64,000 nt of DNA from Variovorax sp. 54 (lineage in GTDB: Bacteria; Pseudomonadota; Gammaproteobacteria; Burkholderiales; Burkholderiaceae_C). Numbering within the stretch: the stretch's first letter is position 1; every line of letters starts with the position of its first letter. The notes beneath the pieces are model-generated. The model was given only the letters and a program-made list of their open reading frames with translations. It made no database searches and was not told the origin of the DNA. The DNA lies in the NCBI RefSeq assembly GCF_002754375.1, contig NZ_PEFF01000001.1, positions 1,116,001 to 1,180,000 of the forward strand. The letters are read 5' to 3'. The position numbers were made by a program, and so were the translations under genes. Below, one piece after another: positions 1 through 64,000 of this stretch.

Positions 1-2353
1 CCTCGTAGCCCGGCTCCCAGCGCCGCCCCGACAGCATCGGATTGACATAGGTCTGCGTGACACCCCAGCGCGCATGCGCGTGCTGGTACTGGCCCGCGAT
101 GCCCGTGTAGGTCATGTCCGCCGGAGCGGACGACATGGTGTAGGTGCGCCCGTCCGCGCCGCGCAGCCGGGTTTCCGTGTTCCAGCCGTCGCTGTAGCGC
201 ACCGAGCCGCCGGACACATCCAGGATGGCGCCCGGCCGCGTGATCACCGAACCATTGGACTGGATGGTGATGTCGCCGCCTCGCGCCGCCAGCTCGGACA
301 GGCCGACCAGGCCGTTGCCCACCCAGCCCGTCACGTCCGCCAGCGGGGTGCCGACCCAGACGCCCTTGAGCGCCTTGCCGGACTCGTCGGTGACCCATTC
401 GACGCCCGCCATCAGCCCCTTGAAGGTGCCCGTCCTGCGTCGATCCACGATGACCTTCCTGCCGTACAGCCAGGTGTTCGCTTGCAGGTGGGAGTCGCGC
501 AGTTCGTTGATGCGCAGTTCGGCCTCGACGAAGTTGCTGGCCATGTCCACCGGCATCTGCATCAGTCCCGCGGTACTGACCGTGGCGTGTTCGCCGATGA
601 GGATGCGGCTGCCGTCGCCCACCTGGGTGTTGCGCTGCAGGGCCGCAGGGTTGGCCTGGGCCTGGATGTCGATGTTGCCCGCAGCGGCGGTGACCTGGGC
701 ACGGGTCTGCACGTCGATCGTCTTGCCGTAGAGCTCGATGCGGCCAGGCTGGTAGCGGTTGGCCAGCGAGCCGCTTTCGATCCGGGTGGTGTCCTGCCAG
801 TCGTTGACGACCTGGGTGATGCTGTCCGGCCCCAGGGTCAGCGTGCCGCCCGACCAGGCCGCCAGGCGCGGGACATCGGCCGCAAGATTGATGTCGATGT
901 TGTGCACGCCCTGGCCCCAGGCGCGCAGGCGGATGGAGCCCGTGCGGTTGTTCAGCGCGGTGCTGGCTTGCAGGATGCCGCCCTGGTTGATGTCGCGCGA
1001 CACCATGGTGATGTCGCCGTGATCGGCCTGGATGATGCCGGTGTTGTGCACGCTGTAGCCGACCTGGGCCGCGCGCTGTTCCATCAGCGGCAGGATGTCG
1101 GACACGATGCGCCCGATGAGATAGGGCTGGAAGGCGGGCGCTGTCTGTGGATTGATCAGGAACTTGGCCGGAAAGACCCAGGGCCGCACCGACGAGGTGA
1201 CGGCATCGAAGCCGCGCACGGTGGGGCTGATTTCCTTGGCCTCCAGCCACACGTTTTCGCCGGCGCCCAGCAGCGTCTGGCCGCTCGGCGTGCGGATGCT
1301 GCCCGCATTGCCGACCTTGGGCGCGAACATCAGCACGTGGCCCCCCTGGCCCGTGATCTGCGCGCCGGCCAGCACCTTGACGTCGCCCGGCGGCTTGCCC
1401 GGATCGAAGGCCGGGCCCATGTCGGCGAACTGCACGTTCGAATCGGTCGGCATCTGCGGGGAGTTCTCGCCGAAGGTGGGAATGCCGACGCCCACTTCGA
1501 GGCCGCTCCAGTAACCGGGGTCGCCTGCCTTCGTGCCCAGGCGCGTGTTGAGACCGGCCTTGAACTGTTCGTCGCTGAGCTTCAGGCTGGAGGCGACCAG
1601 GTTGCGCACGTTGACCTGGCTGCTGCCGGTGAACAGGATGCCGTTGCGATTGATGAGGTAGACGCTGCCCTCGGCCTCTATGCGGCCGGCGATCTGGCTG
1701 GGTCGGCCGCTGGGGTCGTTGATGCGGTTGAGCGCGATCCACTCGTTGGCGCCGGTCTTGGCGTGGGTGCCGGCACGCTGGTCGAACTTCACCGTCGTGT
1801 GCTTGCCGACGTTGAAGGTCTCCCAGTTCAGGATGGCCTTGTCGGCGGTCTGCTCGATGGTGACCGTGGTCCTGCCGTTCGCTGCGGTCTGAACGGGATC
1901 CTTGGCGTTGAGCCAGCCGGCTGTCAGCGAATTCGTGTCGACCTTCAGGCCGCCTTCGGCCAGGCCGTCCGGCGCGGATTCGCCGCTGGCCAGCGCCTCG
2001 GCCCGCTTCTGTGTCTGCAGCGCTTGCTGTGCAGCGATGGCGCGCGCGGCCAGGTTCAGGTTGGTGATGGACGTCTGCAACTGCTGGCTCGCCGCTGACG
2101 AGGGCTGCGTCGGGTGGATCAGGCTGGACGCCGGGGCGCCGTTCGGCAGCTTGCCCGTTGCGATCGCGCCCGCCTGCGCCGCGCCCTTGTCGGCGAACCA
2201 CGCCGGACTGAACGCCCGCTGCGCGTGCGCGCTGCCGAGGACCCCACCGGCAGCCAGCGCCACCGCGATGGCCCGCGCGAGGGGAGCCATCCTGAAAACC
2301 TGCTGCGCCGCGCGCGCCGGTCGATTCTTTTCGTTGCACCCACTGATGGTCAT
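1..2353 (-). CDS. Two-partner-secretion filamentous haemagglutinin-like exoprotein (TpsA), 3' end outside window
   Basis: The minus-strand frame is open from an ATG at 2353 to the window edge (784 codons seen). Residues 22-44 form a signal peptide ending SAHA, preceded by a short N-terminal extension. A TPS/haemagglutination-activity domain follows at about 140-260. It contains NWETFNVG (177-183), ALNRIND and VYLINRNGILF (231-241), matching the conserved core of FhaB-type secretion domains; NRNGI stands where NPNGI is usual. Beyond it are beta-helix-like repeats (GDITMVSRD, GRIELYGKTIDVQ, GNIDIQ). Such proteins are exported by a TpsB partner, which is not in the window. The upstream genes on the same strand encode FecR, ECF sigma and STN proteins that probably control it. 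The family call is firm; the cargo function (adhesin or other) is unknown. Confidence 0.9.
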   Translation of the reverse strand, partial: MTISGCNEKNRPARAAQQVFRMAPLARAIAVALAAGGVLGSAHAQRAFSPAWFADKGAAQAGAIATGKLPNGAPASSLIHPTQPSSAASQQLQTSITNLNLAARAIAAQQALQTQKRAEALASGESAPDGLAEGGLKVDTNSLTAGWLNAKDPVQTAANGRTTVTIEQTADKAILNWETFNVGKHTTVKFDQRAGTHAKTGANEWIALNRINDPSGRPSQIAGRIEAEGSVYLINRNGILFTGSSQVNVRNLVASSLKLSDEQFKAGLNTRLGTKAGDPGYWSGLEVGVGIPTFGENSPQMPTDSNVQFADMGPAFDPGKPPGDVKVLAGAQITGQGGHVLMFAPKVGNAGSIRTPSGQTLLGAGENVWLEAKEISPTVRGFDAVTSSVRPWVFPAKFLINPQTAPAFQPYLIGRIVSDILPLMEQRAAQVGYSVHNTGIIQADHGDITMVSRDINQGGILQASTALNNRTGSIRLRAWGQGVHNIDINLAADVPRLAAWSGGTLTLGPDSITQVVNDWQDTTRIESGSLANRYQPGRIELYGKTIDVQTRAQVTAAAGNIDIQAQANPAALQRNTQVGDGSRILIGEHATVSTAGLMQMPVDMASNFVEAELRINELRDSHLQANTWLYGRKVIVDRRRTGTFKGLMAGVEWVTDESGKALKGVWVGTPLADVTGWVGNGLVGLSELAARGGDITIQSNGSVITRPGAILDVSGGSVRYSDGWNTETRLRGADGRTYTMSSAPADMTYTGIAGQYQHAHARWGVTQTYVNPMLSGRRWEPGYE

Positions 2354-2697
2354 TTCTCGTTCCCGCCGAAGTAAAGACTGTGCCGAAGGGGCTGCGCGCG
2401 TCGCGCAGGCCAGCCCCATTCAAGAAGCCCCTGCGATGGCGATCGAAAAAAGCCAACGCGACAAGAGCCGTCAGTTCCTTGACGGGACGGAAACGTCGAA
2501 TTCCAGAAGAATATTTGTGGACTCGTTGCGGGCGCGCGCTTGCTGCTGCGGCCTCGATCCGGAAAGTCCTTGCAGATCAACGGCGGGAACGCGCTGCACC
2601 CCGGCAAAGTCACGAAAGCTTCACAGTGGCTGCGCACGCCAACCATGGGAAGCCGCGACCTCGAGACAGGATCACCACCCAATCCCGAGGTCCACCT
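2354..2697 (-). promoter_or_regulatory. Gene-free 344-bp leader upstream of the haemagglutinin gene
   Basis: No convincing gene is seen here. A GC-rich inverted repeat (GGGGCTG at 2388-2394 and CAGCCCC at 2411-2417) lies about 40 bp upstream of the haemagglutinin start. On the minus strand, a GGAA followed about 16 nt later by CGTC (near 2478-2502) loosely resembles an ECF-type -35/-10 pair. This is where a promoter used by the adjacent ECF sigma factor would be expected. The promoter reading is inference and weak. Confidence 0.3.
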
Positions 2698-3702
2698 CTA
2701 GCTCAGGACCAGCACGCCGGCGGGGAGCGACCGGGCGTTCAAACCGAAGGAACGCTGCATCTGGAGCAATGCCAGATCGAGACGGTCGAGCTTGAAGGTC
2801 GCGGTGACCGTTTTCCCCCGCAGCGAATCCACCATCAGGACCACACGCCCGGGGCGGTAGCGATTGATCTCGTCCAGCACCACCGACAAGGGCGCCTGCT
2901 TGAACACGAGTTCACCGCGCCGCCAGGCAGAAGCCACCTCGGGGTCTGCGGCCGCGATGCCGCTGATGGAATGATCGCGGTAGACCGCTTGCTGGCGTGC
3001 CAGCAGCAGGCGGTCGCCGGCCGGGTGCTCGATGCGCACGCGCCCCGCCAGGCAGGTCACGCACACCCGCCCTTCCAGGCGGCTGATCTCGAAGCGCGCC
3101 GACTCGCCAATGCTGCGGCCAGCGCCGGCCACGACGCTGAAGTGGCGCGTACCCGGCAGCATCTCGATCGCCGCTTCGCCGTTCAGCAATTCCAGCCCCT
3201 CGGCCTGGTCGTCCGAGGCCACCCGGCGGATGCTGGTGCGGGTGTTCAAGGTCACGCCGATCTGGTCGGACCACGTGATCGCACGCTGCTCGCCGGCGGC
3301 TGTGCGCCAGTCCGCACGCCATTCATTGGCCGCGGGCCACAACCCCAAGGGCGAATAGACCGCCATCCCCGCGACACCCGCCGCGGCGGCTGCGCCCGCC
3401 ACGCCCAGGAAGGCCCGGCGGCCCGCCTCGGGCTTGCGCAGGGTCTCGCGGTGAAGGTTCGCCGCTTCGGCGTCGGTGCGTACCAGCCGGTTCAGCGCGG
3501 GTTGAAGCACGCGCCACTGCTGCCGGGCCTCGATGAACGCCGCCTGGTGCAAGGGACTTGCGTCACGCCAGCGCCGGAACGCCTGCGCCTCCCACTGCGT
3601 TGCGGCGCCCGAATGCAGCTTGCGCACCCACGCGCGCGCGTCTTCGCGCAGCGTCTCGGGAAGCGTCTCGGGAAGCGTCGGTGGTGGAGGGTGCGTCGTC
3701 AT
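2698..3702 (-). CDS. FecR-family anti-sigma/sigma-regulator membrane protein
   Basis: 334 aa from the ATG at 3702; an in-frame TTG at 3750 would add 16 residues but has no usable ribosome site. An N-terminal DUF4880-type region (about 15-55, with FRRWRDASPLHQAAF) would bind the sigma factor. A single hydrophobic helix at about 97-117 follows, then a periplasmic FecR domain (about 135-230, GVTLNTRTSI and ELLNGEAAIEM) and a C-terminal DUF4974-like region (about 250-330). Members of this family hold or activate an ECF sigma factor and receive a signal from an STN domain in the periplasm. It lies 72 bp after the sigma gene and before the haemagglutinin gene, so it is most likely the third gene of the signalling module. 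Confidence 0.92.
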   Translation of the reverse strand: MTTHPPPPTLPETLPETLREDARAWVRKLHSGAATQWEAQAFRRWRDASPLHQAAFIEARQQWRVLQPALNRLVRTDAEAANLHRETLRKPEAGRRAFLGVAGAAAAAGVAGMAVYSPLGLWPAANEWRADWRTAAGEQRAITWSDQIGVTLNTRTSIRRVASDDQAEGLELLNGEAAIEMLPGTRHFSVVAGAGRSIGESARFEISRLEGRVCVTCLAGRVRIEHPAGDRLLLARQQAVYRDHSISGIAAADPEVASAWRRGELVFKQAPLSVVLDEINRYRPGRVVLMVDSLRGKTVTATFKLDRLDLALLQMQRSFGLNARSLPAGVLVLS

Positions 3703-3774
3703 GTAGGTCTCAGGGGTCCCGTACTTTGTAGACGGTTGCCGACGCCGCAATCCTCAAACTATTTCTTCGTGCCG

Positions 3775-4302
3775 TCATGAAGACCTGCCAGGGCGCGGCT
3801 CCAGTCGCGAGAACAGAAGATCCTGTGCGGCCTTCAGTTCGTACTCGACGGTCCGTACAGGAATGCCAAGCCGCGTGGCCACGTCCCGCTGGGACCAGCC
3901 CTCCAGTCGAACCAGCAGCAGGATTTCGCGGCGGCGCGGCGGCAGGCGCGACAGAAGGCCATCCAGCGCCTCCAGTTGCGAACGGGCTTCGGCGACCTCG
4001 GCGGGACCGGGCGCCGGGTCCGGCAGCTCATTCATCAGCATGTCGATGTCGTCGGACAGCAGGACCTGGCTCTGTGCGCGCCGGACGTCGATGGCCAGGT
4101 TGACCGCCATGCGCAGCAGGTACGCCTGCGGCGTGGCAATGGGGCCCGCCATGGGCTGGCTGCGCTCCAGCTTCAGCCAGGTTTCGTGCAAGGCGTCTTC
4201 CGCCAGTTCGCGATTCCCCAGCCGCACGGCCAGGCGTTGCCTGAGCTGCTCGTAGCGTTGCACCAGGAAGCTGCGCAGCAGCGGGATGACGTTCTCCGTC
4301 AT
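3775..4302 (-). CDS. ECF-type RNA polymerase sigma factor, FecI-like
   Basis: 175 aa, normal for the family. Region 2 spans about 8-75 (ELAEDALHETWLKLE, then YLLRMAVNLAIDVRR). Region 4 spans about 115-168 (LPPRRREILLLVRLEGWSQRDVATRLGI, then RTVEYELKAA), a typical helix-turn-helix. It starts 3 bp after the stop of the STN protein gene, so the two are translationally linked. FecI-type factors are switched on when an outer signal reaches FecR. Here the likely target is the haemagglutinin gene two genes downstream, and possibly a distant tpsB. The sigma factor assignment is firm; the regulon is inferred. Confidence 0.94.
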   Translation of the reverse strand: MTENVIPLLRSFLVQRYEQLRQRLAVRLGNRELAEDALHETWLKLERSQPMAGPIATPQAYLLRMAVNLAIDVRRAQSQVLLSDDIDMLMNELPDPAPGPAEVAEARSQLEALDGLLSRLPPRRREILLLVRLEGWSQRDVATRLGIPVRTVEYELKAAQDLLFSRLEPRPGRSS

Positions 4303-4305
4303 GCG

Positions 4306-5181
4306 TCAGTGCACCGTGGCACAGCGGGGCCCGGGCAACACATCGTGCGGGAGGATGGCCAGCGTGAGCGGCAGCGCCAGGTCCGCCGGCGGGGGGCGAT
4401 CCATCTTCAGAGGGGCCAATGCCGCGAGCATGGCGGCGTCCCGCCCGGGATCTCCCGAAGACGACACCAGGCTGGCCTGGCCGATGCGGCCCGACGCGGC
4501 CACCTGCAGCTGCAGGATCGCGCGGTAGTGGCCGGGGGCCGTACGAAGATCGGCGCACAACGCGTCCCAGACACGGGCCTGGACCAAGGCGTCGTACCCG
4601 CGTTGCGAACCGCCGGCCGATGCCACCCCCGGCGCCGCTGCGACGCGCTTCAGGATGAAAGCACCGGAAAGCTGCGTGTCCACGTCATCCGCAGTGAAAC
4701 CTGCGCCGGCCAGCAAGGCCCGCAAGGCGGCATGCGGCGTATAGCGCCCGCGCACCGGGGCCGACGTTCGCCCCGCCACCCACTCGTCGATGAACATCAC
4801 CGATCGCCCCGACACCGCAGCGTATTGCGCCAGGGCGGCCGCCAATGGCTGCGCCGGCACATCGAAGTCCAGCATCTGCGATTCGGGCGACGCACGGGTG
4901 GCGGGATCTGCCGACTGCACGTCGGTGCCTGCGGCCGCGGCCTTCGCTGTCGATATCCAGGCGATGCAGACGCACACGGCGGTGCACGTCAGGCCAGAGA
5001 CAAAGGCTCGCACGAGCCTGTCGTCCCTGCCCCGGCCCGAGCCCCGTACAACCACTCGCCCACGACCACCATGCGCTGAAGTCGACAAGGAAGAAGAGGA
5101 TCGTGTCAGCAAGCTTGTGGGCAGTATTTCAACTCCTGCAAGCATCACATCGGCGAATGACGACCTCGTGACGACCGGCAT
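4306..5181 (-). CDS. Periplasmic STN + TonB-C-like signalling protein (VreA-like)
   Basis: 291 aa. An arginine-rich N-terminal stretch is followed by a hydrophobic segment (about 58-83), then an STN domain (about 104-182: FDVPAQPLAAALAQYAAVSG, then LAGAGF). The C-terminal domain (about 195-280: YRAILQLQVAASGRIG, then AMLAALAPLKMDRPPP) resembles TonB C-terminal domains. There is no plug or beta-barrel, so this is not a TonB-dependent receptor. STN plus TonB-like C-terminus, followed by sigma, FecR and a TPS exoprotein, matches what is known of VreA in the Pseudomonas PUMA3 system. The true start could be an internal GTG near residue 57, just before the hydrophobic helix. Confidence 0.82.
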   Translation of the reverse strand: MPVVTRSSFADVMLAGVEILPTSLLTRSSSSLSTSAHGGRGRVVVRGSGRGRDDRLVRAFVSGLTCTAVCVCIAWISTAKAAAAGTDVQSADPATRASPESQMLDFDVPAQPLAAALAQYAAVSGRSVMFIDEWVAGRTSAPVRGRYTPHAALRALLAGAGFTADDVDTQLSGAFILKRVAAAPGVASAGGSQRGYDALVQARVWDALCADLRTAPGHYRAILQLQVAASGRIGQASLVSSSGDPGRDAAMLAALAPLKMDRPPPADLALPLTLAILPHDVLPGPRCATVH

Positions 5182-5251
5182 GGCCGGGCGCGCCGCCGCG
5201 GGGCTGGCGGTGACAGAGGACGGGCAGTGCCCTCTTCCGTTGCCGCTCCTG

Positions 5252-7771
5252 CTAGCGCCCCGGCGTCAGCTGGATCCGCTCCACCGTCTCTTTCTCGACC
5301 GCCCCGCGGCTGTAGACCAGCGGCACGTACTTGCCTTCGAGCCACAGCGGCGCCAGATCGCGGTAGTTCGGGCTGTCGGGGTTGCCCGACTGGCCCGGCG
5401 TGTTGATGACACGCGACGCGTCCCAGTTGCCCACGTCGAGCACCATGCGGAACGACGCGCCCGAGGTCAGCTTGTAGTCGTTCGCGCGGTAGGTGGCGGC
5501 CATCGGCGTGAACGACGAGCCGGACATCGGCCAGTCGCCCACCTCGAGCTTCTTGCGCGTGGCCGCATCGACCACGCCGCCCAGCGGATGCCGGAACTCG
5601 GCGCGGTGCAAGGCGCCCCACTTCCAGGCCGCCGGGTCGGGCCCGAGCTTGGTGGACAGCTCCTGCATGGCGGCAGGCAAGGTCGTCAGCAGCAAGGCAT
5701 CGCGCTGCGCGTTGCTGACCCAGCCGGACGGGTTCTCCAGCAGCAGCACCATGCGCGTGTTGTCGCCCGGCGCAGCCAGCGCGGCAGCGGCATCGCCCGC
5801 CCCCGCCTTGAGCACGGCCTGGCGCAGGAACTTGCTGCTCCACACCTCGTACAGCGCGGCGGCCGCGCTGTCGCGGTCCATGGCGCCGTTCCAGCCTTGC
5901 AGCAGGCGCAGTGCTGCGGCGGTCTGTGCGTCGTCGCTGCGCTGGCCGGCGAGCAGCTTCAGCAGCCGTTGCGCCGGGGTCGCGACGATGTCGTTCTGCA
6001 TGCGCTCCGAGTCCTCGATGGTGAAGCGCGAACCTGCTGCCACCTTGGCCGCGAACAGCTCCTTGAGCCGGCGCGCGCGGGCCGCATCGCTCCACTCGTA
6101 GCCCACGCCCTTCTTGGCGGCCGGATGGTCGGGCGGGATGTTGTTCTCGTTGGCCGTGACCACGTAGCCGCGCGCGGGGTTGAACTCCGACGGCAGCTCG
6201 TCGCCGTTGCGGAAGCCCGACCATTCATAACGGCCGTCGCCCGGCACGGGCATGAGGCCGTCCCAGTTCGGGCGGATGGGCGTGAGGCCGCCCGGAATCC
6301 AGCCGACGTTGCCGCTGCTGTCGGCATACACCTGGTTTTCGCCCGGCGCGCCCCAGCGGTTCATGGCCGCGCGGAACTGGTCCCAGTTGCGTGCGCGCAT
6401 GTAGTCCATCGAACCGAAGTACGGCGCCATGCCGGGCTCCAGCCACGCGGCGCGCAGGGCGAACGCGCGGCGCTTGCCGGGCTCTGCCACCAGCACGGGG
6501 CCGTGGCGCGTGAAGGTGTTGACCACCTCGCGCGGCGCGCTCTCGCCCTTGACCGCGATGCGCTCGGTGACGCGCGTCATCGGCTCCCAGCGGCCCTGGT
6601 AGCGGTACTCCTCGGGGTTGCTGGGGTTGAGCTCGTACACGTACAGGTCTTCCTGGTCCATGTAGAAGCGCGTGAGGCCGAAGGCGATGGTGCCGTTGTG
6701 GCCGATCGACAGGCCCGGCAGGAAGGGCTCGCCCGCGCCGATGGCGTCCATGCCGGGCGCGCTCAGGTGCGTCATGTAGCGCAGGCTCGGCGCGCCGTGC
6801 GAGCGGTGCGGGTCGTTGGCCAGAATCGGCCGGCCCGTGGACGTGAGCTTGGGCGCGATGACCCAGTTGTTGCTGCCGTAGGCGGCCGTGGGGTCGCCTT
6901 GCGACGCGCGTTGCTCCGCTTCGTCCTGTTCGGCCTTCGCGGCCATCGACTCGGCACTGCCGGGCAGCAGCGCGACCGGCGTGGAAGACGCGCCGGCGTT
7001 CATGCCCACGCGCGTGTTCTCCTTGGTGAAGCGCGGCGAATCGGTGGCGCGAAGGTAGGCCGTGCGCAGTTCTGCCGCGGGAATGGTGCACGGGTCGAAC
7101 CCCTCTGGCACCTTCGGCGTGACCGGCGGATCGAGTTCGCGGCGCAGCCAGTCGGCCTTGACGCCCGGCGCGCCGGCGCAGAAGGCGCGTGCGCGGTCGA
7201 CCTCGGACGTGAAGTTGAGCGTGAGCCCGTGGTGCCGGATGCGCACCACGTCCTCGGGCGACCACGCGGCCGGCTGGTAGCCCAGCAGCGCGAACTCGGT
7301 CGGCAGCAGCGCGGGCTGCGCACGCACCTGCGCCACATAGGCATTGACGCCGGCCGTGAAGGCCTCGGCCACGCGCTTGGCGTCGGAGCCGTAGGCCAGC
7401 CATTCGCGGTACATGTCGCCGCGGTAGAGCACGGCGCGCGCGGCGCGGTCGCTCTCGACCCAGGCGGGGCCGAAGTCTTTGGCCATTTCGCCGAGGCCGC
7501 GCTTGCGCCACAGGTCCATCTGCCAGAGCCGGTCGCGCGCGGCGATGAAGCCCTGCGCCACGAAGGCGTCGTAGAGCGTGCCGGCGTACAGGTGCGGCAC
7601 GCCCCAGCGGTCGACCAGCACTTCGGCGGGCTTCTCGAGGCCGGGCACGGTGAAGGATGAGGCGGGGCGCGTGGGCGTGTCGATGCCGGGGGAAGTGGAC
7701 GCACAGCCTGCGAGTGCCAGCACCGCCAGCGACACGGCGCCCAGGGAAAGCCGATGGCTCGTTCTCTTCAT
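5252..7771 (-). CDS. Penicillin/AHL acylase-family Ntn hydrolase, predicted lipoprotein (peptidase S45)
   Basis: 839 aa from the ATG at about 7771, chosen because it begins a lipoprotein signal peptide (MKRTSHRLSL, then lipobox LAGC with Cys23); an upstream ATG at 7849 would bury that signal. The family makes a precursor that cleaves itself before a nucleophilic Ser. Here YGSNNW at about 298-303 supplies it (Ser300), leaving an alpha chain of about 275 residues and a beta chain of about 540. Known members cleave acyl-homoserine lactones, aculeacin, penicillins or siderophore acyl chains (PvdQ, QuiP). Substrate cannot be read from sequence. It lies 70 bp upstream of the STN signalling gene on the same strand, so co-transcription is possible. 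Confidence 0.88.
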   Translation of the reverse strand: MKRTSHRLSLGAVSLAVLALAGCASTSPGIDTPTRPASSFTVPGLEKPAEVLVDRWGVPHLYAGTLYDAFVAQGFIAARDRLWQMDLWRKRGLGEMAKDFGPAWVESDRAARAVLYRGDMYREWLAYGSDAKRVAEAFTAGVNAYVAQVRAQPALLPTEFALLGYQPAAWSPEDVVRIRHHGLTLNFTSEVDRARAFCAGAPGVKADWLRRELDPPVTPKVPEGFDPCTIPAAELRTAYLRATDSPRFTKENTRVGMNAGASSTPVALLPGSAESMAAKAEQDEAEQRASQGDPTAAYGSNNWVIAPKLTSTGRPILANDPHRSHGAPSLRYMTHLSAPGMDAIGAGEPFLPGLSIGHNGTIAFGLTRFYMDQEDLYVYELNPSNPEEYRYQGRWEPMTRVTERIAVKGESAPREVVNTFTRHGPVLVAEPGKRRAFALRAAWLEPGMAPYFGSMDYMRARNWDQFRAAMNRWGAPGENQVYADSSGNVGWIPGGLTPIRPNWDGLMPVPGDGRYEWSGFRNGDELPSEFNPARGYVVTANENNIPPDHPAAKKGVGYEWSDAARARRLKELFAAKVAAGSRFTIEDSERMQNDIVATPAQRLLKLLAGQRSDDAQTAAALRLLQGWNGAMDRDSAAAALYEVWSSKFLRQAVLKAGAGDAAAALAAPGDNTRMVLLLENPSGWVSNAQRDALLLTTLPAAMQELSTKLGPDPAAWKWGALHRAEFRHPLGGVVDAATRKKLEVGDWPMSGSSFTPMAATYRANDYKLTSGASFRMVLDVGNWDASRVINTPGQSGNPDSPNYRDLAPLWLEGKYVPLVYSRGAVEKETVERIQLTPGR

Positions 7772-7869
7772 GTCTCTCGTCTCCTGTCTTGTTGTGGATT
7801 GGCAGCGCACAGTATCCCGATTTCCGCCGCCCGCCGGGTGACAGGGCATGACTTGTAGACTGGCGCGCT

Positions 7870-8946
7870 ATGCAGCCCACCCCTTCATCCTCCTCCTGCG
7901 GCGACTGGCTCTCCGGCGCGATCCGCCGCATCGAAGCCGACTACCAGCGCAGTGCCGACACGCACCTCATTCCGCTTCCGCTGCCCGCGCTCGCCGCGCA
8001 CGGCATCGACCTGTACCTGAAGGACGAATCGACGCACCCCACCGGCAGCCTCAAGCACCGGCTCGCGCGTTCGCTGTTTCTCTATGCGCTGTGCAACGGC
8101 TGGGTGCGCGAAGGCACGACCATCGTCGAAGCGTCGAGCGGTTCCACCGCCGTGAGCGAGGCCTACTTCGCACGGCTGCTGGGCCTGCCCTTCATCGCGG
8201 TGATGCCGCGCAGCACCTCGCCCGAGAAGGTCGCGCAGATCGCCTTCTACGGCGCGAGCTGCCACTTCGTCGACCACGCGGCGCAGGTGTACGACGAGGC
8301 CCGCGCGCTGGCCGAGCGCAGCGGCGGCCACTACATGGACCAGTTCACCTACGCCGAGCGCGCGACCGACTGGCGCGGCAACAACAACATCGCCGAAAGC
8401 ATGTTCCAGCAGATGGCGCACGAGCGGCACCCGGTGCCCGCGTGGATCGTGGTGGGCGCCGGCACCGGCGGCACCAGCGCGACCATCGGGCGCTACGTGC
8501 GCTTTCGCTGCCACGACACACAGGTGTGCGTGGCCGACCCCGAAGGCTCGGTGTTCTCGGCCTACCACCGCAGCGGCGACACGACGCTGACCGCGCCCGG
8601 TTCGCGCATCGAAGGCATCGGCCGCCCGCGCGTGGAGCCCAGCTTCGTGCGCACGCTGGTCGACCGCATGCTCGAAGTGCCCAACCTCGATTCGGTGGCC
8701 GCCATGCATGCGCTGTCGGCGCTGCTGGGCCGCAAGGTCGGCCCGTCGACCGGCACCAACTTCGTCGGCATGCTGGCCGTCGCGCACGAGATGCGCGCGG
8801 CCGGCCAGCAGGGCTCGATTCTTTCGCTGCTGTGCGACGCAGGCGAACGCTACCTGCCGAGTTACCACGACGCCGACTGGGTGCGCAACGCCTTCGGCGA
8901 CATCGCGCCGGCGCAGCAACGCATCGACGCGCTGGTGGCAGGTTGA
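7870..8946 (+). CDS. PLP-dependent cysteine synthase-family enzyme (possible cysteine desulfhydrase, Cds1-like)
   Basis: 358 aa, fold type II PLP enzyme. The cofactor lysine is Lys62 in the motif TGSLKHRLA. The substrate loop [10 protein letters not shown] lies at about 95-104, the phosphate-binding [12 protein letters not shown] near 200, and a C-terminal GPSTGTNF corresponds to the pyridine-nitrogen contact region. Most synthases have GSxKDR here, whereas the KHR variant and the C-terminal layout are closer to the L-cysteine desulfhydrase/Cds1 group, which releases sulfide from cysteine. It starts divergently from the acylase gene and is followed 2 bp later by the lipocalin-like gene. Enzyme class is firm; exact reaction is uncertain. 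Confidence 0.82.
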
Positions 8947-8948
8947 CG

Positions 8949-10046
8949 ATGTCCACGCGCGCACCCGGCGGCCTCATCGCGCGGCGGCAGCTGTTGCTGC
9001 TGGCCGCGCTGGCTGCCTCGGGCGCGCCGCATGCCGGCTGGGCCTTGCCCACGAAGGCGCTGCAGTTTCCGCGCGACTTCGGCAGCCACCCCGAGCTGCG
9101 CACCGAGTGGTGGTACATCACCGGCCACGGGCAGACGGCTGCGGGCCGCGCGTTCGGCTTCCAGGTGACCTTCTTCCGCTCGCGCGTCGATGCCACGCAG
9201 GCCATGCGCTCGGCCTTCGCCGCCAAGCAGCTGGTGTTCGCGCATGCGGCCGTCACCGACCTCGAAGGCCGCGTGCTGCGGCACGACCAACGCATCGCAC
9301 GCGCGGGCTTCGACGTGGCGTCGGCCAGCGAAACCGACACCGAGCTGCGGTTGCGCGACTGGTCGCTGGTGCGCGATGCCGGCAGCGGCGTTTACACCGC
9401 GCGCATCCCGGCCGGCGAGTTCACGCTCGACCTGCGCTTTGCGCCGTCGCAGCCGGTGCTGCTGCAGGGCCGCGAAGGCCTGTCGCGCAAGGGCCCCGAC
9501 CCCGAGCAGGCGAGCTACTACTACAGCGAACCGCAGCTGCAGGCGCAAGGCCGCCTCACGCTGCAGGGCCAGGCCCCGTTCGAGATCACCGGCACCGCGT
9601 GGCTCGACCACGAATGGAGCGAGGCGCTGATGCACCCCGAGGCCGTGGGCTGGGACTGGATCGGCATGAACCTCGACGACGGCAGCGCGCTCACCGCCTT
9701 CCACCTGCGCCGCCGCGATGGCAGCGCGTTGTGGTCGGGCGGCTCGTTCCGCCCGCGCGGTGGCGCGGCGCGCATCTTCGGCCCCGGCGAAGTGCGCTTC
9801 GACGCCCTGCGCAGCTGGACCAGCCCGCGCACGCGCGCGAGCTACCCCACGCACTGGCGCATCGACACGCCCGCAGGCCGCTTCGAGGTGCAGGCGCTGC
9901 TCGACGACCAGGAACTGGACAGCCGCGGCTCCACGGGCGGCGTGTACTGGGAAGGCTTGAGCGAACTGCGCGACGCGCAGCAAGGCAAGCGCGTGGGGCG
10001 CGGGTACCTCGAGATGACGGGGTATGCGGCGCCGCTGCGGTTGTGA
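8949..10046 (+). CDS. CrtC/AttH-like lipocalin-domain protein, exported
   Basis: 365 aa with an N-terminal signal carrying a double arginine (RRQLLLLAALAAS) and a likely cleavage site near GWA. The mature protein begins with LQFPRDFGSHPELRTEWWY, and EWWYITGH is the hallmark of the carotenoid 1,2-hydratase/AttH superfamily. GTAWLDHEWS and GWDWIGMNLDDGSALTAFHLR are the other conserved blocks. Family members are beta-barrel lipocalin-like proteins. Only a few are known carotenoid hydratases; many sit next to an ABC transporter and have no known job. No carotenoid genes lie nearby, so hydratase activity should not be assumed. It follows the PLP enzyme by 2 bp and is probably co-transcribed with it. 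Confidence 0.82.
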   Translation: MSTRAPGGLIARRQLLLLAALAASGAPHAGWALPTKALQFPRDFGSHPELRTEWWYITGHGQTAAGRAFGFQVTFFRSRVDATQAMRSAFAAKQLVFAHAAVTDLEGRVLRHDQRIARAGFDVASASETDTELRLRDWSLVRDAGSGVYTARIPAGEFTLDLRFAPSQPVLLQGREGLSRKGPDPEQASYYYSEPQLQAQGRLTLQGQAPFEITGTAWLDHEWSEALMHPEAVGWDWIGMNLDDGSALTAFHLRRRDGSALWSGGSFRPRGGAARIFGPGEVRFDALRSWTSPRTRASYPTHWRIDTPAGRFEVQALLDDQELDSRGSTGGVYWEGLSELRDAQQGKRVGRGYLEMTGYAAPLRL

Positions 10047-10067
10047 GCCGAAGCACAGCGCGAGGGG

Positions 10068-10823
10068 CTACTTCACGCCCTGGCTCAGCGCTTGCGCCGT
10101 GTTGCGCGACAGCGCGCGAACGTAGCCGTCGATCGCCGAAGCGACCGGCGCGAGCTCGGTGCTGCTCAATCGCTTGAGGTCGCGTGGTTCCTGGAAATCC
10201 TTGAGCTGCTGCACCCGTTGCCGCTGCTGGGAGCGCATCGGCTCGTAGGCCGCGAGGTTCAGCGGCGGGTCCATGACGAAGACCTTGGCTTCGATCGCGG
10301 GCACCGCGAAGTACCGCGTCGACGCCAGCATGCCGCGCGTGAAGAGGCCCGAGTTCTGCATGAAGCTCTCGCCACAGGGGCCCCCGGTGCACTCCATGCG
10401 CGCCTGCGTTCGCGTCGCCTCGACGAGGACCACCGCGGAGATCTGATCGTCCTTCAGCTTGCGTGCCGCCCACGCCTGCGCAGGATTCGCGATCCAGTGA
10501 TCGTGCTGGAAGACGGCCAGCGCGTTGACGGAGGTCGTGGCGAAGCTCGTCAACCGAACCACCTGGAAGCCCGCCTTCTCCAGCTCCGCAGTGAAGGCTT
10601 CATAGACCTTGGCCGTGGGGTTCCAGGGGAACGGGTACGGGGTCGAGAAGTTGTTGAAGACGGTCGTGCCCACGTGCATGTGTTCCGCAGATGCGGGCAT
10701 CCGGACGAGCAGGCCGACCTTGGCGCCCTTCGCGAGCTTGCCGCCATCCGGCGGCAGCGGCGTCGGGGTCATGCACCCCGTCAGCGCGAGCGCCATGAAA
10801 AGTGCGAGCAGCCGTCTGCGCAT
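10068..10823 (-). CDS. Predicted lipoprotein of unknown function
   Basis: 251 aa. The start at 10823 was chosen because a good Shine-Dalgarno (GGAGGAGA) lies 5-6 nt upstream and because it gives a clean lipoprotein signal (MRRRLLALFMALALTGC, Cys17). After the lipobox there is a proline-rich linker, then a mixed alpha/beta domain with no motif I recognise. Conserved-looking patches are VGLLVRMPASAEHMHVG, TVFNNF and a CTGGPCGESF pair of cysteines. It is convergent with the preceding plus-strand gene (21 bp gap). It is probably anchored in the inner leaflet of the outer membrane. I do not recognise a family. Confidence 0.75.
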   Translation of the reverse strand: MRRRLLALFMALALTGCMTPTPLPPDGGKLAKGAKVGLLVRMPASAEHMHVGTTVFNNFSTPYPFPWNPTAKVYEAFTAELEKAGFQVVRLTSFATTSVNALAVFQHDHWIANPAQAWAARKLKDDQISAVVLVEATRTQARMECTGGPCGESFMQNSGLFTRGMLASTRYFAVPAIEAKVFVMDPPLNLAAYEPMRSQQRQRVQQLKDFQEPRDLKRLSSTELAPVASAIDGYVRALSRNTAQALSQGVK

Positions 10824-10967
10824 GGGGGTCTCCTCCATCTTCTTGTCGGTGTAGGCCTGTGCGGCCGGGTGCGGATGATTGTGACGAGCGCCGCATGCGG
10901 CGTCGCCACCGGAACCGGTGGTTTTGGATAGAGTCGGGCTCACGTCATGCCAAGCACCCCACAGTCC

Positions 10968-11210
10968 ATGAACGCCACACGTCATCAGAAGCTTCGCTCG
11001 GCGCTCATCGCGATCGCCGTGTTCGCGGGGATCGCCATCGCAGGCGCGCTGTTCGGCTTCAGCCGGAGTGGCAATTCGACGGGCGTCGCAGGCCGCGAGA
11101 TCTGCCGCACCACGTGCATCGCACGCGGCTGGAAAGACGGCACGATGGAACCGCCCTCGCACGCAACGACCGGCTCCACGCAAGGCCCGAAGACTTGCCA
11201 GTGCCGATGA
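10968..11210 (+). CDS. Small single-pass membrane protein with cysteine-rich tail, hypothetical
   Basis: 80 aa from the ATG at 10968, or 87 aa from the ATG at 10947. It has one hydrophobic helix (ALIAIAVFAGIAIAGALFGF), then a short outer segment containing four cysteines arranged CxxxC and CxC (REICRTTCIARGW, then KTCQCR at the very end). The basic N-terminus suggests the tail faces the periplasm, where the cysteines could form disulfides. It is divergent from the lipoprotein gene. No family recognised. It could be spurious, but the membrane helix plus patterned cysteines argue for a real gene. Confidence 0.48.
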   Translation: MNATRHQKLRSALIAIAVFAGIAIAGALFGFSRSGNSTGVAGREICRTTCIARGWKDGTMEPPSHATTGSTQGPKTCQCR

Positions 11211-11220
11211 CGACCGTGCA

Positions 11221-11667
11221 TCACGCGGAAACCGTCACCCCATTGCGCTCCAGCACCGCCAGCAGCTTCGGAATGTCCGGCGCCGGCCCGACCGGAATCT
11301 CGCGATCGATCGCCGCGAACATCTGCGCAGCCATCGCGTCCTTGCCGGTGATCTCGAGCATCTGCCCGCCGCCCTTGCCGTAGTGAAAGCCATGCACCGT
11401 GCCGCGCGGCACGTGCACCAGCGTGCCGGGCTGGCACAAGTGGGCCTGGCCGTCGCAGTGGAACTCGACCTCGCCGCCGAGCACGTAGAACGACTCGTCC
11501 CAGTCATGGCTGTGCGGGGGTGGGCCCGTGCCTTCGTCACCTCGCTGGAAGGTGACGCCGTAGCTCTGCGTCGCGGCATTCGACGCCAGCACCGTCACCT
11601 GCGTGCCGAGCACGTTCAGCGGCGTTTCGCGCCGATCGGGTGTGAGGACAAAGTACGGAAGCGCCAT
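11221..11667 (-). CDS. Cupin-domain protein
   Basis: 148 aa, a single double-stranded beta-helix domain. The first metal-binding motif is PPPHSHDWDESFYVLGGEVEF (two His, one Glu) and the second is PRGTVHGFHYG (His). All four expected metal ligands are therefore present and the protein could be an active small dioxygenase/isomerase or a sensor. The C-terminal 35 residues are helical. It stands alone between the small membrane protein gene, with which it is convergent, and livM. No substrate can be inferred from context. Confidence 0.85.
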   Translation of the reverse strand: MALPYFVLTPDRRETPLNVLGTQVTVLASNAATQSYGVTFQRGDEGTGPPPHSHDWDESFYVLGGEVEFHCDGQAHLCQPGTLVHVPRGTVHGFHYGKGGGQMLEITGKDAMAAQMFAAIDREIPVGPAPDIPKLLAVLERNGVTVSA

Positions 11668-11772
11668 GGCCGGCTCCTCGAAGTGGGAGCCAAATTCTGC
11701 GCCCCGCGCACAGGGGGCACAAGCGGTGGCACCGCAGGGAGGGTAACCACCTCGCTGTGACGCCCCGACGGT

Positions 11773-11800
11773 GCAGACGATGCATGCTGGTATCGTCTGC
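11773..11800. terminator. Hairpin after the liv operon
   Basis: A perfect 9-bp inverted repeat (GCAGACGAT and ATCGTCTGC, 10-nt loop) lies 20 bp beyond the livM stop. There is no clear T-tract on either strand, so it is a terminator-like or RNA-stabilising hairpin rather than a textbook intrinsic terminator. Confidence 0.4.
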
Positions 11801-11819
11801 CGCCGTCACGGCCTTTGCA

Positions 11820-12809
11820 TCACTGCTTCGTGCGGCGCCGATCGATGAAGGCGATGATCTCGCCCATGATGCCCTTGCGGAAGGCCAGCACGCAGATCAC
11901 GAAGATCAGGCCCGTGACCATGGTCACCGACTCGCCCAGCGTGTTGAACCAGTCGATGGTCGTGATGCGCGCCAGGAAGCTGCCGAGTTCGCCGATCTTG
12001 TTCTCGAGCAGCACGACCACGGCCGAGCCCACCAGCGGACCCGACAGCGTGCCCAGGCCGCCCACCAGCGTCATCAGGATGACCTGGCCCGAAGCGGTCC
12101 AGTGCACGTCGGACAGCGTGGCAAAGCCCAGCACCAGCGTCTTGAGCGAACCGGCCAGGCCCGAGAGCGCGGCCGAGATCACGAAGGCCAGCAGCTTGAA
12201 GCGGCCCACGTCGTAGCCCAGCGAAAGCGCGCGCGGCTCGTTTTCCTTGATGCCCTTGAGCACCTGCCCGAACGGCGAGTGGATGGTGCGCACGATCAGC
12301 AGGAAGGCCAGCACGACCACGACCAGCGCCACGTAGTACATGGTGAGGTCGTTCGACAGGTCGATGACGCCGAAGAGCTTGCCGCGCGGCACGCCCTGCA
12401 GGCCGTCTTCGCCGCCCGTGAACTTGGCCTGCAGCGCGACGAAGAACATCATCTGCGCGAGCGCCAGCGTGATCATCGCGAAGTAGATGCCCTGGCGCCG
12501 GATGGCCAGCACGCCGAACAGCCAGCCCAGCAAGGCGCCAGTGAGCGTGCCCGCAATGAGGCCCAGCTCGGGCGTGAGGCCCCAGACCTTGATCGCATGG
12601 CCCGCCACATACGCCGAGCCGCCCAGGAAGGCCGCATGGCCGAAGGACAGCAGGCCGGTGTAGCCCAAGAGCAGGTTGAAGGCCGCGGCGAACAGCGCGA
12701 AGCACATGAGCTTCATCACGAACACCGGGTAGGCACCGAAGAACGGCGCCAGCACCAGCGCAACCAGCAGCAAGGCGTAGACGACTGTGGAGATTTTTTT
12801 CATGTTCAT
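11820..12809 (-). CDS. livM: Branched-chain amino acid ABC transporter permease LivM
   Basis: 329 aa integral membrane protein with about 10 hydrophobic helices. The family signatures GYTGLLSFGHAAFLGGSAYVAG (about 49-70) and GGLGTLSGPLVGS (about 252-264) are present, along with the cytoplasmic coupling loop GIKENEPRALSLGYDV. It forms the membrane channel with LivH and is driven by LivG and LivF. It begins 10 bp after the livH stop and is the last gene of the operon. HAAA-type permeases carry leucine/isoleucine/valine but also amides, aromatic acids and urea, so the substrate is not certain. Confidence 0.95.
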   Translation of the reverse strand: MNMKKISTVVYALLLVALVLAPFFGAYPVFVMKLMCFALFAAAFNLLLGYTGLLSFGHAAFLGGSAYVAGHAIKVWGLTPELGLIAGTLTGALLGWLFGVLAIRRQGIYFAMITLALAQMMFFVALQAKFTGGEDGLQGVPRGKLFGVIDLSNDLTMYYVALVVVVLAFLLIVRTIHSPFGQVLKGIKENEPRALSLGYDVGRFKLLAFVISAALSGLAGSLKTLVLGFATLSDVHWTASGQVILMTLVGGLGTLSGPLVGSAVVVLLENKIGELGSFLARITTIDWFNTLGESVTMVTGLIFVICVLAFRKGIMGEIIAFIDRRRTKQ

Positions 12810-12819
12810 GCCGTTCGCC

Positions 12820-13695
12820 TTACTTCTCTTTGCCGAACAGGCCGGCGGGGCGAATCAACAGCACGATGACCATGATCACGAACACAACCGTCGAGGAAGC
12901 CTCGGGATAGAAAACCTTGGTGAGCCCTTCGATCACGCCCAGGCCCAGGCCCGTGAGAATGGCGCCCATGATGGAGCCCATGCCGCCGATCACGACCACC
13001 GCGAACACCACGATGATGAGGTTCTGCCCCATCAACGGCGACACCTGCATCACCGGTGCCGCCAGCACGCCGGCGAAGGCAGCGAGCGCACAGCCGAAGG
13101 CGTAGGTCAGCGTGATCATCAGCGGCACGTTGACGCCGAAGGCTTCCACGAGCCGCGGGTTCTCGGTGCCGGCGCGCAGGTAGGCGCCCAGGCGGGTCTT
13201 CTCGATCACGTACCAGGTGGCGAAGCAGATCACCAGCGAGGCCACGACCACCCAGGCGCGGTAGTTCGGCAGCACCATGAAGCCCAGGTCGGTGGCGCTC
13301 GACAACGCGTCGGGCGCGTCGTAGGGCAGCCCCGACACGCCGTAGGCCGAACGGAACACGCCTTCGATCAGCAGCGTGAGGCCCAGCGTGAGCAGCAGGC
13401 CGTAGAGGTGATCGAGCTTGTAGATCCAGCGCAGCAGCAATCGTTCGATGACCACGCCGAACAGGCCGATGAGGATCGGCGCGGCGATCAGCATCACCCA
13501 GTAGTTGACGCCCAGGTACTCCATGGCCATCCACGTGAGGACGGCCCCGAGCATGAACAGCGCGCCGTGCGCGAAGTTGATGACGTTGAGCAAACCGAAG
13601 ATCACCGCCAGCCCGAGGCTCAGGATGGCGTAGAACGAGCCGTTGACCAGCCCCAGAAGGAGCTGGCTCAACAAGGCGGGAAGGGAAATGTTCAT
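12820..13695 (-). CDS. livH: Branched-chain amino acid ABC transporter permease LivH
   Basis: 291 aa, about 8 membrane helices. The start MNISLPALLSQLLLGLVNG and the block NVINFAHGALFMLGA (about 38-52) are typical of LivH, as is the C-terminal GGMGSIMGAILTGLGLGV (about 236-253). It pairs with LivM as the heterodimeric permease. It lies between the second binding-protein gene (45 bp gap) and livM (10 bp gap). Length and motifs are normal. Confidence 0.95.
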   Translation of the reverse strand: MNISLPALLSQLLLGLVNGSFYAILSLGLAVIFGLLNVINFAHGALFMLGAVLTWMAMEYLGVNYWVMLIAAPILIGLFGVVIERLLLRWIYKLDHLYGLLLTLGLTLLIEGVFRSAYGVSGLPYDAPDALSSATDLGFMVLPNYRAWVVVASLVICFATWYVIEKTRLGAYLRAGTENPRLVEAFGVNVPLMITLTYAFGCALAAFAGVLAAPVMQVSPLMGQNLIIVVFAVVVIGGMGSIMGAILTGLGLGVIEGLTKVFYPEASSTVVFVIMVIVLLIRPAGLFGKEK

Positions 13696-13740
13696 AAGCG
13701 TTTCAACGAACCCGGGCGCTGCAGGGGCGCCCGCGGGAGG

Positions 13741-14937
13741 TCACTTCCAGAGGGCGCAGCGGCTCTCAGCCTTGGTCGTGAAGACTTCTTCGCCCTTGAG
13801 CTTCTGGACCACCTTGTAGTAGTCCCACGGCTGCTTGGACTCGGCCGGCGACTTGACCTGCATCAGGTACATGTCGTGCACGTAGCGGCCGTCGGGGCGG
13901 ATGACGCCCTTGCCGTAGAAGTCGTCGATCGGCGTGGACTTGAGCGTGGCCATGACCTTGTCGGCATCGACCGTCTTGGAAGCCTGCACGGCCTTCAGGT
14001 AGGTCATGGTGGCCGAGTAGTCGGCGGCCTGGATGTCGGTGGGCATGCGCTTGGTCTTCTCGAAGAAGCGCTTGCCGAAGGCGCGCGTCTTGTCGTCGAG
14101 GTTCCAGTCCCAGCTGGTGGTGAGCAGCAGGCCTTCGGTGTTCTTCAGGCCCAGGCTGTGCACGTCGGTCACGAACACCAGCAGGCCGACCATCTTCATG
14201 CTCTTGTTGATGCCGAATTCCTTGGCCGCCTTGATGGCGTTGATGGTGTCGCCGCCCGCGTTGGCCAGCGCCAGCACCTGCGCCTTGGAGTTCTGCGCCT
14301 GCAGCAGGAACGACGAGAAGTCGGAGGTGTTGAGCGGATGCTTCACGCTGCCCACCACCGTGCCGCCCTTCTCTTTCACGACCTTGGAGGCGTCGGCTTC
14401 CAGCGCCTGGCCGAAGGCGTAGTCGGCGGTCAGGAAGAACCAGCTCTTGTCGCCGCGCGCGATGACCGCGCTGCCGGTGCCCTTGGCCAGTGCCACGGTG
14501 TCGTAGGCGTAGTGCACGGTGTAGGGCGAGCACTGTTCATTGGTGAGCGCCGAGCTGCCCGCGCCGTTCACGATGAACACGCGCTTCTTCTCCTGCGCCA
14601 CCTTGGCCATGGCCAGGCCGGTGCCCGAGCTGGTGCCGCCGAACAGCATGGTCAGGCCCTGCGTGTCGATCCACTCACGCGCCTTGGAGGCGGCGATGTC
14701 GGCCTTGTTCTGGTGGTCGGCCTGCAGCAGCTCGATGGGCATGCCGTTGACCTTGCCGCCGAAGTCGTCGATGGCCATCTGGATGGCCAGCGCGCCGTTC
14801 TTGCCTTCGACGTCGGCGTACAGGCTCGACATGTCGGTGATGAAGCCGATCTTGACCTTGTCCTGCGCCTGGGCGGCACCGGCGGCCAGCGCGGCGGCGG
14901 CGAAAACGGCGGAGAGAGCGAATGTGGTGGTCTTCAT
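13741..14937 (-). CDS. Periplasmic branched-chain amino acid-type binding protein (LivK paralogue 1)
   Basis: 398 aa with a classic signal peptide (AAALAAGAAQAQ, cleavage about 24/25) and a type I periplasmic binding fold. The mature protein begins DKVKIGFITDMSSLYADVEG. Other conserved blocks are DDFGGKVNGMPIELLQADHQNK, NGAGSSALTNEQCSPYTVHYAYD and LPDGRY-like IRPDGRYVHDMYLMQVK. It is a close paralogue of the next gene upstream, differing mainly at scattered surface positions and in the ligand region (NGAGSSAL versus NNGAASSVL). Tandem binding proteins feeding one permease usually widen substrate range. Confidence 0.93.
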   Translation of the reverse strand: MKTTTFALSAVFAAAALAAGAAQAQDKVKIGFITDMSSLYADVEGKNGALAIQMAIDDFGGKVNGMPIELLQADHQNKADIAASKAREWIDTQGLTMLFGGTSSGTGLAMAKVAQEKKRVFIVNGAGSSALTNEQCSPYTVHYAYDTVALAKGTGSAVIARGDKSWFFLTADYAFGQALEADASKVVKEKGGTVVGSVKHPLNTSDFSSFLLQAQNSKAQVLALANAGGDTINAIKAAKEFGINKSMKMVGLLVFVTDVHSLGLKNTEGLLLTTSWDWNLDDKTRAFGKRFFEKTKRMPTDIQAADYSATMTYLKAVQASKTVDADKVMATLKSTPIDDFYGKGVIRPDGRYVHDMYLMQVKSPAESKQPWDYYKVVQKLKGEEVFTTKAESRCALWK

Positions 14938-14968
14938 GGATGTTGTTCCTGTGGGGTGTTCGGTGGTG

Positions 14969-16168
14969 TCACTTCCAGAGCGTGCACTTGGACTCGGCCT
15001 TGGTGGTGAACACGGTGTCGCCGGGGAGCTTCTTCACGAGCTTGTAGTAGTCCCACGGCGTCTTCGATTCGGCGGGCGACTTGACCTGCATCAGGTACAT
15101 GTCGTGCACGTAGCGGCCGTCGGGACGGATCTGGCCGGTGCCGAAGAAGTCGTTGATCTTCATCTTCTTGAGCTCGGCCATGACCTTGTCGGCATCGTCG
15201 GTCTTGGCGGCGTCCACGGCCTTGAGGTAGGTCATGGTGGCCGAGTAGTCGGCGGCCTGGATTTCGGTGGGCATGCGCTTGGTCTTGTCGAAGAAGCGCT
15301 TGGCGAACTTGCGGGTTTCGTCGTTCAGGTCCCAGTACCAGCTGGTGGTGAACTGCAGGCCTTCGGTGTTCTTCAGGCCCAGGCTGTGCACGTCGCTCAG
15401 AAAGATCAGCAGGCCGGCCAGCTTCATGGTCTTGCCGATGCCGAATTCCTTGGCGGCCTTGATGCTGTTGACGGTGTCGCCGCCCGCATTGGCCAGACCG
15501 AGGATCTGCGCCTTGGAGTTCTGCGCCTGGAGCAGGAACGAGGAGAAGTCGGACGCATTGAGCGGGTGACGCACCGCGCCGACGATCGTGCCGCCCTTGG
15601 CCTTCACGACGGTGGAGGTGTCGGCTTCGAGTGCATGGCCGAAGGCGTAGTCGGCCGTCAGGAAGAACCAGGTCTTGCCGCCGCCGTCGACCACTGCGGC
15701 GCCGGTGCCCTTGGCGAGCGCGACGGTGTCGTAGGCGTAGTGCACGGTGTAGGGCGAGCACTGTTCATTGGTGAGCACCGACGAGGCCGCGCCGTTGTTG
15801 AAGTACACGCGCTTCTTCTCGGCCGCGACCTTGGCCAGCGCCAGGCCGACACCCGAGTTGGTGCCGCCGAAGACCATGCTCAAGCCTTGCGTGTCGATCC
15901 ACTCGCGCGCCTTCGAGGCGGCGATGTCGGGCTTGTTCTGGTGGTCGACGGTGAGCAGCTCGACCGGCTTGCCGGCGGCCTTGCCGCCGAAGTCGTCGAT
16001 GGCCATCTGGATCGCCAGCGCGCCGTTCTTGCCTTCGAGGTCGGCGTACAGGCTCGACATGTCGGTGATGAAGCCGATCTTGACCTTGTCCTGGCCTTGC
16101 GCCTGGGCGGACGCTGCGAGCGCCAGTGCGCTGAAAGCCAGGGCGAAAGCGGTGAGCTGATTTTTCAT
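14969..16168 (-). CDS. Periplasmic branched-chain amino acid-type binding protein (LivK paralogue 2)
   Basis: 399 aa from the ATG at 16168, which has a GGAGA ribosome site and begins the signal peptide (MKNQLTAFALAFSALALAAS). Type I binding fold; the mature start DKVKIGFITDMSSLYADLEG is almost identical to the downstream paralogue. KSPAESKTPWDYYKLVKKLPGD and the final CTLWK tail are also shared. The gap to the paralogue is only 31 bp. The pair clearly arose by tandem duplication. Ligand is not determined by sequence; branched-chain amino acids, amides or aromatic acids are all possible for this family. Confidence 0.93.
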   Translation of the reverse strand: MKNQLTAFALAFSALALAASAQAQGQDKVKIGFITDMSSLYADLEGKNGALAIQMAIDDFGGKAAGKPVELLTVDHQNKPDIAASKAREWIDTQGLSMVFGGTNSGVGLALAKVAAEKKRVYFNNGAASSVLTNEQCSPYTVHYAYDTVALAKGTGAAVVDGGGKTWFFLTADYAFGHALEADTSTVVKAKGGTIVGAVRHPLNASDFSSFLLQAQNSKAQILGLANAGGDTVNSIKAAKEFGIGKTMKLAGLLIFLSDVHSLGLKNTEGLQFTTSWYWDLNDETRKFAKRFFDKTKRMPTEIQAADYSATMTYLKAVDAAKTDDADKVMAELKKMKINDFFGTGQIRPDGRYVHDMYLMQVKSPAESKTPWDYYKLVKKLPGDTVFTTKAESKCTLWK

Positions 16169-16205
16169 GGGTGTCTCCGGCAGTAGCAAGAAGGGGTGAA
16201 AGTAC

Positions 16206-16913
16206 TCAGACGCCGAGCAGCTCGGTCAGCACGGGCATCTTGGCTTCGAGCTCGGCGGCGCCGAACTTCTCGACGATGCGGCCGTGCTCCATCACGTAGA
16301 AGCGGTCGGCCAGCGGCGCGGCGAAGCGGAAGTTCTGCTCCACCATGACGATGGTGTAACCCTTGGCGCGCAGCGTGGTGATCATGCGGGCCAGCGCCTG
16401 CACGATGACAGGCGCAAGGCCTTCTGAAATCTCGTCGAGCAGCAGCAGCTTGGCGCCGGTGCGCAGGATGCGCGCCACGGCCAGCATCTGTTGCTCGCCG
16501 CCCGACAGGCGCGTGCCCTGGCTGTGGCGGCGCTCCGCGAGGTTGGGGAACATGGCGTAGATCTCGTCGACCGACATGCCCGGCCCCGCGCCTTTCAGCT
16601 CGGGCGGCAGCATCAGGTTTTCTTCGCACGAGAGGCTGGCGAAGATGCCGCGCTCTTCGGGGCAATAGCCGATGCCCAGGTGCGCGATGCGGTGCGTCGC
16701 CATCGAGATGGTCTCGACGCCGTTGACCTTGATGCTGCCCTTGCGGGCGCCGGTGAGTCCCATCACGGCGCGCATGGTCGTCGTGCGGCCCGCGCCATTG
16801 CGACCCAGCAAGGTGACGACCTCGCCCGGCTGCACGACCATGTCGACGCCGTGCAGCACGTGCGATTCGCCGTACCAGGCTTGCAGGCCCTTGATTTCGA
16901 GTGCAGCGGTCAT
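16206..16913 (-). CDS. livF: Branched-chain amino acid ABC transporter ATPase LivF
   Basis: 235 aa ABC ATPase of the HAAT family. Walker A is GRNGAGRTTT (about 37-46), with Arg where Lys is usual (GRNGAGKTT). The signature is LSGGEQQMLAVARIL and Walker B is LLLLDEISEGLAP. EISEGLAP in place of EATSxLD is normal for LivF. The Walker A Lys-to-Arg change is unusual, because that lysine contacts the ATP phosphates; arginine is seen in some functional LivF-like proteins, but activity is not guaranteed. The intergenic gap to livG carries a dispersed repeat. Confidence 0.93.
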   Translation of the reverse strand: MTAALEIKGLQAWYGESHVLHGVDMVVQPGEVVTLLGRNGAGRTTTMRAVMGLTGARKGSIKVNGVETISMATHRIAHLGIGYCPEERGIFASLSCEENLMLPPELKGAGPGMSVDEIYAMFPNLAERRHSQGTRLSGGEQQMLAVARILRTGAKLLLLDEISEGLAPVIVQALARMITTLRAKGYTIVMVEQNFRFAAPLADRFYVMEHGRIVEKFGAAELEAKMPVLTELLGV

Positions 16914-16926
16914 GGGGCCTCCTGCC

Positions 16927-16997
16927 GGGCCGCCCCAAAGGAGGCCCGCGCCCCCTCGGGGGGCAGCGAATACACGAAGTGAGAAGCGTGGGGGCTC
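16927..16997. repeat. Dispersed GC-rich intergenic repeat, copy A (liv operon)
   Basis: A 71-bp element between livG and livF. It starts with GGGCCGCCCC and contains CGCCCCCTCGGGGGGCAGCG followed by AATACACGAAGTGAGAAGCG. A second copy sits at 32766-32836 between nuoL and nuoK, identical at almost every position across its 3' 47 bases. The 5' part holds inverted repeats. Similar elements are common between genes in Comamonadaceae; function is unknown. Confidence 0.85.
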
Positions 16998-17000
16998 ATA

Positions 17001-17771
17001 TCAGTGCGCCCCCTGCATCTGGCCGTCGGTGGTGCCCATGTAGGCCTCCATCACCTGCGGGTTCTTCGAGACTTCGGCGTACGGGCCTTCGGCCAGCACG
17101 GCGCCGCGCTGCAGCACCGTGATGGTGTCGGCAATGGTCGAGACCACGCTCATGTTGTGTTCGACCATCAGGATGGTGCGTCCGGCCGACACGCGCTTGA
17201 TGAGCTCGGCCACGCGGTGCACGTCTTCGTGGCCCATGCCCTGCGTGGGTTCGTCGAGCAGCATCAGTTCGGGTTCCATGGCCAGCGTGGTGGCGATCTC
17301 GAGTGCGCGCTTGCGGCCGTAGGGCAGGTTCACTGTCTGTTCGTCGGCCAGGTCTTCGAGGCCCACCTCGGCCAGCAGTTCACGGGCGCGCGCATCGAGC
17401 GGCTTGAGCGACTTCTCGCTCTTCCAGAAGTGGTACGAGGTGCCGAGCTTGCGCTGCAGGCCCAGGCGCACGTTCTCGAGCAGCGTGAGGTGCGGGAACA
17501 CGGCGGAGATCTGGAACGAGCGGATCACGCCGCGTCGCGCGATCTGCGCCGGGCGTTCGCCCGTGATGTCGTGCCCGTTGAACAGGATCGTGCCGGCGGT
17601 CGGCTCGAGGAACTTCGTGAGCAGGTTGAAGCAGGTCGTCTTGCCGGCACCGTTGGGGCCGATGAGCGCGTGGATCGAGCCGCGCTTCACCGAGAGGTCA
17701 ACCTTGCTGACCGCGGTGAATCCCTTGAATTCCTTGGTGAGCTGGCGTGTTTCAAGAATGACGTCGCTCAT
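17001..17771 (-). CDS. livG: Branched-chain amino acid ABC transporter ATPase LivG
   Basis: 256 aa. Walker A is GPNGAGKTTCF (about 38-48), the signature region LPYGRKRALEIATTLA replaces LSGGQ as is normal for LivG, and Walker B is LMLLDEPTQGMGHED. The switch His is in LMVEHNMSVV. It is the first gene of the liv operon, preceded by a 344-bp gene-free region that must hold the promoter. It works with LivF as the ATPase pair. The GMGHED segment after Walker B (usually GLNPxE) is a common betaproteobacterial variant. Confidence 0.95.
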   Translation of the reverse strand: MSDVILETRQLTKEFKGFTAVSKVDLSVKRGSIHALIGPNGAGKTTCFNLLTKFLEPTAGTILFNGHDITGERPAQIARRGVIRSFQISAVFPHLTLLENVRLGLQRKLGTSYHFWKSEKSLKPLDARARELLAEVGLEDLADEQTVNLPYGRKRALEIATTLAMEPELMLLDEPTQGMGHEDVHRVAELIKRVSAGRTILMVEHNMSVVSTIADTITVLQRGAVLAEGPYAEVSKNPQVMEAYMGTTDGQMQGAH

Positions 17772-18115
17772 CTCGCGGCGTCGTCCGTGTGCGGAAAAAA
17801 GAAATCGGTCATGCGGTCCATCTCAATGCGTGCGCCACCAGCGAGCGCGGACCGATTGTTGGGGGCTGCTATGCAATTGCATACTGGGGCAAATGCCTAT
17901 GCTGCACTGCAACCATTCACAGAGCGCGCACCCTCTGTGCAAGCGACTGTCGTCCCAACGACATTGCGCAGTGCAGCACGCACACCTGCGAACGCGCGAT
18001 GCATGCATGCGCACAGTCATGAGGCGGTCGCACACGTGTGCACGCTTCGTGAAAAGCTTGCGCGCCCGCTGCACTGCAACGATGCTCTTTCACCCGGATT
18101 GAATCCACCACTGCC
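17772..18115. promoter_or_regulatory. Divergent 344-bp promoter region between livG and the AGE-family gene
   Basis: No credible gene. The stretch is less GC-rich than its surroundings and rich in TGCA tetramers. It contains a perfect 14-bp palindrome, TATGCAATTGCATA (17870-17883), and a perfect 12-bp palindrome GCACACGTGTGC near 18031. These are plausible operator sites for the divergent liv operon and the epimerase gene. Regulator unknown. Confidence 0.45.
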
Positions 18116-19324
18116 ATGCCGACCCTGCCGAACTTCCGCTCGCCCGAATTCCTCGCCGGCCACATCGCGCACACGCTGGCGTTCTACGCGCCGCGCAGCC
18201 GCGATGCCTCGGGCGGCTTCTTCCACTTCTTCAAGGACGACGGCACGGTGTACGACCGGCGCACGCGCCACCTCGTCAGCAGCACGCGCTTCGTGTTCAA
18301 CCACGCGATGGCGTGGCGCCGCTTCGGCCAGCCCGACGACCTCGCGGCGGTGCGGCACGGCCTCGCGTTTTTGCAGACCGCGCATGCGCAGCCGAATGGT
18401 GGCTATGCATGGCAGATCGACTGGGATGGCCATCAAGCCACCGTGCAGGACGGCACGCAGCATTGCTACGGCATGGCCTTCGTGCTGCTGGCGCACGCGC
18501 ATGCGCTGATGGCCGGCGTCGAGGAAGCACGCGCCGGCCTCGCGCGCACCCGCGACCTGATGGAACAGCATTTCTGGGAGCCCGCGCACCAGCTGTACGC
18601 CGACGAGGCCACGCCAAGCTGGCAGGTCGGCCCCTACCGCGGCCAGAACGCCAACATGCACGCCTGCGAGGCGATGCTCGCGGCCTACGACGCCACGCGC
18701 GAGCCCTTCTACCTCGAGCGCGCGCGCACGCTGGCCGAGAGCATCACGGGCCGGCAGGCCGCGCTCGCCGACGGGCTGGTGTGGGAGCACTACCGCGCAG
18801 ACTGGTCGGTCGACTGGGACTACAACCGCGGCGACAAGACCAACATCTTTCGGCCCTGGGGCTTCCAGACCGGCCACCTCACCGAGTGGACCAAGCTGTT
18901 ATTGCAGCTCGACAGCCACCTGGGCCCCGACGCGCCCGGCACCGAATGGATCGTGCCGCGCGCGCGCCACTTCTTCGACACCGCGATGCAGCGCGGCTGG
19001 GACGCCACGCACGGCGGGCTGGTCTACGGCTTCGGGCCCGATGGTGCGGTGTGCGACGGCGACAAGTACTTCTGGGTGCAGGCCGAAAGCTTCGCCGCCG
19101 CCGCCCTGCTCGCGGTGCGCACGGGCGACGCCGGCTACTGGGACTGGTACGACCGCATCTGGGCCTACAGCTGGGACCACTTCGTCGACCACGCGCACGG
19201 TGCGTGGTACCGCATCCTCACGCCGCAGAACGCGAAGATCAGCGACGAGAAGAGCCCGGCCGGCAAGACCGATTACCACACGATGGGCGCGTGCCATGAC
19301 GTGCTGAAGGTGCTGGGCGCATAA
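18116..19324 (+). CDS. N-acylglucosamine 2-epimerase (AGE)-family sugar epimerase/isomerase, D-mannose isomerase-like
   Basis: 402 aa, one (alpha/alpha)6-barrel domain of the AGE/YihS/mannose isomerase superfamily. Typical blocks are GGFFHFFKDDGTVYD, STRFVFNHAMAWRRFG, YGMAFVLLAHAHAL, GPYRGQNANMHACEAMLAAYD, IFRPWGFQTGHLTEWTKLLL and KYFWVQAESFAAAALL; the His and Arg residues within them line the active site in known structures. Substrate class is a hexose or acetylhexosamine, and mannose/fructose interconversion is the commonest role for bacterial proteins of this length. It stands alone, divergent from livG. Confidence 0.88.
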   Translation: MPTLPNFRSPEFLAGHIAHTLAFYAPRSRDASGGFFHFFKDDGTVYDRRTRHLVSSTRFVFNHAMAWRRFGQPDDLAAVRHGLAFLQTAHAQPNGGYAWQIDWDGHQATVQDGTQHCYGMAFVLLAHAHALMAGVEEARAGLARTRDLMEQHFWEPAHQLYADEATPSWQVGPYRGQNANMHACEAMLAAYDATREPFYLERARTLAESITGRQAALADGLVWEHYRADWSVDWDYNRGDKTNIFRPWGFQTGHLTEWTKLLLQLDSHLGPDAPGTEWIVPRARHFFDTAMQRGWDATHGGLVYGFGPDGAVCDGDKYFWVQAESFAAAALLAVRTGDAGYWDWYDRIWAYSWDHFVDHAHGAWYRILTPQNAKISDEKSPAGKTDYHTMGACHDVLKVLGA

Positions 19325-19357
19325 AAAAAGACCCCAGGGTCCCGAAGGAGCCTGGGG
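19323..19357 (-). terminator. Rho-independent terminator of the emr operon
   Basis: On the minus strand, CCCCAGGCTCC-TTCG-GGACCCTGGGG forms a strong hairpin (19332-19357) followed by TCTTTTTTT (19323-19331), 18 bp after the emrB stop. The plus-strand epimerase gene ends just at its far side, so the hairpin may also protect that transcript. Confidence 0.85.
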
Positions 19358-19375
19358 TGGTGAGGAGGCCTGTTG

Positions 19376-20938
19376 TCAGTGCGCGCCGGCGGCCGCGTCG
19401 CCGCCCGCCCCGCCCTTTTGCGGCCGCGCCAGCCACACCAGCGGGATCAGCAGCAGGAACAACACGGCCGAGGCATAAAAGATGTCGTTCGTTGCGAGCA
19501 TGAACGACTGCTGGTCGACGAGGCGGTTGATCTGCCCGAGCACCTGCTCGGTGCTCAAGCCGCTGCCCGTCAGCCCCGCGATGGCACTGGTGGCCGCGCT
19601 GTTGCCCGGGTTCACCGACTCCACGAGTTGCGCGTGGTGCAGGGCTGCGCGGCTGTCCCACAGCGTGGTGGCGATCGAGGTGCCCATGGCGCCCGCGGTG
19701 ATCCGCAGGAAGTTCGACAGCCCCGACGCGGCCGGGATGCGGTCGGGCGTGAGGCCCGACAGCGTGATGGTCACGAGCGGGATGAAGAAGAACGCCATCG
19801 CGATGCCCTGGATGATCGTCGGGATGATGATCGTCACGAAGTCGGCCTGCGTGTTGAAGTTCGAACGCATCCACAGCACCAGCGCAAACACGAGGAACGA
19901 GAAGGTTGCGTAGCGGCGCGGGTCGATCTTGGCCACCGTGAGGCCCACCACGGGCGAGAAGAAGATCGCCAGCATGCCCACGGGCGCCATGATCATTCCC
20001 GCCTGCGTGGCGGTGTAGCCCATCCACTGCTGCAGCCACAGCGGCAGCAGCACCACGTTGCCGAAGAACAGGCCGTAGGCGATGGCCGTGGCCACCGCAC
20101 CCGACCAGAAGTTGCGGCGCTTGAACAGCGACAGGTCGACCACCGGGTGCTTGTCGGTCAGCTCCCAGACCAGGAAGAACGCGAAGCCGACCACGGCCAC
20201 CACGGCCATCGTGACGATCTCGGCGGAGTGGAACCAGTCGAGTTCCTTGCCCTTGTCGAGCATGAGCTGCATCGAGCCCACCCACAGCACCAAGAGCGCC
20301 AGCCCGATGGCGTCGATCGGCACCTTGTGCGTCTTGCTCTCGCGCTTGTGATACAGCGTCCAGGTGATGGCCGCGGCCACGATGCCGACCGGGATGTTGA
20401 TGTAGAAGATCCACGGCCACGAGATGTTGTCGGTGATCCAGCCGCCGAGCAGCGGCCCCATCACGGGCGCGACCAGCGTCGTCATCGACCACATCGCCAT
20501 GGCCAGGCCGGCCTTGGCCTTCGGGTAGCTCGACAGCAGCAGCGTCTGCGACAGCGGGATCATCGGCCCCGCCACGAAGCCCTGCAGCGCACGGAACAGG
20601 ATCAGCGTGGTCATGTTGGGCGCCAGGCCGCACAGCAGCGAGGCGACCATGAACAGGATCACGCTGGCCATGAACAGGCGCACCTGGCCGAAGCGCTGGG
20701 TCATGAAACCCGTGAGCGGCACCGCGATGGCGTTGGCCACCGCGAAGCTGGTGATGACCCAGGTGCCTTGCGTGGTGCTCACGCCAAGGTCGCCCGAGAT
20801 GGCCGGCAGCGACACGTTCGCGATCGACGAGTCGAGCACGTTCATGAAGGTGGCGGCGGACAGCGCGACCGTGCCCCACACGCGGGCGGAGCCCTCGAGC
20901 GGGGGGTGCGCGATGTAAGCGGGAGCAGCAGTGGCCAT
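19376..20938 (-). CDS. emrB: DHA2-family MFS multidrug efflux transporter EmrB
   Basis: 520 aa, 14 predicted membrane helices. The DHA2 signature LDSSIANVSLPAISGDLGVSTTQGTWVITSF (about 35-65) and the motif C region PLSQTLLLSSYP, GPLLGGWITDN are intact. It is the inner-membrane pump of a tripartite system with EmrA (38 bp upstream) and the outer-membrane factor. Proton-driven export of hydrophobic drugs, uncouplers or fatty acids is the family's role. Last gene of the operon, followed by a strong terminator. Confidence 0.94.
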   Translation of the reverse strand: MATAAPAYIAHPPLEGSARVWGTVALSAATFMNVLDSSIANVSLPAISGDLGVSTTQGTWVITSFAVANAIAVPLTGFMTQRFGQVRLFMASVILFMVASLLCGLAPNMTTLILFRALQGFVAGPMIPLSQTLLLSSYPKAKAGLAMAMWSMTTLVAPVMGPLLGGWITDNISWPWIFYINIPVGIVAAAITWTLYHKRESKTHKVPIDAIGLALLVLWVGSMQLMLDKGKELDWFHSAEIVTMAVVAVVGFAFFLVWELTDKHPVVDLSLFKRRNFWSGAVATAIAYGLFFGNVVLLPLWLQQWMGYTATQAGMIMAPVGMLAIFFSPVVGLTVAKIDPRRYATFSFLVFALVLWMRSNFNTQADFVTIIIPTIIQGIAMAFFFIPLVTITLSGLTPDRIPAASGLSNFLRITAGAMGTSIATTLWDSRAALHHAQLVESVNPGNSAATSAIAGLTGSGLSTEQVLGQINRLVDQQSFMLATNDIFYASAVLFLLLIPLVWLARPQKGGAGGDAAAGAH

Positions 20939-20976
20939 GGCGCGGGCTGTGAAGGTTCAGCGAATCAGCGCTGCGA

Positions 20977-22314
20977 TCAGCCCGGCTGGCCCTGCGTGGC
21001 GACGTGCGCGGCCGGTGCAGCAGTGGCTGGGGCCGGACGGCTCACGGCCGCCGTGGGCGCGCCGCGGCCGAGGTTGGCGGCGACGATGCGGTCCACCTCG
21101 GCGTCGGCGCCGCGGTCGAGCTGGCTGTAGACCTGCGTCTGCGCGAAGGCGGTGCTGCGCGGCGCGTCGGCCAGCATCTTGCCGGTCTTCTGCGTGATGT
21201 CGATCTCGGCGTCCATCGACAGGCCGATGCGCAGCGGGTTGGCCTTGAGCTGCTCGGGGTCGAGCGCGATGCGCACGGGCACGCGCTGCACCACCTTGAT
21301 CCAGTTGCCGGTGGCGTTCTGCGCCGGCAGCAGCGCAAAAGCAGCGCCGGTGCCCACGCCCAGGCCGGCGACCTTGCCGGTGTACTCGACCTTCTTGCCG
21401 TACACGTCGGCCGTGAGCTTCACGGGCTGGTCGATGCGGATGTTGCGCAGCTGCACTTCCTTGAAGTTGGCGTCGACCCACAGCTGGTGCAGCGGCACGA
21501 TCGACATCATCGGCGTGCCGGCGGCCACGCGCTGGCCCAGCTGCACGGTGCGCTTGGCAACGTAGCCGTCAACCGGCGCAGGCATGGCCACGCGCTGCGT
21601 GGCGAGGTAGGCCTCGCGCACCTTGGCGGCGGCGGCCAGCACGCTCGGGTGCTGGGCCACGCTGGTGCCTTCGGTCAGCGACTGGTTGCTGGCCAGCGCC
21701 TCGCGCGCGGCGACCACGCCGGCCTGTGCGGCAGCGAGCGCGCTCTTGGCATTGGCCAGTTGCGTCTCGGCGTGGTTGAGTTCTTCCTTCGACACGGCGC
21801 CGTTGCCCGACAGCGCGCGGCGGCGCTGCAGGTCGTCCTGCGCCTTGGCGATGTCGCTCTGGGCCTTGGCGATGTCGGACTGGCGCAGCGTGACCTGCGC
21901 GGCCAGCGAGCCGTTGTTGGCGTACAGCGTGCGCACCTGACGCACGGCCTGCGCGAGCGCGGCCTCGGCCTGCTCGAGCGCGACCTTGGCGTCGGCCGGG
22001 TCGAGCTGCACCAGCGGCTGGCCGGCCTTCACGAAGTCGGTGTCGTCGGCGCCGATGGCCATGACGGTGCCGCCGATCTGCGGCGTGATCTGGATGACGT
22101 TGCCCTGCACGTAGGCGTTGTCGGTGTTCTCGTAGTGGCTGGCGACCAGCCATTCGTACAGGCCCCAGCCACCGCCGGCGACCACCACGACGGTGGCGAG
22201 GACGGTGAGTGCGCGGCGGCGCTTGCCGTTGCTTGCAGGCGCCTCGGGCGCTGCGGGGGTGGGCGCGTTGGAAGACGGGATGGAAGCGGATGTCGGAGTG
22301 TTGTTATCGCTCAT
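20977..22314 (-). CDS. emrA: HlyD/EmrA-family membrane fusion protein
   Basis: 445 aa. One N-terminal membrane helix lies at about 34-53 (ALTVLATVVVVAGGGWGLYEW). The half-motif ENTDNAYVQGNVIQITPQIGG (about 65-85) is the lipoyl/barrel-sandwich start typical of EmrA. A long alpha-helical hairpin follows (about 120-235, heptad-rich), then the second lipoyl half RVAMPAPVDGYVAKRTVQLGQRV and a beta-barrel domain. The last 45 residues are alanine/proline-rich and probably disordered. It links EmrB to the outer-membrane factor encoded upstream (35 bp gap). Confidence 0.94.
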   Translation of the reverse strand: MSDNNTPTSASIPSSNAPTPAAPEAPASNGKRRRALTVLATVVVVAGGGWGLYEWLVASHYENTDNAYVQGNVIQITPQIGGTVMAIGADDTDFVKAGQPLVQLDPADAKVALEQAEAALAQAVRQVRTLYANNGSLAAQVTLRQSDIAKAQSDIAKAQDDLQRRRALSGNGAVSKEELNHAETQLANAKSALAAAQAGVVAAREALASNQSLTEGTSVAQHPSVLAAAAKVREAYLATQRVAMPAPVDGYVAKRTVQLGQRVAAGTPMMSIVPLHQLWVDANFKEVQLRNIRIDQPVKLTADVYGKKVEYTGKVAGLGVGTGAAFALLPAQNATGNWIKVVQRVPVRIALDPEQLKANPLRIGLSMDAEIDITQKTGKMLADAPRSTAFAQTQVYSQLDRGADAEVDRIVAANLGRGAPTAAVSRPAPATAAPAAHVATQGQPG

Positions 22315-22349
22315 GATGGAGTTCTTTCCGAAGAAGGCGGATCAGCAAA

Positions 22350-23828
22350 TCAGTTCTGGGTGGCGGCCGTCGGGGCCGCAGCCGTCGCGGTGGCCGGCGG
22401 CTGCCAGCCGCCGCCCAGGGCGCGCGCCAGGCCCACCTGCGTGTCGAGGGCGCGGGCCGCCAGGTCGACCGCGAGGCGGCGCTGGGCCAGTACGGCGGTT
22501 TCGGCGGTCAGCACGTTGAGGTAGTTGCCCAGGCCCGCGCGGTAGCGCTGCACGGCAATGTCGTAGGCGCCTTCGGCGGCCGTCTGCGCGGCGCGCTGTT
22601 CGGTCTGCTGGCGCGTGATCGACTGCGCGCTCGACACCTGGTCGGCCGCGTCGCGCACGGCATCGAGCACGGTGGCGTTGTAGCTTTCGATGGCCACGTC
22701 GAGGTCGGCCGACTTGCCGCGCAGGTTGGCGCGCAGGCGCCCGCCTTCGAAGATCGGCAGGTGGATGGCCGGGCCCACGCCCCACTGCTCGCTGCCCGAC
22801 TTGAGCAGCCTGCCGAAACCCAGGCTCTGGAAGCCGGCAAAGGCCGTGAGGTTCACGTTGGGATAGAACTGGGTCTTGGCATTGGCCACGTCGCTGGTGG
22901 CGGCTTCGACGCGCCAGCGCGCGGCGGCGATGTCGGCGCGGCGGCCCAGCAGGTCGGCCGGAATGTTCGCCTGCAGCGCCATCGGCTTCACGCCGGCGAG
23001 CACCGGCGGCTTGAGCGACGCCGACACGTTGGGCTGGCCCACGAGCGCATCGAGCGCGTGCTGCTGCAGCGCGATCTGCTCGTTGAGCGCTTCGATCTGC
23101 TGGCGTGCTTCAGGCAGGCCGCCTTCGCTCTGGCGCAGTTCGAGGCGCGTATCGAGGCCGGCCGAGACGCGGTCGCGCACCAGCTTGAAAGTTTCATCGC
23201 GCTGGGCCAGCGTGCGCTTGGCCACCTCGACCTGTTCGTTCAGGCGCGCCCACTGAAAGTAGCTGCGCGTCACGTTGCTCGCGAGCAGCACGCGCGCGGC
23301 ATCGGCGTCGGCTGCCGCGGCATTGGCCGCGCCGAGGGCGGTGTCGAGTGCGCTGCGGTTCTTGCCGAAGAAGTCGAGCTCCCAGCTCGCGCCGAGCTGC
23401 AGCAGGCCGATGTTCTGCGTGGAGCCGCCCAGCGGCGCCGGGTAGATGTAGTTGCTGTTGAACTTCTGGCGGTTCAGGTTCAGGTCGGCGCCGACCTTGG
23501 GCAGCAGCGCCGCGCCGGCGATGTCCGCCGAGGCCTGGGCGCGCACGAGGCGCGCACGCGCGACCTGCAGGTTCGGGTTGCCGGCCACGGCCTGGTCGAC
23601 CAGCGCATTGAGCTGGCTGTCGCCGAAGGCCTGCCACCACTGGCTGTCGAGGGCGGGCACGGTAGCGCGCGCGGGGTCGGCCGCGATGCCGAGCGTGGTC
23701 GCATCGCGCAGCGTGGCGTGCGAGCCGATGCCGGCCATGTCGGCGCAACCGGCGAGCGCGACCACCGCCAGCGCGGCGGCCACGACAGGCGTGCGGCGCA
23801 GCGCGCGCACGGCGAAAGACTCAGTCAT
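22350..23828 (-). CDS. NodT/OprM-family outer-membrane efflux lipoprotein
   Basis: 492 aa from the ATG at 23828. That ATG overlaps the marR stop by 8 bp (ATGACTGA), a strong sign of translational coupling. The lipoprotein signal ends LAGC. Two OEP domains follow (about 60-270 and 275-475), with the expected repeats ALDSQWWQAFGDSQLNALVDQAV, NPNLQVARARLVRAQA and DLLGRRADIAAARWRVEAA. It is the trimeric outer-membrane channel of the tripartite EmrAB pump. The last 20 residues are alanine/threonine-rich. Confidence 0.94.
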   Translation of the reverse strand: MTESFAVRALRRTPVVAAALAVVALAGCADMAGIGSHATLRDATTLGIAADPARATVPALDSQWWQAFGDSQLNALVDQAVAGNPNLQVARARLVRAQASADIAGAALLPKVGADLNLNRQKFNSNYIYPAPLGGSTQNIGLLQLGASWELDFFGKNRSALDTALGAANAAAADADAARVLLASNVTRSYFQWARLNEQVEVAKRTLAQRDETFKLVRDRVSAGLDTRLELRQSEGGLPEARQQIEALNEQIALQQHALDALVGQPNVSASLKPPVLAGVKPMALQANIPADLLGRRADIAAARWRVEAATSDVANAKTQFYPNVNLTAFAGFQSLGFGRLLKSGSEQWGVGPAIHLPIFEGGRLRANLRGKSADLDVAIESYNATVLDAVRDAADQVSSAQSITRQQTEQRAAQTAAEGAYDIAVQRYRAGLGNYLNVLTAETAVLAQRRLAVDLAARALDTQVGLARALGGGWQPPATATAAAPTAATQN

Positions 23829-24357
23829 TCTTCTCTCCACGGGCCGCGAGGCCCTGTGCGTTGTCGAGGATGCGGCGCAAGTAGTCCTTGAGCTGCTCCC
23901 ATTCTTCGGGGCTGAAGCCGGCCAGGTACTCGTTCTGTACCCGGCTCAGCACATAGGGCACTTCCTTCGCGGCCGCACGGCCTTCGTCGGTGAGTTCGAT
24001 GTTGACCACGCGGCGGTCTTCGAGCGAGCGCACGCGGCGGCACAGGCCCTTGGCTTCGAGGCGGTCGAGCAGGCGCGTCATGGCGCCGGTGTCGAGTTCG
24101 CAGGCGCGGGCGAGTTCGGCCACCGTGGTGGCGGCGCCGGCGTGCAGCTTGTACAGCGGCACCCACTGCGGGTACGTGGGGCTGCCGGGTTCGCACATGC
24201 GCGTGCCGACCGTCTGGCCCACGGACGTGACGATGCGGCGCATCAGGTAGCCGATGCTCTCTTCGGCGCGGTAGTCCTCGGCGCGATAGAAGTCGGCCGG
24301 CGCACGCGCGGCCTCGTCGGGCGCCGGGGGGGCCTGGGGAATGTGGGCATCGCTCAT
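23821..24357 (-). CDS. MarR-family transcriptional repressor of the efflux operon
   Basis: 178 aa. The start at 24357 (MSDAHIPQAP) was chosen because a consensus promoter places the transcript start within 1-3 nt of it; an upstream ATG at 24378 lies inside that promoter. The winged helix is at about 75-140 (TTVAELARACELDTGAMTRLLDRLEAKGL as HTH, then RVRSLEDRRVVNIELTDEG as wing). Its place as first gene of an efflux operon, with a palindrome over its own promoter, points to ligand-relieved autorepression as in EmrR. Confidence 0.93.
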   Translation of the reverse strand: MSDAHIPQAPPAPDEAARAPADFYRAEDYRAEESIGYLMRRIVTSVGQTVGTRMCEPGSPTYPQWVPLYKLHAGAATTVAELARACELDTGAMTRLLDRLEAKGLCRRVRSLEDRRVVNIELTDEGRAAAKEVPYVLSRVQNEYLAGFSPEEWEQLKDYLRRILDNAQGLAARGEKND

Positions 24358-24364
24358 GCCCAAA

Positions 24365-24393
24365 ATATTAGCTGCCATGACAATTACTGTCAA
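24365..24393 (-). promoter_or_regulatory. Sigma70 promoter and overlapping MarR-type operator for the emr operon
   Basis: On the minus strand, TTGACA (24388-24393) and TAATAT (24365-24370) are separated by exactly 17 bp. The -35 box is inside the palindrome TGACA-GTAAT-TGTCA (24378-24392), a sensible MarR operator that would block RNA polymerase. The expected transcript start is about 24358-24359, so the marR message has almost no 5' leader. Confidence 0.8.
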
Positions 24394-24435
24394 GGCGACC
24401 TTTGTGGGGGCAAGGGCTCGGTAGAATTCGCGCCC

Positions 24436-26223
24436 ATGGCTTCTTCCCCTCCGTCGTCCTCCGCAGCCAAGGGTTCGCCCCGCTCGCTGTCGGGGTTGCG
24501 CCCCTTCCTTCGCCCCTACCGCGTGCAGATCGTCCTGGCGGGGGTCTTCCTGGTGATGGCGGCCGTCACGACGCTGGCCTTCCCTATCGCCCTGCGCAGC
24601 CTGATTGACGGCGGCTTGGTCAGCGCCGACAAGGGCGCGCAGACCATGGCGCTGCGCGAGCACTTCGGTGCCCTCTTCGCGGTGGCCGTGGCGCTGGGCC
24701 TGTTTTCGGCCGCACGCTTCTACACGGTGAGCTGGCTCGGCGAGCGCGTGACGGCCGACCTGCGCAATGCGGTCTACGGCCACGTGCTACAGCAGAGCCC
24801 GGCCTTCTTCGAGACCACGCAGACGGGCGAGGTGCTGTCGCGCCTCACGGCCGACACCACGCTCGTGCAGACAGTCGTCGGCTCGTCGCTGAGCATGGGC
24901 CTGCGCAACGCCGTCATGGGCGTGGGCGCGCTGGCGGTGCTGGTCTGGACCAATCCTTATGTGATGGTGCAGGTGCTGGGCATCCTGGTGCTGGTGGTGC
25001 TGCCGAGCATGTGGTTCGGCCGCCGCGTGCGCAAGCTCTCGCGCGCCAGCCAGGACCGCGTGGCCGACTCGAGCGCCATCGCGGCCGAGGTGCTGAACGC
25101 GATTCCCGTGGTGCAGAGCTACACGGCCGAAGGCCGCGAGGCCGACCGCTTCAACGGCTCGACCGAGAACGCCTTCCATACCGCCGTGCGCCGCACGCGC
25201 GCACGCTCGGTGCTCGTGGCCTTCATCATCATCGCCACCTCGGCCGCCTTGCTTTGGGGCCTGTACGAAGGCACGCAGGCCGTGCTGCGCGGCGACATCA
25301 CGGCCGGCCACCTGGGCCAGACGGTGGTGTACGTGGCGATCCTCGCGAGCGCCACGGCGGTGCTCGGCGAGGTGTACGGCGACCTGCTGCGCGCAGCCGG
25401 TGCCACCGAGCGCCTGATGGAGCTGCTGCATGCGCCGACGGCCATCGCCTCACCCGCACGGCCGGCGGTCGCGCCCGTTCCCGCCGCGGGCAGCGCCATC
25501 CGCTTCGACGCGATCACCTTCCACTACCCCTCGCGGCCGGGCACGCCGGCGCTGCGCGACTTCAGCCTGGACATCGCGCCGGGCGAAACCGTGGCGCTGG
25601 TGGGATCGAGCGGCGCGGGCAAGAGCACGGTGTTCCAGCTGCTGCTGCGCTACTACGACCCGCAGTCGGGCCGCATCGTGCTCGACGGCGCATCACTGGA
25701 CGCGCTCGCGCTGCACGACCTGCGCACCCGCATCGGCCTCGTGCCGCAGGACGCGGTGATCTTTTCGGCCAGCGCCTTCGAGAACATCCGCTACGGCCGG
25801 CCCGAGGCCAGCGCCGACGAAGTGCACGCCGCGGCGCGCGCCGCCTTCGCGCACGACTTCCTGCAGGCCCTGCCCGAAGGCTACGACACCTTCCTGGGTG
25901 AACGCGGCGTGCGGCTGTCGGGCGGCCAGCGCCAGCGCATCGCCATCGCACGGGCCATCTTGAAGAACCCGCCGCTGTTGTTGCTGGACGAAGCCACGAG
26001 CGCGCTCGACGCCGAGAGCGAACGCATGGTGCAGGCCGCGCTGGAATCGGCGATGGAAAACCGCACCACGCTCGTGATCGCCCACCGCCTGGCGACCGTG
26101 CAGAAGGCCGACCGCATCATCGTGCTGGACCACGGCGGCATCGTCGAACAGGGAACGCACGCGGCGCTGGTCGCGCAAGGCGGCGTGTACGCGCGGCTGG
26201 CTGCGCTGCAATTCACGGCCTGA
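24436..26223 (+). CDS. ABC exporter, MsbA/BmrA-like half-transporter (permease-ATPase fusion)
   Basis: 595 aa. Six membrane helices lie within about 25-320, with the first cytoplasmic loop FFETTQTGEVLSRLTADTTLVQ. The ATPase domain spans about 355-592, with Walker A GSSGAGKST (390-398), Q-loop LVPQDAVIFSASAFENIRYG, signature RLSGGQRQRIAIARAIL, Walker B LLLLDEATSALD and switch His in IAHRLATV. All catalytic residues are intact, so it should work as a homodimer. Substrate unknown (lipid or drug). It is divergent from marR (78 bp), and the operator there could also affect it; a TAGAAT -10-like box sits 11 bp before the ATG. Confidence 0.93.
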   Translation: MASSPPSSSAAKGSPRSLSGLRPFLRPYRVQIVLAGVFLVMAAVTTLAFPIALRSLIDGGLVSADKGAQTMALREHFGALFAVAVALGLFSAARFYTVSWLGERVTADLRNAVYGHVLQQSPAFFETTQTGEVLSRLTADTTLVQTVVGSSLSMGLRNAVMGVGALAVLVWTNPYVMVQVLGILVLVVLPSMWFGRRVRKLSRASQDRVADSSAIAAEVLNAIPVVQSYTAEGREADRFNGSTENAFHTAVRRTRARSVLVAFIIIATSAALLWGLYEGTQAVLRGDITAGHLGQTVVYVAILASATAVLGEVYGDLLRAAGATERLMELLHAPTAIASPARPAVAPVPAAGSAIRFDAITFHYPSRPGTPALRDFSLDIAPGETVALVGSSGAGKSTVFQLLLRYYDPQSGRIVLDGASLDALALHDLRTRIGLVPQDAVIFSASAFENIRYGRPEASADEVHAAARAAFAHDFLQALPEGYDTFLGERGVRLSGGQRQRIAIARAILKNPPLLLLDEATSALDAESERMVQAALESAMENRTTLVIAHRLATVQKADRIIVLDHGGIVEQGTHAALVAQGGVYARLAALQFTA

Positions 26224-26248
26224 CCCGATCCCCGATATCGATCGGGTC
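26222..26248. terminator. Hairpin between convergent genes
   Basis: A 9-bp perfect inverted repeat (GACCCGATC and GATCGGGTC, 9-nt loop) begins in the stop codon of the ABC exporter and ends 7 bp before the DUF1178 stop on the other strand. No T-tract follows, but its place between convergent genes suggests bidirectional transcript-end protection. Confidence 0.45.
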
Positions 26249-26254
26249 GGTCGG

Positions 26255-26740
26255 TTACTGCAGGGTTTCTTTCAGCGCCGCCGGAATCGGCAGCGCCATC
26301 ACCGGAATGCCTTCGTCGAGCAGCGCCTCGGTCTGCTCCGGCGTGGCCTGGCCGCGGATGCCGCGCTCGGCGGTTTCGCCGTAGTGCATCCTGCGCGCCT
26401 CGTCGGCGAAGCGGTCGCCGACGTCTTCGGTCTTGGCCAGCACTTCGCGCACGGCGCGCATCCAACGGGCTTCGGGTGATGAAGTCGCGGTTGCGGATAC
26501 TTGAGTGGAAGGCGGTGCGGGCGCCGACGGCGTGTGGGCCGCGTCGCGCCCTTCTTCCTTCGGCGCCTTGGCGTTGCTCAGGTTCAGGCGGGGCGCGCTC
26601 AGCAGCTTGACGATCGCGGTGTCACCGCAGACCGGGCACTCGACGAGGCCGCTTGCGAGCTGGCTGTCGAACGCTTCATTGGACGCGAACCAGCCCTCGA
26701 AGCCGTGGCCGTGCGTGCAGCGGAGATCGAGGACCTTCAT
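26255..26740 (-). CDS. DUF1178 family protein
   Basis: 161 aa. It starts MKVLDLRCTHGHGFEGWFAS, the family's typical opening, with Cys8/His10/His12 and then CPVCGD (Cys35, Cys38), which probably make a zinc-ribbon-like site. A low-complexity linker of about 35 residues (Ala/Pro/Thr-rich) precedes the helical C-terminal half (RWMRAVREVLAKTEDVGDRFADEARRMHYGE), which is also conserved. Function is unknown. It lies 7 bp downstream of the NUDIX gene and is probably co-transcribed with it. Confidence 0.9.
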   Translation of the reverse strand: MKVLDLRCTHGHGFEGWFASNEAFDSQLASGLVECPVCGDTAIVKLLSAPRLNLSNAKAPKEEGRDAAHTPSAPAPPSTQVSATATSSPEARWMRAVREVLAKTEDVGDRFADEARRMHYGETAERGIRGQATPEQTEALLDEGIPVMALPIPAALKETLQ

Positions 26741-26747
26741 GCGCGGA

Positions 26748-27353
26748 TTATCCCGCGCCGCCTTGCGAGGCTGCGGCCTGCCAATCCAGTGCCCATGCGC
26801 CCGAGAGGACGTTCTGCAGCCACAGGGCGCAGGTGAGCGTCTTTGCGTCGGTCACGGTGCCGTCGCGGCACCAGCCGATGAGCTCCTGCGGCGTGGCAGT
26901 GAACACGTCGAGAAACTCGCCATGGTCGAGCTTGCGCTCGCCCAGCGAGAGGCCGCGTGCAAAGTAGATGTGGATGATTTCGGTCGAGTACGCCACCGCC
27001 AGGTGCGTGGCCCCGGCATGCGCCCATTCGCGCGCGGTGTAGCCGGTTTCCTCGAGCAGTTCGCGCTGGCCGCACAGCAGCGGATCTTCGCCGGCGTCGA
27101 GCTTGCCCGCGGGAAACTCGACGATCACGCGGTCCACCGGGTAGCGGAACTGGCGCTCCAGCACCACGCGGCCGTCGTCGAGCAGCGGAATCACCACCAC
27201 TGCGCCGGGATGCACCACGTACTCACGCGTGGCGCTGTGGCCGTCGGGCAGGCGGATGGTGTCGCGCTTGGCGTGCAGGAACTTGCCCTTGAAGAGCTCC
27301 TCGCTGCTGACGAGCGCTTCTTTCAAATGCGAATCGGGGGCGGGAGAAGTCAT
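26748..27353 (-). CDS. NUDIX hydrolase, ADP-ribose/ADP-sugar pyrophosphatase type
   Basis: 201 aa. A complete NUDIX box is seen as GKLDAGEDPLLCGQRELLEETGY (about 96-118), fitting Gx5Ex7REUxEExGU. FEFPAGKL-like VEFPAGKLD just upstream and the N-terminal FKGKFLHAKRDTIRLPDG match the ADP-ribose pyrophosphatase (NudF) group. It would hydrolyse ADP-ribose to AMP and ribose-5-phosphate with Mg2+. The gene follows the complex I operon on the same strand with only 5 bp to the DUF2818 gene, so it may be the tail of the nuo transcript. Confidence 0.92.
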   Translation of the reverse strand: MTSPAPDSHLKEALVSSEELFKGKFLHAKRDTIRLPDGHSATREYVVHPGAVVVIPLLDDGRVVLERQFRYPVDRVIVEFPAGKLDAGEDPLLCGQRELLEETGYTAREWAHAGATHLAVAYSTEIIHIYFARGLSLGERKLDHGEFLDVFTATPQELIGWCRDGTVTDAKTLTCALWLQNVLSGAWALDWQAAASQGGAG

Positions 27354-27358
27354 GTCGG

Positions 27359-27664
27359 TCAGTGCCTGTGCTTCATCAGGTAGCGCCAGGTGAATCCCGG
27401 GAAGGCCAGCACGACGAACAGCGAAGCCGTCACCGCGTAGAACTCCCAGCCCTGCGCCGCGATCTGCCCTGCCCTGCGTTCGAACAGCAGGCCGATGCCG
27501 CCGGCAATGAAGTACAGCACCACCAGTTCGCCGAAGCGGATGGCGAGGGACTTGTGCTTGGCCGACAGCGGCACCGCCCCGAACAGGCGTTCATTGAGGA
27601 ACGGCAGGTTGGCGGCCGCCAGGGCCACCAGCAGCACCACCCAGACCGACGCGGTTTGCGACAC
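27359..27664 (-). CDS. DUF2818 family small membrane protein, end of nuo operon
   Basis: 101 aa from a GTG at 27664, 14 bp after the nuoN stop. Three hydrophobic helices are seen (VWVVLLVALAAANLPFL; LVVLYFIAGGIGLLFE; FYAVTASLFVVLAFPGF). NLPFLNERLFG near the N-terminus is the family mark. In betaproteobacteria this gene regularly follows nuoN, which suggests a link to complex I assembly or stability, though no function is established. No ATG is available at a better position, so the GTG start is chosen on length and context. Confidence 0.82.
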   Translation of the reverse strand: MSQTASVWVVLLVALAAANLPFLNERLFGAVPLSAKHKSLAIRFGELVVLYFIAGGIGLLFERRAGQIAAQGWEFYAVTASLFVVLAFPGFTWRYLMKHRH

Positions 27665-27678
27665 CTGTGCGGGCCGCG

Positions 27679-29166
27679 TCAGTGGGCCAGCGTGGCCGCG
27701 ATGGCGTCGTAGCACAGCGTCATCAGACCGCCGGGCAAGACACCAAGAATCAGGATCAGCGCGCCGTTGATCGTGAGCACGGTGCGCACGTCGAACGAGG
27801 CCGACACGGTGGTCGCCGTGACAGGTGCGTCGAAGTACATGACCTTGACCACGCGCAGGTAGTAGAAGGCGCCGATCAGCGACATGATCACGGCGAACAC
27901 CGCCAGGCCGATGTAGATGGCGGCACCCGAGGCGATCAGCGCTTGCAGCACGGCCAGCTTGGCGTAGAAGCCGACCAGCGGCGGCAGGCCGGCCAGCGAG
28001 AACATCGCGATGGCCATCACGCCGGCATACAGCGGGCTGCGCTGGTTCAGGCCGGCCAGGTCGGTGATCTCTTCGCTTTCGAAGCCTTCGCGCGCCAGCA
28101 GCAGGATGATGCCGAAGCTCGCCAGCGTGGTCAGCACGTAGGTGATGACGTAGAACATCGAGGCGCTGTAGGCGGCCTGCGCGTTCTGCGTGCCCTGCTG
28201 GTCGGAACCCGCCACCAGGCCCAGCAGCATGAAGCCCATCTGCGCGATGGTCGAGTAGGCCAGCATGCGCTTGAGGTTGCTCTGCGCGATGGCGGCCAGG
28301 TTGCCGATCACCAGCGAGGCGATCGCCAGCACGGCCAGCATCTGCTGCCAGTCGATGGCCAAGGGCTGCAGGCCGTCGACCAGCAGGCGGATGATGATGC
28401 CGAAGGCAGCCAGCTCGGGCGCGGCACCGATCAGCAGCGTGACCGCCGTCGGCGCGCCCTGGTAGACGTCGGGCACCCACATGTGGAACGGAGCAGCGCC
28501 AACCTTGAAGGCCAGGCCCGCCACGATGAAGACCAGGCCGAACACCAGCACCTGGTGGTTCACCTTGCCGGTCGAGATCGCCTTGAAGACTTCGTTCAGG
28601 TCGAGCGAGCCGGTCGCGCCGTACATCATCGACAGGCCGTACAGCAGGAAGCCGCTGGCCATCGCGCCGAGCACGAAGTACTTCATGGCGGCTTCGCTGG
28701 CCACCGCGTTGTCGCGGCGCAGGGCCACGAGCGCGTAGCTCGACAGCGTGAGCAGCTCGAGGCCGAGGTAGATCAGCAGGAAGTTGCTGCCACCGATCAT
28801 CACGAACATGCCCAGCAGCGCCAGCATGCTGATCGTGAACAACTCGCCGCCGCGCAGCATCTCGCGGTCGGCCGCGTAGGGACGGCCGTAGACCAGCGTC
28901 ACCATCAGGGCGAGCGAGGCGAAGCACTTGAGCCAGTTGCCCATCGAGTCGCTCACCACCATGCCGCCGAAGCCGTAGGCGGTCTTGCCGCCGACAGCGG
29001 CCAGGCCCGTGAGCACAGCCACCGCCGCCAGCGTGAGCAGCGTCAGGATGTAGGTGCGGGTGCGGCGCGGGCTCGTGTCCGACAGGTCGACCAGCGCAAT
29101 GATGCAGGCCATGACCAGCAACACGATTTCGGGGTAGATCGTCACCCAGCTGAGTTTGTCAATCAT
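27679..29166 (-). CDS. nuoN: NADH-quinone oxidoreductase subunit N
   Basis: 495 aa, about 14 membrane helices, antiporter-like proton-pumping subunit of the complex I membrane arm. Conserved blocks: [44 protein letters not shown] (with the key Lys in [10 protein letters not shown]), [17 protein letters not shown], and [21 protein letters not shown]. The invariant Glu of helix 5 is in LGLELLTLS. It begins 24 bp after nuoM. Confidence 0.97.
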
Positions 29167-29190
29167 CTCGTTCTCTTCTTCAGCGTGGCA

Positions 29191-30669
29191 TCAGACGGGC
29201 AGCTTCGAAATCGCCACATGGCGCAGAAGCTCGACGACGGAGGCATCCATCGCGTCGGTGAAAGGCTTCGGATACAGACCCATCCAGAGCACGGCGATCG
29301 CCAGCAGCGACAGCATCAGGAACTCGCGGGCGTTGATGTCCTTGAGTTCCTTGACGTGGTCGTTGGCGACCGGGCCCAAGTACACGCGCTTGTACATCCA
29401 CAGGGTGTAGGCGGCGCCGAAGATCAGTGCGGTGGCTGCCCCCAGGCCGATCCAGAAGTTGGCCTTCACGGCGCCCAGGATCACCATCCATTCGCCCACG
29501 AAACCGGCGGTGCCCGGCAGGCCGCAATTGGCCATGGCGAACAGCAGCGCGAACGCGGCGAACTTGGGCATGGTGTTGACGACGCCGCCGTAGTCGGCAA
29601 TCTGGCGCGAGTGCACGCGGTCGTACAGCACGCCGATTCCCAGGAACATGGCGCCCGACACGAAGCCGTGGGCAATCATCTGCACAATGCCGCCGGACAC
29701 GCCGAGCTCGTTGAAGATGAAGAAGCCCAGCGTCACGAAGCCCATGTGGGCCACCGACGAGTACGCCACCAGCTTCTTCATGTCCTGCTGCACCAGCGCA
29801 ACGAGGCCCACGTAGATCACGGCGATGAGCGACAACGCGATCATCAGCCACGCCCATTCGTGCGAGGCGTCAGGTGCAATGGGCATCGAGAAGCGCAGGA
29901 AACCGTAGGCGCCCAGCTTCAGCATGACCGCGGCCAGCACGGCCGAACCGCCCGTGGGGGCCTCGACGTGCACGTCGGGCAGCCAGGTGTGGACCGGCCA
30001 CATCGGCACCTTGACGGCGAAGGCCGCGAAGAAGGCAAAGAACAGGAAGGTCTGCGCGGTCGAACCCAGCGGCAGCTTGTGCCAGCTCAGGATGTCGAAG
30101 CTGCCGCCCGACTTGTTGTACAGGAAGATCAGCGCGACCAGCATTAGCAGCGAGCCGAGCAGCGTGTACAGGAAGAACTTGAACGCCGCGTAGATCTTGT
30201 TCGGGCCACCCCAGATGCCGATGATCAGGTACATCGGGATCAGCGTGGCTTCGAAGAACACGTAGAACAGGATGCCGTCGAGCGCAGAGAACACGCCGAT
30301 CATGAAACCCGACAGGATCAGGAACGCGCCCATGTACTGGTTCACGCGCTCGGTGATCACTTCCCAGGCCGAGATCACGACCACGACCGTGATGAACGAG
30401 GTCAGCAGCACCAGCCACAGCGACATGCCGTCGATGCCCAGGTGGTAGTTGACGTTGAAGCGCGAGATCCAGCTCGTCTTCTCGACGAACTGCATCGCGG
30501 CGGTTCCGTTCTGGAAGCGCATGAACAGCGGCACCGTGACCAGGAAGCTCACGATGGCACCGACGAGCGCGACCCAGCGCACGCCCTTGGCGTGCTCGTC
30601 GCGGCCAAACGCCAGCAGCGCGGCGCCGAATGCGATCGGCACCCAGATGGCAAGGCTCAACAAACCCAT
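29191..30669 (-). CDS. nuoM: NADH-quinone oxidoreductase subunit M
   Basis: 492 aa, 14 helices, antiporter-like proton channel. Hallmarks: FFEATLIPMYLIIGIWGG (conserved Glu), AFAVKVPMWPVHTWLPDVHVEAPTGGSAVLA (Lys and the TWLPDAH-type motif), KKLVAYSSVAHMGFVTLG, and GLPGTAGFVGEWMVILG. Normal length. It starts 25 bp after nuoL. Confidence 0.97.
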   Translation of the reverse strand: MGLLSLAIWVPIAFGAALLAFGRDEHAKGVRWVALVGAIVSFLVTVPLFMRFQNGTAAMQFVEKTSWISRFNVNYHLGIDGMSLWLVLLTSFITVVVVISAWEVITERVNQYMGAFLILSGFMIGVFSALDGILFYVFFEATLIPMYLIIGIWGGPNKIYAAFKFFLYTLLGSLLMLVALIFLYNKSGGSFDILSWHKLPLGSTAQTFLFFAFFAAFAVKVPMWPVHTWLPDVHVEAPTGGSAVLAAVMLKLGAYGFLRFSMPIAPDASHEWAWLMIALSLIAVIYVGLVALVQQDMKKLVAYSSVAHMGFVTLGFFIFNELGVSGGIVQMIAHGFVSGAMFLGIGVLYDRVHSRQIADYGGVVNTMPKFAAFALLFAMANCGLPGTAGFVGEWMVILGAVKANFWIGLGAATALIFGAAYTLWMYKRVYLGPVANDHVKELKDINAREFLMLSLLAIAVLWMGLYPKPFTDAMDASVVELLRHVAISKLPV

Positions 30670-30694
30670 TTTTCTTTTTCTCCAGCGTTCGGGC

Positions 30695-32749
30695 TCAACG
30701 TTTGAACCAGACGAAGTACGTCATCAGGATGAAGATGCCCAGCAGCATCGCAAAGGCGTAGTGGTAGATGAAGCCCGTCTGCAGCCAACGGATGACACCT
30801 GCGACGCGCCCCACCACCTTCCAGGACCCGTTGACGATCGTGCCGTCGATCAGGCCCTGGTCAGCGCCCTTCCACAGGCCGGTACCGAGCATGCGGGTAC
30901 CGCGGGCAATGATGTTTTCATTGATCCAGTCGAGGTAGTACTTGTTCTCGAGCAGACGGTAGACCGGACCGAACGTCCGCTTGATGGCGGCCGGCAGGGC
31001 CGGGTTCATCATGTACATGTAGTACGAGAGCGCCACGCCGGCCAGCGCCAGCCAGAACGGTGCGGTCTGCAGGCCGTGGATCGCCATGGCGACCGGGCCG
31101 TGGAAGGCTTCCTTCAGCTCGCCCATCGCGTGGTGCTTGGCACCGTCCACGAAGATCGCGTCCTTGAAGAAGCTGCCGAACAGCATCGGGTCGATGGTCA
31201 TGAAGCCGATCACCACCGAGGGGATCGCCAGCAGCACCAGCGGCAGCCAGACCACCATCGGCGATTCGTGCGGCTTGTGGGCGTCATGGCCATGGCCGTG
31301 ATCGTCGTGGCCGTGATCGCCATGGGCATCGTGCGCATGGTCGTCATGGTGCGCATCGGGGTTCTGGTCGTAGCGTTCCTTGCCGTGGAAGACCAGGAAG
31401 TACATGCGGAACGAGTAGAACGCCGTCACGAACACGCCGGCCAGCACCGCGTAGTAGGCGAACTGCGCGCCCCACAGGTGGCTTTCGTGCACGGCCTCGA
31501 TGATGCTGTCCTTCGAGTAGAAGCCCGAGAACAGCGGCGTGCCGATGAGCGCCAGCGAACCCAGCAGCGAGGTGATCCAGGTGATGGGCATGTACTTGCG
31601 CACGCCGCCCATCCAGCGGATGTCCTGGTTGTGGTGCATGCCGATGATCACCGAGCCTGCACCGAGGAACAGCAGTGCCTTGAAGAAGGCGTGCGTCATC
31701 AGGTGGAACACCGCGACCGAGTAGGCCGAGGCACCGAGCGCCACCGTCATGTAGCCGAGCTGCGAGAGCGTCGAGTACGCAACCACGCGCTTGATGTCGT
31801 TCTGGATGATGCCCAGGAAGCCCATGAACAGCGCGGTGATGGCACCGATCACGAGGATGAAGCTCAGGGCCGTGTCGCTCAGCTCGAACAGCGGCGACAT
31901 GCGCGCCACCATGAAGATGCCGGCCGTCACCATGGTCGCCGCGTGGATCAGCGCCGAGATGGGGGTCGGGCCTTCCATCGAGTCGGGCAGCCACACGTGC
32001 AGCGGGAACTGGGCGCTCTTGCCCATCGCGCCGATGAACAGGCAGATGCAGATCACCGTGATGAGCATCCACTCGGTGCCCGGGAAGGTGATGCCGGCCA
32101 GCATGTTGGCCTTGGCGAAGGCTTCGGTGTAGTTCAGCGTGCCTGCATAGGCGGCGATCAGGCCGATGCCCAGGATGAAGCCGAAGTCGCCCACACGGTT
32201 GACCAGGAAGGCCTTCATGTTCGCGAAGATGGCCGTGGGCTTGTTGAACCAGAAGCCGATCAGCAGGTACGACACCAGGCCCACCGCTTCCCAGCCGAAG
32301 AACAGCTGGAGCATGTTGTTGCTCATGACGAGCATCAGCATCGAGAAGGTAAAGAGCGAGATGTACGAGAAGAAGCGGTTGTAGCCGTCGTCTTCTTCCA
32401 TGTAGCCGATGGTGTAGATGTGGACCATCAGCGACACGAAAGTCACGACGCACATCATCATGGCCGTGAGGCCGTCGACCAGGAAGCCGACTTCCATCTT
32501 CAGGCCGCCGACGATCATCCACTCGTAGAGCGTCTGGTTGAAGCGGGCACCGTCGACGATGACCGACTTCAGCGTCAGCGCCGAGATCACGAAGGCGACG
32601 AACACGCCCAGGATGGTCAGCGAATGCGTGACCTTGCGGCCGATGTGGTTGCCGCCGAACTTGGTGCCGAACAGGCCGGCAAGTGCGGCGCCGACCAGGG
32701 GTGCCAGCGGCACGGCCAGCAAGGTGGATGCGGAAAGGGTTGCGCTCAT
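30695..32749 (-). CDS. nuoL: NADH-quinone oxidoreductase subunit L, with His-rich loop
   Basis: 684 aa from the ATG at 32749. It is the distal proton pump with the long lateral helix at its C-terminus. Conserved blocks: FFGWEAVGLVSYLLIGFW (key Glu), SAQFPLHVWLPDSMEGPTPISALIHAATMVTAG, RVVAYSTLSQLGYM and LIGTPLFSGFYSKDSIIE. Between membrane helices, at about residues 465-495, is a loop made almost entirely of His, Asp, Gly and Ala (HDDHAHDAHGDHGHDDHGHG). Such an insert is not part of the pump core and could bind divalent metal. The nuoK-nuoL gap carries a dispersed repeat. Confidence 0.97.
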   Translation of the reverse strand: MSATLSASTLLAVPLAPLVGAALAGLFGTKFGGNHIGRKVTHSLTILGVFVAFVISALTLKSVIVDGARFNQTLYEWMIVGGLKMEVGFLVDGLTAMMMCVVTFVSLMVHIYTIGYMEEDDGYNRFFSYISLFTFSMLMLVMSNNMLQLFFGWEAVGLVSYLLIGFWFNKPTAIFANMKAFLVNRVGDFGFILGIGLIAAYAGTLNYTEAFAKANMLAGITFPGTEWMLITVICICLFIGAMGKSAQFPLHVWLPDSMEGPTPISALIHAATMVTAGIFMVARMSPLFELSDTALSFILVIGAITALFMGFLGIIQNDIKRVVAYSTLSQLGYMTVALGASAYSVAVFHLMTHAFFKALLFLGAGSVIIGMHHNQDIRWMGGVRKYMPITWITSLLGSLALIGTPLFSGFYSKDSIIEAVHESHLWGAQFAYYAVLAGVFVTAFYSFRMYFLVFHGKERYDQNPDAHHDDHAHDAHGDHGHDDHGHGHDAHKPHESPMVVWLPLVLLAIPSVVIGFMTIDPMLFGSFFKDAIFVDGAKHHAMGELKEAFHGPVAMAIHGLQTAPFWLALAGVALSYYMYMMNPALPAAIKRTFGPVYRLLENKYYLDWINENIIARGTRMLGTGLWKGADQGLIDGTIVNGSWKVVGRVAGVIRWLQTGFIYHYAFAMLLGIFILMTYFVWFKR

Positions 32750-32765
32750 GCTGAGACCGCCCGTA

Positions 32766-32836
32766 GGGCCGCCCCAAGGGCGGTCTGCGCCCCCTCGGGG
32801 GGCAGCGAATACACGAAGTGAGGAGCGTGGGGGCCC
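32766..32836. repeat. Dispersed GC-rich intergenic repeat, copy B (nuo operon)
   Basis: Second copy of the element at 16927-16997, in the same orientation and again inside an operon gap (nuoK to nuoL). CGCCCCCTCGGGGGGCAGCG and the following AATACACGAAGTGAGGAGCG differ from copy A by a single base across about 47 positions; the 5' third is less similar. It contains inverted repeats (CCGCCC...GGGCGG) and could act as an mRNA hairpin changing expression between nuoK and nuoL. Confidence 0.85.
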
Positions 32837-32841
32837 ATGTC

Positions 32842-33150
32842 TTAACCCTTGAGCGAATTGAGTTCGTCGACGTTGATGCTCGACTTGTTGCGAAACAACA
32901 GGACCAGCAACGCGAGGCCGATGGCCGATTCGGCCGCTGCCACCGTCAGGATGAAGAACACGAAGATCTGGCCGTGCATGTCGCCCAGGTAGTGCGAGAA
33001 GGCCACGAAGTTCATGTTGACCGCGAGCAGCATCAGCTCGATGGCCATGAGCAGCACGATCAGGTTCTTGCGGTTCAGGAAGATGCCGATCACCGACAGC
33101 GCGAAGAGCATCGCGCCGAGCGAGAGAAAGTGTCCGAGCGTGATCGTCAT
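32842..33150 (-). CDS. nuoK: NADH-quinone oxidoreductase subunit K
   Basis: 102 aa, three membrane helices. [25 protein letters not shown], then [21 protein letters not shown] (the essential Glu in helix 2) and [25 protein letters not shown] (Glu in helix 3). Both buried glutamates needed for proton transfer are present. The start overlaps the nuoJ stop by 4 bp (ATGA-type coupling). Confidence 0.97.
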
Positions 33151-33803
33151 GCCTTGTTTTCCTTTGCAGCATCCGCTGCCGGGGCCTCAACCACCGGCTC
33201 GGCCGCACGCGTGACGGGCATCTGCACGATGCGCACGCGGTCGCGCGCCTTCACGCGCACCTGGTCCGACGGGTTGACGTACTTGCTGTCCTTGCGGGTG
33301 CGCAGCGTCAGTGCAATGGCGGCAATGATGGCCACCAGCAGGATGACCGCGGCGATTTCCAGCGGGTACAGGTATTCGGAATACAGCAGCTTGCCCAGCT
33401 CGAGCGTGTTCGAGCTGTTGGGCGAGGTCGTCGCCATGGCGCGCGGGCCTTCGCCCAGGCGGAAGCCGCCCATGAGCACGGCCGCCATTTCGAGCGCGAT
33501 GAGCGCGCCGACGCCTGCAGCCAGCGGGAAATGCTTCCAGAAGCCCTCTCGCAGGCCGTCGACGTCGATGTCCAGCATCATCACGACGAACAGGAAGAGC
33601 ACCATCACGGCGCCGACGTACACGAGCACCAGTGCGATCGCGAGGAACTCGGCACGCAGCAGCAGCCAGATGGCCGAGGCCTGGAAGAAAGCCAGCACCA
33701 GGTACAGCGCGGCGTACACGGGATTGCGGGAGGTGATGACGCGGAAGGCTGCAAACAGCAGCACCGCGGCAAACAGATAGAACAGACCGGTCTTGACGTC
33801 CAT
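33147..33803 (-). CDS. nuoJ: NADH-quinone oxidoreductase subunit J
   Basis: 218 aa, five membrane helices followed by a soluble C-terminal tail of about 50 residues (rich in Lys, Arg, Ala, Glu). [55 protein letters not shown] holds the conserved third helix with its pi-bulge region (VYVGAVMVL). Membrane-arm subunit next to NuoH, NuoA and NuoK. It starts 37 bp after nuoI. Confidence 0.96.
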
Positions 33804-33840
33804 TGGAATTCGATTGGTACGGGTTTCGAGCGGAGCCGGC

Positions 33841-34386
33841 TCAGCGGTACTTGGCGTCGGCCGCCTTGTTCGCCGCGATTTCTTTTTCGTAGCGGTCGCC
33901 CACGGCCAGCAGCATGTCCTTGGTGAAGTACAGGTCGCCGCGTTTTTCGCCGTGGTATTCGAAGATGTGCGTCTCGACGATCGAATCGACCGGGCAGCTC
34001 TCTTCGCAGAAGCCGCAGAAGATGCACTTGGTCAGGTCGATGTCGTAGCGCGTGGTGCGGCGCGAGCCGTCGTCACGCACGTCGGATTCGATGGTGATGG
34101 CCAGTGCGGGGCACACGGCCTCGCAGAGCTTGCAGGCGATGCAGCGCTCTTCGCCGTTCTCGTAGCGGCGCAGCGCGTGCAGGCCGCGGAAGCGCGGCGA
34201 CAGCGGCGTCTTCTCTTCGGGAAACTGCACGGTGATCTTGCGCGCGAAGGCGTACTTGCCCGTGATGGCCAGGCCCTTGAACAGTTCGAACAGCATGAAG
34301 CTGCCCAGGAAGTCCTTGAGCGAGAACGGCGCGGAGGCCAGCTTGGAGGGGCGCGAAAGCCCCCCGGCGGTGTGTGAAGCAGTCAT
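33841..34386 (-). CDS. nuoI: NADH-quinone oxidoreductase subunit I (2x[4Fe-4S])
   Basis: 181 aa. Two ferredoxin motifs: [12 protein letters not shown] (Cys82, 85, 88, 92) and [12 protein letters not shown] (Cys121, 124, 127, 131), binding clusters N6a and N6b that pass electrons to N2 in NuoB. The first 20 residues ([20 protein letters not shown]) extend beyond the usual start. They include a GC-rich hairpin-forming stretch (GGGGC...GCCCC), so the true start may be later or the extension a small repeat insertion. Length otherwise normal. Confidence 0.96.
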
Positions 34387-34404
34387 GATGTCGTCGCTTC
34401 CTGC

Positions 34405-35481
34405 TTATTTCCAGATGTTGAACGGCGTCTGCATCCAGCCACCGACCACGACCAGCCACACCAGGGTGACGGGAATGAAGATCTTCCAGCCCAGACGCAT
34501 GATCTGGTCGTAACGGAAGCGCGGGAACGTCGAACGCACCCACAGGAACATGGTGACCACGCAGAAGGTCTTGAGGCCCAGCCAGATCCAGCCCGGAATG
34601 AAGCTCAGGAACTCGAACGGCGGCAGCCATCCGCCGAGGAACAGGATGACGGTCAGGATCGAGACCAGCCACATGTTGGCGTACTCGGCCAGGAAGAACA
34701 TCGCGAAGCTCATGCCCGAGTACTCGATCATGTGGCCGGCCACGATTTCGGACTCGCCTTCCACCACGTCGAACGGGTGACGGTTGGTTTCGGCCAGGCC
34801 CGAGATGAAGTAGACGACGAAGATCGGCAGCAGCGGCAGCCAGTTCCACGACAGGAAGCCGATGCCCAGGTCTTGGAACATGCCCTTGCCCTGCACCGTC
34901 ACGATGTCGGACATGTTCAGGCTGCCCGTGACCATCAGCACCACGACGAAGCAGAAGCCCATCGCGATTTCGTAGCTCACCATCTGTGCCGAGGCGCGCA
35001 GCGCGCCCAGGAAGGCGTACTTCGAGTTCGAGGCCCAGCCGGCGATGATCACGCCGTACACCTCGAGCGAGGTGATGGCCATCACGAACAGCAGGCCGGC
35101 GTTGATGTTGGCCAGCGCCACATCCGGGCCGAAGGGAATCACGGCCCATGCGGCGAGCGCCGGCATGATGGTCATGATGGGGCCGAGCAGGAAGAGGCCC
35201 TTGTTGGCGACCGTCGGAAGAATGATTTCCTTGGTCATCAGCTTGAGCGCGTCGGCGATCGGCTGCAACAGGCCCAGCGGCCCGATGCGGTTCGGGCCCA
35301 CGCGGATCTGCGTGAAGCCGATGGCCTTGCGTTCCCACAGCGTGAGGTACGCCACGGCGCCCATCAGCGGGATCACGACGACGATGATCTTGATCAACGT
35401 CCAGATGACGGGCCAGACGACGGCGGTCCACCAGCCTGCGGCGACCAGCCCCAAGCCGAAGCCATGAATTGCGTCGATCAT
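34405..35481 (-). CDS. nuoH: NADH-quinone oxidoreductase subunit H
   Basis: 358 aa, eight to nine membrane helices. It forms the quinone entry site at the foot of the membrane arm. Signatures: [32 protein letters not shown] (quinone-site loop), [69 protein letters not shown]. The charged Glu and Asp residues of the E-channel are intact. Start overlaps the nuoG stop by 4 bp. Confidence 0.97.
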
Positions 35482-37649
35482 GCCAGTGCCTCCTCGGCAC
35501 GCGCCGGTGCACCCGGTGCGGTCGATGCGTTGCGCGCATCGGCGGTCAGCTGCAGCGACGGTGCGCGACGCACGATCGAGTCGAGCTGATAGATGCTCGC
35601 GACCACGGGCGCAGCCACGGCGCCGCTGGCCGCGACAGCCCTGGCGGACGTGGCGTTGCTCAGCGCATTCGCCGGCACGGTGCCCTTGTCACCGATGGTG
35701 GAGAGCACCTCGGCGGTCGATTCGAAGGCGAAGCCCGGCAGGCCGAGCAGGTTCGCCAGCACGCGCAGCACCTTCCAGGCCGGACGCGTTTCGCCTTGCG
35801 GCTTCACGACGGCATGGAAACCCTGCACACGGCCTTCCGCGTTGACGAAGGTGCCGGGCGTTTCGGTGAACGGGGCGATGGGCAGCAGCACGTCGCTGAA
35901 TTCGAGGTTGGCCTTGAAGGGGCTCAGCGTGACCACCATCTGCGCATTGCCGATGACATCGGCGGCGGCAGCACCGGCGGCCGAGTCGAACACCGGCTCG
36001 GTGTTCAGCAGCAGCACGGCCTTGAGGCCGGAGCCGGCGGCGAGCATGCGGCCGGCGTCGAGGCCGCCGTTCTGCGGGAAGGCGCCGACGAGCTGTGCGC
36101 CCACGGTGTTGCCCGCTTCGGTCAGGTAGCCGACGGTGGCGCCGGTCTGTGCGCCGATCCAGTTCGCGAGGGCCAGCAGGCTGCTGGCTTGCGCGTGGTG
36201 CGCGGCGGCATTGCCGAGCAGGATCGCCTTGCGCTCGCCGCTCAGCAGCGAGGCTGCGATGGCTTGTGCGGCGGCGTCGGGCGCGTTCTTCGGTGCCAGC
36301 GGTGCGGCAGCGCCGTTGGTCTGGCCGATGGCAGCGGCCACGGCGGCCAGCGCCTCGACCCACTGGTCGGCTTCGACGATGGCCGCTTGCGCCACGTCGA
36401 TGGCCCAGGCACCGCGGTCGGCCATGAGGCTGGACGAGGTGATCACCGACAGCGCGGCGCCCTTGCGCACGGCCTGGCGGATGCGCTGAGCGAACAGCGG
36501 GTGTTCCTTGCGCAGGTTCGAGCCGACGACCAGCGCGCGCTGCACTTGCGTGAGCGAGGCGATCGACGTACCGAGCCAGCGCACGCCTTCGAAGGCCGTG
36601 AATTCGGCGTTGCGCAGGCGGTAGTCGATGTTGTCGCTGCCGAGTTCACGCGTGAGCATGGCGGCGAGCTGCAGCTCTTCGAGCGTGCTGTGCGGGCTGA
36701 CCAGCGTGCCGATGCTTTGCGCACCGTGGTCGGTCTTGATCTGCTTGAGGCCGTTGGCGACGTACTCGAGCGCCGTCTGCCAGTCGACCTGCTGCCATTG
36801 GCCGCCCTGCTTCAGCATGGGCTGGGTCAGGCGTTCCGTGCCGTTGAGCGCTTCGTACGAGAAGCGGTCGCGGTCGGCAATCCAGCATTCGTTGACGTCT
36901 TCGTTCTCGAGCGGCACCACGCGCATCACGCGGTTGTTCTTGACCTGGACGATCAGGTTGGCACCGGTGGAGTCGTGCGGGCTCACCGACTTGCGGCGCG
37001 ACAGTTCCCAGGTGCGGGCGCTGTAGCGGAACGGCTTGCTCGTGAGCGCGCCGACCGGGCAGATGTCGATCATGTTGCCCGACAGTTCGGAGTCGACCGA
37101 GTCGCCGAGGAAGGTTTCGATTTCGGAGTGCTCGCCGCGGTGCGACATGCCGAGCTCCATCACGCCGGCCACTTCCTGGCCGAAACGGACGCAGCGCGTG
37201 CAATGGATGCAGCGGCTCATTTCTTCCATGCTGATCAGCGGGCCGACGTCCTTGTGGAACACGACGCGCTTTTCTTCTTCGTAACGCGAAGAAGAACCGC
37301 CGTAGCCGACGGCCAGATCCTGCAGCTGGCACTCGCCGCCCTGGTCGCAGATGGGGCAATCCAGCGGGTGGTTGATCAGCAGGAACTCCATGACGGACTG
37401 CTGGGCCTTGATGGCCTTGTCGCTCTTGGTGCGAACGATCATGCCCTGCGTGACGGGCGTGGCGCAGGCCGGCATCGGCTTGGGCGCCTTTTCCACGTCG
37501 ACCAGGCACATGCGGCAGTTGGCCGCGATGCTGAGTTTCTTGTGATAGCAGAAGTGCGGAATGTAGGTGCCCGCCTTTTCGGCCGCATGCATCACCATGC
37601 TGCCTTCGGTCACTTCGACCTTCTTGCCGTCGAGTTCGATTTCGATCAT
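35478..37649 (-). CDS. nuoG: NADH-quinone oxidoreductase subunit G
   Basis: 723 aa. The N-terminal [2Fe-2S] N1b site uses Cys34, 45, 48 and 62 (CYHKKLS, CRMCLV, CATPV). The His/Cys cluster N5 follows at His94, Cys98, 101 and 107 ([14 protein letters not shown]), and N4 at Cys147, 150, 153 plus a cysteine near 197 (DICPVG). The large C-terminal molybdopterin-oxidoreductase-like domain is present but without the extra N7 cluster cysteines, as is usual outside enterobacteria. Peripheral-arm electron wire from NuoF/NuoE to NuoI. The gap to nuoF is 20 bp. Confidence 0.97.
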
Positions 37650-37669
37650 GTCTGTGTTTCTTCTCGCAC

Positions 37670-39009
<1,340 letters not shown>

Positions 39010-39010
<1 letters not shown>

Positions 39011-39552
39011 CACGAAGCCTCCCCTGGCTTGGCACTGCGCAAACCGTCGATGAGCTGGTCGAGCTTGTCGTTGCTCATGAAGCTGCACATGGTGCGGTCG
39101 TTGACCAGCATCACGGGCGAATCGGCGCAGGCGCCGAGGCATTCACTCTGCTGCAGCGTGAACAGGCCGTCGGCCGTGGTCTCGCCCATCTTGATGCCGA
39201 GTTTCTTCTCGAGATGGACCAGCGCGGTCACGCCGTCGCGCAGTTGGCACGGCAGGTTGGTGCACACGTTGAGCTTGAACTTGCCCACCGGATGCTGGTT
39301 GTACATGTTGTAGAAGGTCGTCACTTCGTGCACGGCGATGGGCGCCATGCCGAGGTAGGCGGCGATCTCGCGCTCGCGCTGCACGCTCACGAAGCCTTCG
39401 TCCTGCTGGACGATGGCGAGGCAGGCCATCACGGCCGACTGCTTGCCAGCTTCGGGGTACTTCGCGACCTCGCGCGCAAAGCGCTCGAGGATGGCGGCCT
39501 TCAACGGCGCCGAAGGCACCGCGTCATGGTGATGGGTTGAGGAAGTCGTCAT
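39010..39552 (-). CDS. nuoE: NADH-quinone oxidoreductase subunit E ([2Fe-2S])
   Basis: 180 aa thioredoxin-like subunit. N1a cluster ligands are Cys97, Cys102, Cys138 and Cys142 (CTNLPCQL and CLGACADSP). The helical N-terminal domain has [16 protein letters not shown] and the linker [12 protein letters not shown]. The N-terminus carries a short His/Thr run (STHHHD) of no known meaning. It is 10 bp from nuoD and overlaps nuoF by one base. Confidence 0.97.
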
Positions 39553-39562
39553 TCGCTCTTTC

Positions 39563-40816
39563 TCACCTGTCGATTTCGCCGAACACGATGTCCATCGTGC
39601 CGATCACCGCGACAGCGTCGGCGATCATGTGGCCGCGCGACATTTCGTCGAGGGCAGCGAGGTGCGGGAAGCCCGGGGCGCGGATCTTCAGGCGGTACGG
39701 CTTGTTGGCGCCGTCGCTCACGAGATAGATGCCGAACTCGCCCTTGGGGTGCTCGACGGCGGCATACGCTTCGCCTTCGGGCACGTGGAAGCCTTCGGTG
39801 AAGAGCTTGAAATGGTGGATCAGCTCCTCCATGTTCGCCTTCATCGATTCGCGCGCGGGCGCAGCAACCTTGTGGTTGTCGGTGATGACCGGACCCGGAT
39901 TCACGCGCAGCCATGCCGAGCACTGCTGGATGATCTTGTTGGCCTGGCGCATTTCTTCCACGCGCACGAGGTAGCGGTCGTAGCAGTCGCCGGTCTTGCC
40001 CACGGGCACGTCGAACAGCATCTGGTCGTAGACGTCGTAGGGCTGCTTCTTGCGCAGGTCCCATTCGACGCCCGAGCCACGCAGCATCGGGCCGGTGAAG
40101 CCCAAGTTCAGCGCACGCTCCGGCGTGACCACGCCGATGCCCACGGTGCGTTGCTTCCAGATGCGGTTGTCGGTGAGCAGCGTTTCGTACTCGTCGACCA
40201 TCTTCGGGAAGCGCTTGCAGAAGTCGTCGATGAAGTCGAGCAGCGAACCCTGACGGTTTTCGTTGAGACGCTCGATCGCCTTCGCGTTCTTGATCTTGCT
40301 GACCTTGTACTGCGGCATCGAATCCGGCAGGTCGCGGTAGACACCACCCGGACGGAAGTACGCCGCGTGCATGCGCGCGCCGGACACGGCCTCGTACATG
40401 TCGAACAGGTCTTCACGCTCGCGGAAGCAGTAGATGAGCATGTTCATCGCGCCGCAATCCAGACCGTGCGCGCCGAGCCACAGCAGGTGGTTCAGCAGGC
40501 GGGTGATCTCGGCGAACATCACGCGGATGTATTGCGCGCGGATCGGCACATCGAGACCCATCATCCGCTCGATGGCGAGGCAGTAGGCGTGCTCGTTGGA
40601 CATCATCGACACGTAGTCGAGGCGGTCCATGTAGGGCAGCGACTGGATGAAGGTGCGCGATTCGGCGAGCTTCTCGGTCGCGCGGTGCAGCAGGCCGATG
40701 TGGGGGTCGGCACGCTGGATCACTTCGCCGTCCAGCTCGAGCACCAGGCGCAGCACGCCGTGTGCTGCGGGGTGCTGGGGACCGAAGTTGAGTGTGTAGT
40801 TCTTGATTTCGGCCAT
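39563..40816 (-). CDS. nuoD: NADH-quinone oxidoreductase subunit D
   Basis: 417 aa, the 49-kDa-type subunit homologous to NiFe-hydrogenase large subunits but lacking the metal cysteines. [24 protein letters not shown] starts the quinone pocket (the His pair in PQHPAAHG). [38 protein letters not shown] (Tyr at the quinone site) and the C-terminal GEIDR are all present. It is a separate gene, not fused to nuoC. It begins 5 bp after the nuoC stop. Confidence 0.97.
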
Positions 40817-40821
40817 ATCTG

Positions 40822-41433
40822 TCAGTGCAAACCGCCGCCGTAGTTGTCTTCGCGGATCACGCGCGGCGTGATTTCGCGCGGCTCGATCGAGACCGGCTGG
40901 TAGACCACGCGCTTCTGCTCTTCGTCGTAGCGCATTTCGACGTGACCCGACACCGGAAAGTCCTTGCGGAACGGGTGGCCGATGAAGCCGTAGTCGGTCA
41001 GGATGCGACGCAGATCGTCGTGGCCGTCGAACACGATGCCGTACAGGTCGAAGGCTTCGCGCTCGAACCAGGTGGCGGCACTCCAGACAGGCTGGAGCGA
41101 ATCGACTACGGGCAGGTCTTCATTCGGCGCGAACACCTTGAGGCGCACGCGCTGGTTGAGGCTCACGGAGAGCAGGTGCGAGACAACGCAGTAGCGATCG
41201 CCCTGCCACTCGCCTTCGCGGTAGTCGGAATAGTCCATGCCGCAGAGGTCGATCAGCTGCTCGAAGCGGCAGCCGGGCGCATCGCGCAGCAGCGTTGCTG
41301 CATCGATGTAGTCGACGGCACCGACCACGACGGTCACTTCTTCGAGTGCGAGCGTCACGCTCTTGGCCTTGGCGCCGAGCGCCTCGGCAATGGTGGCGCG
41401 CAGCACCTCCGGCGAAATTGCAAAGTCAGTCAT
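40822..41433 (-). CDS. nuoC: NADH-quinone oxidoreductase subunit C
   Basis: 203 aa from the ATG at 41433 ([12 protein letters not shown]); an in-frame ATG 27 bp upstream lies within nuoB and is less likely. The 30-kDa family signature ERE(A/T)[36 protein letters not shown] (about 130-168) is complete. It packs against NuoD in the peripheral arm. The nuoB stop at 41447 lies 13 bp upstream. Confidence 0.96.
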
Positions 41434-41446
41434 CGTCGGCAATCTC

Positions 41447-41926
41447 TCAGGCGCGGGCAATGGTGTTGGTGCGGCGAATCTTCTGCTGCAGCTGGATCAC
41501 GCCATACAGCAGTGCTTCAGCGGTGGGCGGGCAACCCGGCACGTAGACGTCGACCGGCACGATGCGGTCGCAGCCACGCACCACGGAATAGCTGTAGTGG
41601 TAGTAGCCGCCGCCGTTCGCGCAGGAGCCCATCGAGAGCACCCAGCGCGGCTCGGGCATCTGGTCGTAGACCTTGCGCAGCGCGGGCGCCATCTTGTTGC
41701 ACAGCGTGCCGGCCACGATCATCAGATCGGACTGACGCGGGCTGGGTCGGAACAACATACCGAAACGGTCGATGTCGTAGCGGGCAGCACCCGCGTGCAT
41801 CATTTCGACCGCACAGCATGCGAGACCGAACGTCATCGGCCAGAGAGATCCGGTCTTCGCCCAGTTCACGACCGAGTCGTAGGTCGTGGTGACGAAGCCT
41901 TCTTTGAGAACGCCTTCAATGGCCAT
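41447..41926 (-). CDS. nuoB: NADH-quinone oxidoreductase subunit B (cluster N2)
   Basis: 159 aa. Cluster N2, the last before quinone, is held by adjacent Cys37-Cys38 (ACCAVEMM), Cys102 (GSCANGGG) and Cys132 (GCPPTAEA). [20 protein letters not shown] and [30 protein letters not shown] are classic. It lies 15 bp after nuoA. Confidence 0.97.
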
Positions 41927-41941
41927 CGTGTTGCTTCCTTG

Positions 41942-42301
41942 TCATTCCCAGTCGAGCGCGCCTTTTTTCCACTCGTAGACAAAGCCCACGACGAGGATGG
42001 CGAGAAAGATCATCATGGCCCAGAAGCCAACAGCGCCGATTTCCTTGAGCGCAATGGCCCACGGAAAGAGAAAGGCAATTTCGAGATCGAAGAGGATGAA
42101 GAGAATCGCGACGAGGTAATAGCGCACGTCGAACTTCATGCGCGCATCCTCGAAGGCCTCGAAGCCGCACTCGTAGGGAGCGTTCTTCGCAGCATTGGGC
42201 CGATTGGGCCCAAGGATGTATCCGATGACTTGCGGGGCGACGCCTACGCCGACCCCGACCAAAATGAACAAAAGGACGGGAAGGTAGGAATCGAGGTTCA
42301 T
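41942..42301 (-). CDS. nuoA: NADH-quinone oxidoreductase subunit A
   Basis: 119 aa from the ATG at 42301 ([12 protein letters not shown]); an ATG 24 bp upstream would add an atypical hydrophilic octapeptide. Three helices, with [41 protein letters not shown] carrying the conserved Cys-Gly-Phe loop and the Asp/Glu pair at the E-channel. First gene of the 14-subunit operon. The operon order is nuoABCDEFGHIJKLMN without interruption. Confidence 0.97.
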
Positions 42302-42368
42302 CGAGAAATTTTCACCGCTTGCCACCGACAGAAAAGCCTCTGGATAGAGATTTTCTGCCGGTGATATT

Positions 42369-42453
42369 TGGTGCGGTCGGCGAGACTCGAACTCGCACAG
42401 CTTTCGCCACTACCCCCTCAAGATAGCGTGTCTACCAATTTCACCACGACCGC
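42369..42453 (-). tRNA. tRNA-Leu(GAG)
   Basis: 85 nt including an encoded CCA. The acceptor arm GCGGTCG pairs with CGACCGC, the discriminator is A, the D-arm starts TGGTGAAATTGGTAGACACG, and the anticodon stem CTATC/GGTAG encloses loop TTGAGGG with anticodon GAG. A long variable arm (class II) and the T-loop GTTCGAGTC confirm leucine. It sits between secG and nuoA on the same strand, as in many betaproteobacteria. Confidence 0.97.
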
Positions 42454-42534
42454 GGTTTTAAACTGTCCAGATGGCATGAGGTGCCGTTGAGGCATTTGGC
42501 TTTCTGAACAGATTTAGAGTTTACCCTGAAATGA

Positions 42535-42555
42535 AGCCGTTTCTCACAGACGGCT
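42535..42555 (-). terminator. Weak hairpin after secG
   Basis: On the minus strand AGCCGT and ACGGCT (9-nt loop) form a short stem 18 bp beyond the secG stop, followed by TCATTTC. The U-tract is poor, so read-through into tRNA-Leu and nuo is likely. Confidence 0.35.
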
Positions 42556-42572
42556 GCATGAAAACAACCTGA

Positions 42573-42983
42573 TTACTTGGCCGGAATCTGGCCAGTGCCC
42601 GAAACGGGTGCTGCAGGCGCCGAAGCGGCCTTGGCAGGTGCTGCTGCAGCAGGGATTTCGCCCGCAGCGCCAGTCGCGGGAGCGGCCGGCGTGGCAGGTG
42701 CGCCTACGGCTGCGCGCTCCAGCAGGCTGCCACCGCCCGCAGGACGTGCGTGGCTGAAGTAAGCCAGCAGCAGCGTACAGGCAAAGAACACCGCAGCCAG
42801 CACGGCCGTCGTGCGCGAAAGGAAGTTGGCACTGCCGCTGGCACCGAACAGGCTGCCCGCACTGCCGCTGCCGAAGGCCGCGCCCATGTCGGCGCCCTTG
42901 CCGTGCTGGATCAGGATCAGGCCGATCATTGCCAGCGCCGCCAGCATTTGCACGCCGACCAGAAGATTGAGGACCACGTTCAT
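42573..42983 (-). CDS. secG: Preprotein translocase subunit SecG
   Basis: 136 aa. Two membrane helices: VVLNLLVGVQMLAALAMIGLILIQHGKGADMGAAFG (the QHGKGADMGA loop is the family signature) and FLSRTTAVLAAVFFACTLLLAYF. The last 60 residues are an Ala/Pro-rich low-complexity tail (AVGAPATPAAPATGAAGE), which is typical of betaproteobacterial SecG and probably disordered. It assists SecYE in protein export. It follows tpiA by 38 bp. Confidence 0.93.
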   Translation of the reverse strand: MNVVLNLLVGVQMLAALAMIGLILIQHGKGADMGAAFGSGSAGSLFGASGSANFLSRTTAVLAAVFFACTLLLAYFSHARPAGGGSLLERAAVGAPATPAAPATGAAGEIPAAAAPAKAASAPAAPVSGTGQIPAK

Positions 42984-43021
42984 TCGTTCTTACTCCTAAG
43001 TGATGGCTGCCGTTGCCGCGA

Positions 43022-43786
43022 TCAGCGTGCAGCGGCAGAAATGATCTGCAGAAAGTCGGGCGCCTTGAGCGAGGCGCCACCGATGAGGCCGCCGTCGATG
43101 TCGGCCTGCGCCAGCAGTTCGGCGGCATTCGCCGCGTTCATGCTGCCGCCGTACAAAATCTTGATGCCCGCAGCATGCTCGCTCGCCGCATGGTGCAGTT
43201 GCGCACGCAGCACGGCATGCACCGCCTGCGCCTGCTCCGGCGAGGCCGTCTTGCCCGTGCCGATGGCCCAGACCGGCTCGTAGGCCACGACGATCTCGCT
43301 GATGCAGTGGCCATTCAGATGAATCACCGCAGCCAGCTGACGCTTGACGACCTCTTCGGTCTGCCCTGCTTCGCGCTGTGCCAGCGTCTCGCCGACGCAG
43401 ACGATCGGCGTGATGCCATTCGCCAGCGCGGCCGCCGTCTTGGCCGCCACCGTGTCATCGGTTTCGCCGTGGTACTGGCGACGCTCGGAGTGACCGACGA
43501 TCGCATAGCGCACGCCGAACTCCTTCAGCATCGCCGCCGACTGCTCGCCGGTGAACGCACCTTGCGGGTGCGCCGAGATGTCCTGCGCACCGAGCGCCAG
43601 CGACGGCGTGTCCGCCAGCAGCGATTGCAGCTGGGCAAAGTACGGCGCAGGCGCACACAGTGCAACACCGCATGCCGCAGGACTGGTTGCCAGCCCTTGC
43701 TGCAGGGCCTTCACCAGCGCCTCGTTGGCGGCCAGGCCGCCATTCATCTTCCAGTTACCGGCAATCAGTTTCTTGAAGGTTGTCAT
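43022..43786 (-). CDS. tpiA: Triosephosphate isomerase
   Basis: 254 aa TIM barrel. Catalytic residues: Asn11 and Lys13 (AGNWKMNGG), the electrophilic His in [10 protein letters not shown] (about 97) and the base Glu in [16 protein letters not shown] (about 170). The flexible loop 6 and the phosphate-binding [15 protein letters not shown] are complete. Interconverts dihydroxyacetone phosphate and glyceraldehyde-3-phosphate. The gene order tpiA-secG-tRNA-Leu-nuoA is a common arrangement. Confidence 0.97.
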
Positions 43787-43799
43787 CGCGTTGTTCGTC

Positions 43800-44798
43800 T
43801 CACCAAGTCAGCACGATCTTGCCGATGTGCTGGTTCGATTCCATCAGGGTGTGAGCCTGGGCCGCGCCGCTAGGCTCACCTGCTGCCGCATAGGTGCTGT
43901 GGATCACGGGCTTGACCGCGCCGCTTTCAAGCAGCGGCCAGACCTTCTCGCGCAGCGCCTTGGCGATGGCACCTTTGAACGCCACCGGCCGCGGACGCAA
44001 CGTCGAGCCAGTGATCGTGAGCCGCCGACGCAGCACGAGGCCCGCGTTGATCTCACTCTTCACACCGCCCTGCACTGCAATGATCACGAGCCGACCGTCT
44101 TCGGCCAGGCATTCGATCTCGCGCGCCACGTAGTCGCCGGCCACCATGTCGAGCACCACGTCCACGCCCTTGCCGCCCGTGAGCTGCTTCGCCACTTCGA
44201 CGAAATCGCTCGTGCGGTAGTTGATGGCGTGATCGGCCCCCAGCTTCAGGCAGGCTTCGCACTTGTCGTCGCTGCCGGCCGTGACGATCACGGTCGCACC
44301 GAGCGCCTTGGCGATCTGGATCGCCGTGACGCCGATGCCGCTCGAGCCGCCCTGGATCAGCAGCGTCTCGCCCTTCTGCAGGCGGCCGCGCTCGAACACA
44401 TTGCTCCAGACAGTGAAGAAGGTCTCGGGCAGCGAGGCCGCCTCGATGTCGCTCCACCCCTTGGGCACCGGCAGGCATTGCGCCACAGGCGCCACGCACA
44501 GCTCGGCATAGCCGCCACCGGCGACCAGTGCGCACACGCGGTCGCCGACCTTGAAGCCCGCCTCGGCCAGCGCCTTGGCGTCGCCCGACACGATCTCGCC
44601 GGCCACTTCGAGGCCCGGCAGGTCGGAAGCACCGGGCGGCACCGGGTAATGCCCCATCCGCTGCAGCACGTCCGGGCGATTGACGCCGCTGGCCGCCACG
44701 CGGATCAGCAGCTCGCCCTCGCCCGCCACCGGGTCGGGACGTGCAGCGACGCGCAGCACCTCGGGGGCGCCGTACGAAGTGATCTCAATGGCTTTCAT
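43800..44798 (-). CDS. NAD(P)H-quinone oxidoreductase, zinc-free MDR/PIG3 family
   Basis: 332 aa medium-chain dehydrogenase/reductase. The N-terminal GroES-like half has [34 protein letters not shown] and the Rossmann half has [33 protein letters not shown] (nucleotide motif GGSSGIG). No zinc-binding cysteines are seen, fitting the quinone oxidoreductase/PIG3 branch. It reduces quinones or enals with NADPH. The [15 protein letters not shown] [14 protein letters not shown] block is typical. It is 13 bp upstream of tpiA. Confidence 0.93.
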
Positions 44799-44816
44799 GG
44801 GGGTCTCCGAGACTCG

Positions 44817-44840
44817 GATGCCCGCACAGGGGCGGGCATC
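44817..44840 (-). terminator. Hairpin between pnp and the quinone oxidoreductase gene
   Basis: A 9-bp perfect stem (GATGCCCGC/GCGGGCATC, 6-nt loop) lies 50 bp past the pnp stop. No T-tract follows, so it is better read as an RNA-stabilising or factor-dependent end. Confidence 0.45.
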
Positions 44841-44889
44841 AGTGGCTGTCCACGAGAGGCGACGACACCAGGCCGTCGCGCCTCACTGC

Positions 44890-47217
44890 TTACTCCTGCG
44901 GTTCGCGCGGCGCTTGCTGCTGCGACTCGCCGGCGGGCTGCTGTTGCTGCTCGCCGCGGGGCTGTTGCTGCTGGTCGTTGTAGCGCGGTGCGCGCTCGCC
45001 ACGATCACCACCACGGTCGCCGCCGCGATCGCCACGGTCCGAACGCTCACGGCGGTCGCCACCACGGTCACCGCGATCGCCGCGGTCTTCACGCGGCGGG
45101 CGCTCGCTGTATTCCATGCCGGCCGGACGCTCGGTCAGGGCCTTCATGGACAGCTTGACGCGGCCCTTTTCGTCGGTCTCGAGAACCTTGACCTTCACGA
45201 TCTGGCCTTCGCTCAGATAGTCGGTCACCTTCTCGACGCGCTCGTGCGCGATCTGGCTGATGTGCAGCAGGCCGTCCTTGCCGGGCAGCAGGTTGACCAG
45301 TGCGCCGAAGTCCAGGATCTTGGTGATCGGGCCTTCGTAGACCTTGCCGATTTCGACTTCAGCGGTGATCTGCTCGATGCGGCGCTTGGCGAATTCGGCC
45401 TTTTCCGGATCGGTCGAGGCGATGGTGATGGTGCCGTCTTCGTCGATGTTGATCGTCGTGCCGGTTTCTTCCTGCAGGCCACGGATGACCGAGCCGCCCT
45501 TGCCGATCACGTCGCGGATCTTCTCGGGGTTGATCTTCAGCGTGGTCAGGCGTGGCGCGAAGCTGGAGACTTCGGCCTTGGCCTCGCCCATCGCTTCTTG
45601 CATCTTGCCCAGGATGTGCATGCGCGCTTCCTTGGCCTGTGCCAGTGCGACCTGCATGATTTCCTTGGTGATGCCCTGGATCTTGATGTCCATCTGCAGC
45701 GCGGTGATGCCGTTGGTCGTGCCGGCCACCTTGAAGTCCATGTCGCCCAGGTGATCTTCGTCGCCCAGGATGTCGGTCAGCACCGCGAAGCGGTTGTCTT
45801 CCTTGATCAGGCCCATGGCGATACCGGCCACGTGCGCCTTCATGGGCACGCCGGCGTCCATCATCGAGAGGCAGCCGCCGCAGACCGAAGCCATCGACGA
45901 GGAGCCGTTCGATTCGGTGATTTCCGACACCACGCGGATGGTGTACGGGAATTCTTCCTTGGTCGGCAGCACAGCGACGAGCGCGCGCTTGGCCAGGCGG
46001 CCGTGGCCGATTTCGCGGCGCTTGGTCGAGCCCATGCGGCCCACTTCGCCGGTGGCAAAGGGAGGCATGTTGTAGTGGAACAGGAAGCGGTCTTCGTACT
46101 CGCCGGCCAGCGCGTCGATGCGCTGTGCATCGCGTTCGGTGCCGAGCGTGGTGATGACCAGTGCTTGCGTTTCGCCGCGCGTGAACAGGGCCGAACCGTG
46201 GGTGCGGGGCAGCACCGAGTTGCGGATTTCGATGGGGCGCACGGTGCGCGTGTCGCGGCCGTCGATGCGGGGTTCGCCCGACAGGATCTGGCTGCGAACG
46301 ATCTTCGATTCGATCGAGAACAGCAGGTCGTTGACCTTGCCGGCGTCGAAAGGCTCGCCGCCTTCCTTCAGCGATGCCATCACGCTGGCATTGGCTTCGC
46401 GCAGGGCTTGCGTGCGGGCTTGCTTGCTACGGATCTGGTAGACAGCGCGCAGCTTTTCTTCGGCCAGCCCCTTGACCTTGGCGACGAAGGCTTCGTCTTC
46501 GGCAGGCGCCTTCCAATCCCACTCCGGCTTGCCGGCGTCGCGCACGAGGTCATGGATCGCGTTGATCGCGATGTTGGCTTGTTCGTGGCCGAACACCACG
46601 CCGCCGAGCATGATTTCTTCGCTCAGTTGCTGGGCTTCGGACTCGACCATCAGCACGGCAGCTTGCGTGCCGGCGACGACGAGGTCCATCTGCGAATCCT
46701 TGCGGGCCGTCTGGCCCGGATTCAGCACGTACTGGCCGTTGATGTAGCCCACGCGGGCGGCACCGATCGGGCCGCTGAACGGGATGCCGGAGATCGACAG
46801 GGCGGCGCTCACGCCGATCATGGCGGCGATGTCGGCGTCGACTTCAGGGTTCAGCGACACGGTGTGGATGACCACATGCACTTCGTTCAGGAAGCCTTCG
46901 GGGAACAGCGGGCGGATCGGGCGGTCGATCAGGCGGCTGGTCAGCGTTTCGTGCTCGCTGGGCTTGGCTTCGCGCTTGAAGAAGCTGCCGGGGATCTTGC
47001 CCGCGGCGTAGGTCTTCTCGATGTAGTCGACGGTCAGCGGGAAGAAATCTTGACCGGGCTTGGCCGACTTGGAAGCGACCACGGTCGCCAGGATCACGGT
47101 GCCGTCGATGTCGACCAGCACGGCGCCATTGGCCTGACGGGCGACTTCACCCGTTTCCATGACGACGGTCTTGTCGCCCCATTGGAAGGACTTGGTGATT
47201 TTGTTGAAGAGGCTCAT
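44890..47217 (-). CDS. pnp: Polyribonucleotide nucleotidyltransferase (PNPase) with RGD/Q-rich tail
   Basis: 775 aa. Two RNase PH-like domains (about 10-225 and 310-545) are joined by an all-helical domain. The KH domain has [25 protein letters not shown] (about 555-580) and the S1 domain has [34 protein letters not shown] (about 620-690). The active-site region includes [11 protein letters not shown] and SLMDAG-like [11 protein letters not shown] with [19 protein letters not shown]. The last 70 residues are [14 protein letters not shown] repeats then a Gln-rich run, longer than in E. coli. It degrades mRNA by phosphorolysis. RBS AGGAG precedes the ATG. Confidence 0.97.
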
Positions 47218-47287
47218 TGTTGCTCCTATTTTGATAGCGAATCACACAGGATTCGCAAAGGGCGGAGGCTGCTCAGAACACGATGCC

Positions 47288-47322
47288 ATTCCAGCGAAGC
47301 TCGGGGCGAACTTCATTGGAAT
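47288..47322 (-). promoter_or_regulatory. Stem-loop in the pnp 5' leader
   Basis: On the minus strand ATTCCA-AT-GAAG pairs with CTTC-GC-TGGAAT around an 11-nt loop. A double-stranded leader 70 nt before the pnp start is where RNase III begins autoregulation in enterobacteria. The structure is seen; the regulatory role is inferred. Confidence 0.45.
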
Positions 47323-47368
47323 GACACAGCTTCGCTCTGTTGGGCACTCCGAAAGTGGATCGCGAAGT

Positions 47369-47408
47369 AAAAAACGCCTGAGCTAGCGGACTAACCCAGG
47401 CGTTTTTT
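47369..47408 (-). terminator. Rho-independent terminator after rpsO
   Basis: AAAAAACGCCTG (47369-47380) and CAGGCGTTTTTT (47397-47408) form a 12-bp stem with a 16-nt loop, flanked by T-runs on either strand. It lies 13 bp past the rpsO stop and upstream of pnp, the same arrangement as in E. coli rpsO-pnp. Confidence 0.93.
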
Positions 47409-47421
47409 CATGCGATTCGAA

Positions 47422-47688
47422 TTACTTGCGCAGACCCAGCTTGGCGATCAGCGCGGTGTAACGCTCGGCGTCCTTGGACTTGAGGTAGTCGAGGAGCTTG
47501 CGACGGCGACTGACCATGCGCAGCAGGCCGCGACGACCGTGGTGGTCCTTGGCGTGCGTCTTGAAGTGGGGGGTCAGCTCGTTGATACGGGCGGTCAGCA
47601 GTGCGACTTGCACTTCAGGGCTGCCGGTGTCGTTGGCTGCACGGGCGTTGTCTTTGACAACTTCGGCCTTGATGGAGGCTGCGATCAT
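47422..47688 (-). CDS. rpsO: 30S ribosomal protein S15
   Basis: 88 aa. Typical S15 sequence: [51 protein letters not shown], containing the 16S rRNA-binding loop (HKKD-like [10 protein letters not shown]). It binds the central domain of 16S rRNA and often represses its own mRNA. The start codon overlaps the stop of the upstream DMT exporter gene by 4 bp (ATGA). A good Shine-Dalgarno (AAGGAAA) precedes it. Confidence 0.97.
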
Positions 47689-48695
47689 GTTGAATTTCCT
47701 TGTTCCGGGATGTTTGACTTGCGGTGAGCACTGGAACTGCCCTCACCGTGCGCCTTGCGGCATGCAAAGCTTTGGGAGTATACATCGGCCGGCTTGACCG
47801 CTCCTTCCCGCCGCCTTCCGTCGAGCGAAACCAGCCCCACGGCCCCCAGCACACAGGCGGCGCCGGCAACCTGAGGCCAACCAACCGCCTCCCCCAGCCA
47901 CCACGCGGCCAGGACCAGCGCCGACACCGGCATCAGCGCCGTGAACAACGCCGCCTCGGCGCCCCGCAGCCGGGCGGCGCCCGCGTACCAGAGCAGGAAG
48001 CCCGCCACCGTCGGCACCAGCGCGTAATAGGCCACCCCGGCCAGCGCCTCGGCCGGCACCGGCTGAAGCCAGGCCCGCTCCAGCAGCGCCGGAATCACGG
48101 ACAGCAGCAGCCCCAGCGCGACCATCGCCGTCGACTGAACGAGCGGCGCCAGCGGCACGCGCAGCCGCTTGTTGAGCAGGATAAACAGCGACTCCAGCGC
48201 CACCGCGCCCAGCACCAGCAGGTTGCCGAGCAGCGCGGTCGACGTGCGCTCGCCGCCCTCTCCGCCCGGGCGCAGCGTGATCGCCAGCACGCCCAGGCTC
48301 GCGAGCACGATCCCGCCCACCAGGTAGCGCCCCGGCCGCTCGCGCAGCGCCAGCACGGCCACCAGCGCGGCCATGGCCGGCAGCGTGCCGGTCACCACGC
48401 CCGCATCGGCGGCCGGTGCCCAGCGCACGCCCAGGATCAGCAGCACCGTGTAGCCGACGCTGCCCGCCGCCGCCTGGCACAGCAGTAGCGCGGCGTCGTG
48501 GCGATCGGGCCGCGGCCAGCGGGCGCGCATGAACCCCATGAGCGCCACGAACACGGGCAGCGCCAGCGCAAAGCGCAGCGCGGTCGCCGTGAACGGCGGC
48601 AAGCCGCTCGCGATGAGCTTGCTCGCGACCACCGTGCTGCCGACCGTGACCATCGCGAGCGCGCACAGCCACATTCCCTTGCTTCGTTCCGACAT
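47685..48695 (-). CDS. EamA/DMT-superfamily transporter, C-terminus overlapping the rpsO leader
   Basis: 336 aa from the ATG at 48695 ([20 protein letters not shown]). Ten membrane helices in two EamA repeats, each with a Pro/Gly-rich opening ([36 protein letters not shown]). The membrane core ends near residue 300. The last 35 residues ([18 protein letters not shown], then NIPEQGNST) are hydrophilic, read through what looks like the rpsO promoter and leader, and end in a 4-bp overlap with the rpsO ATG. The tail may be a by-product of a stop codon lost during evolution. Exports amino acids or other small metabolites; substrate unknown. Confidence 0.9.
47777..47782 (-). promoter_or_regulatory. 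Possible -10 element for rpsO
   Basis: TATACT on the minus strand, 89 bp before the rpsO start and inside the 3' end of the upstream exporter gene. No good -35 box is 16-18 bp away, so the call rests on position and the -10 match alone. Confidence 0.35.
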
Positions 48696-48793
48696 GTTTC
48701 TTCGCCTTTCGATTGCGCTGGCAACCACAAAGAGACGAGCGTCTCCCGCCGGGACACCGGCGGTCTTGAACGAAATTGCAGGGAAGGAAAGAT

Positions 48794-49594
48794 TCAGCCG
48801 CAGCGCGCCGCCGCATACGCCCCGGGCGTGAAGCCCAGAAAGCGCACAAAGGCCCGCGTCATGTGACTCTGATCGGCAAAGCCAGCACCAGCCGCGGCAT
48901 CGGCCAGCGCCCTGCCCTGTGCGATCAGCCGACGGGCGCGCGACAGCCGGCACTGTTGCAGCCAGGCATGCGGCGGCAGCCCGAAGGCGGCCGCGAAACC
49001 GCGCAGCAGCTGGTAGCGACTCAGGCCGGCCTCGCGTGCCAGTTCGGCGAGCGTGGGCACATGGATGCAGTCGTCGGCGATGCGTGCACGTGCGCGCTCC
49101 ATCGCCGCCGGTGCCACGCGTTTCGGCGACTCAGGAGCCCGCGCGCCGGGCGCATCGCGCAGCAGCTGCAACACGCCCTGCTCCAGCGCCAGCGCGTCGT
49201 CGCCCTCGACAACGGCCGCGAACAGCCGGTCGAAGCCCTGCCGCAGCGCCGGATCGCTCAACACAGGCCGCGTCAACTCGAACCCCGGCGGCACGCCCTC
49301 CGACAGCAGCGCAGGCGCCAGATGCAGCATCCGCCAGGCCCGCGCTTCACCGCGCATCGCAACACCGTCGTGCACCTCGCCCGGATTCACCGTGATGACG
49401 TCGCCGCGCACCGCCTCGACCGCGCCGCGCCCGCTGGCCGAGCGCTGCCCGCCGCGGTCCATCACGCCGATGCCGAACACGTCGTGCATGTGGCGCGGAA
49501 AACTGCGGCTCGATTCAGCCGCAATCGCCTGCAGGCCCGGCAGTGCCGAGCCGCGGATGCGCACGGCATCGACGGGCGCGGACCTCGATGCCAT
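48794..49594 (-). CDS. AraC-family transcriptional regulator with cupin sensor domain
   Basis: 266 aa from the ATG at 49594. The N-terminal cupin-like domain (about 10-140) includes FPRHMHDVFGIGVMDRGGQR and DVITVNPGEVHDG, typical of AraC sensors. The C-terminal double HTH (about 165-262) has LAELAREAGLSRYQLLRGFAAAFGLPPHAWLQQCRLSRARRLI and ADAAAGAGFADQSHMTRAFVRFLGFTPGAY. The downstream DMT exporter gene on the same strand (98 bp) is the natural target, because AraC-exporter pairs of this type are common. It is 11 bp downstream of the aminotransferase pseudogene. Confidence 0.92.
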   Translation of the reverse strand: MASRSAPVDAVRIRGSALPGLQAIAAESSRSFPRHMHDVFGIGVMDRGGQRSASGRGAVEAVRGDVITVNPGEVHDGVAMRGEARAWRMLHLAPALLSEGVPPGFELTRPVLSDPALRQGFDRLFAAVVEGDDALALEQGVLQLLRDAPGARAPESPKRVAPAAMERARARIADDCIHVPTLAELAREAGLSRYQLLRGFAAAFGLPPHAWLQQCRLSRARRLIAQGRALADAAAGAGFADQSHMTRAFVRFLGFTPGAYAAARCG

Positions 49595-49605
49595 GCCGGA
49601 AAGCC

Positions 49606-50839
49606 TCAGCGCGCCTGCTTCGCCAGCCAGCCGCGCAGCCGCTCGACGCCCTGCACCAGCCGCTGCGGGTCTTTCGACGCGAAGCACCAGCGCAGCCAGC
49701 CCTGCGCCTCGGGCGCGAAGGCGTTGCCCGGCGCAAGCCCCAGACCCGCTTCGGCGACGAGGCGCTTGGCGAGTTCGAGCGAATCGCCAAAACCTTCGAG
49801 CCGGAAGAAGGCGTACATGCCGCCCTTGGCCGGCGCCACCTGCACGCCCGGCACCGCTGCCAACAGCGGCACCAGCGTGTCGCGGCACTGCTTCAGGTGC
49901 GCGACCACGCGCGGCGTGATGTCCGCCGTGTGCTCCAGCGCGGCGATGGCGGCGCGCTGCGTGAACACGCTCGCGCACGAGGTGTTGAACTCGATCAGCT
50001 TGCCGATGCCGTCGACCATCGCCGGTGGCAGCACCAGCCAGCCGAGGCGCCAGCCGGTCATGAGGAAGCTCTTCGAGAAGCTGTGCGTCACGACGAGGCG
50101 ATCGTCGGGCGTCGAGATGTCGAGGAAGCTCGGCGCACAGCCATTCGAGTCAAGTTCCCCCCGAGGGCTTCGCCCTCCCCCCGGGGGGCGAGTCCGCCTT
50201 GAGGCGGCTCGGCGCCGGACTCGGCTCGAAGTACAGCCGCTCGTACACCTCGTCGGCCAGGATCCAGGTGCCGGTCTCGCGGCAGTGGTCGAGCACGGCC
50301 TGCTGCTCGTCGCGCGTCATCGTCCAGCCCGTGGGGTTGTTCGGCGCGTTGACGATCAGCAGCTTCGTCTTCGGCGTGACCGCGGCGCGCAATGCGGGCA
50401 GGTCGAGCGTCCACTGGCCGTTCACCGGCACCAGCGACACGGTGCGCACCTGCGCGCCCATGATCGCCGGCTGCGCCGTGAGGTTGGGCCACACGGGCGT
50501 GACGGCGACCACGTCGTCGCCCGCGTCGACCAGCGCCTGCACCGCGAGCATCAGCGCGCTCACGCCGCCCGAGGTGACGGCGATGCGCGAGGCATCGACG
50601 GCCGGGTGCAGGCGGCTCGTGTAGCGCGCAATGGCTTCGCGCAGCTCGGGCAGGCCGAGGTTGTGCGCGTAGAAGGTTTCGCCGCGCTGCAGCGACTCGA
50701 TGGCCGCCTGGCGGATCACCTCGGGAGTGACCTCGTCGCTCTCGCCGAACCAGAAGGCGAGCACGTCGTCGCGGCCCATGCCGGCATTGGCGACTTCGCG
50801 GATCTTCGAGGCTTCGAGGTGGTGGATGGCTTCACGCAT
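49606..50839 (-). pseudogene. Fold-type I PLP aminotransferase, interrupted by a palindromic repeat
   Basis: Two halves of one class I/II aminotransferase lie in different frames. The N-terminal half starts at ATG 50839 (MREAIHHLEASKIREVANAG) and contains NAPNNPTGWTM and the PLP Asp motif ADEVYERLYFEPS. The C-terminal half has SFSKSFLMTGWRLGW with the cofactor Lys and runs to 49606. Between them (about 50150-50220) a GC-rich palindromic repeat adds about 70 bp, a frame change and an in-frame TGA. Without it the two halves would give an ordinary enzyme of roughly 390 residues. Either the gene is dead in this strain or each half survives as an inactive fragment. Confidence 0.85.
50150..50220. 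repeat. Palindrome-rich repeat inserted in the aminotransferase gene
   Basis: About 70 bp holding three consecutive palindromes on the plus strand: GAGGGC-TTC-GCCCTC, CCCCCCGGGGGG, and CCGCC-TTGA-GGCGG. The flanks read as aminotransferase coding sequence on both sides. CCCCCCGGGGGGC is reminiscent of the core of the two intergenic repeats at 16927 and 32766 but the rest differs. It is a REP-like element; exact ends cannot be fixed without an uninterrupted homologue. Confidence 0.8.
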
Positions 50840-50885
50840 GTCTGGGGGTTCCTGTGCTGTCGGGGTCGTGCGCCTCAAAGGCGAT

Positions 50886-52169
50886 TCAAGGGCGCTTCAT
50901 CTTGCAAGAGGTGGGCTGCTCTGCGCGCTCGGGCGCGATCGTCTTGATCACGCGGAAGCCGTAGCCCGAGCCCTCGACGTCGAACTGCACGCCGGGCTTG
51001 CCCTGCTTGTCCATCACGCCCACCACGAGCGGTTGCTGGAACTGATGGTCGGCCGCGCGCATGCGGCCGCGCTGGCCGTACAGGCTCACGTCGGCCTGCT
51101 CAAGCGCACGCGCCAGCGGCACGGCCTCGGCGCTGCCCGCGCGCTCCAGCGCCTGCGCGAGCGACTCGACCAGCAACTGCATGCGCATGTGCACGTAGTC
51201 GTCGGCCGGCCGTGGAAAGCGCGTGCGAAAGGCGCGGTAGAAGGCTTCGGACTGCGGCGTCTGCACGTTCGGCAGCCAGTCGGCCACGGCAACCACGCGG
51301 CCGATGCCCGCGTCGCCGATGGCGGCCGGCGCGCCCAGCGCATTGCCGTAGAAGGTGTAGAAGCTGCCGTTGAAACCGGCTTCGCGCGCGGCCTTCACGA
51401 GCAGCGTGAGGTCGTTGCCCCAGTTGCCGGTGATCACCGCCTGCGCGCCGCTGGCGAGGATCTTGGTGGCGTAGGGCGCGAAGTCCTTCACCTTGCCCAT
51501 CGGGTGCAGTTCGTCGCCGACGATCTCCACGTCGGGGCGCTGCACGCCAAGCTGGCGGCGCGATTCGCGCAGCACGGCCTGGCCGAAGCTGTAGTCCTGG
51601 CCGATCAGGTAGACGCGCTTGAGCGCCGCGTCGTCCTTGACCACGTCCATCAGCGCGGCCACGCGCATGTCGGCATGGGCGTCGAAGCGGAAGTGCCAGA
51701 AGCTGCAACGCTCGTTCGTCAGCACCGGATCGACGGCCGAGTAGTTCAGGAAGATCACGCGCCGCGACGGGTCGCGCTCGTTGTTCTTGTCGATGGCATC
51801 GATCAGCGCCGCCGCCGTCACCGACGAGTTGCCCTGCAGCACGATGCGGGTGCCGTCGTCCATGGCCGCGCGCAGCGCCGACAGCGCCTCTTCGTTCTGG
51901 CCCTTGCTGTCGTAGCGATCGAGTTGCAGCGGACGCGCACCGCCCGGCAGCTTCACACCGCCGCGTGCGTTCACGCGCTCCACGGCCCACAGCAGGTTGC
52001 GAAACACGGCCTCGCCGGTGTTGGCGAAGGGGCCGCTCATGCTCTCGATGAGCGCCAGCCGGATCGGGGCGGGTTGCGGGGCCTGCGCGAAGCCGGCGAA
52101 CGGGGTCGCGCATAGCGCCGCCGCTGCGAATTTCAAGGCCTGGCGGCGCCAAATAAAGGGGGTTTTCAT
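50886..52169 (-). CDS. Periplasmic ABC-transporter binding protein, branched-chain amino acid type
   Basis: 427 aa from the ATG at 52169, which starts the signal peptide (RRQALKFAAAALCATPFAGFAQ). Type I periplasmic binding fold: IRLALIESMSGPFANTGEAVFRNLLWAVERVNARGG, YDSKGQNEEALSALRAAMDD, LQGNSSVTAAALIDAIDKNN and LIGQDYSFGQAVLRESRR. It is longer than the LivK pair in this window and only distantly related to it. No permease or ATPase gene is adjacent, so it is an orphan receptor that may serve a transporter elsewhere or act as a sensor. A conserved-looking C-terminal TSCKMKRP tail is present. Confidence 0.9.
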   Translation of the reverse strand: MKTPFIWRRQALKFAAAALCATPFAGFAQAPQPAPIRLALIESMSGPFANTGEAVFRNLLWAVERVNARGGVKLPGGARPLQLDRYDSKGQNEEALSALRAAMDDGTRIVLQGNSSVTAAALIDAIDKNNERDPSRRVIFLNYSAVDPVLTNERCSFWHFRFDAHADMRVAALMDVVKDDAALKRVYLIGQDYSFGQAVLRESRRQLGVQRPDVEIVGDELHPMGKVKDFAPYATKILASGAQAVITGNWGNDLTLLVKAAREAGFNGSFYTFYGNALGAPAAIGDAGIGRVVAVADWLPNVQTPQSEAFYRAFRTRFPRPADDYVHMRMQLLVESLAQALERAGSAEAVPLARALEQADVSLYGQRGRMRAADHQFQQPLVVGVMDKQGKPGVQFDVEGSGYGFRVIKTIAPERAEQPTSCKMKRP

Positions 52170-52172
52170 TGT

Positions 52173-52200
52173 CTTGAAACGCGTGCCGATGCGCCTAGAT
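52173..52200 (+). promoter_or_regulatory. Possible sigma32 (heat-shock) promoter for hsp20
   Basis: CTTGAAA (52173-52179) matches the sigma32 -35 element exactly. Fourteen bp later CCTAGAT is only a partial match to the -10 consensus CCCCATNT. It would give a leader of about 90 nt before the heat-shock gene. Confidence 0.4.
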
Positions 52201-52296
52201 GAGGTGTCAAGCGGCACTCACGATGGAAAGGCCGCGCAGTGTAAGGGACACACATTCCATGTCCCCATTGTGTTCATTCACCCTGGAGTTTTCGCC

Positions 52297-52668
52297 ATGT
52301 TCTTCACCCCCACCCACCGCAGCGCGCATTTCGCTCCCCGTGCCCACGACCGTGCTTTCGAGCGCTTCGTGAACGAGGCTTTTGCCGGCGCCCGCCGCTC
52401 GCCCCTGATCGAGCAGGACGACAAGAGCTGGACCCTGTCGCTCGACGTGCCCGGCCTGTCGCGTGAAGACCTGTCGGTGGCCATCGAAGGCGCCGTGGTC
52501 CGCATCGAAAGCAAGGCCGAAGCCAAGCGCCAGATCAAGCTCGCCTACGAGCTGCCGCAAGCCATCGACCTGGCCACCAGCGAAGCCAAACTGGAGAACG
52601 GCGTGCTGACCCTGAAGCTCGGCAAATTGGTGCCGGCGAGCCAGGTTTCGCACTTGCAGATCAACTAG
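52297..52668 (+). CDS. Small heat-shock protein, Hsp20/alpha-crystallin family
   Basis: 123 aa, short for the family. The alpha-crystallin domain covers about 40-118: DDKSWTLSLDVPGLSREDLSVAIEGAVVRIES, then AYELPQAIDLATSEAKLENGVLTLKLGKL, the latter with the family's A-x-x-x-n-G-v-L motif. The N-terminal arm is brief (MFFTPTHRSAHF), and the usual C-terminal IxI/V motif is absent or replaced by SHLQIN. It should bind unfolding proteins without ATP. A sigma32-like -35 box lies upstream. Confidence 0.93.
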   Translation: MFFTPTHRSAHFAPRAHDRAFERFVNEAFAGARRSPLIEQDDKSWTLSLDVPGLSREDLSVAIEGAVVRIESKAEAKRQIKLAYELPQAIDLATSEAKLENGVLTLKLGKLVPASQVSHLQIN

Positions 52669-52670
52669 TC

Positions 52671-52805
52671 CGAGCGATGCCCCCACGAAGAAAATGTTAG
52701 TGACAGCTTGTTTTGACTTTAAACAAGCGTCGTATTCACAATACTGCTGGATAACGTCACATGATGTGACGATTTATTAGTACTTTCTTCTTCGTGGGCA
52801 TCTCG
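52671..52805. mobile_element. MITE-like AT-rich element with nested palindromes
   Basis: 135 bp immediately after hsp20, clearly richer in A+T than its surroundings. The ends are imperfect terminal inverted repeats of about 24 bp (CGAGCGATGCCCCCACGAAG at 52671 and its complement-like CTTCTTCGTGGGCATCTCG ending at 52805). Inside are a hairpin (GCTTGTTT/AAACAAGC, 52706-52728) and a perfect 17-bp palindrome CGTCACAT-G-ATGTGACG (52755-52771). No coding potential. It could be a miniature transposable element, a small structured RNA or a dense operator region. No clear target-site duplication is visible. Confidence 0.55.
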
Positions 52806-52858
52806 TAAACGCATCGAGTTCCCGGGCGGTGCGGACAGCGGGTGTGCCTCAAGGCACC

Positions 52859-53626
52859 ATGAAAACGCACCTGCAGTCAGCCAATGACAACCAACGGTCC
52901 GACACGCTCCTGATCTTCCTGCCAGGGGCTTACCTCAAACCCGAAGAGTTCGAGCGCGAGGGTTTCATCAGTGCCGTGCGCGAGCGGCACCTCGCAGCCG
53001 ACGCACTGCTGGTCGATGCGGACGTCTCCTACTACTACGACCAGACCCTGAGCGAGCGGCTGCACGCCGACGTCATCGAGCCCCAGCGGGCCAAGGGCTA
53101 CACCTCGATCTGGCTGGTCGGCATTTCCATCGGCGGTTTCGGTGCGCTGATCCATGAGCTGGCGCGGCCGGGCTCTGTGGACGGCATCGTGGCGCTGGCG
53201 CCCTACCTCGGGCGCCGCGTGCTCGGCGCGGAGATCAAGAAGGCCGGTGGCCTGCGCACCTGGCAGGCCCCCACCGGGCCGCAGCCCGACGAGGAGCCTG
53301 ATCGCAAGCTCTGGCCCTTCTTCCAGCAGTACCTGGCGCCAAGGCCCTCCAAGGACCTGCCGCCGCTGTACCTGGGTTTCGGCCTGGCCGACCGCTTTGC
53401 CAGCAACCACAAGCTGCTGGCCGACGCCCTGCCGCCGGGGCGCGTATTCACCACCGAAGGCGGCCACGACTGGCCCGAATGGCGCCAGCTCTGGCGCAAT
53501 GTGCTCGACGTGCTGCCGCTGCCCTCGCTGCCCGCGCTGGTGCGCGGCGCACGCGCGCCGGCTATGCGGTTTCCGGCTGTGGCGCCTCGGGCGTCATCAG
53601 CGATGCCATCGGCCATCGCGGCTTGA
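52859..53626 (+). CDS. Alpha/beta-hydrolase fold protein
   Basis: 255 aa from the ATG at 52859. The oxyanion strand is [15 protein letters not shown] (about 17-31). The nucleophile elbow is GISIGGFG with Ser90. A C-terminal His lies in [10 protein letters not shown] and an Asp in GLADRF could complete the triad. No transmembrane or signal segment. The last 65 bp overlap the 3' end of tsaD on the opposite strand, so the C-terminal 21 residues ([16 protein letters not shown]) are probably unconstrained. Substrate unknown (esterase or lipase-like). Confidence 0.82.
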
Positions 53627-54623
53627 CGTCGAAGGCATAACGCTCGGAGGCCTGCGACAGGCCCGACTGCAACCGCATCGCCGCGGCCATGGCGATCATG
53701 GCGCCGTTGTCGGTGCACAGGTGCAGCTCGGGGTAGTGCACGCGCACCTTGCGCTTCGCACACGCCGCGTTCAGCTGCTCGCGCAGGTTCTTGTTGGCCC
53801 CCACGCCGCCCGCCACCACCAGCCTCTTCAGGCCGGTCTGGTCGAGCGCCGCGAGCGACTTCTTCAACAGCACCTCGACGATGGCCGCCTGCGTGGACGC
53901 GGCCAGGTCGGCCTTGCGCACGTCGAGCTGGTCGCCGAGCTTCTTGGCCTGCGTGAGCACGGCCGTCTTCAGGCCGGCAAACGAAAAGTCGAGATCGCCG
54001 CTGTGCAGCAGCGGGCGCGGCAGCTTGAAGGCCGCGGCATCGCCCTCTTCGGCCAGCTTCGCGAGCCAGGGGCCGCCGGGGTACGGCAGGCCCATGAGCT
54101 TGGCGCTCTTGTCGAAGGCCTCGCCGGCCGCGTCGTCGATGGTTTCGCCGAGCAGTTCGTAGCGGCCCACGCCGTCGACCCGCATCAGCTGCGTGTGGCC
54201 GCCCGACACCAGCAGCGCCACGAACGGAAATTCGGGCGGGTCGGCGCTCAGGAACGGCGACAGCAGGTGCCCTTCGAGGTGATGCACGCCCAGCACCGGC
54301 TTGCCCAGCGCCACGCCGAGCGCGCAGGCCACGCCCGCGCCCACGAGCAGCGCGCCGGCCAGGCCCGGGCCACGCGTATAGGCCACCACGTCGATCTCGG
54401 CGAGCGAGCGCCCGGCCTCGGCCATGACGGCTTCGGTGAGCGGCAGCACGCGGCGGATGTGGTCGCGGCTGGCCAGCTCGGGCACCACGCCGCCGTAGGC
54501 CTGGTGCATGGCGATCTGGCTGTGCAGCGCGTGCGAACGCAGCAGCGGCAGCGCGTCGCCGTGCGACTCGACCAGCGCCACGCCGGTCTCGTCGCAGGAT
54601 GATTCGATTCCCAACAAGAGCAT
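53562..54623 (-). CDS. tsaD: tRNA N6-adenosine threonylcarbamoyltransferase TsaD
   Basis: 353 aa from the ATG at 54623 ([20 protein letters not shown], the family opening). Metal-binding histidines are in [13 protein letters not shown] (the HxxxH motif). [38 protein letters not shown] and the C-terminal [16 protein letters not shown] complete the ASKHA fold. It makes the t6A37 modification in ANN-decoding tRNAs with TsaB and TsaE and is essential in most bacteria. Its 3' end is convergent with the hydrolase gene and overlaps it. Confidence 0.97.
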
Positions 54624-54674
54624 GGCGCCGAGTGTAGGGGCCGCCCGTCGGCGGCGCCCGCGAAGGGGCAAGCG

Positions 54675-54690
54675 AGGCACGGAAGTTGCA
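54675..54690 (+). promoter_or_regulatory. Sigma54 promoter of nasR
   Basis: AGGCACGGAAGTTGCA: GG and GC dinucleotides are exactly 10 bp apart, and CACG/TTGCA match the -24/-12 consensus (YTGGCACGRNNNTTGCW) at all but one strongly conserved position. The transcript would start near 54700, about 24 nt before the nasR ATG. Confidence 0.7.
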
Positions 54691-54723
54691 CGAGTGACGT
54701 GCGCTCCACCCACTCCCCCACGA

Positions 54724-55986
54724 ATGACTTCCGGCCTGAGCTTCCTGATCGCCGCGCGCCGATGCGAGATCGACGCGCTGGACCAGCTCGCGCGCACCAG
54801 CGAACTGGTCGGTGCGATCGGGCGGCTCGTGCATGCGCTGCAGCGCGAGCGCGGCATGTCGAACGTGTTCCTGGCCTCGCACGGCGGGCGCTTCGCCGAC
54901 CAGCGCGGTCCGCAGATCGCCGAATGCCTTGCGCTCGAGCAGCAGGTGCGCGCCGGCTTCGACCGGCTCGAGGCCGAGCACCACCGCGTGGTGGGTGCCG
55001 GCCACGGTGCGCGCCTGTTCAGCCGCATCGCCTGGGTGCTGCCCGGCCTGGACGCCCTGCCCGCGCTGCGCCAGCGCATCGACGCGCTCGAGCTCCAGCC
55101 GGCACAGGCCGTGGCCGCCTTCGCCAAGCTGGTGGCCGGCCTGCTGGCCGTGGTGTTCGAGGCGGCCGACGGCGCCACCGACCCCGAGATCTCGCGCCTG
55201 CTGGTGGCGATGTTCAACTTCATGCAGGGCAAGGAGTTCGCGGGCCAGGAGCGTGCCTTCGGCGCCGCAGCGCTCGCGCTGGGCCGCGGCGACGAGGCGC
55301 AGCGCCAGCAGTGGCGGCACCTCATCGAGTCGCAGGAGCGCTGCTTCCAGGTGTTCACCGATTTCTCGGGCGACGCGGTGCGCACCCTCTGGCACGACAG
55401 CCAGTCCGACGCCGTGCTGGCCGAACTCGAACGCCTGCGCCGCAAGGGCGCCACGTCGGTGCCGGCCGACGCGCTGCTGAGCCAGGCCTGGTTCGACTGC
55501 TGCACCCGGCGCATCGACGCCATGCAGACGGTCGAGAACCGCCTCTCGGCCGACCTGCGCGCGCTGTGCGACCACAAGACCGCGCAGGCGCGCAGCGAGC
55601 TGGCCGCCTACCGGCAGCTGCTCGGCACGCTGGCCCCGCAGGCCGGCGGCGCGCTGTTCTTCGACGATGCTCAAGCACAGGACGCCACGCCCGCGCAGCT
55701 CGGGCGCCACCTCGAACGCTCGGTGCTCGACATGGTCCAGGAGCAGTCGCAGCGCCTGCAGGCCATGAGCGACGAACTCGACACCGTGCGTGCCTCGCTC
55801 AACGAACGCAAGATCGTCGAGCGCGCCAAGGGCCTGCTGATGGCGCACCGGCGCCTGAGCGAGGCCGAGGCGCACAAGATGCTGCGCCAGACCGCCATGA
55901 ACCAGAAGCGCCGCCTCGTCGACGTGGCCGAGTCGATGCTGGCCATGGCCGACTACCTGCCGCTCGAACCTGCACCGCGGCGCTGA
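54724..55986 (+). CDS. nasR: Nitrate-responsive transcription antiterminator NasR (NIT + ANTAR)
   Basis: 420 aa. The N-terminal NIT (nitrate/nitrite-sensing) domain covers about 20-325, with the marker [21 protein letters not shown] (about 35-55) and the helical pair [15 protein letters not shown]. The C-terminal ANTAR RNA-binding domain is at about 355-405 ([34 protein letters not shown]). By analogy with Klebsiella NasR, nitrate binding would dimerise ANTAR and let it hold the leader RNA of the next operon in an antiterminated form. The very next intergenic region contains such a leader. Divergent from tsaD. Confidence 0.93.
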
Positions 55987-56011
55987 CCCGGGCCGCTTGG
56001 ATTGGTGCAGC

Positions 56012-56026
56012 GCACAACAGTTGTGC
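56012..56026. promoter_or_regulatory. NtrC-type enhancer palindrome upstream of nrtA
   Basis: GCAC-AACAGTT-GTGC fits the NtrC half-site pattern GCAC-N7-GTGC and is part of a perfect 17-bp palindrome (56011-56027). It is centred about 125 bp upstream of the predicted sigma54 start site, the usual range for enhancer binding. Confidence 0.65.
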
Positions 56027-56118
56027 GTCGCCGAAGTTTCCGGGCCGGATCGGACCTTCTCCTTGCCCCACGGGCGGCATCAGCTCCCCTTTCCATAGCA
56101 AAACACTGCCAGGTCAGG

Positions 56119-56136
56119 CTGGCACGTCGCTTGCGT
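56119..56136 (+). promoter_or_regulatory. Sigma54 promoter of nrtABC
   Basis: CTGGCACGTCGCTTGCGT: full match to the -24 (TGGCACG) and -12 (TTGC) elements with GG and GC 10 bp apart. Transcription is expected to begin at about 56146, giving a 159-nt leader before nrtA. Confidence 0.85.
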
Positions 56137-56173
56137 AGACCTTCTCACGGACCGCAAGGTCTCAAGGCAGGTT

Positions 56174-56218
56174 GCACCCAACGGCGGGTGCGGCCCACCG
56201 AACCGGACAAAGGCGTCC
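56174..56218 (+). promoter_or_regulatory. Two ANTAR-target hexaloop hairpins in the nrtA leader
   Basis: Hairpin 1 (56174-56191) is GCACCC-AACGGC-GGGTGC. Hairpin 2 (56205-56218) is GGAC-AAAGGC-GTCC. Both loops have six bases with A at position 1 and G at position 4, the pattern recognised by ANTAR proteins. The 3' part of hairpin 2 is also the 5' arm of the downstream terminator, so the two cannot form together. Hairpin 2 has only four pairs and probably needs protein to persist, consistent with an antiterminator. Confidence 0.78.
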
Positions 56219-56280
56219 CCATCCCGCACGGGCTCGTTCACGAGCAGCCCCTGCGCGGTGCGGACGCCTTTTCGTTTTTG
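56209..56280 (+). terminator. Intrinsic attenuator in the nrtA leader
   Basis: AAAGGCGTCC (56209-56218) pairs with GGACGCCTTT (56262-56271), 10 perfect pairs enclosing further GC-rich pairing, followed by TTTTCGTTTTTG. It lies 25 bp before the nrtA ATG and after the nasR gene, so it would stop the operon unless hairpin 2 is held open by an ANTAR protein. Confidence 0.85.
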
Positions 56281-56304
56281 TCTTTCACTTCTGGAGCCCC
56301 GCCC

Positions 56305-57552
56305 ATGTCCGATCTGCTGCTGAAAACCAAACTGAGCCGGCGCCGCGTGCTGCAAGCCGCCGCCCTCGGCGCCGTGGGCATCGACCCCGCATTGCGCGCC
56401 GCTGTCTGGGCCCAGGGATCGGACAAGCCGGAAAAGGAAGAAGTGAAGATCGGCTTCATCCCGCTGACCGACTGCGCCAGCGTGGTGATGGCCTCGGTGC
56501 TGGGCATCGACAAGAAGTACGGCGTGAAGATCGTGCCCAGCAAGGAAGCCAGCTGGGCCGGCGTGCGCGACAAGCTCTCCAACGGCGACCTCGACATGGC
56601 GCACGTGCTCTACGGCCTCGTCTACGGCATGCACCTGGGCCTGAGCGGCCCCAAGAAGGACATGGCCGTGCTCATGACCCTGAACAACAACGGCCAGGCC
56701 ATCACGCTGTCGAAGAAGCTGGCCGACAAGGGTGCGGTCGATGCCGCCTCGCTCGCCAAACTCATCGCCACCGAGAAGCGCGAATACACCTTCGCCCAGA
56801 CCTTCCCCACCGGCACGCACGCCATGTGGCTGTACTACTGGCTCGCCTCGGCCGGCATCGATCCGTTCAAGGACGTGAAGAACATCACCGTGCCGCCCCC
56901 GCAGATGGTGGCCAACATGCGCGTGGGCAACATGGACGGCTACTGCGTGGGCGAGCCCTGGGGCCAGCGCGCCATCATGGACGGCATCGGCATCACGGCC
57001 ATCACCACGCAGGACATCTGGAAGGACCACCCCGAGAAGGTGCTCGGCTGCACCGCGGAGTTCACCAAGAAGTACCCGAACACCGCACGCGCCGTGACCG
57101 CCGCGATCCTCGAGGCCAGCAAGTGGATCGACACCGGCCTGCAGAACAAGAACAAGATGGCCGAAACCATCGCCGACAAGAGCTACGTCAACACCAGCGT
57201 GGACGCCATCAACCAGCGCATCCTGGGCCGCTACACCAACGGCCTGGGCAAGAGCTGGGACGACCCCAACCACATGAAGTTCTACAACGGCGGCGCCGTG
57301 AACTTCCCGTACCTGTCGGACGGCATGTGGTTCCTCACGCAGCACAAGCGCTGGGGCCTGCTGAAGGAGCACCCCGACTACCTGAAGGTGGCCACCGAGA
57401 TCAACCGCATCGACATCTACAAGCAGGCCGCCGCCGCCACGCAGACGCCCGTGCCCAAGGACACGATGCGCAGCAGCAAGCTCTTCGACGGCACCGTCTG
57501 GGACGGCAAGGACCCGAAGAAGTACGCGGACTCGTTCAAGTTGCATGTCTGA
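56305..57552 (+). CDS. nrtA: Nitrate/nitrite ABC transporter substrate-binding protein NrtA
   Basis: 415 aa. The N-terminus carries a twin-arginine signal (SRRRVLQAAALGAVG). The NrtA/CmpA fold shows EEVKIGFIPLTDCASVVMASVLGIDKKYGVKI, YGLVYGMHLGLSGP, AQTFPTGTHAMWLYYWLASAGIDP and VPPPQMVANMRVGNMDGYCVGEPWGQRAI, all near-invariant in nitrate receptors. Tat rather than Sec export means it folds before crossing the membrane. First gene after the ANTAR-controlled leader and followed 13 bp later by nrtB. Confidence 0.95.
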   Translation: MSDLLLKTKLSRRRVLQAAALGAVGIDPALRAAVWAQGSDKPEKEEVKIGFIPLTDCASVVMASVLGIDKKYGVKIVPSKEASWAGVRDKLSNGDLDMAHVLYGLVYGMHLGLSGPKKDMAVLMTLNNNGQAITLSKKLADKGAVDAASLAKLIATEKREYTFAQTFPTGTHAMWLYYWLASAGIDPFKDVKNITVPPPQMVANMRVGNMDGYCVGEPWGQRAIMDGIGITAITTQDIWKDHPEKVLGCTAEFTKKYPNTARAVTAAILEASKWIDTGLQNKNKMAETIADKSYVNTSVDAINQRILGRYTNGLGKSWDDPNHMKFYNGGAVNFPYLSDGMWFLTQHKRWGLLKEHPDYLKVATEINRIDIYKQAAAATQTPVPKDTMRSSKLFDGTVWDGKDPKKYADSFKLHV

Positions 57553-57565
57553 GGAGAAACACACC

Positions 57566-58492
57566 ATGGTCAGCGCTGTCTTTCACTCGCCCCTGAACGC
57601 ATCCCTCCCTCTCCCGCATGCGGGAGAGGGCCGGGGTGAGGGTGCGGCCCACGCCAAGGCCGCCCCGCTCCCCCGCGCGGAGAAAGAGAAGAAGCCACGC
57701 ACGCCCCTCGACCTGCGCGCCTTCTGGATGCGCGTGCTCCCGCCGTTCCTGGGCTTCGGCCTGCTGGTGCTGGTCTGGGAGATCGTGGCCATGAAGAGCA
57801 CCACCGGTTTCCCCACGCCACTCGCCACCTGGCAGCAGGCGCTCACGGTGTTCAGCGACCCGTTCTACAGCAAGGGCCCGAACGACCAGGGCGTGGGCTG
57901 GAACGTGCTGTCATCGCTGCAGCGCGTGGCGCTGGGCTTCGGGCTCGCGGCGGCGGTCGGCATTCCGGCCGGCTTTGCCATCGGGCGCTTCGAGTTCCTC
58001 TCGCGCATGTTCAACCCGCTGATCAGCCTGCTGCGCCCGGTGTCGCCGCTGGCCTGGCTGCCCATCGGCCTGCTGGTGTTCAAGGGCGCCAACCCGGCCG
58101 CGATCTGGACCATCTTCATCTGCTCGATCTGGCCGATGGTCATCAACACCGCCGTGGGCGTGCAGCGCGTGCCCAGCGACTACATGAACGTGGCCAAGGT
58201 GCTCAACCTCAGCGAATGGAAGATCCTCACCAAGATCCTCTTTCCCGCCGTGCTGCCCTACATGCTCACGGGCGTGCGGCTGGCCGTGGGCACCGCGTGG
58301 CTGGTGATCGTCGCGGCCGAGATGCTCACGGGCGGCGTCGGCATCGGCTTCTGGGTGTGGGACGAGTGGAACAACCTCAACGTCGCCAACATCATCATCG
58401 CGATCTTCGTGATCGGCATCGTCGGTCTGGTGCTGGAGTTCGCGCTCATCAAGCTCGCCACCGCATTCACGTTCGAAGAGGTGAAGTCATGA
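57566..58492 (+). CDS. nrtB: Nitrate ABC transporter permease NrtB, with repeat-encoded N-terminal insert
   Basis: 308 aa from the ATG at 57566 (GAGGAG ribosome site). Six membrane helices within about 58-300, and the inner-membrane coupling motif VAKVLNLSEWKILTKILFPAVLPYMLTGVRLAVG. GTAWLVIVAAEMLTGGVGIGFWVWDEWNNLN is typical of NrtB/SsuC/TauC. The first 45 residues include SLPLPHAGEGRGEG, encoded by an in-frame palindromic repeat (57607-57642), and lie before the first helix. The start overlaps nothing; the stop overlaps the ATPase start by 4 bp. Confidence 0.94.
   Translation: MVSAVFHSPLNASLPLPHAGEGRGEGAAHAKAAPLPRAEKEKKPRTPLDLRAFWMRVLPPFLGFGLLVLVWEIVAMKSTTGFPTPLATWQQALTVFSDPFYSKGPNDQGVGWNVLSSLQRVALGFGLAAAVGIPAGFAIGRFEFLSRMFNPLISLLRPVSPLAWLPIGLLVFKGANPAAIWTIFICSIWPMVINTAVGVQRVPSDYMNVAKVLNLSEWKILTKILFPAVLPYMLTGVRLAVGTAWLVIVAAEMLTGGVGIGFWVWDEWNNLNVANIIIAIFVIGIVGLVLEFALIKLATAFTFEEVKS
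57607..57642. repeat. Palindromic REP-like element inside nrtB
   Basis: A perfect 24-bp palindrome (57607-57630, CCCTCTCCCGC-AT-GCGGGAGAGGG without the extra base) followed by CCGGGGTGAGGG. This sequence family is common between genes in many Gammaproteobacteria and Betaproteobacteria and when translated gives PSPxGEGRGEG-type peptides. Here it lies in frame in nrtB without interrupting it. Confidence 0.88.
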
Positions 58493-59298
58493 ACGACGAT
58501 TCGAAGTACATCGAGATCCACGGGGTCGAGCAAGCCTTCAAGACGCCCAAGGGCCGCTTCGTCGCGCTGCGCGACGTGAACCTGAACGTGGCCAAGGGCG
58601 AGTTCGTCACGCTCATCGGGCACTCGGGCTGCGGCAAGTCGACGCTGCTGAACCTCATTGCCGGGCTGACCACGCCCACGCAGGGCGTGCTGCTGTGCGC
58701 CAACAAGGAGATCAAGGGCCCGGGCCCCGAGCGCGCCGTGGTGTTCCAGAACCACTCGCTGCTGCCCTGGCTCACCTGCTTCGAGAACGTGTACCTCGCG
58801 GTCGAGCGCGTGTTCGCGGCCACCGAGAGCAAGGCACAGCTGCGCGAACGCACCGACGCGGCACTCGCGCTGGTGGGCCTCACGCCCGCGGCGCAGAAGC
58901 GGCCCGGCGAAATCTCGGGCGGCATGAAGCAGCGCGTGGGCATTGCGCGTGCGCTGTCGATGGAGCCCAAGGTGCTGCTGATGGACGAGCCCTTCGGCGC
59001 GCTCGACGCCCTCACCCGCGCCAAGCTGCAGGACGAGCTGCTCGCCATCGTGCAGAAGACGCGCAGCACGGTCGTCATGGTCACGCACGACGTCGACGAG
59101 GCCGTGCTGCTGTCCGACCGCATCGTGATGCTGACCAACGGCCCGGCCGCCACCATCGGCGACGTGCTGACGGTGGACATCGCACGCCCGCGCAACCGCG
59201 TGGCGTTGGCCGAAGACCCGGCCTATGTGCACGCGCGCAAGGCGGTGATCGATTTTCTCTACACGCGCCAGGCGCATGTGGAGAAGGCCGCGGCCTGA
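58489..59298 (+). CDS. Nitrate ABC transporter ATPase (NrtD/NasD type)
   Basis: 269 aa, single ATPase domain, without the extra substrate-binding-like domain found in cyanobacterial NrtC. Walker A GHSGCGKST (about 45-53), Q-loop VVFQNHSLLPWLTCFENVYLA, signature ISGGMKQRVGIARALS, Walker B VLLMDEPFGALD, switch His VTHDVDEAVLLSDRIVML. All catalytic residues intact. It would pair as a homodimer beneath NrtB. ATGA overlap with nrtB. Confidence 0.94.
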   Translation: MNDDSKYIEIHGVEQAFKTPKGRFVALRDVNLNVAKGEFVTLIGHSGCGKSTLLNLIAGLTTPTQGVLLCANKEIKGPGPERAVVFQNHSLLPWLTCFENVYLAVERVFAATESKAQLRERTDAALALVGLTPAAQKRPGEISGGMKQRVGIARALSMEPKVLLMDEPFGALDALTRAKLQDELLAIVQKTRSTVVMVTHDVDEAVLLSDRIVMLTNGPAATIGDVLTVDIARPRNRVALAEDPAYVHARKAVIDFLYTRQAHVEKAAA

Positions 59299-59323
59299 TC
59301 CGGCAGGCGCAGCACCACGGGCG

Positions 59324-60604
59324 TCAGGACATGATGACCTGCAGGCTGTGCTCGTACCACCCGGTCAGGCGCTCGAACGTGTCGACCAGCGCCTCGCTGG
59401 AACGCACCAGCGTGGCGCGCCCTTCGGGGCTGTCGAGCGCCTGCACGCCGCCGACGAGGCGCAGCCACTCGTCGCGCGCGCTCACCAGCCCGGCGCGGAT
59501 CTCGGGCGAGCTGAGCGGCGCGCGCTCCAGCTCCAGCAGCGCGGCTTCGAACTCGTGCATGGTCGGCAGCAGCCGGTCGCGCGAGGCACCGGCCGCGAGC
59601 GTCGAGGCCAGCAGCGCGTCCTTGGCCAGCCGCTGCGCACGCATGCGCTGCCGTCCGCAGATGTTGACGATGCGCAGCGCGCGCCGAGCACCCGAGGCTT
59701 CCAGCGCATCCGTCAGGGCCTCGGCCGCCGACAGCAAGGCCTCGCCGCGCGCATCGATCGCTGCAAGCCCCTGCGCCGCGGGCTTGGCGCCCAGCAGCGC
59801 GGCCAGCTCGTTCCACGCGGCCTGCACCTCGCCGAGCGCCTGCACGCCGACCGGGCCCAGTTCGAGGGCGGTCAGATGATCCAGCGTCTGCTGCACCCGC
59901 TCGGTCGATTGCGTGCGCAGCACGCGCGCACGCTGCGCGTCGATCCCCGCCGCGAGCTGTGCCGCCACGCGCACCAGCCGCTGCGAGAGCATGCGCAGCT
60001 GGCCCGCCCGGTTGATCGCCTCGGCCCACTGCGCGGCCTCGATGACCGAGCGCGACACCTCGCCCAGGCGCAGGTTGGCGTGCATCGCGGCGCCGCGCAG
60101 CAGGCCGAAAGCCTCGTCTTCGCCGATGCCGCGCGCGGACATCAGCAGGCCCTTGGCGCGATCGACCCACTTGCGCTCGTCCATGCGCGTGCGCAGGTTG
60201 TCGAGCTCGGTGCGCAGTGCGGCTTCGCGTGTCCATCGGGCCTGCGCCCGGGCGAGCAGTGCGGGGAGCGACAACGCATCGAGCGGTGCCCACGCCTGCA
60301 CGCCGAGCGCGACCAGTGCCTCGTGCTGTTCGCCGGCCAGCGGCGCCCCCACCACGCTCACCGCGCACGGCGGCACGCCGCTCCACCCCTGCAGCGCGTC
60401 GCACAGCAGTTGCAGCGGGGCCGGCCCGGGCCAATGGACCAGGACCTGTTGCGGTGCGAGCACGCCCACCTGTTGCACCAGCGTGTGGCAGGTGGCCCGC
60501 CCGAGCACCGTGGCGCCCGCCTGCGCAAGCCCCTGCACGAGCGGCTCCGGCAGGGGCGCGCGGGCGTCGATATCAGGGGGAAGAACAAGCAGAAGGGACG
60601 TCAT
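59324..60604 (-). CDS. ANTAR regulator with receiver-like domain and tandem PilJ/NarX P-box-type nitrate-sensor domains
   Basis: 426 aa from the ATG at 60604. Residues 1-120 resemble a degenerate receiver (MTSLLLVLPPDIDARAP, no clear phosphoacceptor Asp). The ANTAR helices are at about 133-188 (LDNLRTRMDERKWVDRAKGLLMSARGIGEDEAF). Two PilJ-type domains follow: one opens at 195 with EAINRAGQLRMLSQRL, very close to the P-box of NarX/NarQ, and the second at 310 with RIVNICGRQRMRAQRLAK. The NarX P-box binds nitrate in the periplasm, but here there is no membrane helix, so sensing would be cytoplasmic. It is convergent with nrtD and divergent from the transporter gene, in whose leader an ANTAR hairpin lies. 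Confidence 0.85.
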   Translation of the reverse strand: MTSLLLVLPPDIDARAPLPEPLVQGLAQAGATVLGRATCHTLVQQVGVLAPQQVLVHWPGPAPLQLLCDALQGWSGVPPCAVSVVGAPLAGEQHEALVALGVQAWAPLDALSLPALLARAQARWTREAALRTELDNLRTRMDERKWVDRAKGLLMSARGIGEDEAFGLLRGAAMHANLRLGEVSRSVIEAAQWAEAINRAGQLRMLSQRLVRVAAQLAAGIDAQRARVLRTQSTERVQQTLDHLTALELGPVGVQALGEVQAAWNELAALLGAKPAAQGLAAIDARGEALLSAAEALTDALEASGARRALRIVNICGRQRMRAQRLAKDALLASTLAAGASRDRLLPTMHEFEAALLELERAPLSSPEIRAGLVSARDEWLRLVGGVQALDSPEGRATLVRSSEALVDTFERLTGWYEHSLQVIMS

Positions 60605-60668
60605 GGCGGGGTGTCGAAAGGCCCGGCAAGCATAGGCGACGCCCGCGCGCACACCCACGCAATTTCGC

Positions 60669-60686
60669 GGGCACGCCTCTTGCATT
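60669..60686 (+). promoter_or_regulatory. Sigma54 promoter of the nitrate transporter gene
   Basis: CGGGCACGCCTCTTGCATT: GG and GC separated by 10 bp, GGCACG and TTGCA matching the -24/-12 consensus. The transcript would begin near 60694, making a leader of about 180 nt before the MFS transporter gene. Confidence 0.78.
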
Positions 60687-60695
60687 GGATGGAGT

Positions 60696-60715
60696 GCGGT
60701 GTAACGAAGCACCGC
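60696..60715 (+). promoter_or_regulatory. ANTAR-target hexaloop hairpin in the nitrate transporter leader
   Basis: GCGGTGT-AACGAA-GCACCGC: a 7-bp stem (with one G-U pair) and a six-base loop that again starts A and has G at position 4. It lies at the very 5' end of the predicted transcript. Downstream, CGGCCT/AGGCCG (60831-60847) followed 9 nt later by TTTTT (60857-60861) is a possible terminator; a second hexaloop overlapping it could not be identified. Confidence 0.65.
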
Positions 60716-60876
60716 TTTGGTGATGAGGCTGCAGGCTCCTGCATCCCGCCCGGCCGCGCTCAGGCCGGGCACACCCCCACGCCGACAGCGTCCGCTGCCG
60801 GCACCCCGACCCCCACCCCGTCCGTCGACACGGCCTGCCCCAGGCCGGGCCGCGGCTTTTTGCACCTTTGAACACC

Positions 60877-62139
60877 ATGTCCGGTTTCAGGAATTTCTTG
60901 CAGTCAGGCCACAGTCCGACCCTGTTCGCGGCCTTCCTGTACTTCTCGTTCTCCTGCTGCATCTGGGTGCTCAACGGCGCCATGGCGCCCTTCATCGGCG
61001 AGACCTTCGACCTCTCGCCCGCGCAGAAGGGCCTGATGCTGTCGGTGCCGATCATCGCGGGCGCGCTCATGCGCTTTCCGCTGGGCCTGCTTTCGCAGTA
61101 CATCGGCCGCAAGAAGGCCACGCTGGTCGAGATGGGCCTCATCGCCGTGGCGATGCTGTTCGGCTTCTTCTTCGTGAAGAGCTTCAACGACCTGCTCGCC
61201 ATGGGCGTGCTGCTGGGCATTGCCGGCGCGAGCTTCGGCGTGGCGCTGTCGCTGGGCTCGGGCTGGTTCCCGCCGCAGCACAAGGGCCTGGCCATGGGCC
61301 TGGTGGGTGCGGGCAACGTGGGCACGGCGGTGTCGGTGCTGGTGGCGCCGCCGCTCGCACTGTGGCTCGGCTGGCAGGCGGTGTACGGCGTGGCCGCGGT
61401 CGCGATCCTGATCCCGATGGTGGTGATGGTGGTGTTCGCCAAGGAGCCACCCGATGTGGACCCCCACGGCAGCTTCCGCGAACACATCGCCTGCCTCTTC
61501 GAAAAAGACGGCTGGGTCTTCAGCCTGATCTACGGCGTGACCTTCGGCGGCTTCATCGGCCTGACCACCTTCCTGCCTTCGTACTACTACGACCAGTTCG
61601 GCGTGAGCAAGGTGCAGGCCGGCCAGCTGACGATGCTCGCGGCCTTCATGGGCGCGGCGGTGCGCATCGTGGGCGGCTGGCTGTCCGACCGCTGGGGCGG
61701 CGTCAACACGCTCACGGTGGTGCTGCTGGTGGTGGCCGTGGGCCTCGTGCTCGTGGGCTTCTCGTCGGGCTCGCTGGCGCTCACCACGTTGTTGCTGATC
61801 GTGTGCTTCGCCGCGCTGGGCGCGGGCAACGGCGCGCTGTTCCAGCTGGTGCCGCTGCGCTGGCCCGCGAGCACGGCGGTGGCCGGTTCGATGATCGGCG
61901 AGATCGGCGCCCTCGGCGGCGGCCTCGTGCCCAACGCCATGGGCCTGTCGAAGCAGTACCTGGGCAGCTATGCCTGGGGCTTCGTGTTCTTCGCGCTGCT
62001 GTCGCTCGTGATGCTGGGCGTGATGCGCGTGATGCAGATCCGCTGGACACGCACCTGGGCCGAAAAGGGTGGCCGCGCGCGTGTCACACCGGCCCCTGCT
62101 GCGAAGCCCTCGCCCGTTCGCAAGGCCGCCCGCTCATGA
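60877..62139 (+). CDS. Nitrate/nitrite MFS transporter (NNP family, NasA/NarK type)
   Basis: 420 aa from the ATG at 60877; a TTG nine bases upstream is also in frame. Twelve membrane helices. The two nitrate signature motifs are visible: GIAGASFGVALSLGSGWFPPQHKGLAMGLVGAGNVGT (about 115-150) and GFVFF-region GAGNGALFQLVPLRWPASTAVAGSMIGEIGALGG (about 310-345). The conserved Arg in helix 2 is present in GALMRFPLGL. It works alongside NrtABC for nitrate uptake. Sigma54 promoter and ANTAR hairpin upstream. Confidence 0.93.
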   Translation: MSGFRNFLQSGHSPTLFAAFLYFSFSCCIWVLNGAMAPFIGETFDLSPAQKGLMLSVPIIAGALMRFPLGLLSQYIGRKKATLVEMGLIAVAMLFGFFFVKSFNDLLAMGVLLGIAGASFGVALSLGSGWFPPQHKGLAMGLVGAGNVGTAVSVLVAPPLALWLGWQAVYGVAAVAILIPMVVMVVFAKEPPDVDPHGSFREHIACLFEKDGWVFSLIYGVTFGGFIGLTTFLPSYYYDQFGVSKVQAGQLTMLAAFMGAAVRIVGGWLSDRWGGVNTLTVVLLVVAVGLVLVGFSSGSLALTTLLLIVCFAALGAGNGALFQLVPLRWPASTAVAGSMIGEIGALGGGLVPNAMGLSKQYLGSYAWGFVFFALLSLVMLGVMRVMQIRWTRTWAEKGGRARVTPAPAAKPSPVRKAARS

Positions 62140-62159
62140 GCCCTTTCGCCCGCCTCCGC

Positions 62160-63878
62160 TCAACGTGGCAGGAACAGCAGCCACACGATGAGCAACACGT
62201 TGAACAGCACCGACACGCCGAGCGCGAGCTGGTACAGCGCGAGCGGGTCACGGCGGATCAGCGGCGTGGCGGCGGGCGCGTTCACGGGGCGCGAGGCGCC
62301 GCGCTCCAGCGCGAGCAGCATCTCCTCGGCGGTCTCGAAGCGTTCGCGCGGATCGCGGGCCACGGCCTTGCGCACGAGGTGGTCGAGCCACACGGGCACG
62401 TCGGGCCGCAGGCGCGAGAGCGCGACCGGGTCGCGCCGGTAGCGCGCCACCTGGTAGGGCTCGATCTCTCCGTAGGGCAGGTGTCCGCCGAGCCATTGGT
62501 AGAGCGTGGCGCCGAGCGCGAACAGATCGCTGCCCGCATCGGCCACGCCCCCCTCTTCCCACTGCTCGGGGTTGATGTAGCTCGGCGTGCCCGCATGCAG
62601 CTCGCGCTGCGCCGCGCCCTCGCGACCCGAGACCGCCACGCCCAGGTCGAGGATGCGCCAGCGTCCGTCGTCGCCCCGGTGCAGGTTGCCGGGCTTGATG
62701 TCGCGGTGGATCACGCCATGGCGGTGCAGCCGCCCGAGCGCGCGGCTCACCTCGATGGCCGCGGCGACCACCTCGGCCACGGTGCCGCGCGCGCCGTCCT
62801 TGCGCATCTGCTCGAGCGTGCGCCCGCCGTGCCAGTCGAACACGATGTACAGCGCGCTGGCGTCCGGCGCGCGCTCGTGCACGCGCACGAAGCCGCCGCC
62901 CTGCCCCACGCGCTGCCCCAGCCAGGCTTCGTGCGCCAGCATCGCGCGCTCCTGCGGGTCGCTGGCGCGCGAGGGGTGCAAGGTCTTGAGCGCGACCAGC
63001 TCGCGCGTGACCGGATGGCGCGCCTGGTAGAGCAAATGCACGCCGGTGTCGGCGACGGGCGCGGTGATGACGTAGCCGTCGAGCACGTCGCCCACCTTGA
63101 GCACGGGCGGCGGTGCGAGGCGGCGGCCGTCGCCGAGTTCGTCGTCGAGCTGGCGCGCATCGAGCCCCACCACGCGGATCACCAGCGCGGTCGCGTTGTC
63201 GCGCGTGCCGGCGGCCAGCGCGGCCTGCACCAGCGCTTCGCTTGCTGCCTCGGCGTCGCCCTGCAGTGCGAGCGCAGCCACCTGCTGCGGCTTGAGCACG
63301 CCGTGCACGCCATCGGTGCTGAGCACGAAGCAGTCGCCCACCCGCACGTCGCCCTGCATGTAGTCGATGCGCACCTGGTCGTCCAGGCCGATGGCGCGCG
63401 TGAGTCGGCTGCGCATGTCGGGGTGGTCGAAGGCATGGTCCTGCGTGAGCAGCTGCGCGGGCTCGCCGTCGGCGCGCACGCGCCAGGCGCGCGTGTCGCC
63501 CACGTGGGCCAGCGTGTAGCTCTGGCCGTGCAGCACCAGGGCGGTGAGCGTGGTGAGTGCGGTGCCGGCGCCCTCCTGCTTGCCTTGGCGCCGGCGGTTG
63601 TGGTCGGCGAGCCAGCCGTTCTGTGCGCCGATCAGGCGGTCGAGCGCGGCGGTCGGCTCCCAGGTGGCGGGCGTCGCGAAGTAGTCGGCCAGCAAACCCA
63701 TCACCGTGGTCTGCGCCGCCTCACGGCCGCGCCCGCCGCTGGAGACACCGTCGGCAATCGCCGCGATGAGCCCGCGCGCTTCGTCGCCGACCGGCGCATG
63801 CACCGTGCCGGCGAAGTCTTCGTTCACCTCGCGCGGCCCGCGCTGGCTGCTGTAGCCAATGTCCACTTCAAAGCTCAT
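62160..63878 (-). CDS. Bifunctional PP2C-type phosphatase / Ser-Thr protein kinase, membrane-anchored
   Basis: 572 aa from the ATG at 63878. The N-terminal PP2C domain (about 1-235) has the metal motifs EVNEDFAG, AIADGVSSGGRG and GDTRAW, plus a final DNATALV. The kinase domain (about 265-520) has VALKTLHPS (Lys), HRDIKPGNLHRG (catalytic Asp) and LDLG in the DFG position; the glycine loop is degenerate. One membrane helix ends the protein (LALGVSVLFNVLLIVWLLFL). A like fusion lies in nitrate assimilation clusters of Pseudomonas next to nasA and nirB, with no proven role. It is divergent from nirB. Confidence 0.92.
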   Translation of the reverse strand: MSFEVDIGYSSQRGPREVNEDFAGTVHAPVGDEARGLIAAIADGVSSGGRGREAAQTTVMGLLADYFATPATWEPTAALDRLIGAQNGWLADHNRRRQGKQEGAGTALTTLTALVLHGQSYTLAHVGDTRAWRVRADGEPAQLLTQDHAFDHPDMRSRLTRAIGLDDQVRIDYMQGDVRVGDCFVLSTDGVHGVLKPQQVAALALQGDAEAASEALVQAALAAGTRDNATALVIRVVGLDARQLDDELGDGRRLAPPPVLKVGDVLDGYVITAPVADTGVHLLYQARHPVTRELVALKTLHPSRASDPQERAMLAHEAWLGQRVGQGGGFVRVHERAPDASALYIVFDWHGGRTLEQMRKDGARGTVAEVVAAAIEVSRALGRLHRHGVIHRDIKPGNLHRGDDGRWRILDLGVAVSGREGAAQRELHAGTPSYINPEQWEEGGVADAGSDLFALGATLYQWLGGHLPYGEIEPYQVARYRRDPVALSRLRPDVPVWLDHLVRKAVARDPRERFETAEEMLLALERGASRPVNAPAATPLIRRDPLALYQLALGVSVLFNVLLIVWLLFLPR

Positions 63879-63942
63879 GGCGCGATTCTGACCGCGCGCC
63901 ACGGGCTGTCGTTCGCTTGATTTCCCTGAAAGGTCCAGCCCC

Positions 63943-64000
63943 ATGAAGAAAATGAAACTCGTGATGGTCGGCAACGGCATGGCCGGCGTGCGCACGCTCG
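63943..64000 (+). CDS. nirB: Assimilatory nitrite reductase large subunit NirB (5' end only)
   Basis: Nineteen codons are in the window: MKKMKLVMVGNGMAGVRTL. GNGMAG is the FAD-binding GxGxxG start of NirB and this N-terminus is nearly invariant in the family. A GAAAGGT ribosome site precedes it by 8 nt. Divergent from the PP2C-kinase gene (64 bp). The rest of the gene, and probably nirD and the nitrate reductase, lie beyond the right edge. Confidence 0.85.
   Translation, partial: MKKMKLVMVGNGMAGVRTL

Follow-up and report, generated by a model that had tools for sequence, protein, structure and literature searches.

A probable ANTAR two-hairpin attenuator ahead of nrtABC in Variovorax sp. 54, with a second ANTAR regulator gene in the same locus

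Dual hexaloop hairpins with an overlapping terminator are found in the EutV, AmiR and NasT leaders (Ramesh et al. 2012), and the same design recurs in the leader described here. The closest described system is nasR-nasF of Klebsiella oxytoca, in which the regulator is likewise a NIT+ANTAR protein and the hexaloops of hairpins P1 and P2, closed by C:G, have A at position 1 (A1) and G at position 4 (G4); according to the available text of the two papers, NasR prevents the terminator in the nasF leader (PMC3369931, PMC7496416). Binding of P1P2 RNA by Klebsiella NasR requires nitrate or nitrite, and SELEX with NasR yielded the terminal C:G pair closing each loop (available text of PMC7496416). The two-hairpin motif has matches upstream of nitrate/nitrite transporters in general, with Burkholderia among the genera (available text of PMC3369931). 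Our literature search found no paper with both "Variovorax" and "ANTAR domain".

We analyzed a stretch of 64 kb (C1:1116001-1180000, hereafter the window, in which positions are counted) from the genome of Variovorax sp. 54, which is a single contig of 6.64 Mb. The gene order in the window is nasR, nrtA, nrtB, nrtC, an ANTAR-PilJ gene on the opposite strand and a narK-type transporter gene. The nasR gene (54724..55986, + strand) encodes a NIT + ANTAR regulator (Pfam NIT 5.7e-54, ANTAR 2.9e-18) and likely starts at MTSGL, its reading frame being open from 54508. The gene for the nitrate ABC transporter binding protein, nrtA (56305..57552, +), was named by its NMT1_2 domain (Pfam, 1.4e-102) and its neighbours, and is followed by the permease gene nrtB (57545..58492, +; TIGR01183, 246.4 bits) and the ATPase gene nrtC (58489..59298, +; TIGR01184, 343.6 bits), both scoring above their cut-offs. 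The second ANTAR regulator (59324..60604, −) consists of an N-terminal region, ANTAR (Pfam 2e-18) and PilJ (4.1e-17). For the narK-type nitrate/nitrite MFS transporter (60877..62139, +; Pfam MFS_1), TIGR00886 was the best NCBIfam match, at 240.8 bits and so under the cut-off of 311.7. By NasR identity, the closest among the best 80 of 136 named loci were those of Variovorax boronicumulans NBRC 103145 (98%) and Variovorax sp. Root473 (97%). The third ANTAR protein of the genome is of the AmiR type (AmiR_N + ANTAR) and lies at L086:7074-7913 on the − strand (genome C1:3385131).

The first-pass annotation had described two A1/G4 hexaloop hairpins, the second mutually exclusive with a 10-bp terminator stem and U-tract, all within a 159-nt sigma54 leader directly after nasR, and each of these elements was read again in the sequence. 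Downstream of the nasR end at 55986, a sigma54 −24/−12 promoter, TGGCACGTCGCTTGCG (56120..56135, +), follows the pattern TGGCAY-N6-TGC and places the predicted transcription start at about 56146, which gives a predicted nrtA leader of 159 nt before the ATG at 56305. Upstream of it lies the palindrome CGCACAACAGTTGTGCG (56011..56027) with the pattern GCAC-N7-GTGC, called NtrC-like here on the basis of what we take to be the NtrC consensus. The leader opens with a hairpin P0 (GGACC GCAA GGTCT; 56149..56162, +), whose GCAA tetraloop is not an ANTAR loop in the window. P1 (56170..56195, +) has ten pairs, two of them G-U, with arms at 56170-56179 and 56186-56195 and the hexaloop AACGGC at 56180-56185. 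In P2, the putative antiterminator (56205..56218, +), the arms GGAC (56205-56208) and GTCC (56215-56218) enclose the hexaloop AAAGGC (56209-56214). Both loops carry A1 and G4 and are closed by C:G (C-AACGGC-G and C-AAAGGC-G). The intrinsic terminator (56209..56279, +) encloses an inner stem-loop and runs into a T-rich tail reaching about 56279. Its 5' strand, 56209-56218, is the P2 loop plus the P2 3' arm and pairs 10/10 with 56262-56271, and P2 and the terminator exclude each other both by sequence and in folding. A simple terminator scan (loop of 3-8 nt) misses this terminator because its loop exceeds the limit.

We consider it highly probable that the nasR-nrtA intergenic region is an ANTAR two-hairpin transcription attenuator at which, by homology to Klebsiella NasR, nitrate-bound NasR would antiterminate nrtABC. 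RNA polymerase would initiate at this sigma54 promoter, with NtrC and nitrogen limitation as the probable control, as suggested by the sigma54 site together with the palindrome at 56011. Without nitrate, the leader is predicted to fold into the strong terminator, so that transcription would stop before nrtA. With nitrate, NasR would bind the ligand in its NIT domain and its ANTAR domains would be released; these would then bind the P1 and P2 hexaloops and hold P2, thereby blocking the terminator and allowing nrtABC to be transcribed. Nitrate uptake in Variovorax and its relatives could thus be read as a double gate.

For comparison, the 80 best of 136 named loci with a NasR-related protein were taken, the choice being made by protein and not by RNA; they were mostly from Variovorax, plus Xenophilus, Pseudacidovorax, Polaromonas, Xylophilus, Ramlibacter and others. 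An nrtA gene was matched in 77 of them, L007, L013 and L056 being excluded for lack of a match, and the window's own locus brought the set to 78 leaders. P2 (GGACAANGNNGTCC) was present in all 78, as was the sigma54 pattern TGGCAY-N6-TGC. In 55 of the 78 loci the palindrome GCAC-N7-GTGC lay in the 250 nt preceding the promoter, compared with 91 of 5013 background windows, and 23 loci were without the strict pattern. No more than 50 nt before P2, 76 of 78 leaders had a hairpin of four or more contiguous pairs with an A1/G4 hexaloop; next to the P1 loop there were only two pairs in L071 and L083 and three in L064, the last being counted among the 76. The terminator partner, taken as the best 10-nt match in the 96 nt after P2, formed 10/10 pairs in 76 leaders and 9/10 in two (L067 and L083), each with a T-rich tail.

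Several leaders differed in layout. The Polaromonas-type leaders (L066, L068, L070-L074 and L077-L083) have a longer P1-P2 spacer that mostly folds as a further hairpin, weakly in L079 and L080. By eye, most Variovorax-type leaders have a P0-like hairpin before P1; P0 is itself an A1/G4 hexaloop hairpin in some Variovorax (L050, L058, L062, L064 and L069). In L056, nasR is directly followed by narK, which has a canonical nrtA-type leader, and in L079 there is one leader ahead of nrtA and another ahead of narK, the P2 of the latter reading AGAC AAAGGC GTCT.

The P2 loop and the terminator strand matched each other across the leaders: AAAGGC was paired with GCCTTT in 63/63, AACGGC with GCCGTT in 14/14, and AAAGAC with GTCTTT in 2/2 further leaders, while the loop of L067 was AACGAA. 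Since loop and terminator change together, both structures appear to be kept, though the AACGGC loops are confined to one leader group and the co-changes may be few evolutionary events. The P2 stem was invariant in the aligned leaders and so gives no covariation evidence itself. P1 was assessed in one alignment of 54 of the 64 Variovorax-type leaders, from which 10 copies or near copies had been dropped, and in another of the 14 Polaromonas-type leaders. Loop positions 1 and 4 were invariant A and G in 54/54 and 14/14, while the stem changed. Among the 54, six of the ten P1 pairs changed on both sides (31 such cells), and the covariation score was 0.206 against 0.138 in shuffles, with 0/500 shuffles as high; structures slid by 1-3 columns scored at most 0.104. 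The Polaromonas-type leaders gave 0.349 against 0.145. These scores are to be read with the tool's warning that kinship alone can exceed shuffles, and the number of two-sided P1 pairs was matched by 27/500 shuffles for the 54 leaders and 70/500 for the 14. The comparison of homologous nrtA leaders proposed in the first-pass annotation thus found covariation in the P1 stem, and in the P2 loop with the terminator, along with conserved A1 and G4, and these features, with an adjacent NIT+ANTAR protein, bear out its reading of an ANTAR-type attenuator. They also make a clean leader set for testing ANTAR recognition.

The best solved relative of the window's NasR is 4akk (E 5.5e-44), annotated as a nitrate regulatory protein, which we take to be Klebsiella NasR. 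NasR carries both the NIT and ANTAR domains and is homologous to 4akk over its length. Of the RNA-binding residues, R340, K341 and K347 are kept and K345 is replaced by R (RKIVERAK vs RKLIEKAK), a change that is near wild type in Klebsiella NasR. The GQER stretch, with E175 and R176 near nitrate, is also kept; residue numbers were placed by motif, not by structure. NasR, whose gene adjoins the leader, is the likely regulator.

To follow the leader across genomes, we used two models, R1 from Variovorax-type leaders and R2 from the 14 Polaromonas-type leaders only. R2, which contains no Variovorax-type leader, recovered the element of the window with 30.9 bits (E 2e-7), the next match having an E of 0.29. 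In its own genome, R1 had one strong place (76.7 bits), and further places elsewhere in the genome were only weak matches of 21.3 bits or less. A search for copies in a plasmid collection returned no match at E 1e-5. R1 matched in 108 of the 399 genomes of the family, and 40 of these matches were fetched, one per genome, chosen across genera and not at random. The sigma54 site and the terminator are not part of the R1 model; the P2 loop was preceded at 62-96 nt by a sigma54 site in 39/40 fetched matches, and a T-tailed terminator was present in 39/40, the exceptions being L233 for the former and L234 for the latter.

Of the 399 genomes, 103 had a match to NasR-like proteins (E 1e-15) and 77 to ANTAR-PilJ (E 1e-30). 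Ten genomes had R1, NasR and ANTAR-PilJ, 29 had R1 and NasR without ANTAR-PilJ, nine had R1 with ANTAR-PilJ only, and 60 had R1 alone. At the limit used, 69 of the 108 R1 genomes were without a NasR match and 64 of the 103 NasR genomes were without R1, which shows that leader and NasR are not strictly paired; the 60 genomes with R1 alone suggest that such leaders also serve other ANTAR proteins, presumably of the NasT type. An R1 match lay less than 300 nt downstream of nasR in 14 genomes, including that of the window, and nine of the 14 had no ANTAR-PilJ match (E 1e-30), which suggests that NasR suffices for leaders of this type.

The ANTAR-PilJ protein was absent from the first-pass annotation, and its presence in the window makes the question of who binds what less automatic. 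It has a weak match to the solved chemotaxis transducer 6gcv (E 0.032), presumably the PilJ domain of McpN. The nrtA leader could be an ANTAR attenuator that is bound by this neighbouring protein (59324-60604), alone or together with NasR. Its gene belongs to the same locus, its ANTAR basic residues are the same (RKWVDRAK), AACG loops are common to the nrtA and narK leaders, and two of its stretches, AINRAGQLRM and IVNICGRQRM, match the nitrate-sensor G-x-x-R motif quoted in the available text of PMC8199190. We nevertheless regard this explanation as unlikely, because the protein has no match in those nine genomes with nasR-adjacent R1 leaders and because its genes have a divergent leader of their own, in which a G4 hexaloop hairpin was present at 55 of the 60 loci fetched. 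An ANTAR-PilJ fusion is not described in the available text of PMC8199190, and the literature matches listed for it were mostly Antarctic or unrelated by title.

In the window, this divergent leader (60669-60877) belongs to narK. A second sigma54-like site, GGGCACGCCTCTTGCA (60669..60684, +), is followed, where the transcript is predicted to begin, by a hairpin (60696..60715, +) with the arms GCGGTGT and GCACCGC and the A1/G4 loop AACGAA. No second A1/G4 hairpin of at least 4 bp was found in 60680-60890, and this leader has neither a canonical P2 nor the overlap with a terminator; it is predicted from 25 leaders to end in an imperfect U-tailed hairpin without a hexaloop (60820-60856). The sequence GGTGTAACGAAGCACCG was found without change in 33 of the 36 named loci that have narK; ANTAR-PilJ was present in all 33, and the three narK loci lacking the sequence (L056, L074 and L079) had no ANTAR-PilJ match. 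As the hairpin is unchanged in the 33 loci, there is no covariation within that set. Its pattern has a single occurrence in the genome and, with up to three mismatches allowed, was found in 8 of 399 genomes, because it varies outside Variovorax.

The 60 fetched ANTAR-PilJ loci were the best by score from 76 other genomes, three of them of the same genus. A hairpin with at least five contiguous pairs and G at loop position 4 was the form counted in the 55 loci, and A, C and T at that position were found in 2, 2 and 3; the loop lies 33-41 nt after the start of the sigma54 match. The count of 47 for C at position 4 in reversed segments is the mirror image of the same hairpins and not a control. 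In an alignment of 52 rows (the window and 51 of the 55 leaders), the stems covaried, with 74 two-sided cells and a score of 0.521 against 0.265, 0/500 shuffles being as high, and the number of two-sided pairs was matched by 130/500 shuffles. Among the 60 loci, the loops were A1/G4 in 35 and G1/G4 in 21, at least one locus having both. A second hexaloop hairpin, specified in the search by A or G at position 1 and G at position 4, was found 42-47 nt downstream in 21 loci.

Six two-hexaloop ANTAR-PilJ leaders (L168, L169, L176, L178, L180 and L182) showed no overlapping terminator by eye; in these, a GTGCCTC stretch beyond the second hairpin is a possible partner for the 5' arm of that hairpin or for a ribosome-binding site. 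In L140 (about 3905-3926, −), seven T follow the 5' hexaloop hairpin, and P1 could serve as a terminator itself.

The narK leader resembles an ANTAR target and fails the two-hairpin test, and ANTAR-PilJ would be the protein that binds it. A wider picture, to which we give even chances, is that two ANTAR nitrate switches lie side by side: the NasR attenuator of nrtABC, and ANTAR-PilJ, with a chemoreceptor-type nitrate-binding domain, acting on the divergent sigma54 leader of narK by way of one A1/G4 hairpin at the 5' end, with no P2-terminator overlap and by a mechanism that departs from the textbook, the Rfam narK RNA and P11 families being ANTAR leaders as well. A leader of this kind, lacking the canonical second hairpin, would make the two-hairpin rule testable inside one locus.

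Returning to the nrtA leader, we asked how its parts compare with chance and how they fold. The composite of two A1/G4 hexaloop hairpins and an overlapping T-tailed stem occurred once in the 64-kb window, both strands being searched. Shuffling the window 20 times gave none on the 40 resulting strands, and one of 2000 shuffled versions of the 318-nt region contained it; a chance origin was rejected on these counts. The entire leader folded better than shuffles (z −3.55), 2 of 200 being equally good. In free-RNA folding, the terminator form (−69.9 kcal/mol) was favoured by 12.7 over the form with P2 forced (−57.2 kcal/mol). P0:P2 mispairing also competed, one P2 pair having a probability of only 0.25-0.44 before the terminator is made.

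This mispairing bears on another explanation, namely that the terminator is real but unregulated or otherwise regulated, for example by P0-dependent attenuation, and that the hexaloops are incidental. In short transcripts, the 5' arm of P0 is able to pair with the 3' arm of P2, and a P0-like hairpin is the usual arrangement in Variovorax-type leaders. However, L040 and L051 have no P0 and yet keep P1, P2 and the terminator, the A1 and G4 of P1 are invariant in both alignments despite the changing stem, and the leader adjoins an ANTAR gene, so that we find this explanation improbable, more so than binding by ANTAR-PilJ. That transcription starts elsewhere, leaving the hairpins as DNA-level or nasR 3'-UTR elements, is scarcely credible: the start is a predicted one and read-through from nasR could also enter the leader, but the sigma54 site is kept in 78/78 leaders and 39/40 further ones, the palindrome lies upstream in 55/78, and a search of 55900-56350 found no sigma70-type promoter, on which ground a downstream sigma70 start was rejected; the first-pass annotation had named transcription starting downstream of the hairpins as a case against its reading. 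Antitermination of nrtABC by NasR thus stays our preferred reading.

Against Rfam at gathering level, nothing was found in the window or in eight nasR loci; 15 ANTAR-PilJ loci gave no narK RNA or P11 RNA and matches to two other RNAs, and the narK leader of the window had no match up to E 1. Below the level for membership, the nrtA leader matched RF03032 narK RNA (E 0.0005; 30.8 bits, gathering 43.2) and RF00625 P11 (E 0.0042; 23.3 bits, gathering 70). The RF03032 consensus, with GGCAC..UUGC, a six-base-loop hairpin and CGAC AAAGAC GUCG, reads as a sigma54 promoter followed by P1 and P2. The window aligns to it over all 72 positions, a 32-nt insert (P0 to P1) stretching the model hairpin, where the alignment is imperfect. 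The P11 consensus has GGCAC..CUGC, a C:G-closed hairpin with the loop AACGAU, GGACAAAGGCGUCC and a GGACGCC terminator strand, in the same order of parts as in the window; unlike the nrtA leader, P11 is annotated as a Pseudomonas sRNA gene. In 398 genomes, RF03032 had 36 matches at E ≤0.001, none above gathering. Of these, 19 overlap an R1 match, and at least 25 either overlap R1 or sit just downstream of nasR, the nasR count (11) being a minimum. A P11 search in the window's own genome and 14 control genomes returned no match, which does not imply absence. Judged by their consensus sequences, the narK RNA and P11 families are probably sigma54-driven ANTAR leaders, and the P11 sRNA is perhaps a terminated leader; both families would thereby gain a candidate binding protein.

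Compared with known systems, the nrtA leader repeats the arrangement of Klebsiella, where we take nasR to lie just upstream of nasF, and its kind is already known. The window element would control the nrtABC uptake genes of a betaproteobacterium, whereas that of Klebsiella controls the nasFEDCBA operon. It also differs in its 63-nt terminator hairpin with an inner stem-loop and in its extra P0, the Klebsiella leader being compared here by its published description. What the locus adds is the presence of two ANTAR regulators side by side and the link to the two Rfam families.
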